Assembly: GCF_024218775.1 (NCBI RefSeq)
Contig: NZ_CP100404.1
Location: 3,038,001 to 3,102,000 of the forward strand
Length of the DNA stretch: 64,000 nucleotides
Reading direction: 5' to 3'
DNA from: Haloarcula marina
GTDB taxonomy: Archaea > Halobacteriota > Halobacteria > Halobacteriales > Haloarculaceae
Below the pieces are notes generated by a model. That model was not told where the DNA came from. It made no database searches and worked only from the letters and a program-made list of their open reading frames with translations. Below, piece by piece: positions 1-64,000 of this stretch. Positions within the stretch are counted from its first letter, which is position 1, and the number at the start of each line of letters is the position of its first letter. Both the position numbers and the translations under genes were made by a program.

Positions 1-495
1 TCGTTTTGATGTCCGTTCCGATGTCGTCGTTACTACGTTTGCTTTCTCGAGGACAATACTCTCCATCGCTTTTAGAACCGACTGTTGCGATCGTGACGAG
101 ATATTTTTGTATGGTGCAAGTAACCATGGATCGCGCATATCTAGCACGTAGGGAACAGATGTGAGGCGTTGCAATACCGGAAGTACGATTGCTGGCGGAA
201 ACGGTGCCCCAGTAAACCAAACTACATCCGGCTGGTGGACACGAATCCGCCGATACAGCGTATGAGCCAGTATCGGTGCCCAACCGAGGCGTCCGAAATC
301 AACGCTCTCTGGAAGCAAGGACCCGGCTGGGAACACGTCATCCTGCTGGCACCGATTTGGCTCAGGAGTAGTGATTATCTCAACATTCCAGCCATATTCA
401 CGGAGTACGTCAGCGAACGTCCCGGGTCTGATAGCACCGACAGTTTCTCGCGGGGGAAATGCATGTGAAGCAATGACGATATTGTTGCCGCTCAT
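1..495 (-). CDS. Glycosyltransferase family 4-like protein, N-terminal part (runs off the window edge)
   Basis: Reading the minus strand from ATG at 495 gives 165 uninterrupted codons to base 1, so the 3' end lies outside the window. The start reads MSGNNIVIASHAFPP, followed by a Rossmann-like beta-alpha pattern. It includes a PDVVWFTGAPFPPAIV stretch and then PYVLDMRDPW at about residues 118-127. The 'D-x-RDPW' pattern is characteristic of the acceptor-binding N-terminal domain of GT4-type (GT-B fold) glycosyltransferases, which move sugars from nucleotide donors in the cytosol. A TATA-like AT-rich box at 527-534 precedes the start. It is divergent from the membrane protein at 696 and belongs to the glycan island. 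Family call is firm; donor and acceptor cannot be told. Confidence 0.85.
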   Translation of the reverse strand, partial: MSGNNIVIASHAFPPRETVGAIRPGTFADVLREYGWNVEIITTPEPNRCQQDDVFPAGSLLPESVDFGRLGWAPILAHTLYRRIRVHQPDVVWFTGAPFPPAIVLPVLQRLTSVPYVLDMRDPWLLAPYKNISSRSQQSVLKAMESIVLEKANVVTTTSERTSKR

Positions 496-538
496 ATCTT
501 GCACGGCCACATTTGACAGTCCACGCTATAATATTCTT

Positions 539-567
539 CTTCGTTCAACTTGCATACTTGAACGAAG
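539..567. promoter_or_regulatory. Perfect 10-bp inverted repeat between divergent glycan genes
   Basis: Arms CTTCGTTCAA (539-548) and TTGAACGAAG (558-567) are separated by 9 bases. The repeat sits just upstream of the TATA-like box (527-534) of the leftward glycosyltransferase and upstream of the rightward gene's promoter region. It could be an operator shared by both genes or a hairpin; the rightward side continues into GCGTTTTCC. Confidence 0.45.
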
Positions 568-695
568 CGTTTTCCAGGTAGATTATCAGGTGAGTGTATT
601 TTGTGTTTATAATGGTGTATCTCTAACAGAGATAAATGCAGGTTGTATCAGTATGGCTCCATTTCAATATAGTTACATCGATATGAGCAATCACA

Positions 696-2471
696 ATGTA
701 TTTTCTACTGGAGGGATATCAATCTATAGTGGTAATTCGGAGAGCAAAATTCTGGCTCATTCTCAGTAATATAGCCATTGCCGCAGGTGTCTTGCTGAGC
801 TACTTGACACCGGCGGTGACCTACGAGTATAACCTATACACATCGACGCCTTCAATCGTTTGGGGGCTCCTATTCGGCTCGGTTGCAATTGCTGTTATTG
901 TATCACTATCCCGTCAATCATCCCTCCAATTGGCATCAGTATTAACACTCTTGCTTGTCGGAACTGTCATCTTGTTGCTCCCGCTATTCAGGGGATACTA
1001 CATATACGGGACAGGTGACTCGTTCACTCACCTTGGGTGGTTGCAAGACATTGCCACCGGAACTCTTGACCCTTCTAACTTTAGATATCCCATTCTCCAT
1101 CTCCAGTCACTTGCTCTGAGCACCGTGGCTGATTTCTCTCTCCGTCACGGTATCTACCTCGGTGCGGTGAGCTATACGCTGGTGTTGGTCGCAGCCTGTC
1201 CACTTTTCGCACGGACAATAACTAGACGCCGTCGCCCAACGATTATCGTCGCAATCGTAGCGACGAGTTTTTTCCCAATTATAAATATTCTCGTGGCCAA
1301 TGTAAGTGCCCAACCCGCCTCGCAATCAGCTATCTACTTCGTCTTACCAGCTTACCTGTTGTACAAGACCGTTGACGAACCGTCGTATCGGAATTACGCT
1401 TTGGTCATCTGTACTGGTTTTGTCCTCACACTTTTACACCCGCACCGCGGAGTGACGCTGATACTGTATGCCGTCGGTCTATTAGCGACTGTATATCTGA
1501 CTGACGTAGATGCAGCGTTGAAACGGAGCAAGATCCATCTTATCTCTTCAATACTGGTTCTCGGGCTCATAGTCTGGTTGTGGATTGAAGGGCAACTTGT
1601 CCGGTCCCTTGGAATAATTCTTGTTAGTATATTTTATATCAACCCGGGAAATGCAGGCGTAACTACTGGGGTTGTTAGTGTGGCTACTCAGGCTGGAGTG
1701 AATCCAGTTTCCCTTACCCTACGGGCATTCGCGGCACCAATCATCTTCACACTCACTTCAACAATATTTATTTTAAATACATTTACCGACTATTCGAAAG
1801 AATTTTCGAAGCGGTCATTCAGATTGTTTGGTGGAATGGTCACACTGTTTATATTTTTTGTTTTTTCAGTTGTAGCAGGGATATTCATGTCATTCCGAAA
1901 CTTGACTCCGCTGCTGGCACTTGGCGTTGTGACCGGTGGCATCGGACTGTTCCAACTGAGTGAAACCCTTCATATGGATCGACGTGTTACGAAAAATACC
2001 GTCGTTGCGATTGTTCTTTTGCTTGCCCTAACACTCTCCGGAGCAACTATTCACGATTCAAACTACATTTTCCAGCGAAACGCGCATGTCACCCAAGCCC
2101 AAATGGAAGGTTATGATACCTCATTTGAGTACTGGAATGAGGAGAACCACTTCGCTGCGATACGTGCACAACCTCAGCGATACAAACATGCACTCTATGG
2201 AGTTGAAGAGACGCGTGAGTTGAACTACTCCGGCACACCGTATCGACTACCCCGGTACTCATTTATTCCATCACACATGGCGAATCAGAGTCTTGACAGC
2301 GTTTACCCCCGTGGACAAAAGATCGTAGTAACACGGATGGACAGACAGTATTATGACAAAACGCTCGGTGGGTTTAGATACAATAGGTCTGATTTTGCTT
2401 ATCTCAACACAACAGACCACGTGGGTAGGACATATTCGAGCGGTAATTTCGTCGTTTATACTGTAATGTAG
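696..2471 (+). CDS. Polytopic membrane protein of the glycan island, GT-C-like
   Basis: This 591-aa protein has about a dozen hydrophobic helices over residues 20-450, then a soluble C-terminal tail of about 130 residues rich in Tyr, Arg and Asn. The first large outside loop carries GTGDSFTHLGWLQD (about residue 105), an acidic/His motif placed as in GT-C glycosyltransferases, which take sugars from polyprenyl-phosphate donors on the outer membrane face. The gene lies among a glycosyltransferase, an STT3-like protein and a flippase, which suits a membrane glycosyltransferase or ligase. A TATA-like box at 668-672 lies about 27 bases before ATG 696, supporting a leaderless start. An in-frame GTG at 729 preceded by GGAGGG is an alternative. 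I do not recognise a named family; the GT-C idea is inference. Confidence 0.7.
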   Translation: MYFLLEGYQSIVVIRRAKFWLILSNIAIAAGVLLSYLTPAVTYEYNLYTSTPSIVWGLLFGSVAIAVIVSLSRQSSLQLASVLTLLLVGTVILLLPLFRGYYIYGTGDSFTHLGWLQDIATGTLDPSNFRYPILHLQSLALSTVADFSLRHGIYLGAVSYTLVLVAACPLFARTITRRRRPTIIVAIVATSFFPIINILVANVSAQPASQSAIYFVLPAYLLYKTVDEPSYRNYALVICTGFVLTLLHPHRGVTLILYAVGLLATVYLTDVDAALKRSKIHLISSILVLGLIVWLWIEGQLVRSLGIILVSIFYINPGNAGVTTGVVSVATQAGVNPVSLTLRAFAAPIIFTLTSTIFILNTFTDYSKEFSKRSFRLFGGMVTLFIFFVFSVVAGIFMSFRNLTPLLALGVVTGGIGLFQLSETLHMDRRVTKNTVVAIVLLLALTLSGATIHDSNYIFQRNAHVTQAQMEGYDTSFEYWNEENHFAAIRAQPQRYKHALYGVEETRELNYSGTPYRLPRYSFIPSHMANQSLDSVYPRGQKIVVTRMDRQYYDKTLGGFRYNRSDFAYLNTTDHVGRTYSSGNFVVYTVM

Positions 2472-2507
2472 ATTCGTAGCCAGTCGTGGTGTCTATCGCA
2501 CCTAGAG

Positions 2508-4877
2508 TCATACGCTGACTGTTCCATTCAAAGACACAGACTGTCCGTTGACGACCATTTCCTCAGTCACGTTCAGGGAGCGATTTCCGATACGGTATTG
2601 ACCGGTGTATGGAACAATAACACTGAATCCACCAGATTGACCAGTGGACACCGTTCTATTATATGTAACTATCTCACCTCTGATTAGGACGGATGTCGAT
2701 ACGTCAACTGAAGATTGAGGCGCGGCCTGTCCAACAATGCGAGTGCCTGGAACGACTTCGAATACCTTTATTGAGCCATCTTCAGAGACGTAAACTGCCC
2801 GGAAGTACTGTGTTCCGGGGGAGTTCCCTCGTTGACTCCCATACCGGTTATGGAGGATCTCAAATCCAGTTCCTTGTGCGGTCGTGGATTCCCCGGTAGT
2901 CACTACGAACCCCCTCACTGTGAACAGTTCCTGTCCTGAGCTGTCAATAGTTGACCGCTCCACCCAGGCGTCTGGATCTTCGGCCTGCATCAAGTCCGAA
3001 TAGTAAACTGTCGAAAATGAGTATGAGCGCGACTCTCCGTTGACAAAATAATTGTAGACCCTGCTTTGGCCCCATCGCGTGAGCACGTAATTTTCTGGAT
3101 ATTCGAGTCCTTTTTCTGCTGCATATTGGTCGATCCAAATGGCGGTTTCATAGGTATCTTTATCTGTCGCAATCTGATTCATTTTGACTGGTGTTTGGAC
3201 TAGCCCCATACTACCGACGAGGAGAAAGAGGGCAACCAATACACTGATTGTTTTTTTCTCGGGAATTTGGAACGACACTGGAGAGCGGTCACGGAAGTCG
3301 ATCCGCCGTGCACTTTTTACGCTCGCTGCCAGATGTACTAATGCGATACCGGCGAAAATTGAGATGAAGAGTGACCCCTCACCAGCAAACCGGATTTGGT
3401 TGATTGTGAGCAACGACACAGTCAAAGTGAAGATACAGATAACCAGCCACGATGGCTGATATTCGTGTGCAGAGCGCCAACTGAGCCACACGAGATGGGG
3501 TAGTGCGAGAAAGAAAAAAAAGCCGTAAATGAGTATCGGTGTTAAAATCAACCCTATGTCGGTCGAGAAAATAGACATCGTCTCGGCAACGGATCCAGAC
3601 TGTGAGAGAAATTGCCTGAATATCAGCAGTGCCGATCGAAGCTCCGGAAGAAGATACCACACTGAGACACTGCCCCCAAGCGCAGCAGTGACTGTGAACG
3701 CGGCTAGTTCCCGCGCTGACCTGTGCTTCCTGTGCCATAGCTCAGCGCTTCCGACAGAACCAACTGCGCCGATAAAGAGTAGGAGAGGAGTGATGCCCCG
3801 ATAGAGTCCCATCCAGCCCAATGTAGCGTGCAGTGAATATGTCAGTATCGAACTGATTGCGAGACCAACAAGTAGCCATTTCGTCACTGTGGTTGGCGAC
3901 TGGTCTGCCCGGACAGCCCCGATAGCCAGTGCTGGAACACAAATCGCAATCGGGAGCAGCAGAATAGGTCCGCCGCGCCATGCCGCGAGTTGTGTCGTGA
4001 GACCCAATCCGAGACCCAGGGCCGTTAACGGTTGTCCCCAACGATGTGCTTGCTGGTCATCACCGATTCGGACCAGCTCAATTATTGTGTACACAATGAA
4101 CGCTAGAACAAGGAAATCGAAGGCGTGGTGATCACCGAACCCTAGTCCAGTGCGGAACGCGTGTGCCGGCGTAACAGCGAGTATCAACACCGAACTTAAA
4201 CCAACTCTCCGGTCATTAGTAAGTCGTGTTGAAATGATATATAGTATGGCCCCTGTCGCAGTAGCGACTACCACAGGATACCAGGCGACCACCAGACCCG
4301 ACGCGGTCTGCCCGCTCCCGAAAAGACTCGCAGTCCACCAGAGAGCAACGATCAACAGCACGTCATGGTTAGCGACATCCTCAGGCAACTGCGTCAGCGC
4401 GCCAAAATCGAACGCCTGCAGGTTACTTGCCAACAGTATATCGACCCAGGACCGGTAAAAGTACGGGTCATTGCCCGCGAGAACGATGTCGCTTCCGCGG
4501 AATACGCTTGACCACATGAAAACGATTCGCACCACCGTAACGAACATCAGCACTCCGCCGACGGCAAGCGTGGTCTGTCGGTCAATATCAGGGAGCTTGA
4601 TCAACGACAGGTCGAACCCTTCCGTGTCACTACCACTTTCGACAGTCTCTTGATTTAGTGCTGCTTGGACAGCCGTCCGGTCGGCGACCCTGTAGCCATC
4701 GCTGCCCTTCTCCACGATGCCACGCGAGACGATTTCACCGAACGTTCCGGAGTCGGTAGAGAGGTCGTCGAACGTCCAGGGACCGTCGTCGTCGACATTC
4801 AGAATCTCTTCGATTGTAGACTCAACGTCGGGTCTGTCCGCGAGGAGGTCGTCTGTGGCCTCGCGTACGTCGTCCAT
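2508..4877 (-). CDS. AglB/STT3-like oligosaccharyltransferase paralogue without WWDYG
   Basis: The 789-aa protein has a soluble N-terminal extension (residues 1-100), a membrane core (about 104-560) and an outside C-terminal domain. STT3 family marks seen: the first acidic motif GNDPYFYR (135-142), the second motif GFGDHH (246-251), an SVAE loop motif (429-432) and INQIRFAGE (492-500). The acceptor-sequon motif WWDYG expected near residue 600 is instead RWGQS (601-605). STT3/AglB moves lipid-linked glycans to Asn on secreted proteins; here catalytic acidic residues are kept but the sequon pocket is changed. The C-terminus ends in an Ig-like segment. ATG 4877 has a TATA-like TTTAT about 27 bases upstream, so it seems separately transcribed from the flippase. 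Likely role: specialised glycan transfer in the surface-glycan island. Confidence 0.8.
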   Translation of the reverse strand: MDDVREATDDLLADRPDVESTIEEILNVDDDGPWTFDDLSTDSGTFGEIVSRGIVEKGSDGYRVADRTAVQAALNQETVESGSDTEGFDLSLIKLPDIDRQTTLAVGGVLMFVTVVRIVFMWSSVFRGSDIVLAGNDPYFYRSWVDILLASNLQAFDFGALTQLPEDVANHDVLLIVALWWTASLFGSGQTASGLVVAWYPVVVATATGAILYIISTRLTNDRRVGLSSVLILAVTPAHAFRTGLGFGDHHAFDFLVLAFIVYTIIELVRIGDDQQAHRWGQPLTALGLGLGLTTQLAAWRGGPILLLPIAICVPALAIGAVRADQSPTTVTKWLLVGLAISSILTYSLHATLGWMGLYRGITPLLLFIGAVGSVGSAELWHRKHRSARELAAFTVTAALGGSVSVWYLLPELRSALLIFRQFLSQSGSVAETMSIFSTDIGLILTPILIYGFFFFLALPHLVWLSWRSAHEYQPSWLVICIFTLTVSLLTINQIRFAGEGSLFISIFAGIALVHLAASVKSARRIDFRDRSPVSFQIPEKKTISVLVALFLLVGSMGLVQTPVKMNQIATDKDTYETAIWIDQYAAEKGLEYPENYVLTRWGQSRVYNYFVNGESRSYSFSTVYYSDLMQAEDPDAWVERSTIDSSGQELFTVRGFVVTTGESTTAQGTGFEILHNRYGSQRGNSPGTQYFRAVYVSEDGSIKVFEVVPGTRIVGQAAPQSSVDVSTSVLIRGEIVTYNRTVSTGQSGGFSVIVPYTGQYRIGNRSLNVTEEMVVNGQSVSLNGTVSV

Positions 4878-4901
4878 ACAAATTGTAACCGTAGAGGTGC
4901 G

Positions 4902-4909
4902 AATAAACC
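4902..4909 (-). promoter_or_regulatory. TATA-like box of the STT3-like gene
   Basis: GGGTTTATTC on the minus strand is centred about 27 bases before ATG 4877, the spacing of a leaderless haloarchaeal transcript. Confidence 0.45.
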
Positions 4910-4967
4910 CACCGGAAAGAGATTTGAGCTATTTATCGTAGCGATAATTAAAGTTGAATAGAGGAAA

Positions 4968-6476
4968 TCATGATAAACGGTGGATAGTATACAGGACTTC
5001 GTCGACCGGAGCTGGCATTCGATTGGCAATGGATTTGATCTCCTGAGGTTGAACCACTCCAAATTTAATTAAAAGAAGGGAATATACGAAAAGCCCCACA
5101 GATGGTACAATAGTTAACAACAGTACTGTACTAGTGATACTGTGTGCAAGAGCGAAGATAACCGGTGCTGTGAGTAGGGCCGTCGCCAAGATACGGGATA
5201 GCCGGAGTTCCTTGAGTGGATCGAATCCAATTCTGCGGGCGCACCAAACGTGAAAAAAGAACATTGAACCGTACCCGATACTTGTCGCAACTGCTGCTCC
5301 GTACATCCCGTACCGAGGAATCAATATCAGGTTCAACAGCAGATTAATTATTGACGCTGATGCTGTCGCATAGATTATCTTTTGCAAATCGCCAATTCCC
5401 TGTCCAATCGCAAAGATCGGCCGTGCGATAGCGAACCCCAGAGCACCGGGCAACAACAACAGTAGAGGACCAACGGCCACGGCAAACTCCGGACCAAAAT
5501 ATAGTGGTACGAACTCATCTGCCAGAGCGGTGAGTCCGATGATCAGCAGAAGAATAAACGCAAGTGAATACCTAGTTACGTCGCTGGCAATCTTTGAGAC
5601 AAGACCGTACTTGCCCTCTGACCACATCTCTGAAACAGATTGGACCAGTGTATATTGCATCGCCATAGGCACAAACCAGAGAAACTCAGCGATTACCAGG
5701 GCAGCTTTGTAGTATCCCGTTTGCTCGGACCCAGCAATCGGCTGGAGTAGTATTATGTCTACATGATATAATGAGACTGTGAGAAATGCTAGTAAGATAC
5801 TATTGAGATTGAACGTTAGCAATTCACGTCGTGGAATATTCTCTGGCAATCTCTGAAACAATGTCCTGAACGATACATTCGAATGAGTTGCATAGAACGC
5901 GATTACACCAACGACGGTAATGGCAACAATTCTTCCGATGAGTGCGCCTTGTACTCCCCAGTTCAAGTAGACGAGCCCAATTGCAACACTGCCAAACAGT
6001 ATTTTATCAAGAATCTGGAGTGGTTCCGAGTAGTGCTCTAATCCAAATCCCATGAGTGATCCACGCGCAACGGAGTACAGTTGATTTGCAACAATTAAGA
6101 AGGCGAGTAGTAAAAGATATTGCTGGAATTCTGGACCGAACTGTTCGGTAACGAATTGCGTCGTACTGGCCACATAGACTATCAGCCCCACTATGATTGA
6201 TATGAAAACTGCAATCCGTGTGTAGAACGTAAAAATGTAGTCCTCCCATCTTTCCAATTCTCGATTTTCGGCGATATACTTCCGAAGTCCATTAAATATT
6301 CCAGAATGGACAACAGTAGAGATCAGCCCAAATATAGACAGAATTAAAGCATAGTCTCCGTAGTTACTATTCCCGAGTAGCCGAACAAGAATCGGAGTGA
6401 TTAACACTGCAAGTACCAGCTTTCCGACTCGTGTTCCCAGAATTGAAACGAATGCTCGAAGCGGGTTCCGTTCCAT
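4968..6476 (-). CDS. Polysaccharide biosynthesis flippase (MOP/Wzx-like)
   Basis: The 502-aa protein consists almost wholly of 12-14 hydrophobic helices. It opens with the typical flippase start, NPLRAFVSILGTRVGKLVLAV, as a positively charged N-terminus and first helix, followed by LVRLLGNSNYGDYALILSI, the oligosaccharide-repeat-unit transporter signature of the MOP superfamily. Such proteins turn lipid-linked glycans from the inner to the outer membrane face. Its stop is 90 bases before the STT3-like gene and its start is 6 bases after the pyruvyltransferase stop, so it is probably co-transcribed with the latter. Base composition is AT-rich like the rest of the island. Substrate unknown. Confidence 0.9.
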   Translation of the reverse strand: MERNPLRAFVSILGTRVGKLVLAVLITPILVRLLGNSNYGDYALILSIFGLISTVVHSGIFNGLRKYIAENRELERWEDYIFTFYTRIAVFISIIVGLIVYVASTTQFVTEQFGPEFQQYLLLLAFLIVANQLYSVARGSLMGFGLEHYSEPLQILDKILFGSVAIGLVYLNWGVQGALIGRIVAITVVGVIAFYATHSNVSFRTLFQRLPENIPRRELLTFNLNSILLAFLTVSLYHVDIILLQPIAGSEQTGYYKAALVIAEFLWFVPMAMQYTLVQSVSEMWSEGKYGLVSKIASDVTRYSLAFILLLIIGLTALADEFVPLYFGPEFAVAVGPLLLLLPGALGFAIARPIFAIGQGIGDLQKIIYATASASIINLLLNLILIPRYGMYGAAVATSIGYGSMFFFHVWCARRIGFDPLKELRLSRILATALLTAPVIFALAHSITSTVLLLTIVPSVGLFVYSLLLIKFGVVQPQEIKSIANRMPAPVDEVLYTIHRLS

Positions 6477-6481
6477 TCTTA

Positions 6482-7780
6482 TTAGACTGCACCGAACAAC
6501 TGAGTGAGTAAATCGCTTTGATGAATTGTTTCAATATGCTCTTGAATCCTCTCTTTTTCGTCCTCCTTCTTTGTATCCAACTGACGGATTGCTGCTTCTA
6601 ATTGGGAGATGTCAATCTTGTTTCGACCATCAAAAAAATATGCGGATTGATCAAAGCTTTCGAGTAGTTCCCCATATTTTGTTGCCCATCCGATTGCGAT
6701 GACGGGCACCCCATTTCGGTACGAATGGACCAATGAATGATATCGAGAACCAATCAAATAGTCAAATTGTTCGATTGTTTGCTCTAGCTCGATTGCGTTT
6801 AGTTCGTCGTCGAGAAGATAGATGTGATTGTCATCATCGAACAAGGATTTAATCCACGTACAAATTTCTTCGTCCTCGGAAGAGTGCCGAAGCACGTACA
6901 CATTCTTCCCCTGATCAAGTAGTGTTTCGAGTATCGCAATGTACATATCTTTCAATTGATCTCGTTCTTTGCGCTCTACGAGCCTTGAATTCGGTACAAC
7001 ACCAACTGCATCTCCCTCAACATCCGGAACCTGAAACTCCGGAACCTCAGTGAATACGTTTTCCAAGTTATAATCCTGATACTGAAGAACAATATCAGAC
7101 TCCAACTGGACATTCTCTGTTGTGTAAGGGCGCAAGCACTTGATGCCCTCCTTCTCACGCGGACAAATAACTTCTGCAGAAGGAAGAAAGGCGGAAAACA
7201 GTGGCTTGAGAATCGTAGCAGCAGCATGAGGATACGAAAACGGGCCGATAGACTGTGGTAAAATGTAAATTGGTATCTTCTTTCGTTTGGCCGAAATTAA
7301 ATTAGACATATACTGTAACGATTGTTGAAAACCCCATTGTGAGGAGAGAGCGTAGCCATTTATATCTATAATAAAGGCGCAATCGTTGAGTACAGCCTTC
7401 ACTTCCTGGTGAGCGGTTTGTGGATACGGATCGTCGTACACTGCTGGCACTATTGAAGACATTGCATCTATCCGGGCACCACCAGACCACGGCAGTATCG
7501 TAAAATCGTACTGTTCTTTCTCAATACTGTCTCGTTGGTAATCTCGGTTCGAAAAGAGGTAAATCGACTTCCCCGGAAATCGCCGCTTGAGTCGGTCAAC
7601 AACTGTGAAGGTCATCGCCTGTGCACCTTTGTTGAATAATTCACCACCGACAATGACAATATTTTCTCCAGTTAATTCGCTCCTCGATTCTTGGGATGTG
7701 AGCGAATCAAAGATAAGCTGTTCAGTGACCGCTGTTCCGAAGGCAAATTTTTGCCCAATCGCCCGGATGCGACTGTACAT
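6482..7780 (-). CDS. Polysaccharide pyruvyl transferase family protein
   Basis: The 432-aa protein has NIVIVGGELFNKGAQAMTF near residue 40, a glycine-rich opening typical of the PF04230 family, then YILPQSIGPF (about 190) and near the C-terminus YLIGSRYHSLVHSYRNGVPV, the conserved Arg/His block of the fold. Family members transfer pyruvate from phosphoenolpyruvate to sugars (CsaB-like), giving acidic ketal groups on surface polymers. It sits between a nitroreductase-like gene (41 bases upstream) and the flippase (6 bases downstream), so an operon is likely. Some family members use other acceptors; only the fold is certain. Confidence 0.88.
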   Translation of the reverse strand: MYSRIRAIGQKFAFGTAVTEQLIFDSLTSQESRSELTGENIVIVGGELFNKGAQAMTFTVVDRLKRRFPGKSIYLFSNRDYQRDSIEKEQYDFTILPWSGGARIDAMSSIVPAVYDDPYPQTAHQEVKAVLNDCAFIIDINGYALSSQWGFQQSLQYMSNLISAKRKKIPIYILPQSIGPFSYPHAAATILKPLFSAFLPSAEVICPREKEGIKCLRPYTTENVQLESDIVLQYQDYNLENVFTEVPEFQVPDVEGDAVGVVPNSRLVERKERDQLKDMYIAILETLLDQGKNVYVLRHSSEDEEICTWIKSLFDDDNHIYLLDDELNAIELEQTIEQFDYLIGSRYHSLVHSYRNGVPVIAIGWATKYGELLESFDQSAYFFDGRNKIDISQLEAAIRQLDTKKEDEKERIQEHIETIHQSDLLTQLFGAV

Positions 7781-7821
7781 CTTGGGCTATTTCTTTTTGT
7801 CTCACGTATTGTAGTTGGCGG

Positions 7822-8916
7822 TTACGTCTCGTTGAACGATGCAACCTCATCCACACTTTTTTTTGCAGAGAAAGGAACTTTCGCTTCTGAATCAGGGTAT
7901 CCTATCGCCATAAGCATGATGACCTCCTCGTCATCATCTAACCCAATTGTGTCGGCCATATCCACTTCTAATCGGTGGATGACCGGCCAATTGATACAGC
8001 ACGAAGCTAATCCTTGAGCCTCTAGAGCATATTGGAAACTCATAGCCGTCAAACTAGAATCGATATATACGACATGTCTATCTCGTGCATCGGAATAGGC
8101 TCGATGTTTCCCGACAATTACCGCTAGACAGGGGATATTGTCTCGATATCCAGATACTCCAATTGGCAACTCTGTGATCTCTTGTATCAACTCTTTTTCG
8201 TCGTAGAAACGGAACTCGAATGACTGTCTGTTACAGGCACTTGGAGATTGTAGTGCTGTTTCCAGTGATTTATTAAGTACCTCTCTCGGTACCTTCCGTT
8301 GTTCGAACCATCGAGTACTAGTTCGTTGCAATGCTAGTTCATGAAAGTCGCGGTATGTTACAGAATTTGATTCAACCTCACTACGCTTGATTGGTTTCTT
8401 CTCCTCTGGTTCATAGTCAATTTCTGTGAGCAAATGTTTGAAATTAGTTTCCGCCCGTGAAATCGGTTCCGTCTTTTCGACAATTTCAAAATATTCTGAT
8501 AGTACGTCTATGGACCACTTGAGTTGAGTATCAGCTGTTTTCGATTGCTTCCACAATTTAGATACATCGTTGACAGTTTGCTGAATGTAACCTTCAGCAA
8601 ACACATCTCGACGGTCCTTCATGGATATGCCTTTTTCTATTCGATGTATCTGGCGAATAACCCTATGTTGGGGTTTTGATCCGCTATCCTCTAACTCTTG
8701 GTACAAAGCCTGCCCATGGAGTATAGACTTTTGTTCAAATTTGAATGTTTTTTTGAAGTGGAAGTACAGATTAGATATCAATGCTGACCGGGATATAAAT
8801 CGCTTTGTTTTCGCTTCTGGGAGAATCTTCCATATAATATAACTCAACACCGATTGAAAGAGTGATAAAATTCCTCTCTTTTTATAGATAGCATATGCAG
8901 TCCTTAATTCAGGCAT
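7822..8916 (-). CDS. Nitroreductase-family flavoprotein with N-terminal extension
   Basis: The C-terminal half (about residues 190-360) is a nitroreductase fold: STRWFEQRKVPREVLNKSLE, then SPSACNRQSFEFRF, which matches the FMN-binding 'SPS..N.Q.W' pattern, and a C-terminal IMLMAIGYPD. The first 180 residues are unfamiliar and helical. I chose ATG 8916 (364 aa, MPELRTAY) because a strong TATA-like box lies 26 bases upstream; ATGs at 8922 and 8937 are in frame. Nitroreductase-like genes recur next to pyruvyltransferases in polysaccharide loci, where their substrate is unknown. First gene of the leftward nitroreductase-pyruvyltransferase-flippase unit. Confidence 0.85.
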   Translation of the reverse strand: MPELRTAYAIYKKRGILSLFQSVLSYIIWKILPEAKTKRFISRSALISNLYFHFKKTFKFEQKSILHGQALYQELEDSGSKPQHRVIRQIHRIEKGISMKDRRDVFAEGYIQQTVNDVSKLWKQSKTADTQLKWSIDVLSEYFEIVEKTEPISRAETNFKHLLTEIDYEPEEKKPIKRSEVESNSVTYRDFHELALQRTSTRWFEQRKVPREVLNKSLETALQSPSACNRQSFEFRFYDEKELIQEITELPIGVSGYRDNIPCLAVIVGKHRAYSDARDRHVVYIDSSLTAMSFQYALEAQGLASCCINWPVIHRLEVDMADTIGLDDDEEVIMLMAIGYPDSEAKVPFSAKKSVDEVASFNET

Positions 8917-8935
8917 GAACATGAGCAGACACTGC

Positions 8936-8947
8936 AAATATAAAAAG
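8936..8947 (-). promoter_or_regulatory. TATA-like box of the glycan operon
   Basis: CTTTTTATATTT on the minus strand is centred about 26 bases before ATG 8916. It decides that start over the two upstream ATGs and predicts a leaderless transcript for nitroreductase-pyruvyltransferase-flippase. Confidence 0.6.
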
Positions 8948-9177
8948 GGATAGATTTATCCACTTACTTAATGCGGAGTACTAACATTATATTTGTGAAC
9001 GCTCTTGCGTTGGAGATTGTGGATACTCCGCGGGGTAATCTTCCCCACATTATACCCAGCACTTGTTTTGCTACTCGGACTATTGGTTTGGAATTGGAGA
9101 GTGTGATTGTAATGACCGGCCTCTCAATCCCATTGAGAAGTGATTCCGATTTTTAATAGCGTGACCCGGTCCACGGT

Positions 9178-11256
9178 TCAGTCTGCGAACTCTGACTGTG
9201 AAAGTAACTCTCTGATATCGTTCAATACCGATTCAACATCACGAGCAGGAACCGACTCTGAAGACGAATTAAATCGTGCCCATTCGTACAGTTCTGTGGC
9301 ACGCTGTAGCGTTTTGCTTGCCGACTCCCCGAGTTCTGAGTCTGTCTGGTCTCGGTAGAACTCCCACGGTGTCTGACCGGCAGCATCCGAAGTTTGTGCG
9401 AACTGCTGTCTGAGCGCGATGTAGCCGATTCTGGCAGCCTCTTGTGGTCTATCGGCAGAGAGTCGGTCCCTGGCCTGTTCAACCAACGTTTGCGTATCGT
9501 ACTCGGAAACAGGGTGGCCGGTGTCCAGCGTAACCGATTCTCGGTCAAGTTGCGAACTGACGCCAGTTCGCCGTCGTTCCCGTATCTTTCGCACACCCAG
9601 TCCCGCGCCTGCCAACACGACCAGGACACCGAGCGCTCCACCGGCCCAGAGCCCTATCGGTGGTGATGAAAGCGTCACAGACCCACCAGTACGCGATTCA
9701 CGGAGATTCGTTCCGGTTCCCTCAAACTGGAATTCGAGCCTGATGGTCGATATTGAGTCGAACGGGCCCGCGGACCCGACACCACTCGGGATGGTTAGCT
9801 GCGTGTCGAAATTCCCAGCAGAACCGGTCGAGATAGTCCCCAGGACGGTACCGTTCGCGCGAACAGTGATTTCCTGGTTGGGTACTGGCTCACCGGCAGC
9901 CGTCGCAAACGACCCGCTGACACGAATCGTCCGCTCGTCAACGCGAGTCGCGTCGGCGGACAGCGTGGTCTCGGTCGCCGCGACATCAAGTGTCGTCGAT
10001 CCGGTTGTGGGACGCAACGCTTGCTCATCGAATATCGCAAACACCTGTACCGTCTGTCGGCCGTCCGCAACGGACGTCGGAATCGACACGTTCCGCGCGA
10101 ACGTTCCGTTGTGTGCGGTCCTGTTCGCTGCCAGCACGCGGTTACCGAGCGAGACCAGGTAGCTCACGTTGCCGGCTCCGGCCTCGGCCGTGCCAATGCG
10201 GCCCGAGACCTGAACCGTCTCGTTGTAACTGGCCTGTTCGGGCGTTACGCTGACATCCACGGTAGGCACCACGGGCGTAATCGAAACCGGAACCGATTGC
10301 GCATCGCCGAGATATAGCGACTGGTTCCCGGGGGCGTACCGGACGGTGACGGTCGTGGCATTTGCCGGAATCGTCGTCGGGCGGTAGCTGAGAGTGAACG
10401 CCCCGGTATCGTCGGTCGTCGTATTGAGCGTCTGGTTCCCGACGGCAAACGTCGCGGTATCGTTGCGAATCGGCTCTCCTGCCTCTGTAACTAACCGTCC
10501 CCGAATTACGAGCGGGTCACGGAACGAGGCCTGCCTGTCATCCGCCTCGACGGTCAACCGCGTCTCGATGAACTGTTCGTCACGGACCTCCTGCTGCGTC
10601 ACGTTGACTTCTCGAACAGATTCGTTGATGGTGTCAAGCGACGCGGTGACGTTCTCGCCGGTTACCTCCGCGAGCCGTCGTTGCGAGGTGACCAGTTCGC
10701 TACGGCTCTGCTTGATAGTCTGCCACTCTCCCTCTAACTGGCGTGCGAGGTCTCGCTTGATCTCTTGACGCGACGTGTTGTTGTACTGTGAGTACTCGAA
10801 GGTCCCGTTTCTGGGCTCTTGATACAGCCCGTATAGCGTCCAGTAGCGGTCGATAGCGGTCGTCAGTTCCAGTTGGTCAGACCGGACGCGGCGGAACGCG
10901 ATTGCCCGGTCGACCTGACCCGTCTCCTCGGCTACGTCAGCATACCGATTGAGCAATGACTCATACTCTGAGCCATTGAGCGCTTCCCGTGCCCGCCGGG
11001 CATCCTCCCGACTGACGTTTAGCGAGCCGCTTCGGGCTCGTGAGGCCAACCGGTCGGCCATCTGTCGTTCGAGTCCGCTCAGGTCACGCTCGCTACTGAC
11101 ACTGGCCGGGTCGGCATGGGTCCCTGTGTCCTCGTTCCCACCGAGTGCGGCTCCGGGGGCCACCACGCCGACGACGGTCCCCGTGATGATGACGACGGCG
11201 CTCATCACCACGAGTGCGAGGAGGGCGCGGCTCCGGAGCCGGTCGGCGGTGCTCAC
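9178..11256 (-). CDS. Membrane-anchored Ig-like repeat protein with C-terminal DUF4129 domain
   Basis: With the GTG start at 11256 the protein has 692 aa: a short charged N-terminus, a hydrophobic export/anchor segment (LALVVMSAVVIITGTVVGVV), an outside helical domain, several beta-rich Ig/carboxypeptidase-regulatory-like modules (for example PLVIRGRLVTEAGEPI), a second membrane helix (GLWAGGALGVLVVLAGAGLG), and a cytosolic tail with TPWEFYRDQTDSEL, the DUF4129 pattern. An ATG at 11346 would overlap the divergent promoter. DUF4129 proteins accompany MoxR ATPases and DUF58 proteins in envelope or protease-like modules, as here: the DUF58 gene is divergent at 11354. Function unproven. Confidence 0.8.
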   Translation of the reverse strand: MSTADRLRSRALLALVVMSAVVIITGTVVGVVAPGAALGGNEDTGTHADPASVSSERDLSGLERQMADRLASRARSGSLNVSREDARRAREALNGSEYESLLNRYADVAEETGQVDRAIAFRRVRSDQLELTTAIDRYWTLYGLYQEPRNGTFEYSQYNNTSRQEIKRDLARQLEGEWQTIKQSRSELVTSQRRLAEVTGENVTASLDTINESVREVNVTQQEVRDEQFIETRLTVEADDRQASFRDPLVIRGRLVTEAGEPIRNDTATFAVGNQTLNTTTDDTGAFTLSYRPTTIPANATTVTVRYAPGNQSLYLGDAQSVPVSITPVVPTVDVSVTPEQASYNETVQVSGRIGTAEAGAGNVSYLVSLGNRVLAANRTAHNGTFARNVSIPTSVADGRQTVQVFAIFDEQALRPTTGSTTLDVAATETTLSADATRVDERTIRVSGSFATAAGEPVPNQEITVRANGTVLGTISTGSAGNFDTQLTIPSGVGSAGPFDSISTIRLEFQFEGTGTNLRESRTGGSVTLSSPPIGLWAGGALGVLVVLAGAGLGVRKIRERRRTGVSSQLDRESVTLDTGHPVSEYDTQTLVEQARDRLSADRPQEAARIGYIALRQQFAQTSDAAGQTPWEFYRDQTDSELGESASKTLQRATELYEWARFNSSSESVPARDVESVLNDIRELLSQSEFAD

Positions 11257-11278
11257 GCTCCCGTGTTGTCCCGTGTCG

Positions 11279-11285
11279 ATATAAA
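11279..11285 (-). promoter_or_regulatory. TATA-like box deciding the GTG 11256 start
   Basis: TTTATAT on the minus strand is centred 26 bases before GTG 11256, so the transcript probably starts at the codon itself and the longer reading frames upstream are not translated. Confidence 0.6.
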
Positions 11286-11353
11286 CACTCTTTCGTTCAG
11301 TCACAGCTCTCAGACCACCACGTTCAAATTCGGCCCCCTCCTGCACTCGGCCG

Positions 11354-12763
11354 ATGGACGTAACGCGGCGGTTCTGGGCACTTGTCGGAGCCGCTCTCGC
11401 GCTGGCGGTGGTCGCGCCGCTCGTCGAGCGTCCGCTGTTGGTGCTGGGGACGGCCGGAATCGGTGGCTATCTCTTCGCCCGGCAAATGGTGTTCGTCCAC
11501 CGACTCCACCGACTCGACGATAGCCTGCAAATCGACCTATCCGTTCCGCGGACGCTGCTTACGCAGGACGAGACGGTTCCCGCAATACTCCGAGGAGTAT
11601 CCGCTTCGACGCCGCTCAACGTCACCGTGACGGCGACGGTTCCGGCAAGTGCCGACGGACCGCCCGAAGCCGAGCGACGGGTCAGCATCACCGGTCCTGA
11701 GACTGCGTCGGCGACGTTCGACGTGACGTGGCCCGTCGTCGGGACGATGCGGTTTGGCGCGCCGACAGTACGCGTCGTAGACCCTCACGGCTTGTTCGCC
11801 GAAACCATCGAACGCGGGCCGACCCCCGAAGTCCGCGTCGAACCACACACCGCCCGGACGCTTCACGTCGGGCAGGGTGGCGAGACGGCGCTGGCGACCT
11901 TCGGCGAGCACGCGACCGACTCGCTCGGTGAAGGTATCGACCCCGCTGAGCTGCGCAGGTACACCGCCGGAGACTCCGCGGGCGACATCGACTGGAAGGC
12001 CACGGCGCGGTTGAACGAGCCGTACGTCCGCGAGCACGAGGTGGAGACGGACCGTCGAACGATGTTGTTGGTCGACCATCGTCAGCGACTCGACACCGGG
12101 CAGCCGGGTGAGACGAAACTTGACTATCTACGGGAAGTCTCGCTAGCTCTCGCCGAACAGGCCAAGCAGTTCGACGACCCGCTGGGACTATACACCGTCG
12201 GTGACGAAGGACTCACGACCGAACTGGAGCCCTCTCTGGATGGGGAGCAGTACCGGACCATCGTGGACACGCTGTACGACCTCGAACCGTCTGGGGCGGT
12301 TGCGGAGCGAACGATGGGCGCGCGCAGTCCCGGAACCGCACAAGCCACACGAATACGGTTACAAGGCGATACATCGGCATTCGCCGCGACGCTACGGCCG
12401 TACCTTCGTGAGCGTCGCGGATACGTGAGACAGATTGCGCAGGACCCGTTGTTCTCCACGACACAAACGTACCTCTCCCGACTCGGCGGTGAGGTGTGGA
12501 CGGCGATATTCACCGACGACCGCCAGCCGACCGAACTGCGCGAGGCGGTCAAAATCGCACGACAAGACGGGAACCACGTCGTCGTCTTTCTGACGCCGCA
12601 CGTTCTCTTCGAGTCCGGCGCGCTCGCCGACCTCAACGACGCCTACGCGCGGTATACCGAGTTCGAGTCATTCCGCAGGGACCTCGCCGCGCTGGACCGC
12701 GTCTCGGTGTACGAGGTCGGACCGGGCGACCGACTCGCCGCAGTCCTCTCGACCGGCCGGTAG
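11354..12763 (+). CDS. DUF58 domain-containing protein
   Basis: The 469-aa protein has two N-terminal helices (residues 8-45), a beta-rich domain, then the DUF58 core DPAELRRYTAGDSAGDIDWK followed by a von Willebrand A-like segment (RRTMLLVDHR). DUF58 proteins are partners of MoxR-type AAA ATPases, with the vWA-like part thought to act as the client or adaptor side of a chaperone-like complex. It is divergent from the DUF4129 gene and followed by two genes likely in the same unit (42 bases to the next). The MoxR gene itself is on the opposite strand 1.3 kb away. Start ATG 11354 has an AT-rich box near 11323-11330. Confidence 0.87.
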   Translation: MDVTRRFWALVGAALALAVVAPLVERPLLVLGTAGIGGYLFARQMVFVHRLHRLDDSLQIDLSVPRTLLTQDETVPAILRGVSASTPLNVTVTATVPASADGPPEAERRVSITGPETASATFDVTWPVVGTMRFGAPTVRVVDPHGLFAETIERGPTPEVRVEPHTARTLHVGQGGETALATFGEHATDSLGEGIDPAELRRYTAGDSAGDIDWKATARLNEPYVREHEVETDRRTMLLVDHRQRLDTGQPGETKLDYLREVSLALAEQAKQFDDPLGLYTVGDEGLTTELEPSLDGEQYRTIVDTLYDLEPSGAVAERTMGARSPGTAQATRIRLQGDTSAFAATLRPYLRERRGYVRQIAQDPLFSTTQTYLSRLGGEVWTAIFTDDRQPTELREAVKIARQDGNHVVVFLTPHVLFESGALADLNDAYARYTEFESFRRDLAALDRVSVYEVGPGDRLAAVLSTGR

Positions 12764-12805
12764 GAATCAGAACATACAACATGCCGACCTGCGCCTTAGC
12801 GAACG

Positions 12806-13174
12806 ATGACTGACCCGAAAACGGTCGCCGGAGTGACGCTGCCGGTTCTGGTCGTCGCCCTCCTCGCGGTTGGCCACGTCGGCGCGCTACTCGTAATTGC
12901 ATCGCCCCCACCACTCGCGACGGTGGCGCTGTTCGAATCGGTTCTACTAGGTGCGGTGGCACTGCTTACCATCTTCGATGACGGTTTCGGGTCGACACTC
13001 GGAGTAACCGTACTCAGCTACGTCGCTGCAACGGCTCTCGCGTGGCTAGCCGTCTCGACGGGTTCGCTGCTGGCCGTGACGCTTCTCACCGTTTTGGCGT
13101 TGGTGCTCGTCGGCTACGGCATCCACCGGTACGAACTCGTCGCGCTCGGACTCGTGGAACCAGCCGATGAGTAG
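12806..13174 (+). CDS. Small four-helix membrane protein of the MoxR/DUF58 module
   Basis: The 122-aa protein is nearly all hydrophobic, with about four helices and a short acidic C-terminus (LVEPADE). It follows the DUF58 gene by 42 bases and overlaps the next gene by 8 bases, so the three probably form one transcript. I do not recognise a named family. Its constant place beside DUF58 suggests a structural part of that membrane complex. Confidence 0.65.
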   Translation: MTDPKTVAGVTLPVLVVALLAVGHVGALLVIASPPPLATVALFESVLLGAVALLTIFDDGFGSTLGVTVLSYVAATALAWLAVSTGSLLAVTLLTVLALVLVGYGIHRYELVALGLVEPADE

Positions 13175-14063
13175 CGAAGACTCCGTCGGGGCGAGGGCAC
13201 CCGACGAGACCGAGACCGAAGTCACTGATGACCAGGCCACGCTACGGGCACATGTCGAACTCCTTGAAGAGGAAAACGAACGTCTGAGGAGCGAATACAC
13301 GCGGGCGAGACAGAGCCAGTACCAGCGGACGGCGATTGGTCTCGGTGCCCTTGGTCTCGTTGCCGCGCTGGGCGGATTGCTGGTCCCCACGGGCCAGACC
13401 GTCCTGTTCGCACTCGGTGGAACGGGAGCATTTCTCTCCGTGTTGACGTATTATTTGACCCCCGAGCGGTTCCTTCCAGCGTCGCTCAGTCGGAGTGTCT
13501 ACGAGGCGCTCGCGAGCAACGAATCAGCGCTCTCGACCGAACTCGGTCTCCGTCGCGACCGGGTGTACGTACCGACCGAATCGGTGGGCGTTCGGCTGTT
13601 CGTCCCGAAACATGCGGAGTATACCATCCCCGACGACGACGCGCTACGCGATGTGTTCGTCGTTACCGACGACGACTCGCCCCGTGGTATCTCGCTTGCA
13701 CCGACAGGTGCCGGTCTGGCCGACGAGTTCGACCGAGGGATGACAACCACGGCAGCAGCGCCACGGGATATCGCCACCCAGGCGGGCGATGCGCTGGTCG
13801 AGCAGTTCGAACTCGTCGACAGCGCAACATCAGACGCCGACCCGACGGGCGGTCGAATCACTGTCGTCGTTGACGAGAGTGCCTACGGCGCGGTCGACCA
13901 GTTCGACCACCCCGTTGCCTCGTTCCTCGCGAGCGTGACCGCCCGCCGTCTCGAACAGCCGGTGACCGCCAAGACAGAACCAGCCGACGACGAGCGACGC
14001 TATCGGATTACGCTGACGTGGGACACCACAGAGGCAAGCGACGAAGCGCAGAGTGAGGACTAG
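13167..14063 (+). CDS. Coiled-coil membrane protein of the MoxR/DUF58 module
   Basis: The 298-aa protein starts with an acidic segment and a coiled coil (about residues 22-50, AHVELLEEENERLRSEY), followed by two helices (about 55-100, GLGALGLVAALGGLLVPTG) and a cytosolic alpha/beta domain that contains VYVPTESVGVRLFVPKH. It overlaps the previous gene by 8 bases. Its stop codon overlaps that of the MoxR gene on the other strand, the two sharing a CTAG at 14060-14063. No catalytic motif is seen; function unknown. Confidence 0.7.
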   Translation: MSSEDSVGARAPDETETEVTDDQATLRAHVELLEEENERLRSEYTRARQSQYQRTAIGLGALGLVAALGGLLVPTGQTVLFALGGTGAFLSVLTYYLTPERFLPASLSRSVYEALASNESALSTELGLRRDRVYVPTESVGVRLFVPKHAEYTIPDDDALRDVFVVTDDDSPRGISLAPTGAGLADEFDRGMTTTAAAPRDIATQAGDALVEQFELVDSATSDADPTGGRITVVVDESAYGAVDQFDHPVASFLASVTARRLEQPVTAKTEPADDERRYRITLTWDTTEASDEAQSED

Positions 14064-15070
14064 CCGTCGTCAGCGTTCGTCGTGCCGCCGTCCCCGACGG
14101 CAGCGATATCGGGTTCGAGGTCGACGCGACTGCCGGGCGGGTCGACGTTCTCAACGAGGTCGGCGACAACACCGCGTGCGGTTCGGTTGCTCAACTCCGC
14201 GTCGGTGCTCAGCCCCACGCGGTGGGCCAGAATTGCCTCGGCCAGTACTTTCACGTCCTCAGGGATGACGTAGTCCCGGCCCTCGATTGCTGCGCGGGCC
14301 TTGCTGGTGTTTAGGAACGCCAACGATGCACGCGGCGACGCGCCGTGGTCAAGGTCGGGCGTCTCGCGGGTCGCAGCGACGATATCGAGGATGTACGATT
14401 TGACCGTCTCGTCGACGTACACCTCGGAGACGGCGTCGCGTGCCGCTTTGATATCTTCGGCGTCGACGACCTGTATGACGTCGTCTGCAGTCAGGTTCGG
14501 GTCAGTGTCAAACCGGTTCAATAGCTCTTCCTCTTCGTCGCGTTCGGGGAGATCAGCGGTGAGTTTTAACTGGAAGCGGTCGCGCTGGGCCTCTGGGAGT
14601 TCGTACGTTCCCTCCATCTCAATGGGGTTCTGCGTGGCGATGACGATAAAGGGGTCCGGGAGGTCGAGTGTCTCCCCCTCGATGGAGACAGTACGTTCTT
14701 GCATCGCCTCAAGCAGCGCCGACTGAGTCTTTGGCGTCGCGCGGTTTATTTCGTCGGCAACGACGACGTTTGCGAACACCGGTCCCCGCTGGAGTTCGAA
14801 CTCTCCAGTCTGCTCGCGGTAAATCGACGTGCCGGTGATGTCGGCCGGGAGAATGTCCGGCGTCATCTGGATACGGTTGTACTCGAACCCGGTCGTGACG
14901 GCAAACAGGTTCGCGACCGTCGTCTTCGCGACGCCCGGGACCCCTTCGAGCAGGATGTGCCCGTCGGTCAGCAGTGCAATCGTGACGCCCTTGACGAGGG
15001 TTTCCTTGCCGATAAGGACCTCCCCCATCTCGTCTCTGATCGAGGTGTACAGGGCGGCTGGGTCGGTCAT
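14060..15070 (-). CDS. MoxR family AAA+ ATPase
   Basis: The 336-aa protein has Walker A GVPGVAKTT (43-51), Walker B VVVADEINR (102-110), sensor-1 IATQNP, and the MoxR arginine-finger region PEAQRDRF, then the AAA lid domain. MoxR ATPases act as chaperones or maturation factors for vWA/DUF58-containing partners. It is the last gene of a leftward unit: small membrane protein (16426), DUF4350 protein (stop at 15074, 3 bases before this ATG) and MoxR. Convergent with the DUF58 unit. The family is certain; the client is inferred to be the DUF58 protein. Confidence 0.95.
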   Translation of the reverse strand: MTDPAALYTSIRDEMGEVLIGKETLVKGVTIALLTDGHILLEGVPGVAKTTVANLFAVTTGFEYNRIQMTPDILPADITGTSIYREQTGEFELQRGPVFANVVVADEINRATPKTQSALLEAMQERTVSIEGETLDLPDPFIVIATQNPIEMEGTYELPEAQRDRFQLKLTADLPERDEEEELLNRFDTDPNLTADDVIQVVDAEDIKAARDAVSEVYVDETVKSYILDIVAATRETPDLDHGASPRASLAFLNTSKARAAIEGRDYVIPEDVKVLAEAILAHRVGLSTDAELSNRTARGVVADLVENVDPPGSRVDLEPDIAAVGDGGTTNADDG

Positions 15071-15073
15071 CCG

Positions 15074-16150
15074 TTAGGCATCCTGTCGCTGGCGTATAAT
15101 GTGTTGCGACACGCGCTCGACCCGTTCGCGGTCCCAGTCGGGATGGCGCTCGCGGACGAACGCGACGACCTCTGCCTCGGTGAGCGTCCGGTCGGGCGCC
15201 GGTGGGTCGTCGCCATCGATTAGTTCGGCGAGTTCGAGTGTCGGGCGCCTGGCCCAGAGTGCCACACTACCGAGCAGCGAGAGTGCGATGACGACCTGTG
15301 CGAGCGGTGTTGCACGGACGGCCAGTAGCGCGTACGTCAGCGGCGGCAGCGGCGGTCGGTGTGAGTAATCCAGTAGTGCCGTGGTTGCATTCTGACTCAC
15401 AGCTCGGGCGAACGCCGCATTCCCCTCGCGTTCGAGCATCGTGTTGGTGAAGACGCTGGCGTCGCTCACCACGATAACACGCCCTGTGCCGACAGACTCG
15501 ACAGCTGCGACTGGGTACGACTGTATCGTCTCGTTGTCATCAAGCGCCCCGTTACCGTTCCGGTCGAGATACGCAACCGATGTCGTACGAACGAGCACTG
15601 TCGGCCGTTCGATGCGCTGTACCGGTCCCTCTCGCTCCGGGACGTCGAGCACGGTTCCACGATTGAGCGTCAGCGCCTCAACGTCGGTGACGAGTGCGTG
15701 CTCCGAGACGTTCGTCGCCCGGGGGAGTGTTGCGTTCCGGTAGTTCGTCTGGTCGTCAAGCACCGTCGTGCCGTTGATTCGTGTCTCAGTGTCGAGCCCC
15801 GCGAGCAGTTCGTTGGTAGTGTTCGCGCGTTCACTCGCGATGATAAGTGTGCCACCCCGCGAGACGAACTGTCGAACCCGTGTCACGTCAGTCGGGCCAT
15901 AGGATTCGGTCGGCGCGAGCACGAACGCCACCTCGTTCGCGTCGGCGTCGACATAGGCGCTAGTGCTGGTCCCGATTTCTGGATCGGCACCGGTCACCGA
16001 GACCACCTCACGGAGATCAGTTCCTCCATCCCAATCTGAGTTGTACGGGCCGTAGGCGACACCCGACGTACTCATCGCGACCACGAGGGCGAGATTGCAA
16101 ACGACCAGCAGACACACCAGCGCGACAGCCGGGTAGTCGGTCCAGTCCAT
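15074..16150 (-). CDS. DUF4350 domain-containing membrane protein
   Basis: The 358-aa protein has an N-terminal helix (residues 8-27), then an outside alpha/beta domain with EVAFVLAPTESYGPTDV and FVSRGGTLIIASE, the latter matching the glutamine-amidotransferase-like DUF4350 fold without a catalytic Cys. A second helix follows near residue 280 (VVIALSLLGSVALWARR), and a cytosolic tail with AEVVAFVRERHPDWDRERVE. It sits one base after the upstream small membrane gene and 3 bases before MoxR, so the three are an operon. Likely a membrane scaffold of the MoxR complex. Confidence 0.85.
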   Translation of the reverse strand: MDWTDYPAVALVCLLVVCNLALVVAMSTSGVAYGPYNSDWDGGTDLREVVSVTGADPEIGTSTSAYVDADANEVAFVLAPTESYGPTDVTRVRQFVSRGGTLIIASERANTTNELLAGLDTETRINGTTVLDDQTNYRNATLPRATNVSEHALVTDVEALTLNRGTVLDVPEREGPVQRIERPTVLVRTTSVAYLDRNGNGALDDNETIQSYPVAAVESVGTGRVIVVSDASVFTNTMLEREGNAAFARAVSQNATTALLDYSHRPPLPPLTYALLAVRATPLAQVVIALSLLGSVALWARRPTLELAELIDGDDPPAPDRTLTEAEVVAFVRERHPDWDRERVERVSQHIIRQRQDA

Positions 16151-16426
16151 CTATATCAGCCCCGGCGGGAGGATTTCCAAGATTCGCCTGATGACGATGT
16201 AACCAAATCCGAGTAGTCCGACGAGTATCACCCACTTCAGTCTGGACCGCCACCGCGGCGTGACGTTGATAGCCGCGGTGAGTTCCACCACGACGAGAAA
16301 GCCGATGAGCGAGATGACGAAGAAAAGTTCGAGGGTCAGCGCGCCGATTGCCGAAAGGACGACGACTGCCGCCAGCATCCACAGGGCTTGCCCGTGGACG
16401 AACTGCTGGCGGCGTCTGGTAGCCAT
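16151..16426 (-). CDS. Small membrane protein leading the DUF4350-MoxR unit
   Basis: From ATG 16426 the product is 91 aa, MATRRRQQF, then two to three helices (ALWMLAAVVVLSAIGALTLE, FFVISLIGFLVVVELTAAI, WVILVGLLGFGYIVI). An upstream in-frame ATG at 16468 would add a polar segment unlike an export start, so I prefer 16426. It is directly adjacent to the DUF4350 gene. No named family recognised. Confidence 0.65.
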   Translation of the reverse strand: MATRRRQQFVHGQALWMLAAVVVLSAIGALTLELFFVISLIGFLVVVELTAAINVTPRWRSRLKWVILVGLLGFGYIVIRRILEILPPGLI

Positions 16427-16490
16427 TGCGCGGCCATTATCTATCCAACCGTTAGAAGCTATCGACACGGCGAGCCGTCGGTGAACAAAG

Positions 16491-16498
16491 ATTTTACG
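16491..16498 (+). promoter_or_regulatory. TATA-like box of aglF
   Basis: ATTTTACG is centred about 28 bases before ATG 16522 and therefore supports that start over the ATG at 16501. Confidence 0.5.
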
Positions 16499-16521
16499 CG
16501 TTGGTGGAGTACAGCGGTGAC

Positions 16522-17280
16522 ATGAAAGCTGTCGTACTCGCCGCCGGAGAAGGGACCCGGCTTCGCCCGCTCACCGAGGAGAAACCGAAGGGGATGGTCG
16601 AAGTGGCCGGGAAACCCATCCTCACACACTGTTTCGAGCAGTTAATCGACCTCGGGGCGGACGAACTCCTCGTCGTCGTCGGCTACAAGAAACAGGCAAT
16701 CATCAACCACTACGAGGACGAGTTCGACGGCGTCCCCATCACCTACACACACCAACGCGAGCAAAAGGGACTGGCCCACGCCCTGCTGACCGTCGAAGAG
16801 CACATCGACGACGACTTCATGCTGATGCTCGGCGACAACATCTTCGAGGCCAACCTCCAAGACGTGGTCAATCGGCAGGCCGAGGAGCGCGCCGACGCCG
16901 CCTTCCTCGTCGAGGAAGTCCCGTGGGACGAGGCCTCCCGCTACGGGGTCTGTGACACCAACAAGTACGGTGAGATAACCAACGTCGTCGAGAAACCCGA
17001 CGACCCGCCCTCTAATCTGGTGATGACCGGCTTTTACACGTTCACGCCCGCTATCTTCCACGCGTGTCACCTCGTCCAGCCCTCCGGCCGCGACGAGTAC
17101 GAGATTTCGGACGCCATCGACCTTCTCTTACACTCGGGCCGGACTATCGACGCCATCCGGATGGACGGCTGGCGCAACGACATCGGCTACCCAGAAGACC
17201 GCGACACCGCAGAGGAACGGCTACAGGGCAGCGTCGACCCCGACCTCGCGGCCGACGCCATCGCCGCCGACGAGGAGTAA
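16522..17280 (+). CDS. aglF: Glucose-1-phosphate uridylyltransferase AglF-like
   Basis: The 252-aa protein starts MKAVVLAAGEGTRLRPLTEE, the nucleotidyltransferase signature with the GxGTRLRPLT phosphate loop and the downstream KPKGMVEV lysine. LMLGDNIFEAN supplies the metal-binding Asp, and GVCDTNKYGEI and VVEKP are the sugar-site motifs. It closely resembles Haloferax AglF, which makes UDP-glucose from glucose-1-phosphate for the N-glycan of S-layer protein (from memory of that sequence). Followed 45 bases later by an epimerase gene; a T-run at 17293-17298 lies between. Nucleotide specificity (UTP versus dTTP) cannot be proved from sequence. Confidence 0.88.
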   Translation: MKAVVLAAGEGTRLRPLTEEKPKGMVEVAGKPILTHCFEQLIDLGADELLVVVGYKKQAIINHYEDEFDGVPITYTHQREQKGLAHALLTVEEHIDDDFMLMLGDNIFEANLQDVVNRQAEERADAAFLVEEVPWDEASRYGVCDTNKYGEITNVVEKPDDPPSNLVMTGFYTFTPAIFHACHLVQPSGRDEYEISDAIDLLLHSGRTIDAIRMDGWRNDIGYPEDRDTAEERLQGSVDPDLAADAIAADEE

Positions 17281-17325
17281 GCCGACCCGACGGTTTTTTG
17301 TCCGTTCCCTGACCCTATTCGAGTA

Positions 17326-18312
17326 ATGAACATCCTCGTCACCGGTGGCGCTGGCTTCATCGGCGGCCACCTCGCCGAACGGTTCGCTCGCGACGGGCAC
17401 GCGGTCACCGTCTTGGACAACTTCGACCCCTTCTACGACCTCGACATCAAGCACCACAACGTCGAGACCGGCCGTGAAGCCGCCGACGCTGGCGACGGCG
17501 CGTACGAACTCGTCGAAGGCGACGTTCGCGACGCCGACCTCGTCGCCGACCTCGTCGCCGACGCCGACTACGTCTACCATCAAGCCGCACAGGCGGGCGT
17601 CCGCCCGAGCGTCGAGAACCCCCGGAAGTACGACGAGGTCAACGCCGACGGCACGCTCAATCTGCTGGACGCCTGCCGCGACGAGGGCATCGAGCGGTTC
17701 GTGATGGCCTCCTCGTCGTCGGTGTACGGCGTCCCGCAGTACCTCCCCTACGACGAGCAACACCCGACGACGCCCGTCTCTCCCTACGGCGCGTCGAAAC
17801 TCGCCGCCGAGCGCTACGCCTGCTCGTACGGCGAGGTGTACGACTTCTCCGTCGTCGCGCTGCGGTACTTCACGGTGTATGGTCCGCGGATGCGTCCGAA
17901 CATGGCCATCTCGAACTTCGTCTCGCGGTGTATGAATGGCGAACCGCCGATTATCTACGGCGACGGGAAACAGACGCGTGACTTCACTTTCATCGAGGAT
18001 ATCGTCGAGGCGAACGTCACCCTCCTGGACGAAGACGCCGCCGACGGCGAGGCGATGAACATCGGGTCGACGGACAACATCGAAATCAAGACGCTCGCCG
18101 AGGAGATTCGCGACCAACTCGCGCCCGACCTAGACCTGGTCTACGAGGAGCGCCACGACGCCGACGCCGAACACACTCACGCCAGCACGGAGAAGGCGCG
18201 TGACCGCATCGGCTACGAGGCCGACCACACCATCCGAGAGGGCGTCGCGAAGTTCATCGACTGGTACCGGGAGAACCGCGAGTGGTACGAACCGCTGGTC
18301 CGGCGGTCCTGA
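17326..18312 (+). CDS. NAD-dependent nucleotide-sugar epimerase (GalE/UDP-glucuronate epimerase-like)
   Basis: The 328-aa short-chain dehydrogenase-type protein opens with GGAGFIGGHLAE (NAD-binding GxxGxxG), has the catalytic Ser region MASSSSVYG and Y-x3-K in PYGASKLAAERY, and the substrate loop YGPRMRPNMAIS. The 'FYDLDIK' segment after the first strand and the PRMRPN loop resemble UDP-glucuronate 4-epimerases more than UDP-galactose 4-epimerases. It lies next to aglF, so it probably reshapes the UDP-sugar that AglF makes. The C-terminus IDWYRENREWYEPL is typical. Exact substrate unresolved. Confidence 0.85.
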   Translation: MNILVTGGAGFIGGHLAERFARDGHAVTVLDNFDPFYDLDIKHHNVETGREAADAGDGAYELVEGDVRDADLVADLVADADYVYHQAAQAGVRPSVENPRKYDEVNADGTLNLLDACRDEGIERFVMASSSSVYGVPQYLPYDEQHPTTPVSPYGASKLAAERYACSYGEVYDFSVVALRYFTVYGPRMRPNMAISNFVSRCMNGEPPIIYGDGKQTRDFTFIEDIVEANVTLLDEDAADGEAMNIGSTDNIEIKTLAEEIRDQLAPDLDLVYEERHDADAEHTHASTEKARDRIGYEADHTIREGVAKFIDWYRENREWYEPLVRRS

Positions 18313-18402
18313 CGGGCAGACAGATGGAGTAGCGGCTCTGTCGAAATCCTCGAATGAACTCCGAGCGGACGCGACTCGGGTGAGCGACGCTTCGTCCCCG
18401 TG

Positions 18403-19806
18403 TCAGTGGTGGTCGTGGCCCGTCCCACCGCTGGACTCCGATACCGTCGGATGCGCGCCCTCGAACTCCTCTGCGTTCGACTCGAACCGCCGTTTGCAGT
18501 ATTCCGAGCAGAAGTGGTAGGTCGTCTCGTCACGAGAGACACTCGGCCCCGTCTCGTCGGTACGCATCCCACAGACTGGGTCGCGGAACTTCCCAGGGGC
18601 ACCGAGACCACGCCGGTAGACGTACAGCAGGAATCCGGAGAGGGCAAACGCAACGAAGTTCAGGTAGAACGTGTAGTTCAGTTCGAAGTAGGTCTGTTCG
18701 GTCGCCGTCTGCCCGCCCGCTAGGTTCGGGACGATTCCGAGGGCGTCGAACAGCAGTTCCATGAGGAACCCCGTGAACGCCATCGTCACGAAGAACACGC
18801 CGAGGATATAGAGCATCACCTTCCAGCCGTAGTACTTCCGGTAGACGTTCAGGACGGGCACAGTGATGAGGTCGGCGTAGACGAACGCAATGACCCCCGC
18901 AAAACTGATGCCGCCGCCCCACAGCGCCACCGCGAACGGGACGTTACCCATACTCCCGACGAAACTCACCACGGCGATGGCGACGCCCATAACGGCATTC
19001 TCGGCGGTCACGAATAGACCATCACCCTGTATGAAAAGCGCGTTCCACACCGACTGCGGAACGAACACGATGACGAAGCCGGAGATGAGGAAACCCGCGA
19101 CGATATCCGTCCAGATCATCGACCACTCCTTGCGGTACTGGTTCCCGAATTTGTACCATCCGCCCCACGAGCGCAGTTCCTCACGCCACCCCCCATAGCT
19201 GGCTGCTTCCTGCCGATAGGTCTCCAGACAGCCCGCCGAGCAGAACTGGAGCGTCTCATCGCCGTCTGTCCTGAGCGTGTACGCTTCGGTGCCCTCTAGT
19301 CCGCAGGTCGGGTCTACGGTGACGCCCGCCTCTCGGTCGCGCGCTGTGAGTTCCTCACGCACCCGGTCGAACAGCGCGTCGGGAAGCGTCAGACGAACGA
19401 TGACCGCCATCACGACGATGAGGACGAGGCCACCCAGCAGTTCCGCGACGAGGAACTCCCACCCCAGTAGGAGCCAGATCATCAGGCCGAGTTCGACGAT
19501 GAGGTTCGTTGAGGCGAACATGAACGCGAGGACGTTCACGACGTGGGCACCCTTCTTGAACAGGCCCTTGCCGATGGCGACGGCGCCGAAACTGCACCCG
19601 CTACTGGCCGCGCCGAACGCCGTCGCCTTCACGATGGCGCCAGCGTCTCCCTCGCCGAGGACAGTCGCCATCCGCTCTTTCGAGACGTACACCTGCACGA
19701 AACTGGTAACGAACAGTCCGAGAACGATGGCCCACGCTGCCGTCCAGAGGAATCCCACACCGATTCTGAGCGCCTCGAAGACGCCGCTGACGAGTGTGGT
19801 GACCAT
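18403..19806 (-). CDS. Permease (ArsP/DUF318 type) with two YHS metal-binding domains
   Basis: The 467-aa protein has N-terminal helices with GAASSGCSFGAVAIGKGLFKK, the Cys-containing permease motif of the PF03773 family, and a repeat half with GSMGNVPFAVALWGGGISFAG. A YHS-like domain (DPTCGLEG..FCSAGCLETY, about residues 163-200) sits in the central loop and a second (DPVCGMRT..FCSEYCKRRFE, about 410-445) near the C-terminus, which ends in GHDHH. YHS domains bind heavy metals. The gene is divergent from a copper chaperone and copper ATPase, so copper or a related metal(loid) efflux is the likely job. Metal identity is inference. Confidence 0.85.
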   Translation of the reverse strand: MVTTLVSGVFEALRIGVGFLWTAAWAIVLGLFVTSFVQVYVSKERMATVLGEGDAGAIVKATAFGAASSGCSFGAVAIGKGLFKKGAHVVNVLAFMFASTNLIVELGLMIWLLLGWEFLVAELLGGLVLIVVMAVIVRLTLPDALFDRVREELTARDREAGVTVDPTCGLEGTEAYTLRTDGDETLQFCSAGCLETYRQEAASYGGWREELRSWGGWYKFGNQYRKEWSMIWTDIVAGFLISGFVIVFVPQSVWNALFIQGDGLFVTAENAVMGVAIAVVSFVGSMGNVPFAVALWGGGISFAGVIAFVYADLITVPVLNVYRKYYGWKVMLYILGVFFVTMAFTGFLMELLFDALGIVPNLAGGQTATEQTYFELNYTFYLNFVAFALSGFLLYVYRRGLGAPGKFRDPVCGMRTDETGPSVSRDETTYHFCSEYCKRRFESNAEEFEGAHPTVSESSGGTGHDHH

Positions 19807-19818
19807 ATGTAAATTGAC

Positions 19819-19845
19819 GTAGGCATCGGACTTGTCGATTCCTAC
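19819..19845. promoter_or_regulatory. Imperfect inverted repeat, candidate metal-repressor operator
   Basis: Arms GTAGGcATCG (19819-19828) and CGATtCCTAC (19836-19845), with 9 of 10 positions paired and a 7-base spacer, lie between a TTTTAC box (19847-19853, minus strand) and the ATG of the YHS permease at 19806. The position over the expected transcription start is that of a repressor operator in a metal module. Confidence 0.5.
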
Positions 19846-20048
19846 TGTAAAACTGAGGTTCCAAGCGCGGTTACCACATGATTCGAAAGTTGAAAATCCA
19901 CCACTACGCTTCGAACAGTCGGTCTGGAAGTTGCAAGACGCGTCGGCGGGCGGAGCGAGCGTCGTATGCTCGTAATTCTATCCCCTACACGTGACTTTGG
20001 ATTCGAAGGGGAAACTGGGAAAGTGCGTTGGACCGTATATCCACCAGT

Positions 20049-20246
20049 ATGCCGACCACCATCACCGTCGACGGGATGTCCTGCGGGCACTGCGAGCAGA
20101 CAGTCGCCGATGCCATCGAGGCCGTCTCCGGGGTGACCCGCGTCACGGTCGACCGCACCGCCGGGACGGCGACGGTCGAAGGTGAGGCCGATTCGAAGGC
20201 CCTCGCGGCTGCCGTTGAGGACGCTGGGTACGAGGCCTCGGCTTGA
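20049..20246 (+). CDS. copZ: CopZ-like heavy-metal-associated (HMA) copper chaperone
   Basis: The 65-aa protein is a single ferredoxin-like HMA domain with the metal-binding GMSCGHCEQT (residues 8-17, CxxC) and the closing KALAAAVEDAGYEA. Such proteins carry Cu(I) to the ATPase or regulator in the cytosol. It is the first gene of a rightward unit with a SHOCT protein and a CopB-like ATPase. I chose ATG 20049 because the domain begins there; an in-frame upstream start at 20028 would only add MDRISTS. A TATA-like GTATAT at 20034-20039 is too close for a leaderless start, so the promoter may lie further upstream. Confidence 0.9.
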   Translation: MPTTITVDGMSCGHCEQTVADAIEAVSGVTRVTVDRTAGTATVEGEADSKALAAAVEDAGYEASA

Positions 20247-20302
20247 GTCACCCCCGGCTGGACGTATCGGACACCGACTACTACGACACGACGAGACCAC
20301 CC

Positions 20303-20659
20303 ATGACATGGAATGATTCCCTCTCCAGCACGCTATTGATCGTCCTCGGTGCCATCCTGCTCCTCCCGGTACTGGGGATGGTGGTGATGATGCCGATGAT
20401 GGGGATGTGGGGCTGGGGCCACATGGCCGACACCGGGATGTGGGGTACCGGAGGCGGGTCGTTGATATGGATGGTGATGTGGCTCGTCCCGCTGGCCGTT
20501 CTCGGCGGCCTCGGCTACCTGTTCTACCGCGTCCTCGGCGGGACGGTCGACGAGTCCGCAGACCCTGCGCTCGACGAACTCCGCCTCGCCTACGCTCGCG
20601 GTGACCTCTCGGACGAGGAGTTCGAGCGCCGTCGGCAACGGCTCACCGAGTCGGAGTGA
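20303..20659 (+). CDS. SHOCT-domain small membrane protein
   Basis: From ATG 20303 the product is 118 aa with two helices flanking a Met/Trp/Gly-rich segment ([15 protein letters not shown]), then a C-terminal SHOCT motif [25 protein letters not shown] segments occur at the ends of small membrane proteins and are thought to aid oligomer formation. The Met-rich, His-containing loop between the helices could hold Cu(I). It follows copZ by 56 bases and overlaps the GTG start of the ATPase, so it is part of the copper unit. Confidence 0.8.
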
Positions 20660-22923
20660 CGCCGATGGCTCACGACCGCGCCTCACACGCCGACGCGGAA
20701 CACGCCCACCACGCCCATCACGAGCGGCCGACAGACCGAGCGTGCCCCGGGTGTCGGGTGTGTGACTGCTACCGCACGGCCGCCGACGACCTGGAGAGCG
20801 ACGAGCATGCGGGACACGCCGACCACACGGCGGGTACCCCCGGGGACGACGGCCATGGTGGCGGCCACGACCACGGCGCGATGGTCGACCACTCCGGCCA
20901 CGAGGCGATGTTCAGACGCCGGTTCCTCGTCTCGTTCGTACTGGCGATTCCCGTCCTCTACTACAGTCCGTCTCTCCAGTCATGGCTCGGATTCACCGCC
21001 ATCGAATTCCCCGGGAGCGAGTTTATCGCCCTCGTCTTCGGCGTCCTCGTCTTCGCCTACGGCGGCGTCCCGTTCCTCCGGATGGGGGCTGTAGAAGCAC
21101 GTAACCGCGAGCCGGGGATGATGTTGCTCATCTCGCTGGCCATCACCGTCTCGTTCGTCTACAGCCTTGCAGTCGTCGTGTTCGGCGTCGGTGAGCCGTT
21201 CTTCTGGGAACTGGTCACGCTCATCGTTATCTTCCTGCTCGGTCACTGGATAGAGATGCGGAGCGTCCGGCAAGCCTCGGGCGCACTCGACGAACTGGCC
21301 GACCTGCTGCCCGACATCGCAGAACGGGTGACCGAGTCGGGCGATACAGAGGAGGTGGGGGTCGCCGACCTCGCTGCGGGTGACCTCGTCCTCGTCCGGC
21401 CGGGGGCGAACGTCCCCGCTGACGGCGTCGTCGAAGACGGGGAGTCGACGGTCAACGAGGCGCTGGTCACCGGCGAGTCCGCACCCGTCGAGAAGACATC
21501 GGGTGACGAGGTTATCGGCGGGACGACCAACCGGAGCGGGAGTCTCCGGGTGAGGGTGACTGCGACCGGCGAGGAGACGACCCTCTCAGGTATCATGCGC
21601 CTCGTCGAGGAGGCACAGCAGAGTCGGTCACGGACGCAAGTGCTAGCCGACCGCGCGGCCGGGTGGCTGTTCTACGGGGCGCTCGGGGCGGCCGTCGTCA
21701 CCGCCGTCGCGTGGACGGTCGCCGTCGGCTTCGGCCTCACCGTGGTCGAACGGGTGGTCGCCGTCCTCGTCATCGCCTGTCCGCACGCGCTCGGACTGGC
21801 CGTCCCGCTGGTCGTCGCGATCAACACCTCACTGGCTGCCCGCAACGGGATACTCGTCCGCGACCGCATCGCCATGGAGGCGGCTCGAAACCTCGACATC
21901 GTAGTCTTCGATAAGACCGGGACACTCACGAAAGGCGAACAGGGCGTCGTCGAGGTGGCGACGACCGAAGACTGGAGCGAGGACGACGTGGTGCGACTGA
22001 TGGCCGCTGCTGAGGGCGACTCCGAACACATGATTGCGGCGGCCATCCGCGACCATGCAGCGGAACGCGACCTCGCCGTCCCGGAGGCGCACGGATTCGA
22101 GGCGCTGGAGGGGCGCGGCGTCCGCGCGACGGTCGAGACAGACTCTGCACTCCTTGGTGCTGAGGGGGGCAAGGCCGAGGAGACGGTGTTCGTCGGCGGC
22201 CCGAACCTGCTACGTGAATTGGACATCGACCCGGAGAAGGCCATCACGTCGTTCGCCGAGGAGATGGGAGCGCTCGGCCGCGGCGTCGTCTACCTCGTCC
22301 ACGAGACACGAGTGGTCGGTGCCGTGGCACTCGCTGATGTCGTCCGCGAGGAGAGCCGAAAGGCCATCGATGCGCTTCACGCGATGGACATCGAGGTGGC
22401 GATGCTGACCGGTGACTCCGAGGCGGTCGCTCGCGCGGTAGCTGAGGACCTCGGTATCGACACGTACTTCGCCGAGGTGTTGCCCGAGGACAAGGACGAG
22501 AAGATCGTCGAGCTCCAGCGCGCCGGGCAGCTGGTGGCGATGGTCGGCGACGGCGTGAACGACGCGCCAGCGCTGACCCGTTCGGACGTAGGTATCGCTA
22601 TCGGCTCCGGTACCGACGTGGCCGTCGAGTCCGCAGACGTCGTCCTCGTGGAGAATGACCCGCGAGACGTGGTAGCCCTCATACGTCTCAGCAAGCAGAG
22701 CTACCGCAAGATGCAGGAAAACCTCGTGTGGGCTGCTGGCTACAACGTGTTCGCAGTGCCGCTGGCCGCGGGTATCTTGGCCCCGGTGGGTATCCTTCTC
22801 TCGCCCGCGCTTGGCGCCGTTTTGATGTCTGCGAGTACGGTCATCGTAGCGGTGAACGCACAGCTCCTGCGACGGGCGGATATCCGACTGCAGGACGGGA
22901 CAGAAGTCGCCGGTCGGCGATGA
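20656..22923 (+). CDS. copB: CopB-like copper P-type ATPase (CPH type)
   Basis: The 755-aa P1B-ATPase has a His-rich, Cys-containing N-terminus (about residues 1-85, many HAHH/HDH clusters and [11 protein letters not shown]), transmembrane helices, actuator motif VTGES (about 272), the membrane metal site CPH in [13 protein letters not shown] (about 375), phosphorylation motif DKTGTLTKG (about 419), SEHM in place of the usual SEHP, and hinge [10 protein letters not shown] (about 631). CPH rather than CPC marks the CopB/P1B-3 class, described as exporting Cu(II), Cu(I) or Ag. GTG 20656 overlaps the previous stop (GTGA); ATG 20665 is the alternative start. Confidence 0.92.
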
Positions 22924-23154
22924 GTGGTGGCGGCTGAGTTCGTCGGCATCGCGTTCTTCTGTAGCGTGGCCATCCTCGGCCTGTGGGTCTGGCCCCCGTT
23001 GTGGATACTCGGCTACGTCGGCCACGCCGTTTGGGACACGCTCCACCACCCCGAGACAGGATTCGGCACGGAGATTGTCGGATGGTACGTCCCGTTCTGT
23101 GTAATCTACGACGTTGCGGTCGCCGGATATCTGGCGGCGGTGTATTTCGGGTGA
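22924..23154 (+). CDS. Small membrane protein, DUF6010-like fragment
   Basis: This 76-aa product begins at GTG directly after the copB stop and has two to three helices. The stretch GHAVWDTLHHPETGFG followed by VPFCVIYDVAVAGYL recalls the C-terminal half of DUF6010-type membrane proteins, so it may be a short version or a truncated copy. Tight linkage suggests co-transcription with copB. Role unknown. Confidence 0.55.
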   Translation: MVAAEFVGIAFFCSVAILGLWVWPPLWILGYVGHAVWDTLHHPETGFGTEIVGWYVPFCVIYDVAVAGYLAAVYFG

Positions 23155-23470
23155 GCATTGGGCGTCCGGTGTCGGCACCCAGTGGTATCCGACAATCTTC
23201 CAACGCCAACCCTGGAGACACACGCAGCAGACCGCGAACCCGCTGCCAACAGATGGCGTCGACGTGTCAGAGGGCCTTTCGAGGCAGGCGTGAGATGGCA
23301 CGCCACAGCCACGACACGCGCCGGTGACGACCGAGACGCCCCCGCTATTCAGCACGACCCCGACTATCAGCGAGTGCGGGTTTCAACAGAGCCACCAATT
23401 CCTATCTCGGTGCCGAGTTTCTCTGCCCCGAAGCGCTACCCTCAACACCGCCCCTCACATACGCGGATCC
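23155..23470. other. 316-bp intergenic stretch, nothing recognised
   Basis: Both strands were read. Open frames here have no recognisable motif and continue out of frame through the next gene. No tRNA-like cloverleaf, clear TATA box or long inverted repeat was seen. Confidence 0.5.
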
Positions 23471-24031
23471 ATGTGGCCCTGGGGACACGCCGCCGTCGGA
23501 TACCTCCTGTACGCACTCCTCGTCCGGTCGAACGGACGGACACCGGCCGGGTCGTCGGTCATCGCGCTGGGACTCGGGACGCAGTTTCCCGACCTCGTCG
23601 ACAAACCGCTCGGGTGGACACTGGGCCTGTTGCCCGGCGGGCGCTCGCTGGCGCACTCGTTGCTGACCCTGACCGTCCTCGCGGCGGTCCTGTGGTACGT
23701 CGGCCATCGGTATCGACGGCAGGACCTCACGTTCCCCTTCCTTTTCGGAAGTGTCTCGCACGTCCTCTCGGACGGCCTGTACGCCGCTCTCGAAGGCAAC
23801 TACGGCGACCTGTCCTACCTGCTGTGGCCGGTGTTACCGGTCCCGGAGGCAGACGTCGAACAGAGCTTTCTCGCCCACTTCGCGGAGTTGACCCTCAGTT
23901 CGACGGTCACCTTCGAGATAGTGCTGTTCGTCGCGGCAACGGTCATCTGGGTCGTCGACGGCGCACCCGGCCTCTGGACGCTCCACGCGGCCGGAAAGGA
24001 GTTCGCAACGCGGCTTGCCAGCGACGGGTAG
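23471..24031 (+). CDS. YdjM-type membrane-bound metal-dependent hydrolase
   Basis: From ATG 23471 the 186-aa product begins MWPWGHAAVGYLLY, has GTQFPDLVDKPLGW (Asp-containing motif), GRSLAHSLL and GSVSHVLSDGLY, the conserved His/Asp set of PF04307 (YdjM/DUF457) membrane hydrolases, which are phospholipase C-like in pattern. Three or more helices surround these motifs. The longer upstream frame from 23324 is polar and unlike the family start. It stands alone between the copper unit and the sugar transferase. Substrate unknown. Confidence 0.8.
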   Translation: MWPWGHAAVGYLLYALLVRSNGRTPAGSSVIALGLGTQFPDLVDKPLGWTLGLLPGGRSLAHSLLTLTVLAAVLWYVGHRYRRQDLTFPFLFGSVSHVLSDGLYAALEGNYGDLSYLLWPVLPVPEADVEQSFLAHFAELTLSSTVTFEIVLFVAATVIWVVDGAPGLWTLHAAGKEFATRLASDG

Positions 24032-24078
24032 GGCTCTCCTAACTCTCGTTGTCAACCGTGATAGTCGGCCCGGTGGAC

Positions 24079-24088
24079 TTATTTTTAG
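24079..24088 (+). promoter_or_regulatory. TATA-like box of the sugar transferase gene
   Basis: TTATTTTTAG is centred 26 bases before ATG 24109, the spacing of a leaderless transcript. Confidence 0.55.
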
Positions 24089-24108
24089 GGACCAAAGAGA
24101 GGTAAACG

Positions 24109-25554
24109 ATGAGAAGTGGGTGGCGTTACCGTCTCGCTGGCGTCGGCGGGGCGGTGCTGGCGACGATGCTCGCCGTAGCCGTCGCTTACTCGCCACCCGT
24201 CCAGCAGTTCGTGACGTTGCTCCCCGTCGTCGGTGACCTCCCTATCGAGGCCGCGACGGGACGAGAACTGCTGTTCGAAGGACTGACCGCGGCGACTGTC
24301 GTGACGCTGGCGTTCGCGCCGCTGTATAAGCCACAACCGCGCCGATTGCTGGATACGTGGATGCTCGGCGTCCAGCGGACCGGCATCGCCGTCCTCGCGC
24401 TGGCGACGGTCGGCTACTTCGATTACACCTATCAGCTACCGCGGGCCACGCTCCTCGTCGCGAGTTCGGTGGTCGTCGTCGCGTTACCGCTGTACTTCGT
24501 CGGTATCCGTCGTCGGCCGACGACCGGCGGGCGGACCGTCGTCGTCGGCAACAGTCCCGACCGGGTCGCAACCGTCCTCGACGACGTGGAAGACGACGTG
24601 CTCGGCTACGTCGCTCCCAGCGTCGTGGCGGCGGTGCGGGCCGACGAACGGGCCGTTCTCGGGTATACCGACGGGGGTCGCGTCGAAGCGCTGGACGACA
24701 TCCCCTGCCTCGGTGGCCTGCCGAAACTGGACACCATCCTCGTCGAGTACGACGTGGAGACGGCGGTGTTGGCGTTCGGCCAACCCGACCGGACCGCCTT
24801 TTTCGGTGCGCTGACCGTCTGCTACGAACACGGCGTGACGGCGAAAGCTCACCGCGACCACGCCGACGCGGTGCTGACCCGGGGCATCGGCGGCGACCGA
24901 CTGGTCGAAATCGACCTCGACCCGTGGGACGTACAAGACAGAGTGTTCAAACGCGCCTTCGACATCTTGTTCGCGGGCGTCGGCCTCCTCCTGTTGTCGC
25001 CCCTCGCCGCGGCAATCGCAGCGGCCGTCAAACTGAACGACGGCGGTCCGGTGTTCTACCGACAGGAGCGGACGGCGACGCTCGGCGAGACGTTCACCGT
25101 CGCGAAGTTCCGGACGATGATTCCCGACGCCGAGCGAGCGACGGGCGCGACCATCTCGGCGGCCGACGCGGGCGAGGTCGACCCCCGGGTGACCAATATC
25201 GGTCGCCTCCTCCGAACCACCCACTTAGACGAGATTCCGCAGTTGATGGCCGTCCTTCGGGGCGACATGAGCGTCGTCGGCCCGCGACCCGAACGCCCGG
25301 AACTCGACGCCGACATCGAAGCCGACCTGCGGGAGTGGCGCAGTCGCTGGTTCGTCAAACCGGGGCTGACCGGCCTCGCGCAGATACGCGGCGTCACCGG
25401 GCACGACCCGCAACGGAAACTCCAGTTGGACATCGAGTACATCCGCAACCAATCCGTCGCGTTCGACGTGAAAATCGTCGTCAGACAGCTGTATCAGGTG
25501 GGAAATGACGCTGTCGGCTACCTTCGTCGGCGAGTCGCCGATGTGGAAAGCTAG
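24109..25554 (+). CDS. Polyprenyl-phosphate glycosyl-1-phosphate transferase (bacterial sugar transferase family)
   Basis: The 481-aa protein has four N-terminal helices (residues 8-130), a Rossmann-like middle domain, and from about residue 280 the PF02397 catalytic domain: KRAFDILFAGVGLLLLSPLA, GPVFYRQERTATLGETF, KFRTM, LDEIPQLMAVLRGDMSVVGP and PGLTGLAQIRG. Enzymes of this kind start glycan chains by placing sugar-1-phosphate from a UDP-sugar on a polyprenyl phosphate at the inner membrane face. Followed after 51 bases by a DUF4330 gene. With glmU-glmS nearby, a GlcNAc-type first sugar is possible but not shown. Confidence 0.93.
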   Translation: MRSGWRYRLAGVGGAVLATMLAVAVAYSPPVQQFVTLLPVVGDLPIEAATGRELLFEGLTAATVVTLAFAPLYKPQPRRLLDTWMLGVQRTGIAVLALATVGYFDYTYQLPRATLLVASSVVVVALPLYFVGIRRRPTTGGRTVVVGNSPDRVATVLDDVEDDVLGYVAPSVVAAVRADERAVLGYTDGGRVEALDDIPCLGGLPKLDTILVEYDVETAVLAFGQPDRTAFFGALTVCYEHGVTAKAHRDHADAVLTRGIGGDRLVEIDLDPWDVQDRVFKRAFDILFAGVGLLLLSPLAAAIAAAVKLNDGGPVFYRQERTATLGETFTVAKFRTMIPDAERATGATISAADAGEVDPRVTNIGRLLRTTHLDEIPQLMAVLRGDMSVVGPRPERPELDADIEADLREWRSRWFVKPGLTGLAQIRGVTGHDPQRKLQLDIEYIRNQSVAFDVKIVVRQLYQVGNDAVGYLRRRVADVES

Positions 25555-25605
25555 TCGTTTCGAGGAAGCGAAACAGCCATACGCCGACACTGAAAGGGAT
25601 ATGTC

Positions 25606-26397
25606 ATGACCGATACCGACGGCCCTGGACGCGTCATCGACGGCGAGGGCCGGCTGTTCGGTGTCATCAACGTCGTCGACGCTCTGGTCGTGGCCGTCCT
25701 CTTATCGGCCGTTCTCGCCGGGGCGGGACTCGTTCTCGGCGGGCCCGATAATTCCTCCCCGGACGAGCCAACCCGCTACGCGACCTTCGCGTATGCGGTC
25801 CCACTACCGAGCGACGCTACGGGCCTCGAAACGGGTGATACTCTCGACGCCGCACCCGCTGGCGACCCGATGGACGTGGTGGCCGTTACCCGGAGCGTCA
25901 CGCCGGACGGCGAGGCCTACCTCGTTGCCCGCGTCGCGTACACCGGCGACCTCTCCGGCGAGTGGGTGTGGGGCGACGGCCTCCTCCGAGACCAGCAGCG
26001 CCCGTTGTACGGTGGCGACGAGACGGAAGTGATGACCCACGGACACCGAACCCGTGCCGACATCCTCGCTATCGACCAGACGGACACGGCGCTCCCGACC
26101 ACCCGCGTCGGCGTCACTATCGCCGTGAACGAGAGCGTCGCGGACTCGGTCGCACCCGGAACGGACGTGCGTGTCAGCGGCGACCACGTCGCGACCATCG
26201 AGCGTATCGCCGACGAACCGACCGACGACGGCACGCGCGAAATCTCCCTCGAACTCACGGCGTGGAACCGAAGCGGGACGCCGTGGTTCGGCGGACGGGC
26301 GCTCCGCGTCGACAACCGCATCGCCGTCGTCACCGACGACGCCGTCCTCGCGGGTCGTCTCCAGCGAGTCGGGACGGCCAACACTTCACAGGGATGA
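25606..26397 (+). CDS. DUF4330 domain-containing protein
   Basis: The 263-aa protein starts with a short acidic leader, then GRLFGVINVVDALVVAVLLS, the DUF4330 opening with one membrane helix, followed by an outside beta-rich domain with two related halves (AYLVARVAYTGDLSGEWVW and HVATIERIADEPTD regions). DUF4330 genes are found with polysaccharide export genes. It overlaps the next gene by ATGA and follows the sugar transferase by 51 bases, so a three-gene unit is likely. Confidence 0.75.
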   Translation: MTDTDGPGRVIDGEGRLFGVINVVDALVVAVLLSAVLAGAGLVLGGPDNSSPDEPTRYATFAYAVPLPSDATGLETGDTLDAAPAGDPMDVVAVTRSVTPDGEAYLVARVAYTGDLSGEWVWGDGLLRDQQRPLYGGDETEVMTHGHRTRADILAIDQTDTALPTTRVGVTIAVNESVADSVAPGTDVRVSGDHVATIERIADEPTDDGTREISLELTAWNRSGTPWFGGRALRVDNRIAVVTDDAVLAGRLQRVGTANTSQG

Positions 26398-26840
26398 TTG
26401 ACGGCTCCGACCCCGAGGACGGAGCGGTACGCACGGCGCTTCGCCGCTCGTGGCTCAGAGCCGTTCCGCGCGCCGTGCGCTCGCTCTACCGATTGGGTAC
26501 GCGTGCCAGCGAGACATCCGTCTCGGTTGGCGCTATCGAGAACACGACTGACCGAGCGGCGGCCGTCACCGCTCGGTCGGCGTTCGTTCAGTGGTTCACC
26601 ACCGAACCGGAACCAGCGACGGTGGTCGTGGACCTCGAACGGACGCGGACTGTCGGGCCGATAATTCGATTCTTCGAACCGGGATACCGGGCGCTCGTCC
26701 GGGTGTCACGAACCTCGACACTGTGCACAAGCGTACGTCGTGGGGCGAAGGCCACTCATCCGTTGCATGCTGTCGTCGCGGACAGCAGAGTGTGGGCGCT
26801 GGCGAAGCGACTGTTGACACCGCCCGACGACGACAGATAG
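26394..26840 (+). CDS. Conserved-context hypothetical protein after DUF4330
   Basis: ATG 26394 overlaps the DUF4330 stop (ATGA), giving a 148-aa product in the reading frame that stays open to 26840. It is basic-helical (SWLRAVPRAVRSLYRLGTRASE), with a central beta-like AATVVVDLERTRTVGPI type segment and a basic end. No membrane helix or known motif. Translational coupling is the main evidence that it is real. Function unknown. Confidence 0.6.
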   Translation: MIDGSDPEDGAVRTALRRSWLRAVPRAVRSLYRLGTRASETSVSVGAIENTTDRAAAVTARSAFVQWFTTEPEPATVVVDLERTRTVGPIIRFFEPGYRALVRVSRTSTLCTSVRRGAKATHPLHAVVADSRVWALAKRLLTPPDDDR

Positions 26841-26858
26841 TCGCCGCGGGTCGGTTCC

Positions 26859-28649
26859 CTACTCGACGGTGACGCTCTTCGCCAGATTCCGCGGCTTGTC
26901 GATGTTCCGACCGAGGAGCGCGGCCGTGTGGTAGGAGAGGAGTTGCAGGTGCGTGTTCGCCAAGACGGCGGCCGCTCGCGGATGCGTCTCGGGGAGTTCG
27001 AGGACGTGGTCGGCGTAGCGGCCCACGTCGCTCTGGCCGTCGGTGATGGCGACGACCGGGGCGTCCCGGGCCTCGACCTCCTTGACGTTGCCGACGGTCT
27101 TTCTGGCCTGTTCGCCGTCGCCCGTGACGACGGCGAAGACCGGCGTGTTCTCGGTGACCAGCGCCAGCGGGCCGTGTTTGAGTTCGCCCGACGCGAAGCC
27201 CTCTGCGTGTTTGTACGTGATCTCCTTCATCTTCAGCGCGCCCTCCAAGGCGACGGGGAACTGGTAGCCCCGGCCGATGAAGAAGTACGAATCGGCGTCG
27301 CGGTACGTCTCCGCGACGGCCTCGGCGTTGGATTCGTCGAGGATGCGCTGGACGTTCCCGGGGAGTTCCCGGAGCGCGGCGATGACCTCGCGCGCGCCCT
27401 CTTCGTTGGTCATCCCGAGCATGAGGAGGTTCAGCGCGGCCAGTTGCGTCGAGAACGTCTTGCTGGCGGCGACGCCGATTTCCGGACCGGCCCGGATGTA
27501 GAACGCGTGGTCGCACTCGCGGGCCGCCGTCGACCCGACGACGTTGGTGACAGCCATCGTGCGCGCGCCGCGCTTGCGCGCCTCGCGGAGCGCCGACAGC
27601 GTGTCTGCGGTCTCGCCGCTCTGCGTGACGCCGACGACGAGTGCGTCGCCGATGGGCGGGACTGCTGTTGCGTACTCGCTGGCGAGGAACGCTTGGGCGG
27701 GGATGCCCGCCTCGCGGAACAGTTGCGCGCCGTAGAGCGCGGCGTGGTAGGAGGTACCGCAGGCGACGAACTGGACGCCCGTCGGTGAGAGGTCGCCGAG
27801 GTCCTCGATGTCGACGGTCCCGGCCATCTCGTCGACGCGACCGCGGAGACACTGCCGGAGCGCACGGGGTTGCTCGTGAATCTCCTTGAGCATGTAGTGG
27901 TCGTAGCCGCTCTTACCCGTCTCCTCGGGGTCCCACTCGACGACGTTCACCTCCTTTTCGACGGGCGACCCGTCGAGCGTGCTGACCGCCCACCCGTCGG
28001 CGTCGAGTCGCGCGAACTCGCCGTCGTCTAAGTAGATGACTTGGTCCGTGAAATCGCGGAACGCAGGCACGTCGCTCGCGAGGAACGTCGCGCCCTCGGT
28101 CAGGCCGAGGACGAGCGGCGAGTCGTGCCGGGCGGCGAACACCGCTTCCGTCCCGGCGATGACGGCGGCGATGGCGTAACTCCCTTCCAGTCGGGAGATA
28201 GCCGACCGGACCGCTGCCTCGGGGGCCGTGCCGTCGGCGAGTTCGTCCTCGATAAGGTGCGGGACGACTTCGGTGTCGGTGTCCGACGTGAAGGTGTGCC
28301 CGGCCGAGACGAGTTCGTCGCGGAGCGACTGGTAGTTCTCGATGATACCGTTGTGGACGACAGCCACGTCGCCGGTGCAGTCCTGGTGGGGGTGGGCGTT
28401 CGCGTTCGTCGGCGGGCCGTGCGTGCTCCAGCGCGTGTGGCCGATGCCGACGCTGCCCGACAGCGACACCGACGAGAGCGCGTCGCGCAGGTCTTCGATT
28501 TTCCCGGCGGTCTTACACAGGTCGACGCCGCCGCTCGCCATCGCGACGCCCGCCGAGTCGTACCCGCGGTATTCCAGTTTCGAGAGGCCGTGGACCAGCG
28601 TGTCGAGCGTCTCGTCCCCGCGGCCGACACAACCGATGATGCCGCACAT
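26859..28649 (-). CDS. glmS: Glutamine--fructose-6-phosphate aminotransferase (isomerizing)
   Basis: The 596-aa protein begins MCGIIGCVG, the N-terminal nucleophile Cys2 of a class II glutamine amidotransferase, followed by RGYDSAG and GHTRWSTHG. Two SIS domains follow (CGTSYHAALYGAQL and VTQSGETADT; GRGYQFPVALEGALKMKEIT), and the conserved tail NLAKSVTVE. It makes glucosamine-6-phosphate from fructose-6-phosphate and glutamine. Its ATG overlaps the glmU stop by ATGA, so the two are one operon feeding UDP-GlcNAc synthesis. Convergent with the DUF4330 unit. Confidence 0.97.
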   Translation of the reverse strand: MCGIIGCVGRGDETLDTLVHGLSKLEYRGYDSAGVAMASGGVDLCKTAGKIEDLRDALSSVSLSGSVGIGHTRWSTHGPPTNANAHPHQDCTGDVAVVHNGIIENYQSLRDELVSAGHTFTSDTDTEVVPHLIEDELADGTAPEAAVRSAISRLEGSYAIAAVIAGTEAVFAARHDSPLVLGLTEGATFLASDVPAFRDFTDQVIYLDDGEFARLDADGWAVSTLDGSPVEKEVNVVEWDPEETGKSGYDHYMLKEIHEQPRALRQCLRGRVDEMAGTVDIEDLGDLSPTGVQFVACGTSYHAALYGAQLFREAGIPAQAFLASEYATAVPPIGDALVVGVTQSGETADTLSALREARKRGARTMAVTNVVGSTAARECDHAFYIRAGPEIGVAASKTFSTQLAALNLLMLGMTNEEGAREVIAALRELPGNVQRILDESNAEAVAETYRDADSYFFIGRGYQFPVALEGALKMKEITYKHAEGFASGELKHGPLALVTENTPVFAVVTGDGEQARKTVGNVKEVEARDAPVVAITDGQSDVGRYADHVLELPETHPRAAAVLANTHLQLLSYHTAALLGRNIDKPRNLAKSVTVE

Positions 28650-29839
28650 CAGCGAGTCACCTCCGCGCCCTCGGCGACGTTTCCGTCGACCGTCACACCG
28701 GTGTCGAGGTGCGCGTTCGGGCCGACGAGCGACCCCGGCGTGAACGTCACCCCGCCGCGTGTGCGGGCGCGGTCCGCGATGACCGCGCCGAGTCGCTGGT
28801 CCTCGAATATCTCCGTCCCGACCTGCACGTCGGCCGGGCCAGCGGGAACGACGGTGTTCGCACCGAGGTGAACGTCCTGCCCGGTGACCGTCTCCAACAG
28901 CGTCGATCCGGGGTCGACCCGCGTGTCGGCGTCGACCACGCTGTACTGGACGACGGAGTTCGCGCCGACGGTGACGTTCCGCCCGAGGGCCGTGTCGGGG
29001 CCGACGACGGCGTCGGGACCCACCTCGCAGTCAGCCCCGACCACGACAGGAGGTTGGACGACTGCCTCGTTGTGCACGCGGGCCGAGTCGGCGATCCAGA
29101 CGCCCTCGTCACGTCGGGCCTCGACGACCCGACCACGGGCCAACACCTCGCGCGCGACGGTCAGCAGGTCCCACGGGTAGGTGGCGTCGACCCACATCCC
29201 GTCGACCTCGACGCCGCGGACGTGGTTACGCTCGATGAGGTCCGCGAGCGTATCCGTCAGCGCCAGTTCCCCGGCCTGCCGGGGCGTCTCCTCGATGGCG
29301 TCGAAAATCGACTCGGGGAAGGCGTAGACGCCGCCGTTGATGAGTCGATACTCGCCCTCGCGTGGCTTCTCCACGAGGTCCGAGATGATGCCGTCGCGTA
29401 CCTCGACGGCTCCGTATCGGCTGGTGTCTTGGCGCTCGACGACCGCGAGCGCCGGGTCGTCAGTCTCCTCGTGCCTCGTCGCGACGGCTTCGACCGTCCC
29501 GACGTCAATTAGTCGGTCGCCGTTCAGCACCAAAACGGGTCCGTCGACCGCATCTTTCGCCTGTAAGAGCGCGTGGCCGCTCCCCAGTTGCTTCTCCTGC
29601 GTGACGTAGGTTATCGGTACGTCGCGGTACGTCGGCCCGAAGTGATCCTGTACCCGGTCGCGCTTGTAGCCGACGACTACCACCAGTTCATCGATGCCTG
29701 CATCGACGAGCGCGTCGAAGACGTGCTCCAGAATCGGACGATTTCCGGCGGGCAGCATCGGTTTGGGCCGATTCCGCGTCAGCGGGCGAAGACGGGTCCC
29801 CTCACCGGCGGCGAGGACCACAGCCGTGTCGATGTTCAT
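28649..29839 (-). CDS. glmU: GlmU-type sugar-1-phosphate nucleotidyltransferase/acetyltransferase
   Basis: The 396-aa protein starts MNIDTAVVLAAGEGTRLRPL (phosphate loop, nucleotidyltransferase residues 5-20), has VLNGDRLI with a metal-binding Asp and LVEKPREGEYRLINGGVY, and from about residue 250 a left-handed beta-helix of hexapeptide repeats (VVVGADCEVGPDAVVGPDTA). This is the bifunctional archaeal form that acetylates glucosamine-1-phosphate and adds UMP to give UDP-GlcNAc. ATG 29839 is chosen because a TATA-like box lies 28 bases upstream. Operon with glmS. Confidence 0.92.
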   Translation of the reverse strand: MNIDTAVVLAAGEGTRLRPLTRNRPKPMLPAGNRPILEHVFDALVDAGIDELVVVVGYKRDRVQDHFGPTYRDVPITYVTQEKQLGSGHALLQAKDAVDGPVLVLNGDRLIDVGTVEAVATRHEETDDPALAVVERQDTSRYGAVEVRDGIISDLVEKPREGEYRLINGGVYAFPESIFDAIEETPRQAGELALTDTLADLIERNHVRGVEVDGMWVDATYPWDLLTVAREVLARGRVVEARRDEGVWIADSARVHNEAVVQPPVVVGADCEVGPDAVVGPDTALGRNVTVGANSVVQYSVVDADTRVDPGSTLLETVTGQDVHLGANTVVPAGPADVQVGTEIFEDQRLGAVIADRARTRGGVTFTPGSLVGPNAHLDTGVTVDGNVAEGAEVTR

Positions 29840-29861
29840 ACACGTATCACTGCGAGGAGGG

Positions 29862-29872
29862 ATTTGAATATG
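29862..29872 (-). promoter_or_regulatory. TATA-like box of the glmU-glmS operon
   Basis: ATATTCAAAT on the minus strand is centred 28 bases before ATG 29839. It argues against the upstream in-frame ATG at 29878. Confidence 0.5.
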
Positions 29873-29929
29873 GCGCAACTAACGGGATTTGCAGGTAAGG
29901 CGGGCGGCAATTCTTGCGCGGGATTGGCC

Positions 29930-30121
29930 GTTTCGAAGCGCTTCGGAATCCGTCGTTTCGAGACCTCTCGCTCCGCTCGGTGTCTCGCTATTTCTCACGG
30001 GTCGCTGTCGCTCCCCGTTCGCTATCGGCGACCGCTCGTTGCGCTCGGCGTGACCTACTGCTCCACGGCTCACTTCGTTCGCCGTTTCGCTTCGAGACCC
30101 TTCACTTCGTTCAGGCTCTCG
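29930..30121. repeat. Low-complexity stretch of short TCGCTTCG-like palindromes
   Basis: The stretch between glmU and the CheF-type gene is built of short near-palindromes such as CTCGCTCCGCTCGG, TTCACTTCGTTCAGG and CACTTCGTTCG. One pair, CGAGAC ... GTCTCG around 29959-29987, can fold over a CTCGCTCCGCTCG core. Such motifs are common in haloarchaeal intergenic DNA. No gene is visible. Confidence 0.55.
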
Positions 30122-30982
30122 CTATTGCTCTCCCATCCTGTCTCCAGCAACCTTCCGTCCCTTCGTCGTCAACGCCACTTCGGTCCGTTCGCGGACGACG
30201 CTGATGACGTCGAGTTCGATGAGGCGGTCGAAAATCGCCTCGGCCTTCTCCACGTCGATGCCGACGAATCTCGGGATGTCGAACGGCGAAACGCCCGAGT
30301 GAAGCGCCATGATGACCCGTTTCTCCGTCGAGGAGAGGTCGAGGTCGGCGCGGTTCTGCTCGGCGCTGTCTTCGAGCATCGTCCGTAAGACGGTGGCCTG
30401 GAACTCCTCGCCCGCGAGGTGGGTCTCGACGCTGATGCCGTCCTGGCTGTGTTCGACCTGAATGACCGCCCGCTCGGCCCCCGAAACCTGCTTTTCGTCC
30501 ACGGTGAGGCCGCCGATGTCCGCGCGGACGATGTCGACTGCCTGCCCGTCGGCCAGCGCGAGGCGGAGCGCCTCGTCGGTCACTTTCAGTCGACCCTTCG
30601 TCCACTCCGTGTTCTGGACGACGCCGCCTTTCAGCGCGGGGTGTTGGACGAGGACGATGTGGCCGTCGAGGCTCGCGCGGTAGAGGTCCGTCTCGAACTC
30701 GGCGTGGTCCGACGCCGAGACGAGGAGCACGTCGCCGTCGACGTGAAAGCCCACGTACTCGGAGACCCCAGCGCTCTGCTGGTTCACGTCGAAGCGGTCG
30801 GCGATGCGGTCGATTTCGTCGAGCGCGACCTGTCGCTCGCTATCGCCCAGAATGGCGATGCGTTCGGTGGTGAGGATGAGTCGACAGTTGCGCCACTCGG
30901 CGTCGGTGAGCCGTTGGCCCTGCGAGACGGCCTGTAAGTACTGACCCTGCGTGTCGGCGATTTTCTTTTCCGTGTCGCTCAT
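30122..30982 (-). CDS. cheF: CheF-type taxis adaptor protein, copy 1
   Basis: The 286-aa protein matches the DUF439/CheF family, which links the Che system (CheY, CheC, CheD) to the archaellum in haloarchaea. Marks: EWRNCRLILTTERIAI near the N-terminus, YRASLDGHIVLVQHPALKGG in the middle, and a C-terminal winged-helix-like segment VIMALHSGVSPFDIPRFVG ... RTEVALTTKGRKVA. ATG 30982 (MSDTEKK) is chosen by homology with copy 2 at 39989, which has the same layout. No other che or arl gene is in the window. A TATA-like CTATATTC near 31024-31031 is about 45 bases upstream. Confidence 0.88.
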   Translation of the reverse strand: MSDTEKKIADTQGQYLQAVSQGQRLTDAEWRNCRLILTTERIAILGDSERQVALDEIDRIADRFDVNQQSAGVSEYVGFHVDGDVLLVSASDHAEFETDLYRASLDGHIVLVQHPALKGGVVQNTEWTKGRLKVTDEALRLALADGQAVDIVRADIGGLTVDEKQVSGAERAVIQVEHSQDGISVETHLAGEEFQATVLRTMLEDSAEQNRADLDLSSTEKRVIMALHSGVSPFDIPRFVGIDVEKAEAIFDRLIELDVISVVRERTEVALTTKGRKVAGDRMGEQ

Positions 30983-31101
30983 ACCCCGGAACCGGCCTCT
31001 CGTCCGTTCGTAATCGAGGGGAGTGAATATAGCTTCCGCCGCGAATGTCGCATCTGAGAACGGCAGCACCGCCGTCGCGCCGGGTTCCCTAGCGCCAAGG
31101 C

Positions 31102-31106
31102 TTATG
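31102..31106 (+). promoter_or_regulatory. TATA-like box of the first acs
   Basis: CTTATG is centred 27 bases before ATG 31131 and supports that start over the ATGs at 31023 and 31104. Confidence 0.4.
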
Positions 31107-31130
31107 ACCGCGCCGTCGAAGCATCGAATA

Positions 31131-33074
31131 ATGACGATGGGCGACGGAACCGGGCGCGATACGGCCATCGACGACCGGCCCGCCATCGACCCACCGGCGT
31201 GGTTCGTCGAGCAAGCGAACGTCTCGGACCCGTCAGTGTACGACGCCTTCGAAGCCGAGTGGCCCGAGTGCTGGGACCGTGCGGGCGAGTTACTCGACTG
31301 GGACGACCCCTACGACGCCGTGTTTCGCGGCGACGAGCGGCCCCCCTTCGAGTGGTTCCCCGGCGGGCGGTTGAACGCATCCTACAACTGCATCGACCGA
31401 CACCTCCCCGAGCGCAAGAACCAGTTGGCGCTCATCTGGGAGGGACCGCTCGGCGACGCCACGACCTACACCTACCGGGAACTCTATCGCGAAGTGAACG
31501 CCGTCGCGGCGGCGCTACGAGACCACGGCGTCGAGGCGGACGACGTGGTGACCATCTACCTCCCGATGGTCCCCGAACTCCCCATTCTGATGCTGGCCTG
31601 CGTCCGTCTGGGCGTCGTCCACAACGTCGTGTTCGCGGGCTTCTCGGCGGACGCGTTGGCCGAACGCATGGAGCGGACGGGGTCGGAACTGCTCGTGACC
31701 TGCGACGGTTACTATCGCCGCGGAAGCGCCGTCGCACAGAAGAACAAAGCCGACAACGCCCGCATCGCCGTCGACCAAGACGTGTCGGTCGTCGTCGTCG
31801 AGCGACTGGGGCTGGACGTGCACTTAGGCGACGGCTACTACGACTACGAGGCGCTGCGGGCGACCCACGACGGGGCGGAAGTCGACCCGGTGCCCCGGGC
31901 GGCCGACGACACCCTGTTTCGCATCTACACCTCCGGGACGACGGGCGAACCGAAGGCCGTCGACCACACCACCGGCGGCTATCTCGCCCACGTCGCGTGG
32001 ACCGCCCAGTCGGTGTTGGACATCAAACCGGGCGACACGTACTGGTGTTCGGCCGACATCGGCTGGATTACGGGCCACTCCTACATCGTCTACGGCCCCC
32101 TGTCGCTCGGGACGACCACCGTCCTCTACAACGGGACGCCGGACCACCCCGAGAAGGACCGCCTGTGGGAACTCGTCGAGCGGTACGCCGTCGACGTGTT
32201 CTACACCGCGCCGACGGCGGTGCGGGCGTTCATGAAGTGGGGCGAGGAACACCCCGCGGGCCACGACCTCTCCAGCCTCCGTCTGTTGGGGACCGTCGGC
32301 GAACCCATCGACGAGCGAGCGTGGCGGTGGTACCGCGAACACATCGGCGGCGGCGAGTGTCCCGTCGTCGACACGTGGTGGCAGACCGAGACGGGCGCGA
32401 TTCTCGTCTCGACGCTCCCGGGCGTCGACGGGATGAAACCCGGCGCGGCCGGGAAGCCCCTACCGGGCATCGAGACGGGCGTCGTCGACCCCGCTGGAGA
32501 GGGCGTCAGCGAGGGCGAGGCGGGCGAACTCGTCGTCACGCGACCGTGGCCCGGGATGCCCGACGCGCTTCGGACCGGCGAGGACTGGGGCGCGGCCGCG
32601 GCCCGCGGCGAGGAGTGGCGCTACTACCCCGAGGACGGCGCGACGATAGACGACGACGGCTACATCACCGTCCTCGGCCGGGTCGACGACGCCATCAACG
32701 TCGCGGGGCGGCGGTTCAGCACGATGGAGCTGGAGTCCGCGATTACGGGCGTCACCGGTATCGCGGAGGCCGCCGTCGTCGGCGCGGACCACGAGACGAC
32801 CGGGACGGCCCTGTACGCCTACGTCTCCGCCGAAGACGGCTACACCGAGGCCGACCTGCGCGAGCGAATCGCGGAGGCGGTGACCGACGCCATCGGCGGC
32901 GTCGCGAAACCCGAGGCGGTGGTGTTCACGCCGGACCTCCCGAAGACTCGCTCGGGGAAGGTGATGCGCCGCCTGCTGGCCGCCGTCGCCAACGACGACC
33001 CGCTGGGCGACATCAGCGCGCTCCGCAATCCCGAGATAGTCGGGGAATTGCAGTCGGCCACCCCCGATTCGTAG
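31131..33074 (+). CDS. acs: Acetyl-CoA synthetase paralogue (divergent A8 region)
   Basis: From ATG 31131 the protein has 647 aa, within the range of AMP-forming acetyl-CoA synthetases. Motifs: IYTSGTTGEPKAV (P-loop-like A3), PVVDTWWQTETG (acetate-pocket Trp and A5), YITVLGRVDD (A7) and LPKTRSGKVMRRLL with the catalytic, acetylatable Lys. In the A8 hinge the usual NVSGHRLGT is NVAGRRFST, so the CoA/hinge side differs from the second copy at 34977. It activates acetate or a similar short acid to acyl-CoA in the cytosol. It precedes a Bat-type regulator on the same strand. Substrate may not be acetate. Confidence 0.88.
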   Translation: MTMGDGTGRDTAIDDRPAIDPPAWFVEQANVSDPSVYDAFEAEWPECWDRAGELLDWDDPYDAVFRGDERPPFEWFPGGRLNASYNCIDRHLPERKNQLALIWEGPLGDATTYTYRELYREVNAVAAALRDHGVEADDVVTIYLPMVPELPILMLACVRLGVVHNVVFAGFSADALAERMERTGSELLVTCDGYYRRGSAVAQKNKADNARIAVDQDVSVVVVERLGLDVHLGDGYYDYEALRATHDGAEVDPVPRAADDTLFRIYTSGTTGEPKAVDHTTGGYLAHVAWTAQSVLDIKPGDTYWCSADIGWITGHSYIVYGPLSLGTTTVLYNGTPDHPEKDRLWELVERYAVDVFYTAPTAVRAFMKWGEEHPAGHDLSSLRLLGTVGEPIDERAWRWYREHIGGGECPVVDTWWQTETGAILVSTLPGVDGMKPGAAGKPLPGIETGVVDPAGEGVSEGEAGELVVTRPWPGMPDALRTGEDWGAAAARGEEWRYYPEDGATIDDDGYITVLGRVDDAINVAGRRFSTMELESAITGVTGIAEAAVVGADHETTGTALYAYVSAEDGYTEADLRERIAEAVTDAIGGVAKPEAVVFTPDLPKTRSGKVMRRLLAAVANDDPLGDISALRNPEIVGELQSATPDS

Positions 33075-33184
33075 CGCGTTTCGGATAGTTCGAATACAGC
33101 GAAACAGAATCCGAACCGATAGCGGGTAGATTCGCACCCGCCTCCGATAGAGTCGTCGACTCGGCCACCAAACAAACCATAGAG

Positions 33185-33190
33185 TTATTT
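33185..33190 (+). promoter_or_regulatory. TATA-like box of the Bat-type regulator
   Basis: TTATTT is centred 27-28 bases before ATG 33215, supporting MSGPAD as the N-terminus rather than the ATG at 33200. Confidence 0.5.
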
Positions 33191-33214
33191 CGCAAGCCTG
33201 TGCATTTTCGAAAC

Positions 33215-34906
33215 ATGTCTGGCCCCGCCGACGTACTCGGTCCCCGCGGGTACCAGCAGTTACGCCGGGCGGCCGAGACGCACCGTTCGGACCTCGTCTT
33301 GCGATTCGGCGCGGAAGTGGGACTGCGCCCGGCGGAGATGGCGCGAGTCAGGCCCGACGATGTGACCAGCGCGGGCGACCACTATTTCCTGACCGTTCGG
33401 GGAGAATCGGGCGTCACGCGGGAGGCCTATCTGCCCGCGAGCGTCGAACACGACCTGCGGAAGTACGCGAACACGGCCGGTGTCGACGGCGACGACCCGG
33501 TGTTTGCCGTCTCTGCCCGGCGACTCCAGATGCTCGTCGGCGAGGCGGCCGACCGGGCCGCCGAAACCGCGCCGCGGCTCGCCGACGTGTCCTCGCGCGA
33601 CCTGCGCTGGCGCTTCGCGGCGCGCTTGCTCGACGACGGCGTCCCGCCTCACGTCGTCTGCGCGTTGGGCGGGTGGGACCGCCTCGAACGACTCGCGCCC
33701 CTCCTGCCCGACCCCGATAGGGACGCCGTGGTCGAGGCCATCGAGCGCACCGAAGCCGCGCCGACACCGGCCCGCTTGCGTCGGGCGATTACCGTCGCCG
33801 CCGACGTGGGCGAGACGCTGGCGGGCGCGGCCACCGGCGAGGAGATAGAGCGACTCGTCTGCGAGCGACTGGCCGACACGGAGGGCTTTCGCTTCGCGTG
33901 GGTGGCCGAGCGCACCGGCGACGGCCTCACGCCCCGTGCCACGGCGGGTATCGACGATGCGCGGGTCGCCGAACAGGTGGCCGACCACGGCGAGACGGCG
34001 ACGGCGGCGATGGACAGCCACGACGTGCGCGTCACCGACGGGCGAGACGGTCCGACGGCCTTCGTGCCGATCGTCCGCGAGGACACCGCTGCCGGGGTGC
34101 TGGCGATCGGGACCCTCGGCGTCGTCGAGGACGCCGAACGCGACCTGCTGAGAGCGCTCGGCGCACAGGTCGGCGCGGCGCTGGCGGCCGTCGAGCGAAA
34201 GCGCCTCCTACTCGCCGACACGGTGACCGAACTGGCGTTCGAATGTACCGACAGCGAGGCGTTCACCGTCGGCCTGACGGCGACGCTCGACTGTACGCTC
34301 GAACTCTCGGGCGTCGTCCCCGTCGGCGGGCGCTCGCTCCTGTACTATCTGGTCGTCGAGGGCGCGGCCGCCGGACCGGTGCTGTCGTACGCCGTCGAGC
34401 ATCCGGACATCGACGACGCCCGATTAGTCGAGGACTACGGCGACGGCGCGCTCATCGAAGCGGTCGTGACGGCCGCGCCCGCCCTCGAACTCGTCGAGAG
34501 CGGCGGCCGCATCCGCACGCTCGCGGCCGACCGCGGTACGACGACCATCGAGACGGAACTGCCCGGGGACGTGGACCTCCGCGAAGTCGTCGACGCCGTC
34601 GTGGAGACGTACGCCGAGACGACGCTGACCGCGAAACGCGAGGCCGAGCGCTCCATCGAGACGGAGACGGGCTTTCGCGAACGCCTGTCGGACCGCCTCT
34701 CGGAGCGACAGGCAACCGTCCTCGAAGCGGCCTATCACAGCGGCTACTTCGAGTGGCCGCGCGGAACCACCGCCGAGGAACTGGCGGACTCGCTCGCCGT
34801 CTCCTCGCCGACGCTCCACAAACACCTTCGAAAGTCCCAGCAGAAGCTTCTGACGGCGTTTTTCACCGATGCGTCGACGGAACCGCCGACGGCGCTCGAC
34901 GAGTAG
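33215..34906 (+). CDS. Bat-type (HTH_10) regulator with GAF domain and integrase-like N-terminus
   Basis: The 563-aa protein has three parts. Residues 5-165 look like a tyrosine-recombinase catalytic domain: GLRPAEMARVRPDDV carries the first Arg (R38), VSSRDLRWRFAARLLDDGV matches the HxLR helix with Arg kept (R131) but His replaced by Arg (R128), GH is GG (152-153), and no Tyr occurs where the nucleophile should be (about 162). Residues 195-330 fit a GAF sensor, followed by the bacterio-opsin-activator middle region. Residues 500-555 are HTH_10 (LSERQATVLEAAYHSGYFEWP ... SSPTLHKHLRKSQQKL), split here around TTAEELADSL. It lies between two acs genes, so it probably regulates acetate genes. Confidence 0.85.
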   Translation: MSGPADVLGPRGYQQLRRAAETHRSDLVLRFGAEVGLRPAEMARVRPDDVTSAGDHYFLTVRGESGVTREAYLPASVEHDLRKYANTAGVDGDDPVFAVSARRLQMLVGEAADRAAETAPRLADVSSRDLRWRFAARLLDDGVPPHVVCALGGWDRLERLAPLLPDPDRDAVVEAIERTEAAPTPARLRRAITVAADVGETLAGAATGEEIERLVCERLADTEGFRFAWVAERTGDGLTPRATAGIDDARVAEQVADHGETATAAMDSHDVRVTDGRDGPTAFVPIVREDTAAGVLAIGTLGVVEDAERDLLRALGAQVGAALAAVERKRLLLADTVTELAFECTDSEAFTVGLTATLDCTLELSGVVPVGGRSLLYYLVVEGAAAGPVLSYAVEHPDIDDARLVEDYGDGALIEAVVTAAPALELVESGGRIRTLAADRGTTTIETELPGDVDLREVVDAVVETYAETTLTAKREAERSIETETGFRERLSDRLSERQATVLEAAYHSGYFEWPRGTTAEELADSLAVSSPTLHKHLRKSQQKLLTAFFTDASTEPPTALDE

Positions 34907-34941
34907 AGGCCGGGCAAATGTTGCCATAGTTAGACCCCCCG

Positions 34942-34948
34942 TTTATAC
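34942..34948 (+). promoter_or_regulatory. TATA-like box of the second acs
   Basis: TTTATAC is centred about 32 bases before ATG 34977, so a very short leader of a few bases is expected. Confidence 0.5.
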
Positions 34949-34976
34949 GTTCCCCGTTGATTGTAAGTGATAGACC

Positions 34977-36971
34977 ATGTCAGATGATGACGTTCAACTC
35001 GAAGCCCGGCTGGAAGAACAGGCAGTCTTCGAGCCACCGGCGTCGTTCGTCGAGCAGGCGAACGTCTCCGATTCGGACATCTACGACGAGTTCGAGGAGA
35101 ACTGGCCCGAGTGCTGGGAGCGGGCGGCCGACCTGCTCGACTGGGACGACGAGTACGACACCGTCCTCGACGACTCCAACCCGCCGTTCTACGAGTGGTT
35201 CACGGGCGGGTCGCTGAACGCGTCGGCGAACTGTCTGGACCGCCATCTGGACGAGCGCGGCGACGAGGCGGCCATCGAATGGGTCGGCGAACCGACCGAC
35301 GAGGACGACATCACCTATACGTACGAAGACCTTCACCGCGAGGTCAACGAGTTCGCGGCCGCCCTGCGCGAACAGGGCGTCGGCGAGGACGACGTGGTCA
35401 CGATGTACATGCCGATGATTCCGCAGTTGCCGATCGCGATGCTGGCCTGCGCCCGCATCGGCGCGCCCCACTCGGTCGTGTTCGCCGGGTTCTCGGCGGA
35501 CGCGCTGGCGACGCGGATGAACGCCGCCGATTCTGAGTACCTCGTCACCTGTGACGGCTACTACCGACGCGGCGACCCCCTCGACCACCTCTCGAAGGCC
35601 AACGAGGGCCTCGAAGGCGTCGACCACGAGGTCCAGACGGCGGTCGTCGCCGAACGACTCCGCGACGGCGACGGCTTCGACCACGACTACGCCGACAATC
35701 AGGTGGCGTTCGACGACCTCGTCGCCGACCACGAGGGCGCGACGGTCGACCCCGTCTCCCGAGACGCCGAGGACATGCTCTTTCTCATGTACACCTCGGG
35801 GACGACGGGCGAACCGAAGGGCGTGAAGCACACTACCGGCGGCTATCTCTCCTACGCCGCGTGGACCTCCCAGTCCGTTCTGGACATCAAACCCGATGAC
35901 ACCTACTTCTGCTCTGCGGACATCGGGTGGATTACGGGCCACTCCTACATCATCTACGGCCCGCTGGCGCTCGGGACGACGACGATGATGTACGAGGGGA
36001 CGCCGGATTACCCCGACAAGGACCGCCTCTGGGAGATTATCGAAGACTACGAGGCCACCCAACTGTACACCGCGCCGACCGCGATTCGCGCGTTCATGAA
36101 GTGGGGCCAGGAGTATCCCGACAGCCACGACCTCTCCAGCCTGCGACTGCTGGGGACCGTCGGCGAACCCATCAACCCGCGGGCGTGGAAGTGGTACTAC
36201 AAGCACATCGGCGACGAGTCCTGCCCCGTCGTCGACACGTGGTGGCAGACCGAGACCGGCGGGATGATGCTGACGACCCTCCCGGGCGTCGGCGACATGA
36301 AACCCGGGTCGGCCGGGCCGCCGCTGCCGGGTATCAGCGCCGACATCGTCGACGTGAGCGGGAGTCCCGTCGAAGCGGGCGAGGCGGGCTATCTGATCGT
36401 CAACAAGCCGTGGCCCGGCATGTTGCGGACGCTGTACAACAACGACGAGCGCTTCATCGACGAGTACTGGCGCGAGTACTCCGACGTCGACAGCGACGAC
36501 CCGGCCGACTGGGTGTACTTCCCCGAGGACGGCGCGAAAATCGACCAGGACGGCTACATCACCGTCCTCGGTCGGGTCGACGACGTGTTGAACGTCTCGG
36601 GCCACCGCCTCGGAACCATGGAGATTGAGAGCGCCATCGTCGGCGTCGAGGGCGTCGCCGAAGCGGCCGTCGTCGGCGGCGAACACGAAATCAAGGGCGA
36701 GGCCGTCTACGCGTACGTCATCACGGAGGACGGCTACGAGGAGAACGACGAACTCCGTCAGCGCATCATCGAGGGCGTCGAGGACGCCATCGGCCCAATC
36801 GCCCGGCCCGAACAGGTCATCTTCACGCCCGAGCTCCCCAAGACTCGGTCCGGGAAAATCATGCGTCGACTGCTGGAAGACATCGCGAACGGCGAAGAGT
36901 TGGGCGATACGAGTACGCTTCGTAACCCCGACGTCGTCAGCGATATCCAGTCGAAGGTCAGCCGCGACTGA
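34977..36971 (+). CDS. acs: Acetyl-CoA synthetase (canonical copy)
   Basis: The 664-aa AMP-forming acetyl-CoA synthetase has the N-terminal FVEQANVSDSDIYDEFEENW, MYTSGTTGEPKGV, DTWWQTETGGMML (acetate-pocket Trp), RVDDVLNVSGHRLGTMEIE with the canonical A8 hinge, and LPKTRSGKIMRRLL with the catalytic Lys. It makes acetyl-CoA from acetate, ATP and CoA. It has its own TATA-like box and follows the Bat-type regulator by 70 bases. Downstream, after 63 bases, comes the symporter small subunit, so acetate uptake and activation genes are consecutive. Confidence 0.96.
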   Translation: MSDDDVQLEARLEEQAVFEPPASFVEQANVSDSDIYDEFEENWPECWERAADLLDWDDEYDTVLDDSNPPFYEWFTGGSLNASANCLDRHLDERGDEAAIEWVGEPTDEDDITYTYEDLHREVNEFAAALREQGVGEDDVVTMYMPMIPQLPIAMLACARIGAPHSVVFAGFSADALATRMNAADSEYLVTCDGYYRRGDPLDHLSKANEGLEGVDHEVQTAVVAERLRDGDGFDHDYADNQVAFDDLVADHEGATVDPVSRDAEDMLFLMYTSGTTGEPKGVKHTTGGYLSYAAWTSQSVLDIKPDDTYFCSADIGWITGHSYIIYGPLALGTTTMMYEGTPDYPDKDRLWEIIEDYEATQLYTAPTAIRAFMKWGQEYPDSHDLSSLRLLGTVGEPINPRAWKWYYKHIGDESCPVVDTWWQTETGGMMLTTLPGVGDMKPGSAGPPLPGISADIVDVSGSPVEAGEAGYLIVNKPWPGMLRTLYNNDERFIDEYWREYSDVDSDDPADWVYFPEDGAKIDQDGYITVLGRVDDVLNVSGHRLGTMEIESAIVGVEGVAEAAVVGGEHEIKGEAVYAYVITEDGYEENDELRQRIIEGVEDAIGPIARPEQVIFTPELPKTRSGKIMRRLLEDIANGEELGDTSTLRNPDVVSDIQSKVSRD

Positions 36972-37034
36972 GGCGTCGGGCATCGGTTTTCGAACACACG
37001 ACACACCGCATCACGACACGCGAACACACCATCC

Positions 37035-37496
37035 ATGACAGATAAAGCCACGCACGAAGAGAGGAATCAATCGGCTGCGCGGACGGACGGCGGCGCGCCG
37101 ACGCAGGCCGCACAACAGCATCGACAGACGAACTATCTCGACGAGGAGGTGAACCTCCTGAAGCCGTCGACGGCGTTCATGCGCGACCACCTCAGAATCG
37201 TCTGGACGAGTTTCATCGTCTGGGCGCTCATCGTCTTCGGGCCGGTAACGCTGACGGCCGTCGCGCCCGGCGCGATGACGGTGACGATGCCGGTACTTGG
37301 CTTCCCGTTGCACTACTTCCTCGTCGCCTTCGGCGCGCCGACGGGCGCGCTCATCCTCGCGGCGGTGTACGCCCGTCAGCGTGACAAACTCGACGAGAAG
37401 TACGGTATCGACCACGACACCTCCGGAGCGCCCGAGGACGGCGACAGCGGTGAGACGGGCGACGCGACGGCCACCGACGGAGGTGTCGAGCGATGA
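37035..37496 (+). CDS. Sodium:solute symporter small subunit (DUF4212)
   Basis: The 153-aa protein has a polar N-terminus, two helices (IVWTSFIVWALIVFGPVTL and FPLHYFLVAFGAPTGALILA) and an acidic tail. The pattern YFLVAFGAPTGALIL..VYARQRDKLD is the DUF4212 small-subunit signature that accompanies SSS-family acetate or short-acid symporters. Its stop overlaps the start of the large subunit (ATGA at 37493), indicating coupled translation and a fixed ratio. Confidence 0.9.
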   Translation: MTDKATHEERNQSAARTDGGAPTQAAQQHRQTNYLDEEVNLLKPSTAFMRDHLRIVWTSFIVWALIVFGPVTLTAVAPGAMTVTMPVLGFPLHYFLVAFGAPTGALILAAVYARQRDKLDEKYGIDHDTSGAPEDGDSGETGDATATDGGVER

Positions 37497-39175
37497 CGGT
37501 TCCGTTGCAGGCCGAAGCGCTCGACATCTCGTTCAAACTCGTCCCGGCCATCATCGTCTTCCTGATGATGGCGTCGTTCCTCGTCATCGGCTACGTGTTC
37601 AAAGTGGCCGACACGGAGGGGATGTGGGTCGCTGGCCGGGGAATCGGCAACATCGAGAACGGAATGGCCATCGGGGCCAACTGGATGTCCGCCGCGTCGT
37701 ATCTGGGACTGGCGGGACTGGTCGCTCTCGCCGGGTTCTACGGCCTCGCGTTCATCGTCGGCTGGACGACGGGCTACTTCGTCCTGCTCATCTTCCTCGC
37801 GGCGCAAATGCGGCGCTTCGGGAAGTACACCGCGCCTGACTTCGTCGCCGACCGCTTCAACTCGCCGACTGCTCGCGCGATGGCCGCCTTCACGACGCTG
37901 CTCATCGCGTACGTCTACTCTGTCGGACAGGCCCGCGGCATGGGCCTCGTCGGGCAGTACGTCTTCGGTCTGGACATCATCCCGATGATTATCGTGATGA
38001 TGACCATCACCGTCGGTTACCTCGCGCTCTCCGGGATGCTGGGCGCGACGAAGAACATGGCGGTGCAGTACGTCATCCTCATCGTCGCGTTCCTCGCGGG
38101 CGTCTACGTGGTCGGCTTCACGCAGGGGTACTCCACCATCCTACCGCAGATTGAGTACGGCGCGCTCTTCACCGAACTCGGTCGTCAGTTCTCCGAGCCG
38201 TTCATCGGCGGGAACAGCTACTACCTGTGGGTGGCGACGGCGTTCTCGCTCATCTTCGGGACCTGCGGTCTCCCGCACGTGCTGGTGCGCTTCTACACGG
38301 TCAAGAGCGAGCGGACCGCCCGCTGGTCGACCGTCTGGGGGCTGTTCTTCATCCTCCTACTGTACTGGGCCGCGCCCGCGATGGCTGCCTTCGGCGTCGA
38401 CCTGTTCGCTGCCGTGAACAACATCTCTCCGGAGGCCGTCTTCACCGGCGAGCAGGCCATGTCCGGCGCGGAGGGCGACGTCATCGTCGTGCTGGCCGCG
38501 CAGTTCGCGAACCTGCCGCGGTGGTTCGTCGGCCTCGTCGCCGCCGGTGCGATGGCCGCCGCAATCGCGACGACCGCTGGGCTGTTCATCACCGCCTCCT
38601 CGGCCGTCGCCCACGACATCTACTCCGAACTCATCAACCCCGACGCGACCCAGCGCCAGCAGGTGCTCATCGGTCGGGCGACCATCGTCGTCATCGGCGC
38701 GCTGGTCACGGTGACCGCGTTCAACCCGCCGGCGCTCATCGGCGAACTCGTCGCCTACGCGTTCTCGCTGGCCGGAACCGTCCTGTTCCCGATGTTCTTC
38801 CTCGGCCTGTGGTGGGAGAACACCAACCGACAGGGGGCACTGGCCGGTATGAGCGTCGGCCTGCTGCTGTGGATAACCTCCATCATCAACAGCGTGCTGC
38901 CCGCCTACATCGGCGCTCTCGCCGATATCGCCGGTGGCTCCGGGCAGGCGCTCGTCCCGATTTACGCGCAGTACGTCCCGCCCATCGGGGCCGCACTCGT
39001 CGGCACGCCGCTGGTCTTCCTCGTCACCATCGCCGTCTCGCTGGTGACGCCGGAACCGCCGCTCGAGACCAAGCGGATGGTCCGACAGTGTCACAGCCCC
39101 GAACCGATGGGTCAGCAACAGACCGCAGAAGACATCGTCTCCAGTAACGGCGGCGAAACCCCCGCAGACGACTAA
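37493..39175 (+). CDS. Sodium:solute symporter large subunit (acetate permease-like)
   Basis: The 560-aa SSS-family transporter has 12-13 helices; its first loops read GMWVAGRGIGNIENGMAIGA and NWMSAASYLGLAGLVAL, followed by GLPHVLVRFYTVKSE and TTAGLFITASSAVAHD, all matching the ActP-like VC_2705 subfamily that pairs with DUF4212 proteins. It likely takes up acetate or a related monocarboxylate with Na+. Neighbouring acs genes support acetate. It is followed 2 bases later by a universal stress protein gene. Confidence 0.93.
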   Translation: MTVPLQAEALDISFKLVPAIIVFLMMASFLVIGYVFKVADTEGMWVAGRGIGNIENGMAIGANWMSAASYLGLAGLVALAGFYGLAFIVGWTTGYFVLLIFLAAQMRRFGKYTAPDFVADRFNSPTARAMAAFTTLLIAYVYSVGQARGMGLVGQYVFGLDIIPMIIVMMTITVGYLALSGMLGATKNMAVQYVILIVAFLAGVYVVGFTQGYSTILPQIEYGALFTELGRQFSEPFIGGNSYYLWVATAFSLIFGTCGLPHVLVRFYTVKSERTARWSTVWGLFFILLLYWAAPAMAAFGVDLFAAVNNISPEAVFTGEQAMSGAEGDVIVVLAAQFANLPRWFVGLVAAGAMAAAIATTAGLFITASSAVAHDIYSELINPDATQRQQVLIGRATIVVIGALVTVTAFNPPALIGELVAYAFSLAGTVLFPMFFLGLWWENTNRQGALAGMSVGLLLWITSIINSVLPAYIGALADIAGGSGQALVPIYAQYVPPIGAALVGTPLVFLVTIAVSLVTPEPPLETKRMVRQCHSPEPMGQQQTAEDIVSSNGGETPADD

Positions 39176-39177
39176 CA

Positions 39178-39639
39178 ATGTACGACAACATCCTCATCCC
39201 CACGGACGGAAGTGACACCGCGAACGTCGCCGTCGACCACGCGGTCGACCTCGCCGCGAAGTACGGGGCACGGCTCCACGCCCTGTACGTCGTCGACATC
39301 GACGCGGTGAACTTCGGCCTCGGCACCGAGCAGGTCGACCGCATCAAACAGGGCAACTTCGGCGAGATGACCGAGTTGCAGGACAAGGCCGAGAGCGCCA
39401 CCGGGGCCGTCGTCTCGGCCGCCGAAGAACACGATATCGAAGTCCACGAGGAGGTCCGCGTCGGCACGCCCCACGACGTCATCGCGGGCTACGCCGACAA
39501 CAACGACATCGACCTCGTCGTGATGGGGAGCCACGGCCGTTCGGGCGTCCGCCGTGCCCTGCTCGGTAGCGTCACCGAGCGCGTCCTTCGGTCGACCCAC
39601 GTGCCGGTACTGGTCGTCGACGAACACGAGGCGGAGTAA
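39178..39639 (+). CDS. Universal stress protein UspA family
   Basis: The 153-aa protein starts MYDNILIPTDGSDTANVAVD and ends with VVMGSHGRSGVRRALLGSV, the ATP-binding G-x2-G-x9-G(S) motif of ATP-binding Usp proteins. It lies 2 bases after the symporter and 3 bases before a small membrane protein, so it is part of the transporter unit. Usp proteins beside transporters may act as nucleotide-sensing regulators; this is inference. Confidence 0.95.
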   Translation: MYDNILIPTDGSDTANVAVDHAVDLAAKYGARLHALYVVDIDAVNFGLGTEQVDRIKQGNFGEMTELQDKAESATGAVVSAAEEHDIEVHEEVRVGTPHDVIAGYADNNDIDLVVMGSHGRSGVRRALLGSVTERVLRSTHVPVLVVDEHEAE

Positions 39640-39642
39640 CGG

Positions 39643-39885
39643 ATGCCCATGACCGCGAAGGGACTGCTCGAAACCGTCGGTGACCACGTCCGCGAACATC
39701 GCTCGGGGATGCTCGTCGACCTCGTGTTCGCGTTCGCGTGGGTCACGGTCGTCACCGTCGTCTTCGACCTGTTCGCTGGCGCGCCGGAGTGGCTCTACTA
39801 CCTCACGATGCTCGGCGGTGTCGTGGCGTACTTCGGCTTCTTCGCCTCGCTGGAGGCCGTCCGCGAGGGCGACGGCGACGAGTAG
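39643..39885 (+). CDS. Small membrane protein at the end of the symporter unit
   Basis: The 80-aa protein has two helices (VDLVFAFAWVTVVTVVFDLF and EWLYYLTMLGGVVAYFGFF) and acidic ends. It begins 3 bases after the Usp stop. No family recognised; its place suggests a role with the transporter or stress protein. Confidence 0.7.
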   Translation: MPMTAKGLLETVGDHVREHRSGMLVDLVFAFAWVTVVTVVFDLFAGAPEWLYYLTMLGGVVAYFGFFASLEAVREGDGDE

Positions 39886-39934
39886 TCGACCATCGTTTCC
39901 GTCCGGGGTACTCCGTTCCCCGCTCGGGTTTCGT

Positions 39935-39977
39935 GGTTCTCATGTCGCTCGTATTCCGCGGTTCTCATGTCGCTCGT
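39935..39977. repeat. Two 18-base direct repeats, 25-base period
   Basis: GGTTCTCATGTCGCTCGT occurs at 39935-39952 and again at 39960-39977, between the convergent small membrane gene and the second CheF gene. It may be replication slippage or a paired binding site. Confidence 0.8.
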
Positions 39978-39988
39978 TCCGAACCGCG

Positions 39989-40861
39989 CTACTCCCCACT
40001 CATCGCTTCGCTCGCCATATTCCGGCCCTGCGCGTTCAGCGCCACTTCCGTCCGCGTCCTGACCTCGTCCACGGCACCGGCGTCGAGCAAGTTCTGATAA
40101 ATCTCCTCGACTTCGTCGGGCGTCGTGCCGACGAAATCGGCCATCTCGAACGGCGAAACGCCCGAATACAGCGCCATCAGGACCTGACTCTCCATCTCCG
40201 AGAGTTCGTAATCGCCCTCTCGTCGGTCGACGACACCGGAGAACAGCGCTTCGAGCGCGGCGGTGTGGTGGCCCATCCCGGAGAAGTGCGTCTCGACGCT
40301 CCGGCCCTCCTCGTCGGTGTGTTCGACTTCGACGACCGAGCGCGTCTCGCCCATGACGGTGCTGTCGCCCGTTTCGATAGTCCCCACGTCGTCGATGTCG
40401 AAGGCCGTCGACCCGCCCCCGGGGAACTGGAGGGTGACCTCGCCGTCGTCGAGTCGAAACCGTGCCTTCGACCACTCGGCGTCCTCTTGGACGACGCCGC
40501 CGACGACGGCCGGGTGTTTCGCGAGGACGACCTGCCCGATAAGCGTCGCTCGACAGTACTCGAACGCGAAGTCGTCGACGTTTGACGCGTCGACCACGAG
40601 GACGTTGTTGCCGACTTCCAACGCCGTCGCGTCTGCGGGCGCGTTCTCGGGGGCGTCGGCATCGTCGACGAGCGAGACGTTCGCGTGCGGAATCGGCTGT
40701 TTGCTCCCGTTGGTCGCGAGGACGAGTCGCTTGTTGGTGACGATGAGGCGGCAGGAACGCCACTGCGGGTCGGTGACCTCCTCGCCGTCCCGGACGGCGT
40801 ACTGGAAATCCCCCGACGTGTCCAGTATCTTTCGTTCGTCACCACTCATAGCCGCAGTCAT
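39989..40861 (-). CDS. cheF: CheF-type taxis adaptor protein, copy 2
   Basis: The 290-aa protein shares its layout with copy 1: QWRSCRLIVTNKRLVLAT, YCRATLIGQVVLAKHPAVVGG, SQVLMALYSGVSPFEMADFVG and RTEVALNAQGRNMASE at the end. CheF proteins connect CheY signalling with the archaellum motor switch. ATG 40861 is supported by a TATATA box 25 bases upstream; an in-frame ATG at 40849 is the alternative. Like copy 1 it has no che or archaellum neighbour here, and it stands at the other end of the acetate locus. Confidence 0.88.
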   Translation of the reverse strand: MTAAMSGDERKILDTSGDFQYAVRDGEEVTDPQWRSCRLIVTNKRLVLATNGSKQPIPHANVSLVDDADAPENAPADATALEVGNNVLVVDASNVDDFAFEYCRATLIGQVVLAKHPAVVGGVVQEDAEWSKARFRLDDGEVTLQFPGGGSTAFDIDDVGTIETGDSTVMGETRSVVEVEHTDEEGRSVETHFSGMGHHTAALEALFSGVVDRREGDYELSEMESQVLMALYSGVSPFEMADFVGTTPDEVEEIYQNLLDAGAVDEVRTRTEVALNAQGRNMASEAMSGE

Positions 40862-40882
40862 CGGGAAGTTGGCCCCCGACGA

Positions 40883-40888
40883 TATATA
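40883..40888 (-). promoter_or_regulatory. TATA box of the second cheF
   Basis: TATATA (minus-strand reading CTTATATATCG) is centred 25 bases before ATG 40861, fitting a leaderless transcript. Confidence 0.6.
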
Positions 40889-40904
40889 AGTTCCAGCACC
40901 GCCC

Positions 40905-41717
40905 TCACACAGTCACCAGCAGACCGCCGACGACGCCGAGGCCGCCGAAGACGACACAGACCGCCCAGAACGGCACTTCGCGGACGAGGCGGACCAGCGC
41001 GTCCACCGTAAGATACCCCACGACAGCGCTGACCGCGAGGGCGACGACGGCCTCGGTGGGTGAGATAGACGGGACTCCCGTATCGGCGAGAACGAGCGCG
41101 TTAGCCGCCAGCGCCGCGGGAATGGATAGGAGAAAAGAGAGCCTAAGCGAGGACTCGCCCTCGTGGCCGCGCAACAGGAGGGCGCTGACCGTCGTTCCAG
41201 ACCTGGAGACGCCGGGGAGGATGGCGATTCCCTGGAGGCCGCCGACGAGGAGGGCGTCGACCCAGTTCGGGCGCGTCCGCTCGCCGAGCGAGAGAGTGGC
41301 CGCGAATCGCTGGACGAGGCCGGTCACGACGAGCAAGCCGCCGACGAACGCGAGGAACAGCCCCCCTTCGAGTTCGGAGACGGCCGTCTCCAAGAGGAGG
41401 TAGGCGGGGAGGCCGGTCAGGCCAGTCGCCGCCGTCGCGACGACCAGAAAGGAGAGGTCAGCCGTCTCGGCGGCGAACGGGCGACGCGAGAGACTGGCCG
41501 CCGAGCGAGTGATGTCGCGGAGTTCGCCGCGGTAGTAGCCGACGGCGGCGATAGCCGTCCCGCCGTGGAGGAACAGCGCCAACCGCGTCGCGTCGGCCGG
41601 GTTCAGCCCCGACAGCGCCGTCGACGCCAGCGCCACGCCGCCCTCGCTGGAGACGGGAATCCACTCCAGAACCCCCTGTAAGAGGCCCAGCAAGACGGCG
41701 ACGAGAATCGCGTTCAC
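40905..41717 (-). CDS. uppP: Undecaprenyl/polyprenyl-diphosphatase UppP (BacA) family
   Basis: From GTG 41717 the protein has 270 aa, the usual family length. Motifs: GLLQGVLEWIPVSSEGGVAL near the N-terminus (archaeal form of E-[FW]-[LI]-P-[VI]-SS) and LPGVSRSGTTVSALLLRGH in the second half, with eight or so helices. It removes a phosphate from polyprenyl diphosphate so the lipid carrier can be reused, which serves the glycan genes elsewhere in the window. Longer upstream frames (to 42011) run into the MscS promoter and gene and are rejected. Confidence 0.92.
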   Translation of the reverse strand: MNAILVAVLLGLLQGVLEWIPVSSEGGVALASTALSGLNPADATRLALFLHGGTAIAAVGYYRGELRDITRSAASLSRRPFAAETADLSFLVVATAATGLTGLPAYLLLETAVSELEGGLFLAFVGGLLVVTGLVQRFAATLSLGERTRPNWVDALLVGGLQGIAILPGVSRSGTTVSALLLRGHEGESSLRLSFLLSIPAALAANALVLADTGVPSISPTEAVVALAVSAVVGYLTVDALVRLVREVPFWAVCVVFGGLGVVGGLLVTV

Positions 41718-41772
41718 ACGTATCGGGCGGTCGGCGGGGGACAAAGGCGGTTCGGTCGCGGGAGCGTGGCAG

Positions 41773-41780
41773 TATATATA
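41773..41780 (+). promoter_or_regulatory. TATA box of the MscS gene
   Basis: TATATATA is centred 27 bases before ATG 41803; an ATG at 41798 is in another frame. Confidence 0.6.
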
Positions 41781-41802
41781 GGTCGGCTCTCCAACCAATG
41801 GT

Positions 41803-42924
41803 ATGCAACTGGGTGGTATCGTCGATTCGCTCGCCGCGTTGCCGGTCTGGCAGGGATTTACGCTCCTCATTCTGGGCGGTATCGTGCTGGCCGCGCTCGT
41901 CCAGTTTTTCGGCGACCGGTTCGTCAGGCGCGTCACCGACCACATCGACGGGCAGGTCGACGATATCGTCCTCAAAGGCGTCCACCGGGCGCTGTACGTC
42001 AGCATCGCCATCGCCGGTGGCTACGTCGGGACGCAGGTGTACGACATTTCCCCGTCCGTCGCCGTCCCCCTCGAAGCGGGGACGCTCTCGCTCGTCATCG
42101 TCGTCTGGATGGTGACGCTGATGCGGGTGGGCCGCCGGGCCTCGAACGTCGCCACCGATAGCCGCTACATCGACCGGCAGGTGGTCCCCATCCTCCAGAA
42201 CGTCTGGAGCGCACTCATCGCCGGGGCCGCCGTCTTCCTCTTGCTCGTGCTGTGGGACGTGGACGTGACGCCGTTGCTCGCGTCGGCGGGCGTCGTCGGT
42301 ATCGTCGTCGGCCTCGCCGCGAGAGACACGCTGGCGAACTTCTTCGGGTCGCTGTCGCTCTATCTCGACGGGACCTACAAGGTCGGTGACTTCGTCGTCT
42401 TGGAGACCGGCGAACGCGGCCGCGTCGAGGACATCTCCGTGCGCTCGACGGTCATCCGGACCCGCGACGACATCCTCGTCACCGTGCCGAACTCGAAACT
42501 GTCGAACGCCGCCATCGTCAACGAGTCGACCCCGAAACAGAAGCGGCGCATTCGCGTCCCCATCGGCGTCGCCTACGGGACCGACATCGACATCCTCGAG
42601 GAGATACTGCTGGAACTGGCCGTGGCCGAGGACTTGGTCGTCGACCGCCCCAAACCCCGCGTTCGGTTCCGGGAGTTCGGCGGGTCCTCGCTGGACTTCG
42701 AACTCCTGTGTTGGGTGTCGAATCCGGCGGTGAACGCTCGGACCATCCACAACCTCAACTGCGCCATCTACAAGCGCTTTCAGACGGAGGGTATCGAGAT
42801 TCCGTTCCCACAGCGAGACGTCTCGGTATCGGTGACCGACGTGCCGGGCGAGTTGTTCGCCGAGGCGCGCGACGACGCGTTCGGCGGTGAGGTCCCCACC
42901 GACGGCGGCCGCGACGAGCGGTAA
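41803..42924 (+). CDS. mscS: MscS family mechanosensitive channel
   Basis: The 373-aa protein has four to five helices, then the pore helix pattern LLASAGVVGIVVGLAARDTLANFFGS (Gly/Ala-rich TM3), the beta domain YKVGDFVVLETGERGRVEDI and VPNSKLSNAAIVN, and the alpha/beta vestibule. MscS channels release solutes on membrane tension, protecting against osmotic downshift. It is divergent from uppP. Extra N-terminal helices compared with E. coli MscS are normal for the wider family. Confidence 0.93.
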   Translation: MQLGGIVDSLAALPVWQGFTLLILGGIVLAALVQFFGDRFVRRVTDHIDGQVDDIVLKGVHRALYVSIAIAGGYVGTQVYDISPSVAVPLEAGTLSLVIVVWMVTLMRVGRRASNVATDSRYIDRQVVPILQNVWSALIAGAAVFLLLVLWDVDVTPLLASAGVVGIVVGLAARDTLANFFGSLSLYLDGTYKVGDFVVLETGERGRVEDISVRSTVIRTRDDILVTVPNSKLSNAAIVNESTPKQKRRIRVPIGVAYGTDIDILEEILLELAVAEDLVVDRPKPRVRFREFGGSSLDFELLCWVSNPAVNARTIHNLNCAIYKRFQTEGIEIPFPQRDVSVSVTDVPGELFAEARDDAFGGEVPTDGGRDER

Positions 42925-42977
42925 CTGCCAGCGTTCGTGTCAACAATTCATAAACTCGGCGCTGTAACGTCACTGTA

Positions 42978-43319
42978 ATGTACGCATTTGTCCACCTCAC
43001 CAGCAACGACGAAGCCGACCGACAGCACGCCTTGCGGTCGGTGACTGTCTTGGGGGCCAACGAGTCGCTGGCCCTCGACGACGTGACGCTGCTCCTCCAC
43101 AGAGACGCCGTCGAGATGGTCAGGCCGGACGCCCCCGACCGTGAGTGGCTCGTCGACCTCGTGGCCGACGACCTCACCGCCGTCGTCGGCGAGACGTGTC
43201 TGGACGCCCGCGACATCGCCCACGAAGACGTGCCGGACGGCGTGGAACTGGTCGACAGCGGCGTGAGCGAGGTGGTCCGCCTGCAGTCGGCGGGCTATCA
43301 CTACGTCAAAATCCCCTAA
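42978..43319 (+). CDS. DsrE/DsrF-like family protein
   Basis: The 113-aa protein starts MYAFVHLTSNDEADRQHALR, then SVTVLGANESLALDDVTLLL and HRDAVEMVR, the beta-alpha pattern of DsrE-like proteins (peroxiredoxin-like small alpha/beta fold). A Cys occurs in VGETCLDARDI, the region where active family members carry their sulfur-relay Cys. A TATA-like TCATAAAC near 42947-42954 suits a leaderless start. Sulfur relay is known for some members; here it is only possible. Confidence 0.75.
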   Translation: MYAFVHLTSNDEADRQHALRSVTVLGANESLALDDVTLLLHRDAVEMVRPDAPDREWLVDLVADDLTAVVGETCLDARDIAHEDVPDGVELVDSGVSEVVRLQSAGYHYVKIP

Positions 43320-43369
43320 ATCGTCGCGAGGTCGAAACGCAGTTACCGCCCGCACGCCTCGCACCGACA

Positions 43370-44647
43370 ATGAGTATACTCGACGACGCGCAGGCCGCGC
43401 TTGACACCGGCCCGCTCTGTGACGCCTGCCTCGGACGGCTGTTCGCCGACCGGAGTTTCGGGCTGACCAACGCCGAGCGCGGCCACGCCCTCCGCGTGAC
43501 CCTCGCGCTCGACGCCGACGAACCCTTCGAGGCCGACGAGGACTGCTGGGTCTGCGAGGGCGAGAGCGACCGCGTCGACTGGTGGGCCGAACAGGCGGCG
43601 ACGGCGGTGCGCGGCTACGAGTTCGCGACCTATCAGGTCGGCACGAAGGTCCCGCCACTGTTCGAGGAGAACGACGCGCTCCTCCGAGAGGACGTGGGAC
43701 TCGACGAGGAGGCGGGCGAGGCCCTGAAGACCGAACTGAACCGCGAGGTCGGCAAGCGCATCGGCCGGTTGACCGACACCGAAGTCGAGTTCGGACGGCC
43801 GGACGTGCAGTTCACGCTCGACGTGGCGACCGACGAGGTGGACGTGCAGGTCAACTCCGCGTTCGTCTACGGTCGCTACCGGAAACTCCAGCGCGACATC
43901 CCGCAGACGAAGTGGCCCTGCAACGACTGCAACGGCACGGGCCTCTGGCAGGGCCAGCCCTGTGAGGGATGTGATGGGACCGGCTACCGCTACGACGAGA
44001 GCGTCGAGCAACTGACCGCGCCCGTCGTCACCGAGGCCATGGAGGGCGAGGCCGCGACGTTCCACGGCGCGGGCCGTGAGGACGTGGACGCGCTGATGCT
44101 CGAATCCGGTCGCCCGTTCGTCATCGAGGTGGCCGACCCCCACGTTCGGGACGTCGACACCGCGGCGCTCGAACGCGACGTCAACGAGTTCGCCGACGGG
44201 AAAGTCGAGGTCGAGGGGCTTCGACTGGCGACCCACGACATGGTCGAACGCGTGAAGGAACTGGACGCCTCGAAGACCTACCGGATGGACGTGGAGTTCG
44301 ACGACCCGGTCACCGCGGAGGCGCTACAGGCCGCGCTCGACGACCTCGAAGGCGCGACCATCGAGCAGGACACGCCACAGCGAGTCGCCCACCGACGCGC
44401 CGACCTCACGCGCACCCGCGGGGTGTACGCCGCCAGCGGCGAACTCGTCGACGACCGTCACGCCGACATCCGCATCCACGGCGAGGGCGGCCTCTACGTG
44501 AAGGAACTCGTCTCCAGCGACGAGGGGCGAACGGAACCGAGTCTCGCCGGACTGCTGGGCGTCGGCGCCGTCGTGACCGCACTCGACGTGGTCGACGTGG
44601 AGGGCGAAGACGAACCGTTCGCCACAGAGGAGTTCTTCCGCGAGTAG
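43370..44647 (+). CDS. pus10: tRNA pseudouridine synthase Pus10
   Basis: From ATG 43370 the 425-aa protein has an N-terminal CDACLGRLFADRSFGLTNAERG with a zinc-type Cys pair, completed by CWVCEG (about residues 60-65), THUMP-like middle and a C-terminal catalytic half. DVQVNSAFVYGRYRKLQRDIPQTKW and ESGRPFVIEV are typical of archaeal Pus10, which makes pseudouridine at tRNA positions 54 and 55. A second zinc-ribbon-like CNDCNGTGLWQGQPCEGCDGTGY lies near residue 185. The longer frame from 43145 overlaps the DsrE-like gene and is not used. Confidence 0.92.
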   Translation: MSILDDAQAALDTGPLCDACLGRLFADRSFGLTNAERGHALRVTLALDADEPFEADEDCWVCEGESDRVDWWAEQAATAVRGYEFATYQVGTKVPPLFEENDALLREDVGLDEEAGEALKTELNREVGKRIGRLTDTEVEFGRPDVQFTLDVATDEVDVQVNSAFVYGRYRKLQRDIPQTKWPCNDCNGTGLWQGQPCEGCDGTGYRYDESVEQLTAPVVTEAMEGEAATFHGAGREDVDALMLESGRPFVIEVADPHVRDVDTAALERDVNEFADGKVEVEGLRLATHDMVERVKELDASKTYRMDVEFDDPVTAEALQAALDDLEGATIEQDTPQRVAHRRADLTRTRGVYAASGELVDDRHADIRIHGEGGLYVKELVSSDEGRTEPSLAGLLGVGAVVTALDVVDVEGEDEPFATEEFFRE

Positions 44648-44659
44648 TCGGGCGAGTCG

Positions 44660-45016
44660 TCACTCCACGAGGCCGTCGGCCGGGTCGTTGAGCGACTCGA
44701 CGTCCGCGCGGAGTCGGTCGAGCGCGTCGGGGAGCGTCGGCGACGCGACGACCATATCGTCGTCTTGGCGGTACCGTATCAGCCCACACTCTTCGAGAAT
44801 CGGGACGTGGTTGTGGTACAGGAGGAAGTACGTGTCGCGGACTCGTTCACCGGAGACGCTGGCGAGGTCGGTATCGCGCTGGCGCTCGACGACCAACTCC
44901 GCGAGGTCCGGGAGCGTCAGTTCCTGATGGGACTGGAGACACGCCACCGCGAGCCGTCGTTCCTCGGCGGCGAGCGCGCGGTAGACGCGGTCCAACTGCG
45001 ACTCCGATTCGGCCAT
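44660..45016 (-). CDS. Winged-helix regulator (haloarchaeal DUF7344-like)
   Basis: The 118-aa protein has DRVYRALAAEERRLAVACLQ, a helix typical of haloarchaeal small winged-helix proteins, then LTLPDLAELVVERQ (recognition region), YFLLYHNHVPILEECGLIRY (wing) and an acidic tail. Such proteins are probable transcription regulators. TATA-like GATTATAC lies near 45054-45061, also usable by the rightward rnhB. Target unknown. Confidence 0.8.
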   Translation of the reverse strand: MAESESQLDRVYRALAAEERRLAVACLQSHQELTLPDLAELVVERQRDTDLASVSGERVRDTYFLLYHNHVPILEECGLIRYRQDDDMVVASPTLPDALDRLRADVESLNDPADGLVE

Positions 45017-45146
45017 CGTCTCTGGAAAAACGGGTCGGGACTGTCAACCTTTCGTATAATCGTTGCAAGAGGTATCCGGGCCGAATCGAACGCGCCCGCA
45101 ACGGACAACCGCAACTGCTTTGCGCGCCCCCGGTGACCGCCCGGCA

Positions 45147-45782
45147 ATGCGATTCGGTGTCGACGAGGCCGGGAAGGGACCGGTTCTGGGGTCGATGTTC
45201 GCCGCGGCCGTCCGCGCGGAGACGGCGGCCCTGCCCGACGGCGTCGGCGACTCGAAGGGCATCGCGCCCGACCGGCGAGAGCGATTGGACGAGGAGATTC
45301 GAGCGGCCGCCGACGCCGTCGCCGTCGCCGAAATCCCCGTCGCGCGTATCGACGACCCCGAGACGGACATGAACACGCTGACCGTCGCGGCCCACGCCGA
45401 GGCGCTCTCGGGCGTCGCCGCGGACGGTCTCGGCGGGACGGTCGACGCGGGCGACACCGACGCCGAGCGATTCGGTCGCCGGGTCGCCGACCGCGTCGAC
45501 GCGACCGTGACCGTCACGGCCGAACACGGCGCAGACGAAACGGACCCGCTGGTGGGTGCGGCCTCCATCGTCGCAAAAGTGGCCCGCGACGCGCACGTCG
45601 CGGCGCTGGCCGAACGGTACGGCGAAGTCGGGTCGGGCTATCCGAGCGACCCGACGACGCGGGCGTTCCTCGCGGCGTACGTCGAGGACAACGGCGTGCT
45701 CCCCGACTGCGCCCGCACCACGTGGTCGACCTGTGACGACGTTCTCGCGGCGGCCGAACAGGCGTCGCTCGGCGATTTCTGA
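45147..45782 (+). CDS. rnhB: Ribonuclease HII
   Basis: The 211-aa protein starts MRFGVDEAGKGPVLGSM, which holds the first catalytic Asp-Glu pair (D6, E7). GDSKGIAPDRRERL, TEHGADETDPLVGAASIVAKVARD and GSGYPSDPTT give the other conserved blocks and catalytic residues. It cuts the RNA strand of RNA-DNA hybrids and removes ribonucleotides from DNA. The upstream in-frame start at 45063 adds a basic segment absent in the family. Divergent from the winged-helix gene. Confidence 0.95.
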   Translation: MRFGVDEAGKGPVLGSMFAAAVRAETAALPDGVGDSKGIAPDRRERLDEEIRAAADAVAVAEIPVARIDDPETDMNTLTVAAHAEALSGVAADGLGGTVDAGDTDAERFGRRVADRVDATVTVTAEHGADETDPLVGAASIVAKVARDAHVAALAERYGEVGSGYPSDPTTRAFLAAYVEDNGVLPDCARTTWSTCDDVLAAAEQASLGDF

Positions 45783-45846
45783 GTACGGAAAAGTGGAGGA
45801 AAGCGGAGCGGATACTGTCGTGATAGAGGGTAGAAAACGGAAAATC

Positions 45847-45858
45847 CCGCGAACGCGG
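45847..45858 (-). terminator. Hairpin with T-rich tail, minus strand
   Basis: CCGCG-TT-CGCGG on the minus strand is followed by GATTTTCCGTTTTC. It could end a minus-strand transcript of the structured stretch above. Confidence 0.4.
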
Positions 45859-46305
45859 CTTGGACCTGAACGGAAGATGTTTTCGACAGTCCGTACGGCC
45901 CTTCCAGCACTCACTGTCGACGTTAGCCGGGCTTCCACCGGCGTTGCCCTTGCGAGCTTTAACTGGGCTTACACCAGCTTTTGCCGACGTACTGGATTCT
46001 CGAACGCCGCTTACGTGGCGTCCGGTACTTGGCCTTCACACCGACCCGGCTAGCCGGGCCAGCAGTGGACTGTGGCGGTTCTTCTTCAGAGCGTTAACCT
46101 CGGAATCCTGTTACGGACTGCTTGGTTGTTGCCCCCAACGCGTCCCGTTCTACCTGATGGGCAGTCTGAAACACGTCGTTCAGTGTGTCCCCGCGTTCCC
46201 ACGGGACAACCTACCATAGGATGGCTGAGATGATAAGTCAATCTGAACAGATATGACACAACGTCCCAAACGGCAATTTGTAGTTTGTGTGAAACAAATC
46301 AGTCC

Positions 46306-46321
46306 CCCGTCGAGCGACGGG
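46306..46321 (-). terminator. Hairpin downstream of secD
   Basis: CCCGTCG (46306-46312) and CGACGGG (46315-46321) form a 7-bp stem 24 bases after the secD stop on the minus strand, followed by GGACTGATTTGTTTC. It probably ends the secF-secD transcript. Confidence 0.45.
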
Positions 46322-46344
46322 TCGTCGGGGCGAAATCGCCCGAC

Positions 46345-47925
46345 TCAGTCCTCGTCGAGGACGAGATTGCGGAGGATGTCCCCGTAGGCCGGACGCGTCA
46401 CGAGGACGCCGATGAGGACGCCGACGATGGTGATGATGGCGAACCCGGAGAGGTCACCCAGCGAGAGGACCATCAGCGGACTCATGGCGACGATGGTCGT
46501 CGCCGCCGCCGCGCCGATGACCCAGAACGCCTTGCGGAACCGGCTTTCGAACACCCGGCCCGTCTCGACTTTCCCCTGCTGGAGAATCTCGTCGGCGATG
46601 ATGATGAGGTCGTCCACCCCCGTCCCGATGACGGCGATGAACCCCGCGAGGTGCGAGAGATTGAGCGGGTACTGGACGAACGCGACGAACCCGAGGAGGA
46701 TGAACACCTCCGACAGGGCGGTCACGATCATCGGGAACGCCACCTCGGGGCGGCCGTACCGAGCGTAGACGACCAGACTCACCGCGACGACGGCGAGCAA
46801 GCCCGTCAGCAGGGAGTTCTGCTGGAACTGCTCGGCCAGCGCCGGACTCAGCGAGAACTGGTCGGACCGCTCGAAGTCAAGCGGCGCGGGCAGTCGACCC
46901 GCCTTCAGGCTGAGCGCGAGGTTCCGAGCGTCGTCCATCCCGCCCGATTCGGCGGGACCGGTCGTCATCCGGAAACTCGGATTGTCCGCGAACGTCCCGT
47001 CGGCGAAGGACTGCGAGAGGCCGCTATCGACGCCGCCGATGAACACCGGTTCGCCGTTGAGCGTCGCGACCAGACAGTTGGACTGAATGGTCTCCACGCT
47101 GGAGTGTTCGTCCCGACTCGCCGTACACCGAACCGTCTGACCGTCGCCGAAGCCGACCCGAACCATCTCCTCTTGGAAGTCTTCTGCGGCGCTGGACTCG
47201 ACGGTCACCGGGACGTACGCTTCGCCGTCTTGCTGCTGTGCGGTCCCGATACCGGCGAACTCGTTCTGCTGGAGCACCTCGTCCTGGACCCACGACCCGT
47301 TCTCTTGGTGGACGGCATAGACGCGGACGACGCCACGTTCTTCGAGGATGTCGATGAGTTCCTCCGGTTCGCGGTCGGGTGCGGTGATGCTGATGAAACT
47401 CCGGCCGCCGGGCGAACTCACCTCTTGGACGCGCCCGCCGCTGAGCGCGGAGGTCTGTATCTTCTCGGTGACGCTCTCGACCATCTCGGACCGCGTCGCC
47501 GGGGTGACGCCGTCGCGGACGGTCGTCGGGGAGTAGCCCGCCTGTTCGAGCGTGGTCCGCAACTCCTCGTCGGTGACGTTCCGGGTGAACACCTCGACAG
47601 TCCCGTTCTGGTTGGGACCGCCCGACCGGACTTCCACGTCTATGGGGTCGACGCCGAGTTCCGCGGCGACGGTTTCGGCGAGTTGGGTCGAGTCGTTGGC
47701 CGCAACGTCGACGCCTTCGGCGGTGGTTCCGACGATTGGCGCGCGGATGCGGGTCCCGCCGGACAGTTGGATGCCGTACTGGAGGTTGGTCAGTTTCGAT
47801 GCGTTCCCAGCCCCGTCGTCGGCCGACGCGCCCGGCGGCGTGCCCGGCACGAACAGCGCGACGGAACTCGCCAGTAAGAGGACGACGAGCAGCCCGATGC
47901 GCCAGTTGTCGCGAATCGTACTCAT
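46345..47925 (-). CDS. secD: Protein-export membrane protein SecD
   Basis: The 526-aa protein has one N-terminal helix, a large outside domain (QYGIQLSGGTRIRAPI at residues 49-64 is the D1 signature), and five C-terminal helices with AGFIAVIGTGVDDLIIIADE, the conserved membrane Asp pair used for proton or sodium coupling. SecD with SecF pulls exported proteins through SecYEG from the outside. Its ATG overlaps the secF stop (47922-47925), so they form an operon in the secF-secD order. Confidence 0.95.
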   Translation of the reverse strand: MSTIRDNWRIGLLVVLLLASSVALFVPGTPPGASADDGAGNASKLTNLQYGIQLSGGTRIRAPIVGTTAEGVDVAANDSTQLAETVAAELGVDPIDVEVRSGGPNQNGTVEVFTRNVTDEELRTTLEQAGYSPTTVRDGVTPATRSEMVESVTEKIQTSALSGGRVQEVSSPGGRSFISITAPDREPEELIDILEERGVVRVYAVHQENGSWVQDEVLQQNEFAGIGTAQQQDGEAYVPVTVESSAAEDFQEEMVRVGFGDGQTVRCTASRDEHSSVETIQSNCLVATLNGEPVFIGGVDSGLSQSFADGTFADNPSFRMTTGPAESGGMDDARNLALSLKAGRLPAPLDFERSDQFSLSPALAEQFQQNSLLTGLLAVVAVSLVVYARYGRPEVAFPMIVTALSEVFILLGFVAFVQYPLNLSHLAGFIAVIGTGVDDLIIIADEILQQGKVETGRVFESRFRKAFWVIGAAAATTIVAMSPLMVLSLGDLSGFAIITIVGVLIGVLVTRPAYGDILRNLVLDED

Positions 47926-48779
47926 CGATTGACCCCCTCGTACTTGTACCAGCGAAGCAGCGTGACGTTGAGCATGTAGGTGTTCATCAGGTCGGCGGCC
48001 AGTCCGAGCACGAGAACGAGGCCGATAGACGCCATCAGGTCGATGCCGAACAGCGTCGCGGTGACGGCCATCACGGCCATCGCGGCCATGGAGGTGAGCG
48101 TCATCGTGACACCGGTGCGCATCGCGCGGTACGTCGACTCGTAGAACCCGCCCGACCGGCGGAGGACGTGGTTGTTCAACAGGATGTCCGAGTCGACACT
48201 GTAACCGATGAGCATCAGGAGGGCGGCGACGGTCCCCAGAGAGAGCTTGATGCCCACGAGATTCATGATGGCGACGGGGATGACGATGTCCGAGAAGGCC
48301 GAGATGACGATGGCGATGCTCGGGACGAACGTGCGGAAGAAGGCGAAGGCGAGCAGACTCATCCCGAGGAAGGCGACGCCGACGCCGACCACGGCCATCA
48401 GTTGGTTCTCTTCCCCGAATATCGGGGAGGTGCGGCCGCTCCGCAACCGCTCCATGTCCGGATTACTGTCCACCGTCGTCCGAATGGCGTCGATGTTCGC
48501 CGAGTCGAACGTGACGATGTACTGGTTGTCTTGTGCGCCCTGCACCGAGACGACCGGTTCGTCGAAGGCCGCTCGGACCTCCGACTGTGAGAGCGTCGTC
48601 TCGACGGTGACCTCCGACCCGCCCGTGAAGTCGATACCCAGCGCGACGGGCGACCCGGTCATCGCCCACCACGCGGCGAGGACCACGAGTGCCAGCGCCA
48701 ACACAACCAGCGGTATCGCCACCAACTGGCGGTTGGTGTACTGCGTGTAATCGACTTCCGGGACCTCGAACGCGACCAT
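47922..48779 (-). CDS. secF: Protein-export membrane protein SecF
   Basis: The 285-aa protein has LGIDFTGGSEVTVETT (outside D1 motif), then five helices with LMLIGYSVDSDILLNNHVLR, holding the conserved Asp residues of the SecDF transmembrane core. Partner of SecD in export. A TATA-like GCTTATTCGG at about 48803-48812 (minus strand) lies 27 bases before ATG 48779, so the operon transcript is leaderless. A hairpin at 48832-48850 separates it from the DUF5812 gene upstream. Confidence 0.95.
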   Translation of the reverse strand: MVAFEVPEVDYTQYTNRQLVAIPLVVLALALVVLAAWWAMTGSPVALGIDFTGGSEVTVETTLSQSEVRAAFDEPVVSVQGAQDNQYIVTFDSANIDAIRTTVDSNPDMERLRSGRTSPIFGEENQLMAVVGVGVAFLGMSLLAFAFFRTFVPSIAIVISAFSDIVIPVAIMNLVGIKLSLGTVAALLMLIGYSVDSDILLNNHVLRRSGGFYESTYRAMRTGVTMTLTSMAAMAVMAVTATLFGIDLMASIGLVLVLGLAADLMNTYMLNVTLLRWYKYEGVNR

Positions 48780-48831
48780 GGCCGTGGGTGTGGCACGCCT
48801 CCGAATAAGCCTTCTTAATCTGCGAGGGTTG

Positions 48832-48850
48832 CGAGGCGTTTCGTGCCTCG
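48832..48850 (-). terminator. Hairpin between the DUF5812 gene and secF
   Basis: CGAGGC (48832-48837) and GCCTCG (48845-48850) pair over a GTTTCGT loop, 60 bases after the DUF5812 stop. It may stop that transcript before the secF promoter; no clear T-run follows. Confidence 0.3.
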
Positions 48851-48909
48851 ATGAGCGACGCGAGTGAGAACCACGGAGCGACGCGACCGTCGAAAACCGA
48901 CAGCCCGCG

Positions 48910-49377
48910 TCAGTCCGGCAGATACCGCACGCTCACGACGCCGGTGGCGGTTCGGACCTCCACCCGGTCGACGCCGAGACGGGCGGCCCGTGCGAGGGTC
49001 GCCTCGTCGTCGACGACTTCGTCGGCGGCCGCGTCCGCGCCGTCCTCGTCGACGGTGAGGACGTGAATCTCGCCCTCACCGGCGCGTTCGCGCGTCGTGA
49101 GGTCGCCGACTGGCTGGTCGGCCGCGAGGTCTTTGGCCTGTGCCGTCGGTTCGAGGTCGGTGCGTTCGACCGGGATGGTCCGCTCGTCGCGGAGGTCGGC
49201 GACGGTGTAGGTGACCTCCATCGGCGGTTCGGGTTCGACCGTCGCCTCGACCACCGTGCCGACGTCGAGACCGGGATTCTCCGAGAGGGTCAGCACCTGC
49301 GAGTCAGCCACGTCGCGCAACGTTACCGATTCGTCGTCGGCGTGGGTGACGAGAAACGTCCCGTCTTTCGTGCTCAT
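48910..49377 (-). CDS. DUF5812-type haloarchaeal protein
   Basis: The 155-aa very acidic protein begins MSTKDGTFLVTHADDESVTL, a small beta-barrel-like start, then PMEVTYTVADLRDERTIPVE and an acidic C-terminus with VDRVEVRTATGVVSVRYLPD. It matches my recollection of the DUF5812 family, known only from haloarchaea. A GAAAAACG box near 49400-49407 suits a leaderless start. Function unknown. Confidence 0.7.
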   Translation of the reverse strand: MSTKDGTFLVTHADDESVTLRDVADSQVLTLSENPGLDVGTVVEATVEPEPPMEVTYTVADLRDERTIPVERTDLEPTAQAKDLAADQPVGDLTTRERAGEGEIHVLTVDEDGADAAADEVVDDEATLARAARLGVDRVEVRTATGVVSVRYLPD

Positions 49378-49419
49378 GGGCGGCGGTACGTCGGCGGCGT
49401 TTTTCCGGGTTTCGACCCG

Positions 49420-49947
49420 TCACCGAAGGACGCGGTGAACCGCGTACATCACGGCGACGCCGACGAGTGGCGGGACGAGGCCCGCGATTTGGGGCAGGTC
49501 GTACAGCGCCGCGATAACCCCACTGCTCGTCGATTCCTGCAGGGCCGGGGGCACGGAGACGACCAGGCCGACGTACAGCGTCGCGACGAACCCCAGCGCC
49601 GACAGGGCCATCCCGCGGTCGTACGCGACCGTCGAGACGGAGCGACGGTGGCGGCGGGCGACGAGCAACACCGGGGCGAGAAGCGGCGCGACGACGAGCA
49701 AGCCGACGAACAGGAAGAAGGAGCGCGAGAAGGTGAACGTCCCGCCCCGGACCGTGCTCGTAGCCGCGAGGATGGAGAGGAGGCCGGAGACGAACACGAA
49801 CCCGATGGCGAGAGTCAACAAGAGCGCTAACACGACGTAGCCCTTGAACAGCCACGACTCGCTGGTTCGCAGGGCGTAGAGAAAGGCGCCGGGGAGGCCG
49901 TTGTACGTCTTGCCCTCGGCACCCTCGACCGTCGTCGCGTCTGTCAT
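49420..49947 (-). CDS. Hypothetical four-helix membrane protein
   Basis: From ATG 49947 the 175-aa product has a short cytosolic start (TVEGAEGKTYNGLPGAFLYA) and four helices, among them GYVVLALLLTLAIGFVFVSG and LFVGLLVVAPLLAPVLLVA. A TATA-like GTTTAAC at 49971-49977 lies 27 bases upstream and marks this start. The longer open frame running to 51423 is antisense to pgi and is not coding. No family recognised. Confidence 0.75.
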   Translation of the reverse strand: MTDATTVEGAEGKTYNGLPGAFLYALRTSESWLFKGYVVLALLLTLAIGFVFVSGLLSILAATSTVRGGTFTFSRSFFLFVGLLVVAPLLAPVLLVARRHRRSVSTVAYDRGMALSALGFVATLYVGLVVSVPPALQESTSSGVIAALYDLPQIAGLVPPLVGVAVMYAVHRVLR

Positions 49948-50031
49948 CGTCGGGGCTAGGTGAACGGGGCGGTTAAACGCCCCGCTATCGGGTCCACGGG
50001 ACCTATGTAGCAGGCCGCCGATTCGGCGCGT

Positions 50032-51327
50032 ATGTACGTTGACATCGGTGCCGCACTCGGCACCGTCGCCGACCCCGGCGTCGACGAGGACGCCCTCGAC
50101 GGCCTTGACGACCGCGTGGCGTCGGCCCACGAACGCATCGCCCGCGGCCGCGAGGACGGCGAGTTCGGCTACGCCGCGCTGAACCTCCCCGAGCGAACCG
50201 ACGCGGCCGCCATCGAATCGGCCGTCGAATCCGTCGCGGACGCCGAGTACGTCCTCACCGTCGGCATCGGCGGGTCCGCGCTGGGCGCGAAGACGGTTAC
50301 GGCGGCGCTGGCCGACGACCCCGACCGACACGTCATCCTCGACAACGTCGACCCAGAACACGTCCGCCGGACGCTGGACTCGCTCCCGCTGGCGGAGACG
50401 GCCATCAACGTCGTCTCGAAGTCCGGCACGACGGCGGAGACGCTGGCGAACTTCCTCGTCGTCCGCGATACCTACGAGGACCTCGACATCGACTGGACCG
50501 AGTTGACCGTCGTCACGACCGGCGAGTCGGGACCGCTCCGGGAACTGGCCGACGAACACGACCTGCCGACGCTCCCGGTTCCGGACGGCGTCCCCGGCCG
50601 GTTCGCCGCGCTGTCTTCGGTCGGACTCGTCCCTGCCGCTATCTTGGGACTGGACATCGAGGGACTGCTCGACGGCGCGGCGAGCGTCGCCGACGGCCTC
50701 GGGCCGTCGCTGTACGACACTCCGGCGTACGCCTACGGCGCGATGGCCTACGCACTCGAAGAAGAAGGCGCGAGCGTCAACGCCGTCATGCCCTACGCCG
50801 AGCGACTGGAGTTCTTCGCCGAGTGGTTCGCCCAACTGTGGGCCGAGAGTCTGGGGAAAGACGGCCGCGGACAGACCCCCGCCCGCGCCCTCGGTGCGAC
50901 CGACCAGCACTCCCAACTCCAACTGTACCGGGCCGGCCCGCGGGACAAGATGGTGACCGTCGTCCGCCCCCGCGAACGGGCCGCCGTCGACGTGCCCGAC
51001 ACCGACCACGACTCGCTCTCGTACTTCGCCGGGACGGGCCTCGGCGAACTGCTGGACGCCGAGTACGACGCGACGGTGGCGAGTCTCTCGGCGGCCGGGC
51101 GGCCCGCCGTCGAGGTGGAAATCGACCGTCTGGACGCCCACGGCCTCGGCGAACTCCTCTACGCGATGGAGGCCGCCTGCGTCCTCGTGGGCGAGTTGGC
51201 CGACGTGGAGACGTTCACCCAACCGGCCGTCGAGTGGGGGAAACGCGCCGCTCGGGGCCTGCTCGCCGGTGAGGACACCGAGGAGACGCGAACCGTCGCC
51301 GACCGGCCGAGTTACGTAGTGGAGTAG
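50032..51327 (+). CDS. pgi: Glucose-6-phosphate isomerase
   Basis: The 431-aa protein has VLTVGIGGSALGAKTV (SIS/PGI phosphate loop), NVVSKSGTTAETLANFLVVR, the GRFAALSSVGLVPAAILGLD stretch and QLQLYRAGPRDKMVTVVR, with H and K/Q catalytic positions of the PGI family. It interconverts glucose-6-phosphate and fructose-6-phosphate, supplying GlmS and the UDP-glucose branch. Divergent from the membrane protein at 49947. A CTATGTAG box near 50002-50009 may be its TATA element. Confidence 0.95.
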   Translation: MYVDIGAALGTVADPGVDEDALDGLDDRVASAHERIARGREDGEFGYAALNLPERTDAAAIESAVESVADAEYVLTVGIGGSALGAKTVTAALADDPDRHVILDNVDPEHVRRTLDSLPLAETAINVVSKSGTTAETLANFLVVRDTYEDLDIDWTELTVVTTGESGPLRELADEHDLPTLPVPDGVPGRFAALSSVGLVPAAILGLDIEGLLDGAASVADGLGPSLYDTPAYAYGAMAYALEEEGASVNAVMPYAERLEFFAEWFAQLWAESLGKDGRGQTPARALGATDQHSQLQLYRAGPRDKMVTVVRPRERAAVDVPDTDHDSLSYFAGTGLGELLDAEYDATVASLSAAGRPAVEVEIDRLDAHGLGELLYAMEAACVLVGELADVETFTQPAVEWGKRAARGLLAGEDTEETRTVADRPSYVVE

Positions 51328-51422
51328 CGAGACGGCGACCGGAGGGAGGGGTCTCGGAGGGGAACGGCGGACGCGAGGGACGCCGCGACACTGTTTTGTC
51401 TCGCCGCCGAGACGACACTCCA

Positions 51423-51632
51423 ATGGTCATCTCCGACGAACCGGTTTGGGGCGACGCCGTCGACAACATCGTACAGGAGTCCGAGGACGCCGTCGTCTAC
51501 GCGGACATGGCTCAAGAGACGGTGCTCCACGAAGGGGCGCTACGGGTGCTGGCGAACGGCTGGGTGAAGCTCCCGACCGGTCGGTTGCTCTCGCCGAGCG
51601 CAATCCATCACATCGACGACCGGACGGCGTAG
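51423..51632 (+). CDS. Small acidic haloarchaeal protein
   Basis: The 69-aa product, MVISDEPVWGDAVDNIVQES then VVYADMAQETVLHEGALRVL and WVKLPTGRLLSPSAIHHI, has the look of a small beta-barrel protein with no helix or metal site. ATG 51423 is chosen over 51396, which would add a basic leader. It lies 95 bases after pgi. Function unknown. Confidence 0.7.
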   Translation: MVISDEPVWGDAVDNIVQESEDAVVYADMAQETVLHEGALRVLANGWVKLPTGRLLSPSAIHHIDDRTA

Positions 51633-51698
51633 CGACGCTCGATGCGCCAATCGGTGGGGTCTTGAGGGGCGCACGCCTACTGTCGCGCACGTTTCGCC

Positions 51699-52490
51699 AT
51701 GGCATTCACCCCTCCGTACGTCTCGGTCGCCGACGGCCGGACCGTCGTCACGAGCGTCGTCCGGGCGCTGGCCGTCGTCGCGGCGGCGTTCATCCTCGCG
51801 GCGCTGTTCGGCCAACTCGGGATGGCGGCGTTCGGTGTCGACACCTTAGACCCCTCACAGGTCGCGCCGGGCCTCTACGCCGCGCTGAACGCCCTCGCGT
51901 TCGTCGGTTTCATCGTCGCGGCCCTCGGGTTCGTCGTCGTCAGGGACGACCGCTCGCTCATTCACGTTCGCTCGCCGACGCTAGGTGACGTGGGATGGGC
52001 GCTCGTCGGCGTCGTCGGCATCTTCGTCGGCGCGATGGTCATGGGCGTCGTCGTCGAAGTACTCAGTTACCTCGCGGACGCCCTGTTCGGCGTCGTCGTC
52101 GAAACCGGGCAGAACAGTATCATCACGCAGGGCCGGTCGAACCCGCAACTGTTCCTCTGGATGGTCCCCGTCGCCCTCTTGTTCGTCGGTCCCGCCGAGG
52201 AACTCGTCTTCCGCGGCGTCGTCCAAGGCCTGCTCCGCCGGTCGTTCGGACTGGTGCCCGGCCTCGTCCTCGCGAGCGCGCTGTTCGGCGTCGGCCACTA
52301 CTTCGCCATCAGTTCCGGCAGCGCGTGGACGTACATCCTCGTCGCCGGGTCGCTGGGCCTCGTGTTAGGCGCTATCTACGAGTACACCGAGAGCATCGCC
52401 GTTCCAGCGCTGGCCCACGGCCTCTGGAACGCCGGGCTGTTCGTCCTCAACTACTACCTCGTGACCACCGGCGCGGAACTGCCGGTCTGA
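51699..52490 (+). CDS. CPBP family intramembrane metalloprotease
   Basis: The 263-aa protein has about seven helices and the three Abi/CPBP motifs: GPAEELVFRGVVQGLLRR (EExxxR), ALFGVGHYFAI (FxxxH) and ALAHGLWNAG (HxxxN/B). These form the zinc site of Rce1-like membrane proteases. Substrate unknown; some members process prenylated proteins or act in immunity or peptide export. No bacteriocin-like gene is next to it. Confidence 0.92.
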   Translation: MAFTPPYVSVADGRTVVTSVVRALAVVAAAFILAALFGQLGMAAFGVDTLDPSQVAPGLYAALNALAFVGFIVAALGFVVVRDDRSLIHVRSPTLGDVGWALVGVVGIFVGAMVMGVVVEVLSYLADALFGVVVETGQNSIITQGRSNPQLFLWMVPVALLFVGPAEELVFRGVVQGLLRRSFGLVPGLVLASALFGVGHYFAISSGSAWTYILVAGSLGLVLGAIYEYTESIAVPALAHGLWNAGLFVLNYYLVTTGAELPV

Positions 52491-52524
52491 GCCGTTCGGC
52501 CGTGTGACGGCTGTCTGACGGGTG

Positions 52525-52530
52525 TTTATG
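52525..52530 (+). promoter_or_regulatory. TATA-like box of the 48-aa CopG-like gene
   Basis: TTTATG is centred 28 bases before ATG 52555, as expected for a leaderless transcript. Confidence 0.55.
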
Positions 52531-52554
52531 CAATCGGCAGTTGCACTCAGGGAC

Positions 52555-52701
52555 ATGGCAACTCGGTACACGGTCGTGTGCGACGACGGCCAAGCCCGAG
52601 CCATCGGCGTCCTCGCCCGTCGCTACGGCATCACCGAGGAGGAAGTCCTCAAGCAACTCATCGACCTCGGCCTCGAAGACGTAGAAAGCAAGTCGGTCTG
52701 A
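52555..52701 (+). CDS. 48-aa ribbon-helix-helix (CopG-like) protein
   Basis: A short gene reads MATRYTVVCDDGQARAIGVL, then ARRYGITEEEVLKQLIDLGL and EDVESKSV before TGA. One beta strand followed by two helices is the ribbon-helix-helix layout of small dimeric DNA-binding proteins. It has its own TATA-like box and is convergent with nob1, whose stop lies 2 bases beyond. The target is unknown. Confidence 0.8.
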   Translation: MATRYTVVCDDGQARAIGVLARRYGITEEEVLKQLIDLGLEDVESKSV

Positions 52702-52702
52702 G

Positions 52703-53161
52703 TTAGGCGGGGTTCTTCCGCGAGAGCGAACTGCCACAGATCGGACAGCGGTCGTGGTTCTCGTCGAACTCCCGACCACATCCGGCACACTGGAACAGCC
52801 AGTCGCGCTGTTCGGAGATGCCGTCGCGGGCGATGACCTCCACGTCGATATCCATCTTCTCGGCGACGTTCTGCATCGCGTAGTCGTCGGTTACCAGTCG
52901 CCCGTCGAGTTCGAAGGCGGCCGCGAGCAGCCGAACGTCGGTGTCCGAGAGTTCCGCCAAATCGCCCGTCTCGCGGGCGGCCCGTTCGATTCGGTCGACG
53001 GTACCCGATTCGGGGATGTGGAGGTGCATCCCGGAGCCTTCCAGCGCGTCGAAGCGGAAGGCGGCCTGCCCTTCAAGTTCCTCGTGGACGAGCGGAATCG
53101 ACGCTATCTGCTCGTCGGTGTGATACTCCTGGATGAACGCGGACGAATCGAGAACGTACAT
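52703..53161 (-). CDS. nob1: Endonuclease Nob1 (PIN domain plus zinc ribbon)
   Basis: The 152-aa protein begins MYVLDSSAFIQEY with the first PIN-domain Asp (D5), has LSDTDVRLLAAAFELDGRLV and TDDYAMQNVA with further acidic residues, and ends in a zinc ribbon CAGCGREFDENHDRCPICG. Nob1 cuts the 3' end of pre-16S rRNA during small-subunit maturation. It starts immediately after the PRC-barrel gene (53162), so the two form an operon that lies beside aIF5B. Confidence 0.95.
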   Translation of the reverse strand: MYVLDSSAFIQEYHTDEQIASIPLVHEELEGQAAFRFDALEGSGMHLHIPESGTVDRIERAARETGDLAELSDTDVRLLAAAFELDGRLVTDDYAMQNVAEKMDIDVEVIARDGISEQRDWLFQCAGCGREFDENHDRCPICGSSLSRKNPA

Positions 53162-53401
53162 CTACCGGTCGACGATCATATGGTCTTTCACCGCCGTCAC
53201 GCGCTCGACGGGGACGAGCAGACGGCCCTGTTCGCTGTACTCGAAGTCGGTGTTGTGGACCGTCTCCGCGGGGTCGATGACGAGGTTCTTCAGCGCCCCC
53301 GAGGAGAGGTCCATCGTGATGTTGTAGAGGCTACCCAGTTCTTTGCCGTCGCTGCCCATGACGTCTTTCCCCGAGAGATTCTCGGCGAGTATCTCAGCCA
53401 T
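53162..53401 (-). CDS. PRC-barrel domain protein
   Basis: The 79-aa protein is a single PRC barrel: MAEILAENLSGKDVMGSDGK, ELGSLYNITMDLSSGALKNL and VIDPAETV. In archaea such proteins are found next to ribosome-maturation genes and may bind RNA or ribosomal proteins, as the bacterial RimM barrel does. Directly adjacent to nob1 (0-base gap), hence probably the same job in rRNA processing. Confidence 0.9.
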   Translation of the reverse strand: MAEILAENLSGKDVMGSDGKELGSLYNITMDLSSGALKNLVIDPAETVHNTDFEYSEQGRLLVPVERVTAVKDHMIVDR

Positions 53402-53490
53402 ACTCGCCCTTCCGTGTGAGATTACATAAACGCCACGGGGGTGTCTGACGCCCGCAACACGGTTTTACGCGTCTGGCCCGCAGTACTGTC

Positions 53491-54012
53491 ATGGAACAGA
53501 GTCGACGGTCGTTCCTCGCGGCGATGGCGACGGGCGTCACCGGCGCGCTGGCGGGTTGTGGCGGCGGGTCGGAGTCCCCGACCGACGCGGGGACCCCGAC
53601 GGCCACCGACGCCGCGACCGACACACCGACGCCGACCGCGACGGCCACCGACGCGCCGACGGAAACGGCGACCGACGCTGGGACGGCGACGCCGTCGGCC
53701 ACCCCGACGCCGACGCCCGACGTGGCCCAGCGAGTGCTCGTCGGCCCCGGCGACTTCGTCTTCGAACCGGCGACGTTCTCGGTGCCGGTCGGTAGCACGG
53801 TCCTGTGGGAGTGGCGCGGTAGCAACCACAACGTCAAAGCCGAGACGACGCCGGACGGGAGCGAGTGGACGGGCACGCCCGGTGACGCGGGCCGGACGTT
53901 CTCCTCGGGCCACACCTACGCGTACACCTTCGACGTGCCCGGCGAGTACGCCTACTACTGCGCGCCCCACCGCAGTCTCGACATGGCCGGTTCGTTCACC
54001 GTCACCGAGTGA
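53491..54012 (+). CDS. Halocyanin-like blue copper lipoprotein
   Basis: The 173-aa protein has a Tat signal (RRSFLAAMATG), lipobox LAGCGG (Cys about residue 24), a long Thr/Ala/Asp/Pro linker (about 28-80), then a plastocyanin fold: VGPGDFVFEPATFSVPVGST, GSNHNVKAE with the first His ligand, and YYCAPHRSLDM with Cys, His and Met ligands. It is an outer-surface electron carrier holding type 1 copper. Divergent from the PRC-nob1 operon and 83 bases before infB. Confidence 0.93.
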   Translation: MEQSRRSFLAAMATGVTGALAGCGGGSESPTDAGTPTATDAATDTPTPTATATDAPTETATDAGTATPSATPTPTPDVAQRVLVGPGDFVFEPATFSVPVGSTVLWEWRGSNHNVKAETTPDGSEWTGTPGDAGRTFSSGHTYAYTFDVPGEYAYYCAPHRSLDMAGSFTVTE

Positions 54013-54095
54013 AGCGCGCAGTTCGCGGCCGTGAGCGCATGACGACGAACTTAACTACCGTCACCGACACCTTCCGGTAACTTCTGGGGCCATCT

Positions 54096-55901
54096 ATGTC
54101 TGACACCGACGCCACCACAGAGACGGACCACACCCTCCGGACGCCCATCGTCGCGGTGCTGGGCCACGTCGACCACGGGAAGACGAGCCTGTTGGACCGC
54201 ATCCGCGGGTCCGCCGTGACGGCCGGAGAGTCCGGCGCGATTACTCAGCACATCGGCGCCACCGCCGTACCGCTGTCGGTCATCTCCGAAATCGCCGGCG
54301 AACTGGTCGACCCGACGGACTTCGACCTGCCGGGCCTGCTGTTCATCGACACGCCCGGCCACCACTCGTTCTCGACGCTTCGCTCCCGCGGCGGGGCGCT
54401 CGCGGACATCGCCATCCTCGTCGTCGACGTGAACGACGGCTTCCAACCGCAGACGCTGGAGGCCATCGACATCCTCAAACGCACGCAGACGCCCTTCATC
54501 GTCGCCGCGAACAAGATAGACACCGTCCCCGGGTGGAACCCCAACGAGAACATGCCGGTCCAGGCGACGATGGACGCCCAGTCAGACCGCGTCCAGTCGG
54601 ACCTCAACCAGAAACTGTACGAGATTATCGGCGAACTCTCCGACAACGGCTTCTCTGCCGACATGTACTGGCGGGTCCAGAACTTCCAAGCCAACATCGG
54701 CGTCGTCCCCGTCTCCGCCGAGACGGGCGAGGGCGTCCCGGACCTCCTGACCGTGATGATGGGCCTCTCCCAGCGCTACATGAAAGAGGAGATGGAGATA
54801 GACGCCAGCGGCCCCGGCGTCGGCACCGTCCTCGAAGTGAAAGACACCCAGGGCTTCGGGACGACGCTGGACGCCATCATCTACGACGGCACTATCCGCG
54901 CGGACGACACCATCGTCGTCGGCGGCCTCCAAGGCCCCATCGTCACCGACGTTCGGGCGCTGTTGCGCCCACGGCCGCTCGAAGAGATACGCACGGAGAA
55001 GCAGTTCGAGCAAGTCGACGAAGTCGCCGCGGCGGACGGCGTGAAGATAGCCGCCCCCGAATTGGACAACGCGATGGCCGGTGCGCCGATTCGCGTCATC
55101 CGAAACCGCAACCGGGCCGAGGTCATCGCCGAAGTCGAGGAGGAACTGGCCGAAATCGAGGTCACCACCCAAGAGGAGGGCGTCGTCGTCAAGGCCGACA
55201 CGCTCGGGTCGCTGGAAGCCCTCTCCAGTACGCTCGCCGAGGAGGAAATCCCCATCATGCGCGCCGAAGTCGGGGCCGTCGCCCCGCGTGACATCCGGGT
55301 CGCCGACACCGCCAACGAACCGACCCATCGGGCCATCCTCGCGTTCTCCGTCGACGTTCTCGACGACGCCCGCGCACTGGCCGAACAGGAGGACGTCGAA
55401 CTGTTCGAGAACGACGTCATCTACCAACTCATCGAGGAGTACGACGACCACGTCACCGGCATCAAGGAAGCCCAGCAAGAGCAGATTCTGGACAACATCA
55501 CCCGCCCCGCGAAGTTCCGCGTCCTGCCGGACCACACCTTCCGACAGTCCGACCCCGCCGTCGTCGGCATCGAGGTGCTGTCGGGCGAACTCCGGCGGAA
55601 CGTCAACGTCGTGAAGTGGGAGGGCGGCGATCCGAAACGGGTCGGCCGACTGAAGTCCTTACAGGACGAGGGCGAGGACATCGACGCCGCCCGCACCGGC
55701 GAACGACTGGCCGCCTCTATCGACGGCCCCACCGTCGGCCGCCAAATCGAAGAGGGCGACGACCTCTGGGTCGAGATTCCCGAGAAACACGCCAAGATAC
55801 TGGAACAGGAACTGAAAGAGGACATCTCCGTCGACGAGCGAGAGGCGCTGTCGATGTACCTCGAAAAGCATCGAAATCGGGACCCCTTCTGGGGGAAGTA
55901 G
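54096..55901 (+). CDS. infB: Translation initiation factor aIF5B (IF-2 family)
   Basis: The 601-aa GTPase has GHVDHGKTSLLDRIR (G1), TQHIGAT (G2), DTPGHHSFSTLR (G3), NKIDTVPGW (G4), then barrel domains and the long helix and C-terminal domain ending LEKHRNRDPFWGK. It helps join ribosomal subunits with initiator tRNA. Length is normal for archaeal aIF5B and no intein is present. Neighbours on the left are ribosome-maturation genes nob1 and PRC. Confidence 0.97.
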   Translation: MSDTDATTETDHTLRTPIVAVLGHVDHGKTSLLDRIRGSAVTAGESGAITQHIGATAVPLSVISEIAGELVDPTDFDLPGLLFIDTPGHHSFSTLRSRGGALADIAILVVDVNDGFQPQTLEAIDILKRTQTPFIVAANKIDTVPGWNPNENMPVQATMDAQSDRVQSDLNQKLYEIIGELSDNGFSADMYWRVQNFQANIGVVPVSAETGEGVPDLLTVMMGLSQRYMKEEMEIDASGPGVGTVLEVKDTQGFGTTLDAIIYDGTIRADDTIVVGGLQGPIVTDVRALLRPRPLEEIRTEKQFEQVDEVAAADGVKIAAPELDNAMAGAPIRVIRNRNRAEVIAEVEEELAEIEVTTQEEGVVVKADTLGSLEALSSTLAEEEIPIMRAEVGAVAPRDIRVADTANEPTHRAILAFSVDVLDDARALAEQEDVELFENDVIYQLIEEYDDHVTGIKEAQQEQILDNITRPAKFRVLPDHTFRQSDPAVVGIEVLSGELRRNVNVVKWEGGDPKRVGRLKSLQDEGEDIDAARTGERLAASIDGPTVGRQIEEGDDLWVEIPEKHAKILEQELKEDISVDEREALSMYLEKHRNRDPFWGK

Positions 55902-55963
55902 CGACGAATCGGGTCTGGAACGATTCCGCGAACACCGACGGCGAAGCCCGGACTCACACCGAG

Positions 55964-56004
55964 TAATAATATTTAATTAGCAGGCGTGTCTCCGTGGAGA
56001 CACG
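55964..56004 (+). promoter_or_regulatory. AT-rich promoter and 9-bp hairpin abutting the next ATG
   Basis: TAATAATATTTAATTA (55964-55979) is followed by CGTGTCTCC-GT-GGAGACACG (55985-56004), a perfect 9-bp stem that ends one base before ATG 56005. The GGAG in the right arm could be a ribosome-binding site hidden in the hairpin, or the repeat may be an operator over the transcription start. Confidence 0.6.
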
Positions 56005-56208
56005 ATGCTCGGAGCCGCCCACACGCTCTCGACGGCCGACCTCGTCCTCGCGAGTATCGCATTCTCGATGGTGCTGGCGGGTCTCGGCGGCGTTCTCACC
56101 TCGCTGAGCGTCGTCACGGCGCTGAGTGCGGGCAGTCTCACCGCGAGCGGGTCCATCGGCTACGCGCTGTTTTACAACCCGCCCGAAGAAGAACCGGCCG
56201 CGGCGTAG
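56005..56208 (+). CDS. Small two-helix membrane protein
   Basis: The 67-aa product has two helices (LVLASIAFSMVLAGLGGVLT and SVVTALSAGSLTASGSIGYA) and an acidic tail NPPEEEPAAA. It looks like a small haloarchaeal membrane protein; no family is recognised. Its start is preceded by a striking hairpin, so expression may be controlled there. Convergent with the DUF5811 gene 1 base away. Confidence 0.7.
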   Translation: MLGAAHTLSTADLVLASIAFSMVLAGLGGVLTSLSVVTALSAGSLTASGSIGYALFYNPPEEEPAAA

Positions 56209-56209
56209 A

Positions 56210-56575
56210 TTACTGGGCTGTCGGCGTCGCCGTATCGCCCATCACTTGCTTGACCTGCAGGGCCGCGGAGGCCGCGATACCCTGTGCGAGGTCGTCTCGT
56301 TCGTCGTCGGAGATGGTCGCGTTCTCCGGGTCCTCCGGCGTGTAGTCGGCGCTGACGACAGACCCGACCGGTGGCTGGACGGCGATGGTCGCCCGGGGAC
56401 CGTTCTGGCCGTCGCTAATCTCGGAGCCAACCACGAACTCGCCCGGCAGGAGTTCCCGGGTTCGGGCGGCGACGCCCGCGAGGTCCTTCCGAAGCGTCTG
56501 CCGTTGTTCCGGCGTGAGCGTCACCTTCTCCGTCTCGCCACCGAGCGGCGAATTACCATACATAGACGTTCTCAT
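56210..56575 (-). CDS. DUF5811-type haloarchaeal protein
   Basis: The 121-aa soluble protein has MYGNSPLGGETEKVTLTPEQ near the start, then LAGVAARTRELLPGEFVVGS and a beta-rich ATIAVQPPVGSVVSADYTP. It matches my memory of the DUF5811 family. A TTTTTAG box near 56598-56604 (minus strand) lies about 27 bases before ATG 56575. Function unknown. Confidence 0.7.
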   Translation of the reverse strand: MRTSMYGNSPLGGETEKVTLTPEQRQTLRKDLAGVAARTRELLPGEFVVGSEISDGQNGPRATIAVQPPVGSVVSADYTPEDPENATISDDERDDLAQGIAASAALQVKQVMGDTATPTAQ

Positions 56576-56659
56576 GAGATTAGGGGGGTGGGTACTAAAA
56601 ACCCAATGACTGTGCGAAATCGGCCGTTATCGACGGTTATCTACGGCATTTGTCACCGC

Positions 56660-57130
56660 CTACACGACGGGATGGCTCTGCCCGTAGGTGGCGAGGACGA
56701 CGGCGCTGGCGAACGACTCCTCGGGAGCGACCGACTCGACGCGGACTTGCTGCTCGACGAACTCCCACTCGCGGAGTTCGCGCCCGGCGGCCAGTCCCTC
56801 TCGAATCTCCGCGCGCACGGCCTCGGGGTCCGTGCCGTCGACTTCGTAGAAGATGCCCGGGCCGTCGGCCGTGCGTGCCCACCCGATACCGGCGGCCGCC
56901 TGCTCTCCGGGCGCGGCGGTAGCCGCCGACTGGACCACTTCCAGCGCCTCGCCCGGCGGCCCGAGGTCCGGGGCGGTCCCGACGATCTCGATTGCCGGTC
57001 CGGCGGGGATGACCGACGAGAGCGTCACGAGGTTGTAGTTGTGGACGCCAGCCTCGGCGAGCGCGGCGTCGTACGACGACAGCGCGGTCGGCCCGGTGGC
57101 GGCCCCCCACACGACCCGAATCGTACTCAT
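56660..57130 (-). CDS. pdaD: Pyruvoyl-dependent arginine decarboxylase
   Basis: The 156-aa protein from ATG 57130 reads MSTIRVVWGAATGPTALSSY and has NYNLVTLSSVIPAG. The Ser-Ser junction there is the self-cleavage site that makes the alpha chain with an N-terminal pyruvoyl group. ADGPGIFYEVDG and REWEFVEQQVRVES follow. Arginine decarboxylation gives agmatine, used in archaea for polyamines and for agmatidine in tRNA-Ile2. Divergent from the MBL hydrolase gene. Confidence 0.92.
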   Translation of the reverse strand: MSTIRVVWGAATGPTALSSYDAALAEAGVHNYNLVTLSSVIPAGPAIEIVGTAPDLGPPGEALEVVQSAATAAPGEQAAAGIGWARTADGPGIFYEVDGTDPEAVRAEIREGLAAGRELREWEFVEQQVRVESVAPEESFASAVVLATYGQSHPVV

Positions 57131-57321
57131 ACGAGGGCATCGACGACCCGACCGGTAAGGGGTTTCGTTTCCGAGAGCCGACACCCACCCACAGAAAAAC
57201 GGGTGCTCCCAGCGGGTACAATCTGACTACGGCCGGTAATCGGCATTTCCCGAATTGATAACGCCAGACTATTCGAATCAACCAATCGATAACAATTACA
57301 TGGCGACGCTACCCGGAAGCT

Positions 57322-58728
57322 ATGCAAGTCACGTATCTCGAATCGGCAGCGGTTCTCGTCGAAACGGCCGATGTGGACGTTCTCTGTGACCCGTGGCTGA
57401 TCGACGGCGCGTACTACGGGTCGTGGGCCCACTATCCGGACCCGGACTTCGAACCGGAGGACTTCAACGACGTAGACTACATCTACATCTCGCACGTCCA
57501 CCCCGACCACTTCCATCCCGAGACGCTCAAGCGGATGGACACGGACATCCCCGTCCTCATCCACGACTATCGCTGGGACTACCTGAAAGACGCCGTCGAA
57601 GACCTCGGCTTCGAGGCCATCGAACTGTCCCACGACGAGCGCACCCACCTCGGCGGCGACACCCACATCAACGTCCTCGCGGCCGACGGCTGTGACCCCG
57701 AACTTTGTGGCAACTTCTTCGGCTGTACGTGGTACGACACGGAGGCCGACCAGACCGGGTCGACGCAGGTGGACTCGATGGCCGTCATCGACGACGGCGA
57801 GCACACGCTGGTCAACACGAACGACTGTCCCTACCCGATGGCCGAGTCCAGTTGCCAGAAGATAAAGGCCGACTACGGCGACATCGACATGCTCTGTCAC
57901 CAGTACAGCGCCGCGCAGTTCTACCCGCAGGCGGTCACCAACTACGACCACGAGGAGAAAATCGCCGAGCGCGACCGGGTCATCCAAGAGAAACACGAAC
58001 TCGCGCTGAACTTCATCGACCTGTTCGAACCGACGTACTACCTCCCGTTCGCCGGGGAGTACGTCCTCGCCGGTGACCTCGCGCACCTGAACGAGTACAC
58101 CGCGAACCCGCCGCGCGAGGAGGCGAAGGCGTTCTTCGAGTCCCACGTCGACACGGACGCCCACGAGTGCGTCTTCCTCAACTCCGGCGAGCACATCGAC
58201 GTGGCGACGGGCGAGCGGTCGGCCCCCTTCACGCCCGTCGACAAGGCGGCCAAACAGCGCTACATCGAGGAGGAACTGGCTCCCCGGTCGTTCGACTTCG
58301 ATGACGACCCGATGCCGACCATCGACGAGTTCCGGGCGTACGTCCCGCTGGCCTACGAGAACATGGAGGGGAAACGCGCCCGCATCGGCTACGAAACCGA
58401 TACGACGGTGTTGATTCCGCTCGTCGACGGCGTCTGTCTGGAGCTGTCGATGAACGGAGAGGGATTCGAGTTCGTCACCGACGTGGACACCGACGACTAC
58501 GACGACGGGTGGGTGAAGATGGAGGTCGAACCCCGACTGCTCAAACGGTTGTTCGAGGGACCACACCGGGCGTACTGGGCCGACGCCAAAATCGGCTCAC
58601 ACATCGGTATCAGCAAGGAACCGGACATCTACGAGCGCGGCCTGTACAACGTTCTCGGGTCGTTCCACGCCGACGGCGCGGACGTGCAGGCGACCGCGAG
58701 TCACGACGCCACCGCCGAGTCGGACTGA
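57322..58728 (+). CDS. MBL-fold metallo-hydrolase
   Basis: The 468-aa protein starts MQVTYLESAAVLVETADVDV, with CDPWLIDGAYYGSWAHYP and the metal motif YISHVHPDHFHPETL (HxHxDH, about residues 60-70). AVIDDGEHTLVNTNDCPYP supplies the later Asp. The C-terminal 180 residues, with a GKRARIGYETDTTV stretch, form a separate domain. It resembles UlaG-like and CMP-sialic-acid-hydroxylase-like MBL enzymes lacking a Rieske centre. A sugar or phosphate ester substrate is possible but not shown. Confidence 0.85.
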   Translation: MQVTYLESAAVLVETADVDVLCDPWLIDGAYYGSWAHYPDPDFEPEDFNDVDYIYISHVHPDHFHPETLKRMDTDIPVLIHDYRWDYLKDAVEDLGFEAIELSHDERTHLGGDTHINVLAADGCDPELCGNFFGCTWYDTEADQTGSTQVDSMAVIDDGEHTLVNTNDCPYPMAESSCQKIKADYGDIDMLCHQYSAAQFYPQAVTNYDHEEKIAERDRVIQEKHELALNFIDLFEPTYYLPFAGEYVLAGDLAHLNEYTANPPREEAKAFFESHVDTDAHECVFLNSGEHIDVATGERSAPFTPVDKAAKQRYIEEELAPRSFDFDDDPMPTIDEFRAYVPLAYENMEGKRARIGYETDTTVLIPLVDGVCLELSMNGEGFEFVTDVDTDDYDDGWVKMEVEPRLLKRLFEGPHRAYWADAKIGSHIGISKEPDIYERGLYNVLGSFHADGADVQATASHDATAESD

Positions 58729-58731
58729 GAC

Positions 58732-59946
58732 CTACTGCCCGACGAGTTTGTACAGGCGACCCGGCCGGTCGGCCGCCCCGTCGACCGCTCGCTCGGTGTA
58801 GTAGACGGCGTCTTCGGTGACCAGCGGTGCGCTCGTGACGTGGCCGCGGTTGTCGACGGCCCACGCCACCTCGCCGCTTTTCCGGTCCAGCGCGTACAGC
58901 GTGGCGTTGTAAGACCCGACTAACGCGTGCTCCGGCGTAGCGACGACGCTGCCGATGACCCAGCCGCCGGTGTCGAAGCGCCACTGTTCCTCGCCGGTCG
59001 CGAGGTCGATGGCGTAGACGTTGTCGTCGTGACTGCCGACGTAGACGGTCCCGCCGTCGACCGCCGGAGCGCACATCAGGTCGGCGTCGGCCTCGAACTC
59101 CCATTCCATCGACCCGTCGGCGACGTGCAGCGCGGTGACGGTCCCGGCCCACGAGGGGACGACGGCGAGGCCGTCCGCGACGGCGATGGGTGCTTTCACG
59201 TCGCCGCCGGTGTCGTAGGTCCACGACCGCTCCAGTTCCGGAAAGGTCCACGCGTAGACGTGGCCGTCGTTCGACCCGAAGAGGAGGTGACCGTTCTCGC
59301 GGTCGAGCGCCACCGTCGAGTGCGGGTGGTTCGTCGGCCGCGTGTCGCGCCACTGGACGCTCCCGGTGGCGGCGTCGACGGCCGCGACACTGCCGCTGGG
59401 CGCGGCGTGTTCGACGGCGACGTACAGTACCCCGTTGTAGTAGGTCGGACTCGCGCCGATGGCGTCCCCGAGGTCGGTCCGCCAGCGACGCTGGCCCGTC
59501 TCGACGTCGACGGCCGACAGCACGCCGTCGTACGTCCCGATGTAGGCCGTCTCGTTCGCGATAGCCGCCGTCCCGTGGCTCCCCCGACCCGCCTGCGTGA
59601 TGGTCGTCGCCCACTGCACCTCGCCGTCCGTCGAGACGGCGCGTATCCGCCCGGTGTCGTCGGCCACGACCAAGTCACCGGTCGGGGCGAGCACCGGACT
59701 CCCCTTCGCCGCAGTGTGGTCGCCGCGGTTGGTCGGTAATTCCCACGCTTTCTCGACGCTCGTCGGTATCGGCCGGTCGGTGTAGCCCCGATTCAGGAGG
59801 CCGTTCCGGAACTGCGTGGCCGCGAATTCGTCCAGCGATGTCGACGCCAGCGGGTCGAATCCCGACTGACAGCCAGCGACCGACCCGACGACGGCGGTGC
59901 CGACGGTGGTCAAGAACGCCCGTCGCGTGTGTCCGCGCTCGTTCAC
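58732..59946 (-). CDS. PQQ-type beta-propeller lipoprotein
   Basis: From GTG 59946 the 404-aa protein has a Tat signal TRRAFLTTVGTAVVG and lipobox VAGC, then an about eight-bladed propeller with repeated YIGTYDGVLSAVDVETGQRRW-type and VYAIDLATGEEQWRFDT blades (AxxxxTGxxxW motif). It is held on the outside of the membrane, perhaps as a BamB-like scaffold. A TTTAT box 28 bases upstream fixes the GTG start. Divergent from the lipoprotein at 60089. Confidence 0.88.
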   Translation of the reverse strand: MNERGHTRRAFLTTVGTAVVGSVAGCQSGFDPLASTSLDEFAATQFRNGLLNRGYTDRPIPTSVEKAWELPTNRGDHTAAKGSPVLAPTGDLVVADDTGRIRAVSTDGEVQWATTITQAGRGSHGTAAIANETAYIGTYDGVLSAVDVETGQRRWRTDLGDAIGASPTYYNGVLYVAVEHAAPSGSVAAVDAATGSVQWRDTRPTNHPHSTVALDRENGHLLFGSNDGHVYAWTFPELERSWTYDTGGDVKAPIAVADGLAVVPSWAGTVTALHVADGSMEWEFEADADLMCAPAVDGGTVYVGSHDDNVYAIDLATGEEQWRFDTGGWVIGSVVATPEHALVGSYNATLYALDRKSGEVAWAVDNRGHVTSAPLVTEDAVYYTERAVDGAADRPGRLYKLVGQ

Positions 59947-60088
59947 GCACCCCCGTACCGACCGGGACGGGATAAATGACGCGGCGAACCGACCGAGTCT
60001 GGAAACGTCACAATTCGGCTGAATTACCGCCTCTACGACCGATTCACGAGTCGGAAGCGGTTTGTACGATGCTGTGTAGCACTCGCCC

Positions 60089-61240
60089 GTGCGACGCCGT
60101 ACCGTGTTGTCCTCGCTGGCCGCCGCCGTGCCCGGGTTGGCCGGGTGTTCGTTCGGGCGCGCTAGGACGCCGGAGTACACGCCCGTCGACGAGATTCCGA
60201 CCGGGTCTGCGATGCACACCCCCGCCGACCTGGCCGCCGCGCCCGAGACGAGCGAGGAGTGGCTACGGCTACACCGCCCGCCCGAGGCGTCGCCCGTCGT
60301 CGCCCTCGACACCGGCCCGCGGACCTGCGCGCTGTCGCTCTCGGTCCCGCCGGACGCCGACTGGTCGGCGGCGCTGTGGTTCGACCGCACCGCGACCGCC
60401 GACCATCCCGCTCGCGTGCAGGGATGGCTCCGCAACACCGGCGACGCAGAGCGGGTGTTCAGCCTCCGGCGACTCGCCGCCGTCGGGAGCGTTACCGCTC
60501 GTCACGACGCTGGCGAGTCGACCCTGTATCTCGCGCCGACCGCTCGGAATCCGCTCGCGGAGCGACCTCCCGAGGTAGCCGCCGATGGCGACTACTGGCG
60601 CGTCGTCAGCGCCGACGCCGACCGCTGGCTGACCGGGCGACACGCGCTCGCTCCCGGCGAGTGGGTCCCGCTGGAGTACCGCCTCGTCGGCGGTCCCGAC
60701 TCGGCCGCTCGTCCCACCGGGACCTACCGCTTCGGCGGCGAGACGAGCGCGACGCTCACCCTCTGGGACTCGAACAGTCCCGGCCCGACCACCCGCTCTC
60801 GGTTCGCCGGGGAGTCGCTCCCAGCGCTCCCGGGCGACGGCGGCGTCGCGTGGTTCCACGAGGCCAACGCCGAGACGACGACGTATCTCCGGCCCACGCG
60901 CGAACGGGTCGGCCCAGACGACCCACTCGCCGTCGAACTCGTCAACCACAGCCACGGTCCGGTCCGTCGGGACCGCTGGACGCTGTTCGAACTCGTCGAG
61001 GGCGAGTGGGTCGGCCGTTCGACCAGCGGACACACGGCGGTCGCGCCGCTGTCGCCCGGCGGGCGCGACCGGCGGGCCGTCGGCGCGGCCGCCCGCGATG
61101 CGGCTACCTGCATCGCGGCTACCTGCCGGGACGGCGCGCTGGCACGGACCGAACTAGGACCCGGAACGTACGCCGTCACCGCCGGGTCGGTCTACACGCC
61201 CGTTCGACGGGCCGCGAGAATCGAGGTTCGCGGGAACTGA
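60089..61240 (+). CDS. Secreted lipoprotein of unknown function
   Basis: The 383-aa protein starts at GTG with RRRTVLSSLAAAVPGLAGC, a short Tat-like signal plus lipobox, followed by beta-rich modules (CALSLSVPPDADWSAALWFD, TGTYRFGGETSATLTLWDS). The C-terminal segment with WTLFELVEGEWVGR and TELGPGTYAVTAGS is Ig-like. No enzyme motif seen. TTTGTAC at 60061-60067 may be its TATA box. It is divergent from the propeller lipoprotein. Confidence 0.75.
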   Translation: MRRRTVLSSLAAAVPGLAGCSFGRARTPEYTPVDEIPTGSAMHTPADLAAAPETSEEWLRLHRPPEASPVVALDTGPRTCALSLSVPPDADWSAALWFDRTATADHPARVQGWLRNTGDAERVFSLRRLAAVGSVTARHDAGESTLYLAPTARNPLAERPPEVAADGDYWRVVSADADRWLTGRHALAPGEWVPLEYRLVGGPDSAARPTGTYRFGGETSATLTLWDSNSPGPTTRSRFAGESLPALPGDGGVAWFHEANAETTTYLRPTRERVGPDDPLAVELVNHSHGPVRRDRWTLFELVEGEWVGRSTSGHTAVAPLSPGGRDRRAVGAAARDAATCIAATCRDGALARTELGPGTYAVTAGSVYTPVRRAARIEVRGN

Positions 61241-61279
61241 AACGCCGAAATCCGCAGAAAACGACGACCGGGACGCCGG

Positions 61280-62500
61280 TCAGGCGAACGCGACCGGCTG
61301 ACTGCCCGTCTCCTCGTCGTGGTTTATCTTCTTCAGCGCGTCCTCGAAGTCGCGCTGTTGGACCGTCGTCCGCTCGTCGCGGATGGCGAACATCCCGGCT
61401 TCGGTCGCCAGCGACGCCAGTTCGGCCCCGGAGAGTCCGTCGGTCTGCTGGGCCATCGCCACGAGGTCGACGCTCTCGTCTAAGTTCATCTCCTCGGTGT
61501 GGATTTCGAGGATGCGCTCGCGGCCCGCGAGCGACGGTTCCGGCACCTCGATGAGGCGGTCGAAGCGACCCGGGCGGAGAATCGCCTGGTCGAGCATGTC
61601 GAAGCGGTTGGTGGCGGCGATGATGCGGATTTCACCGCGCTCGTCGAAGCCGTCCATCTCCGAGAGCAGTTGCATCATCGTCCGCTGGACCTCGGCGTCG
61701 CCGGACGTCTTCGACTCCGTTCGCTTCGAGGCGATGGCGTCGATTTCGTCGATGAAGATGATAGCCGGTTCGCGCTCGCTCGCCAGTTCGAACAGGTCGC
61801 GGACGAGTCGCGCCCCTTCGCCGATGAACTTCCGGACGAGTTCGGAGCCAGCCATCTTGATGAAGGTGGCGTCCGTCTCGTTGGCGACGGCCTTCGCCAG
61901 CATCGTCTTCCCGGTCCCCGGCGGACCGTGGAGCAGGACGCCGCTGGGCGGTTCGATGCCGACTTCGCGGAAGCGGTCGGCGTTGACCAGCGGTTCCTCG
62001 ACGGCTTCGCGGACTTCGCGAATCTGCTCTTCGAGGCCCCCGATGTCGTCGTAGGTGACGTCGGGCGAGGCGGTGACCTGCATGGCCTGCGCGCGGGCGT
62101 CCGTCTCGGGGTCGAGAATCTCCTTGACGCTAAAGGAGTCGTTGATGGCGACGCGGTCGCCAGCCTCCAGCGTCTCCCGGATGGACGGCGACACCTCGGT
62201 CAGCACCTCCTGATTGTTGCCGTGCTGTTTGACGACGACGCCGTCGTCGGTTATCTCCTCGGCGGTGGCGATGTACAGCGAAGAGGTCTTCAGCGTCTCG
62301 TTTTCGCGTTCGAGCTGGTCGACTTCGTCGGCGAGCCCCTGTCGCCGGTCGCGGGCGCTGTCCAGTTGGTCGGTAAGCTGTTCGTTCACTCTGACGATGT
62401 CTTCGAAGTGGTCCCGGAGCGCCTCGAGCCGTTCGTCTGGGGTCATATCGGGGTCGAGGTCCAACCGCGGTCGCTCCGGAAGCGAGGGACTACGCGACAT
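61280..62500 (-). CDS. pan: Proteasome-activating nucleotidase PAN
   Basis: The 406-aa AAA+ protein has an N-terminal coiled coil (about residues 30-70), an OB domain, Walker [16 protein letters not shown], Walker [15 protein letters not shown], sensor-1 AATNR and the lid. PAN unfolds proteins and opens the 20S proteasome gate. The C-terminus is PVAFA, so the usual gate-opening HbYX end is AFA, with Phe for Tyr. ATG 62500 has a TATA-like TTTGTATC box about 28 bases upstream; a second palindromic AT-rich site is at 62561-62576. Confidence 0.95.
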
Positions 62501-62560
62501 TTGGATAGACGGCACTACGCGGCTGAGATACAAAGTGCCTTTGGGTGGGTGGGGGACTGA

Positions 62561-62576
62561 AACGTATTTATACGTT
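62561..62576 (-). promoter_or_regulatory. Palindromic AT-rich site between pepF and pan
   Basis: AACGTAT-TT-ATACGTT is a 7-bp inverted repeat 60 bases upstream of pan ATG and 18 bases after the pepF stop. On the minus strand it holds TATAAATA, so it may be a second pan promoter or a regulator site. Confidence 0.45.
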
Positions 62577-62593
62577 CGACGGTGTCCGCCGGA

Positions 62594-64000
62594 TTAGCTG
62601 AGGCTGGCGAACTCGTCTAAGTACTCGCTGTACGTCGATAGCGCCGCGTCGACAGGGTCCGGACTCGCCATGTCGACGCCAGCGCCGCGGAGCAGTTCCA
62701 GCGGGTACTCGCGCGAACCGCTGCCGAGGAAGTCGATGTACCGCTCGGCGGCCGGTTCGCCCGCTTCGAGGATACCGTCGACCAGCGCGACGGCGGCCGA
62801 GATGCCGGTCGCGTACTGGTAGACGTAGAAGGCCCGATAGAAGTGCGGGATGCGCATCCACTCGCGGGCGATGCGGTCGTCGAGTTCGGCGGGCGCGTAG
62901 TACTCGCCTTTCAGGTCGGCGTAGAGGTCGTCGAGGCGGTCCGGCGTCAGCGGTTCGCCCGCCTCGGCCATCTCGTGGGTCTTGTGCTCGAACTCCGCGA
63001 ACATCGTCTGTCGATACAGCGTCGACCGGAACCGTTCGAGGTACTCGTTGAGGACGTGCCGACGGAGGCGTTCGTCCTCGACCGTCTCCAAGAGGTGATG
63101 GGTCAGCAGCGTCTCGTTGACCGTCGACGCGACTTCGGCGACGAAAATCTCGTAGCCCGAGTAGACGAACGGTTGCTCCTCGCTGGTGTACTCCGAGTGC
63201 ATCGAATGGCCGAGTTCGTGGGCCAGCGTGTACATCGACTCCACGTCGTCCTGATAGTTCATCAGGATGAACGGCTGGGAGTCGTAGGTGCCGCCCGAGT
63301 ACGCGCCCGACTGCTTGTGCTTCGTCTCGTAGACGTCGACCCACCGGGATTCGAGGCCCTCGGCGAGTCGGGACTGGTAGTCCTCGCCCAGCGGTGCGAC
63401 GGCCTCTGTGACGTACTCGCAGGCCTGCTCGTACTCGATTTCGGGCGACTCCTCCTGTACGAGCGGCGTGTAGAGGTCCCACATCCGCAGTTCGTCCGCG
63501 CCGATTGCCTCGCGCTTCAGTTCGGCGTGGCGGTGGAGCGTCTCGATGTTGTCGTGGACGGTGTCGACCAGCGTGTCGTACACCTCGGTCGGCACGTTCG
63601 GCCCGTTGAGCGCCGCCTCGCGGGCGGTATCGTAGTTGCGGGCCTGGGCCATCTTCACGTCCGTCTTGACGGCGTTCTTGTAGGCCGTGCCGACGGCGTT
63701 GCGGACCGTCTCCCACTCGTCGTAGAACGCTTCGTACACCCGCTGGCGGAAGTCGCGGTCGGGGTGTTTCTGGAGCGTCGTGAAGTTGTTGAGGGTAATC
63801 GGCTGGTCGTCGCCGTCGGGGTCCTCGACGACGGGGAACTCCATGTCGGCGTTGGCGAGCATGTTGTACACCTCACCTGGCGCGCCGGTGACCTCGCCCA
63901 GTTCGGCCAGCAGGTTCTCGACTTCGGCCGAGCGGGTGTGTTCTTTCATCCGGAGCACGTCGTCGAAGTAGTGCTCGTAGGCCGCGAGGTCGGGTTCGTC
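62594..64000 (-). CDS. pepF: Oligoendopeptidase F (M3 family), 5' end outside the window
   Basis: The frame is open to base 64000 (upstream of 63958 it still reads EPDLAAYEHYFDDVL), so the N-terminus is beyond the edge and 468 codons are seen of a family usually near 600. The zinc motif is LAHELGHSMHSE (HExxH) with the distal Glu in YEIFVAEVAS. ADMEFPVVEDPDGDDQPITL and FHSV-like C-terminal FYRAFYVYQYATGISAA are PepF marks. It cuts short peptides in the cytosol. It lies upstream of pan, the proteasome ATPase. Confidence 0.95.
   Translation of the reverse strand, partial: DEPDLAAYEHYFDDVLRMKEHTRSAEVENLLAELGEVTGAPGEVYNMLANADMEFPVVEDPDGDDQPITLNNFTTLQKHPDRDFRQRVYEAFYDEWETVRNAVGTAYKNAVKTDVKMAQARNYDTAREAALNGPNVPTEVYDTLVDTVHDNIETLHRHAELKREAIGADELRMWDLYTPLVQEESPEIEYEQACEYVTEAVAPLGEDYQSRLAEGLESRWVDVYETKHKQSGAYSGGTYDSQPFILMNYQDDVESMYTLAHELGHSMHSEYTSEEQPFVYSGYEIFVAEVASTVNETLLTHHLLETVEDERLRRHVLNEYLERFRSTLYRQTMFAEFEHKTHEMAEAGEPLTPDRLDDLYADLKGEYYAPAELDDRIAREWMRIPHFYRAFYVYQYATGISAAVALVDGILEAGEPAAERYIDFLGSGSREYPLELLRGAGVDMASPDPVDAALSTYSEYLDEFASLS

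Follow-up and report, generated by a model that had tools for sequence, protein, structure and literature searches.

The regulator gene that lies between two acetyl-CoA synthetase (acs) genes of Haloarcula marina raises the question of what a tyrosine-recombinase domain does in a Bat-type regulator and, if it no longer cuts DNA, whether it may still read it. We analysed the whole stretch of DNA presented above, a window of 64,000 nucleotides. The open reading frame is real, with an ATG at 33215, a stop at 34906 (+ strand) and 563 amino acids, and the reading frame, Pfam and the full-length model together gave the order dead tyrosine-recombinase domain, GAF, BAT and HTH_10. Pfam matched Phage_integrase (PF00589) to residues 13-158 (E 1.1e-6, above the gathering score), and NCBIfam and PHROGs independently assigned the N-terminus to the archaeal XerA and integrase families. 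The GAF domain, a presumed sensor, occupies residues 209-324 (33839-34186, + strand; GAF_3, E 2.7e-6, above the cut-off, and the full-length model). The BAT domain (PF15915, E 1.5e-41) covers residues 335-488 (34217-34678, + strand) and the HTH_10 DNA-binding domain (PF04967, E 1e-19) residues 495-546 (34697-34852, + strand), so that by Pfam the protein has the BAT domain, the HTH_10 behind it and the additional sensor domain of a Bat-type HTH_10 regulator. The full-length model (pLDDT 80.8) confirmed this domain order and showed a flexible linker at about residues 179-185, a helix into the GAF domain, a long helix into the BAT domain and then the HTH_10. Longer fused members of the family (about 680-900 aa) have additional sequence between the recombinase and GAF parts, which, from open-frame lengths and a gap in the match, is taken to be PAS domains.

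The structure of residues 1-190 predicted by AlphaFold2 with 31 relatives (pLDDT 92.1, pTM 0.85) contained a tyrosine-recombinase catalytic-domain fold over residues 1-178 (33215-33748, + strand), without the Lys, His and Tyr. A sequence search of the PDB with the alignment of 31 family members returned archaeal XerA (4a8e, E 3.6e-17), the Foldseek matches listed for the predicted domain were all tyrosine recombinases (Cre, at E 7e-7, XerA, XerH, an integron integrase and Tn1549), and the best VIA-align match was XerA 5hxy (Z 18.8 over 167 residues; Z 17.0 for 4a8e). VIA-align also listed topoisomerase IB, a known structural relative of tyrosine recombinases, and the phage repressors SroF, YopR and MrpR. 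By both its fold and its sequence profile the domain belongs to the tyrosine recombinase superfamily. An N-terminal core-binding (SAM-like) domain, which is usual but not universal in active tyrosine recombinases, is absent, the recombinase domain beginning at residue 1 with nothing before it. The structure prediction and the structure searches (pLDDT 92, XerA Z 18.8 by VIA-align) bore out the recombinase fold that the preliminary description had read in the N-terminus, and Pfam did the same for the GAF and HTH_10 that it had placed behind the integrase part, adding the BAT domain between them. In the comparison of homologues, the N-terminal domain was a GAF or PAS segment in 0 of the 81 fused proteins. 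A misread GAF or PAS segment was rejected on the fold, on the single group that the fused proteins form in the tree and on the conserved acs neighbourhood.

Alignment of the regulator with Cre (translated from the P1 record) placed R38 at Arg I, R131 at Arg II and W154 at the Trp/His position (Cre W315), and showed S65 for Lys201, R128 for His289 and L163 for Tyr324, in a residue mapping that rests on the agreement of hhalign with MAFFT and on the structure matches, the hhalign score with Cre alone being modest (probability 51). The catalytic set R-K-H-R-H/W-Y reads R, S, R, R, W, L in the regulator. The preliminary description had seen both catalytic arginines within residues 5-165, in agreement with R38 and R131, and had reported the His, the GH motif and the Tyr as missing. 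The His (R128) and the Tyr (L163) are indeed gone, but the supposedly missing GH is a GGW, which is no lesion because W is a normal active-site variant (Cre W315). The missing Lys, the most constant lesion of the family, had escaped that description. Comparison of the 81 fused proteins with 21 free-standing relatives showed that Arg I is kept in 71 and 21, Lys in 0 and 20, His in 3 and 21, Arg II in 80 and 21, Trp in 74 and 21 and Tyr in 32 and 21, respectively. Judged by these residues, the free-standing enzymes look active, whereas the fused proteins do not. The lesions vary by lineage among the fused proteins, and loss of the Lys is the constant one. Three fused proteins (L121, L122 and L147) have all catalytic residues but the Lys and are perhaps intermediate stages of decay.

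The recombinase domain, fused or free-standing, was found in 153 of 194 haloarchaeal genomes, spread across the class. A tree of 97 domains, whose outgroup branch is long and whose root is uncertain, gathered all fused proteins in one group (SH-aLRT 98) next to the free-standing recombinases, and as read from this tree the fusion is an old haloarchaeal family of single origin. An acs gene lies directly upstream on the same strand in 80 of the 81 fused genes and downstream in 76, and about ten haloarchaeal families keep the regulator between two acs genes. In H. marina the regulator is preceded by acs1 (31140-33074, + strand; its frame opens at 31023 and the true start is uncertain) and followed by acs2 (34977-36971), a DUF4212 protein that is probably the small subunit of the symporter (37035-37496), a sodium:solute symporter (SSF) that is probably an acetate transporter (37493-39175) and a universal stress protein at the end of the conserved cluster (39178-39639), all on the + strand. 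Within the DNA looked at, DUF4212 and the symporter were found downstream of 58 of the 81 fused genes. Genes for CheF-arch, an archaeal chemotaxis adaptor, stand on both sides of the acetate cluster (30122-31186 and 39989-40861, both on the - strand). In Haloferax denitrificans (L057:5959-6621) only about 220 aa of the regulator can be read before the frame is broken, immediately past the recombinase domain; the gene is either a pseudogene or the site of a sequencing error.

The DNA in front of the regulator contains candidate sites for such a domain. Between acs1 and the regulator is a gap of 140 bp with two perfect palindromes of the form TTTCG-N16-CGAAA, the only perfect ones within the window. 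Palindrome 1 (33079-33104) lies 4 bp after the acs1 stop codon, and palindrome 2 (33188-33213) has its left arm joined to the TATA-like TTATTTCG and leaves 1 bp between its end and the regulator ATG. The pattern was first seen by eye, as palindromic pentamers in roughly twelve loci, which are also among the 81 of the test, and over these 81 the N16 form was present at 9/10 or better in 58 acs-to-regulator gaps, 50 of them perfect (shuffled mean 1.55, maximum 6). The N15 form was found in 22 loci, a spacing of 14 in none and of 17 in two; most other spacings were near background, and only 2 of the 81 loci had neither the N15 nor the N16 palindrome. Across loci, the median distance from the acs stop to the start of palindrome 1 is 4 bp, while palindrome 2 lies 30-58 bp before the regulator start, is usually preceded by TTA and likely overlies the TATA box of the regulator. 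The two sites are about 96-112 bp apart in most genomes, and where both copies reach at least 9/10 they agree in spacing within a genome, at either 16 or 15. The helical phasing of the two palindromes (period 10.5) gave a suggestive R of 0.53 over all loci, but these are related and the distinct distances gave a p of only about 0.04, so that we make no claim of phasing.

Comparison with loxP, which in the P1 record is ATAACTTCGTATAGCAT-ACATTATACGAAGTTAT, i.e. TTCG-N16-CGAA, showed that the half-site core and the spacing are shared. The palindromes have the two inverted arms and the loxP spacing of a Cre-lox-like site, with N15 in some clades. A scan of 292 genomes for paired sites hit 27 of them, in every case directly beside a recombinase-domain gene, and 0 with the reversed-pattern control. 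The genome of H. marina holds five perfect single sites, of which two are at the regulator locus; the reversed pattern gave about two, and the three further sites (L174, L175 and L178) were treated as chance. The palindrome was found upstream of acs1 in 1 of 80 loci and upstream of acs2 in 0 of 77, and the acs1 and acs2 promoters are not its targets, because it is at or below background there. The preliminary description had taken the position between the acs genes to suggest the target of the regulator. The position is conserved, but the lox-like sites lie only between the upstream acs gene and the regulator, at neither acs promoter. One fused gene (L135), the only such case found, has no acs gene upstream; it keeps a weak palindrome 2 (8/10) at its start, and palindrome 1 was not seen there.

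We then considered the part of the domain that would contact such sites. R102-R103-L-Q105-M106 (33518-33532, + strand) is the near-invariant start of the helix (residues 101-115) equivalent to helix J of Cre (R259, E262, G263), and two alignments place R102 on Cre R259, Q105 on E262 and M106 on G263. Position 10 of the loxP arm is a C-G pair to which Arg259 of Cre is hydrogen-bonded, and with Ala in place of this Arg the specificity at that position is abolished (PMC6486577); R259 and G263, together with K43, discriminate loxP from rox (PMC7438526). The RRxQM residues are among the most conserved of the fused family, with R102 and R103 in 81 of 81 proteins, Q105 in 77 and M106 in 80, and the recombinase domain has 13 invariant columns. 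The equivalent positions are variable in the free-standing haloarchaeal enzymes (n = 21), as would be expected for enzymes with differing targets. An enzyme that was turned into a sequence-specific binding domain would be expected to lose catalysis while its reading face stayed frozen, and the family shows this pattern. The idea that the domain serves to bind DNA is strengthened by the frozen helix and by the lox-like palindromes at the promoter of the regulator itself.

The acs2 promoter has a distinct element, ATAGTTAG-N8-TTTATA (34926-34947, + strand), a candidate HTH_10 upstream activating site with a TATA box. By a strict pattern, ATANNTAG was found 8-12 bp before a TTA(T) box at the acs2 promoter in 52 of 77 loci (shuffled mean 0.3), probably a lower bound since the pattern, judged by eye, misses related variants in some lineages, and it was found at 0 of 81 regulator promoters and in 0 of 80 loci upstream of acs1. 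Of the 19 genomes with an acs2 homologue and without the domain, 18 lacked the acs2 element; the palindromes were at background in this set, and no HTH_10 gene was detectable within 1.5 kb of acs2. The loss of the palindromes in domain-less genomes is silent on which domain reads them, because the whole arrangement is usually missing there. The ATANNTAG element near the acs2 TATA box occurs almost only in genomes with the regulator. At one locus (L136) acs2 looks decayed and the element is still present.

The computed fold, loss of catalytic residues, frozen helix-J face, synteny, palindromes of fixed geometry, their co-occurrence with the domain and the distinct acs2 element led us to a model in which we infer the assignment of domains to sites, the autorepression, the activation of acs2 and the ligand. 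We give a probability of about 0.6 to the reading that the dead recombinase module controls its own gene on lox-like operators while the HTH_10 activates the acs2-transporter operon. The N-terminal module would derive from a small haloarchaeal tyrosine recombinase, as a catalytic domain that no longer cleaves strands but still recognises sites in the manner of a recombinase. As a dimer it would grip the TTTCG-N16-CGAAA palindromes in the acs1-regulator gap, and, by covering the palindrome over the TATA box and the start, the regulator would repress its own gene. The C-terminal HTH_10 would bind ATANNTAG next to the acs2 TATA box and activate the acs2-transporter operon, and the GAF domain, with the putative PAS domains in many relatives, would sense the metabolic state. 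A catalytic domain without a core-binding domain may bind weakly. In a further-reaching form, which is speculative and rather doubtful, two dead-recombinase dimers on the two sites would pair as in a synapse and loop out the regulator promoter, with the sensor and the HTH_10 coupling the loop to activation of the acetate operon; such bridging is possible, and its support goes no further than the regular pairing of the palindromes.

The HTH_10, a bona fide DNA-binding domain conserved as strongly as the recombinase part, could also bind the palindromes, which would leave the recombinase fold with dimerisation or allostery only. We consider this unlikely, since the half-sites are spaced as for a recombinase, 21 bp arm to arm as in loxP, and the base-reading face of the recombinase is frozen despite the lost catalysis. 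Moreover, the genome has about nine other GAF-BAT-HTH_10 matches and more HTH_10-only proteins, yet only five perfect sites, and an HTH_10 activator would fit better on the different element near the acs2 TATA box. It is improbable that the palindromes are the sites of another transcription factor or promoter features and that the recombinase domain has some other job. One of them does overlap the TATA region, in which some sequence conservation is to be expected, and CGAAA resembles archaeal BRE elements. However, palindrome 1 lies a few base pairs behind the acs stop, far from any start, the spacing is fixed at 16 or 15 and never 14, and in the 292 genomes scanned paired sites stand only beside the recombinase domain.

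Two other readings concern the domain itself. The different decay of the catalytic residues in different lineages would suit a functionless relic of the fusion, but the fold and a surface independent of catalysis, with its invariant columns, are conserved over about ten families, which makes a relic highly improbable. It is scarcely credible that the recombinase still works and excises or inverts the 110-bp piece of promoter DNA flanked by the sites: the paired lox-like sites, the Tyr kept in 32 of 81 proteins and the three proteins that lack only the Lys speak for it, but the Lys is absent from 81 of 81 and the His from 78, the Tyr has been lost repeatedly and the segment is in place in the assembled loci. 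Activity was rejected on these residue grounds.

Comparison of the preferred reading, a dead recombinase module on its own operators, with known systems showed precedents among prophage repressors. MrpR (YopR, of the Bacillus prophage SP-beta) and SroF (of phage phi3T) have a recombinase fold without the catalytic residues, like the regulator, and are used in transcription regulation; MrpR binds DNA and represses, has no recombination activity, and its authors suspected more such cases (PMC10516654). Structure comparison of the regulator domain with MrpR, YopR and SroF structures gave Z 13.0 (8a0a), 13.8 (8bpz) and 15.2 (9rgl) at 8-11% identity. The regulator shares with MrpR the recombinase fold with a broken active site, but not the build of a core-binding and a catalytic domain with no others, as GAF, BAT and HTH_10 are attached instead. 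MrpR and SroF are phage lysis-lysogeny repressors, neither metabolic nor archaeal, and have no sensor or second DNA-binding domain fused to them, whereas the haloarchaeal regulator has both and stands at a metabolic locus. By this analogy the haloarchaeal family would, in principle, work as MrpR does, but the protein is of a different kind, and we class it among the Bat-type HTH_10 regulators, as one whose recombinase domain has been exapted.

The C-terminal two thirds of the regulator correspond to the GAF-BAT-HTH_10 arrangement of other Bat/HTH_10 proteins. Those of the same genome align with it from about residue 180 only, and none among the matches listed has the recombinase domain. Cre-loxP of phage P1 and archaeal XerA-dif have the same catalytic-domain fold, and with Cre-loxP the regulator system shares the TTCG-N16-CGAA geometry and the Arg of the reading helix; unlike these systems, the regulator lacks the cleavage residues and the core-binding domain, and its sites are locus-specific beside a promoter. 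The closest relatives of the N-terminal domain are free-standing haloarchaeal recombinases of about 200 aa (42% identity), which have the same limits and no core-binding domain but are unfused, with intact R, K (20 of 21), H, R, W and Y and a variable reading helix.

It appears that an old DNA-shuffling enzyme became a metabolic gene switch. If true, a mobile-element enzyme was converted to a transcription-factor domain in an archaeal metabolic regulator with its reading helix and site geometry kept, and a regulator of acetate activation in haloarchaea is identified, with a concrete operator and residue pair in genetically tractable organisms (Haloferax, Haloarcula). New here are the lox-like palindromes in the acs-to-regulator gap, usually two, one of them apparently over the regulator's TATA box. 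No description of the fusion, the acs-regulator-acs cluster or the operator was found in the open-access literature, outside which most subscription journals fall, so that this absence is weak evidence. A free-standing recombinase of this widespread family is encoded in the same genome (L009:2193-2792, - strand; C1, about 1821700-1822290), and further examples are L154-L173. Three copies of one XerA-like recombinase gene (L010, L011 and L012, at G000:C1:2857465, C1:2875316 and C3:4182), one of them on an 18-kb contig, probably represent a mobile element or a small plasmid that is also present twice in the chromosome.
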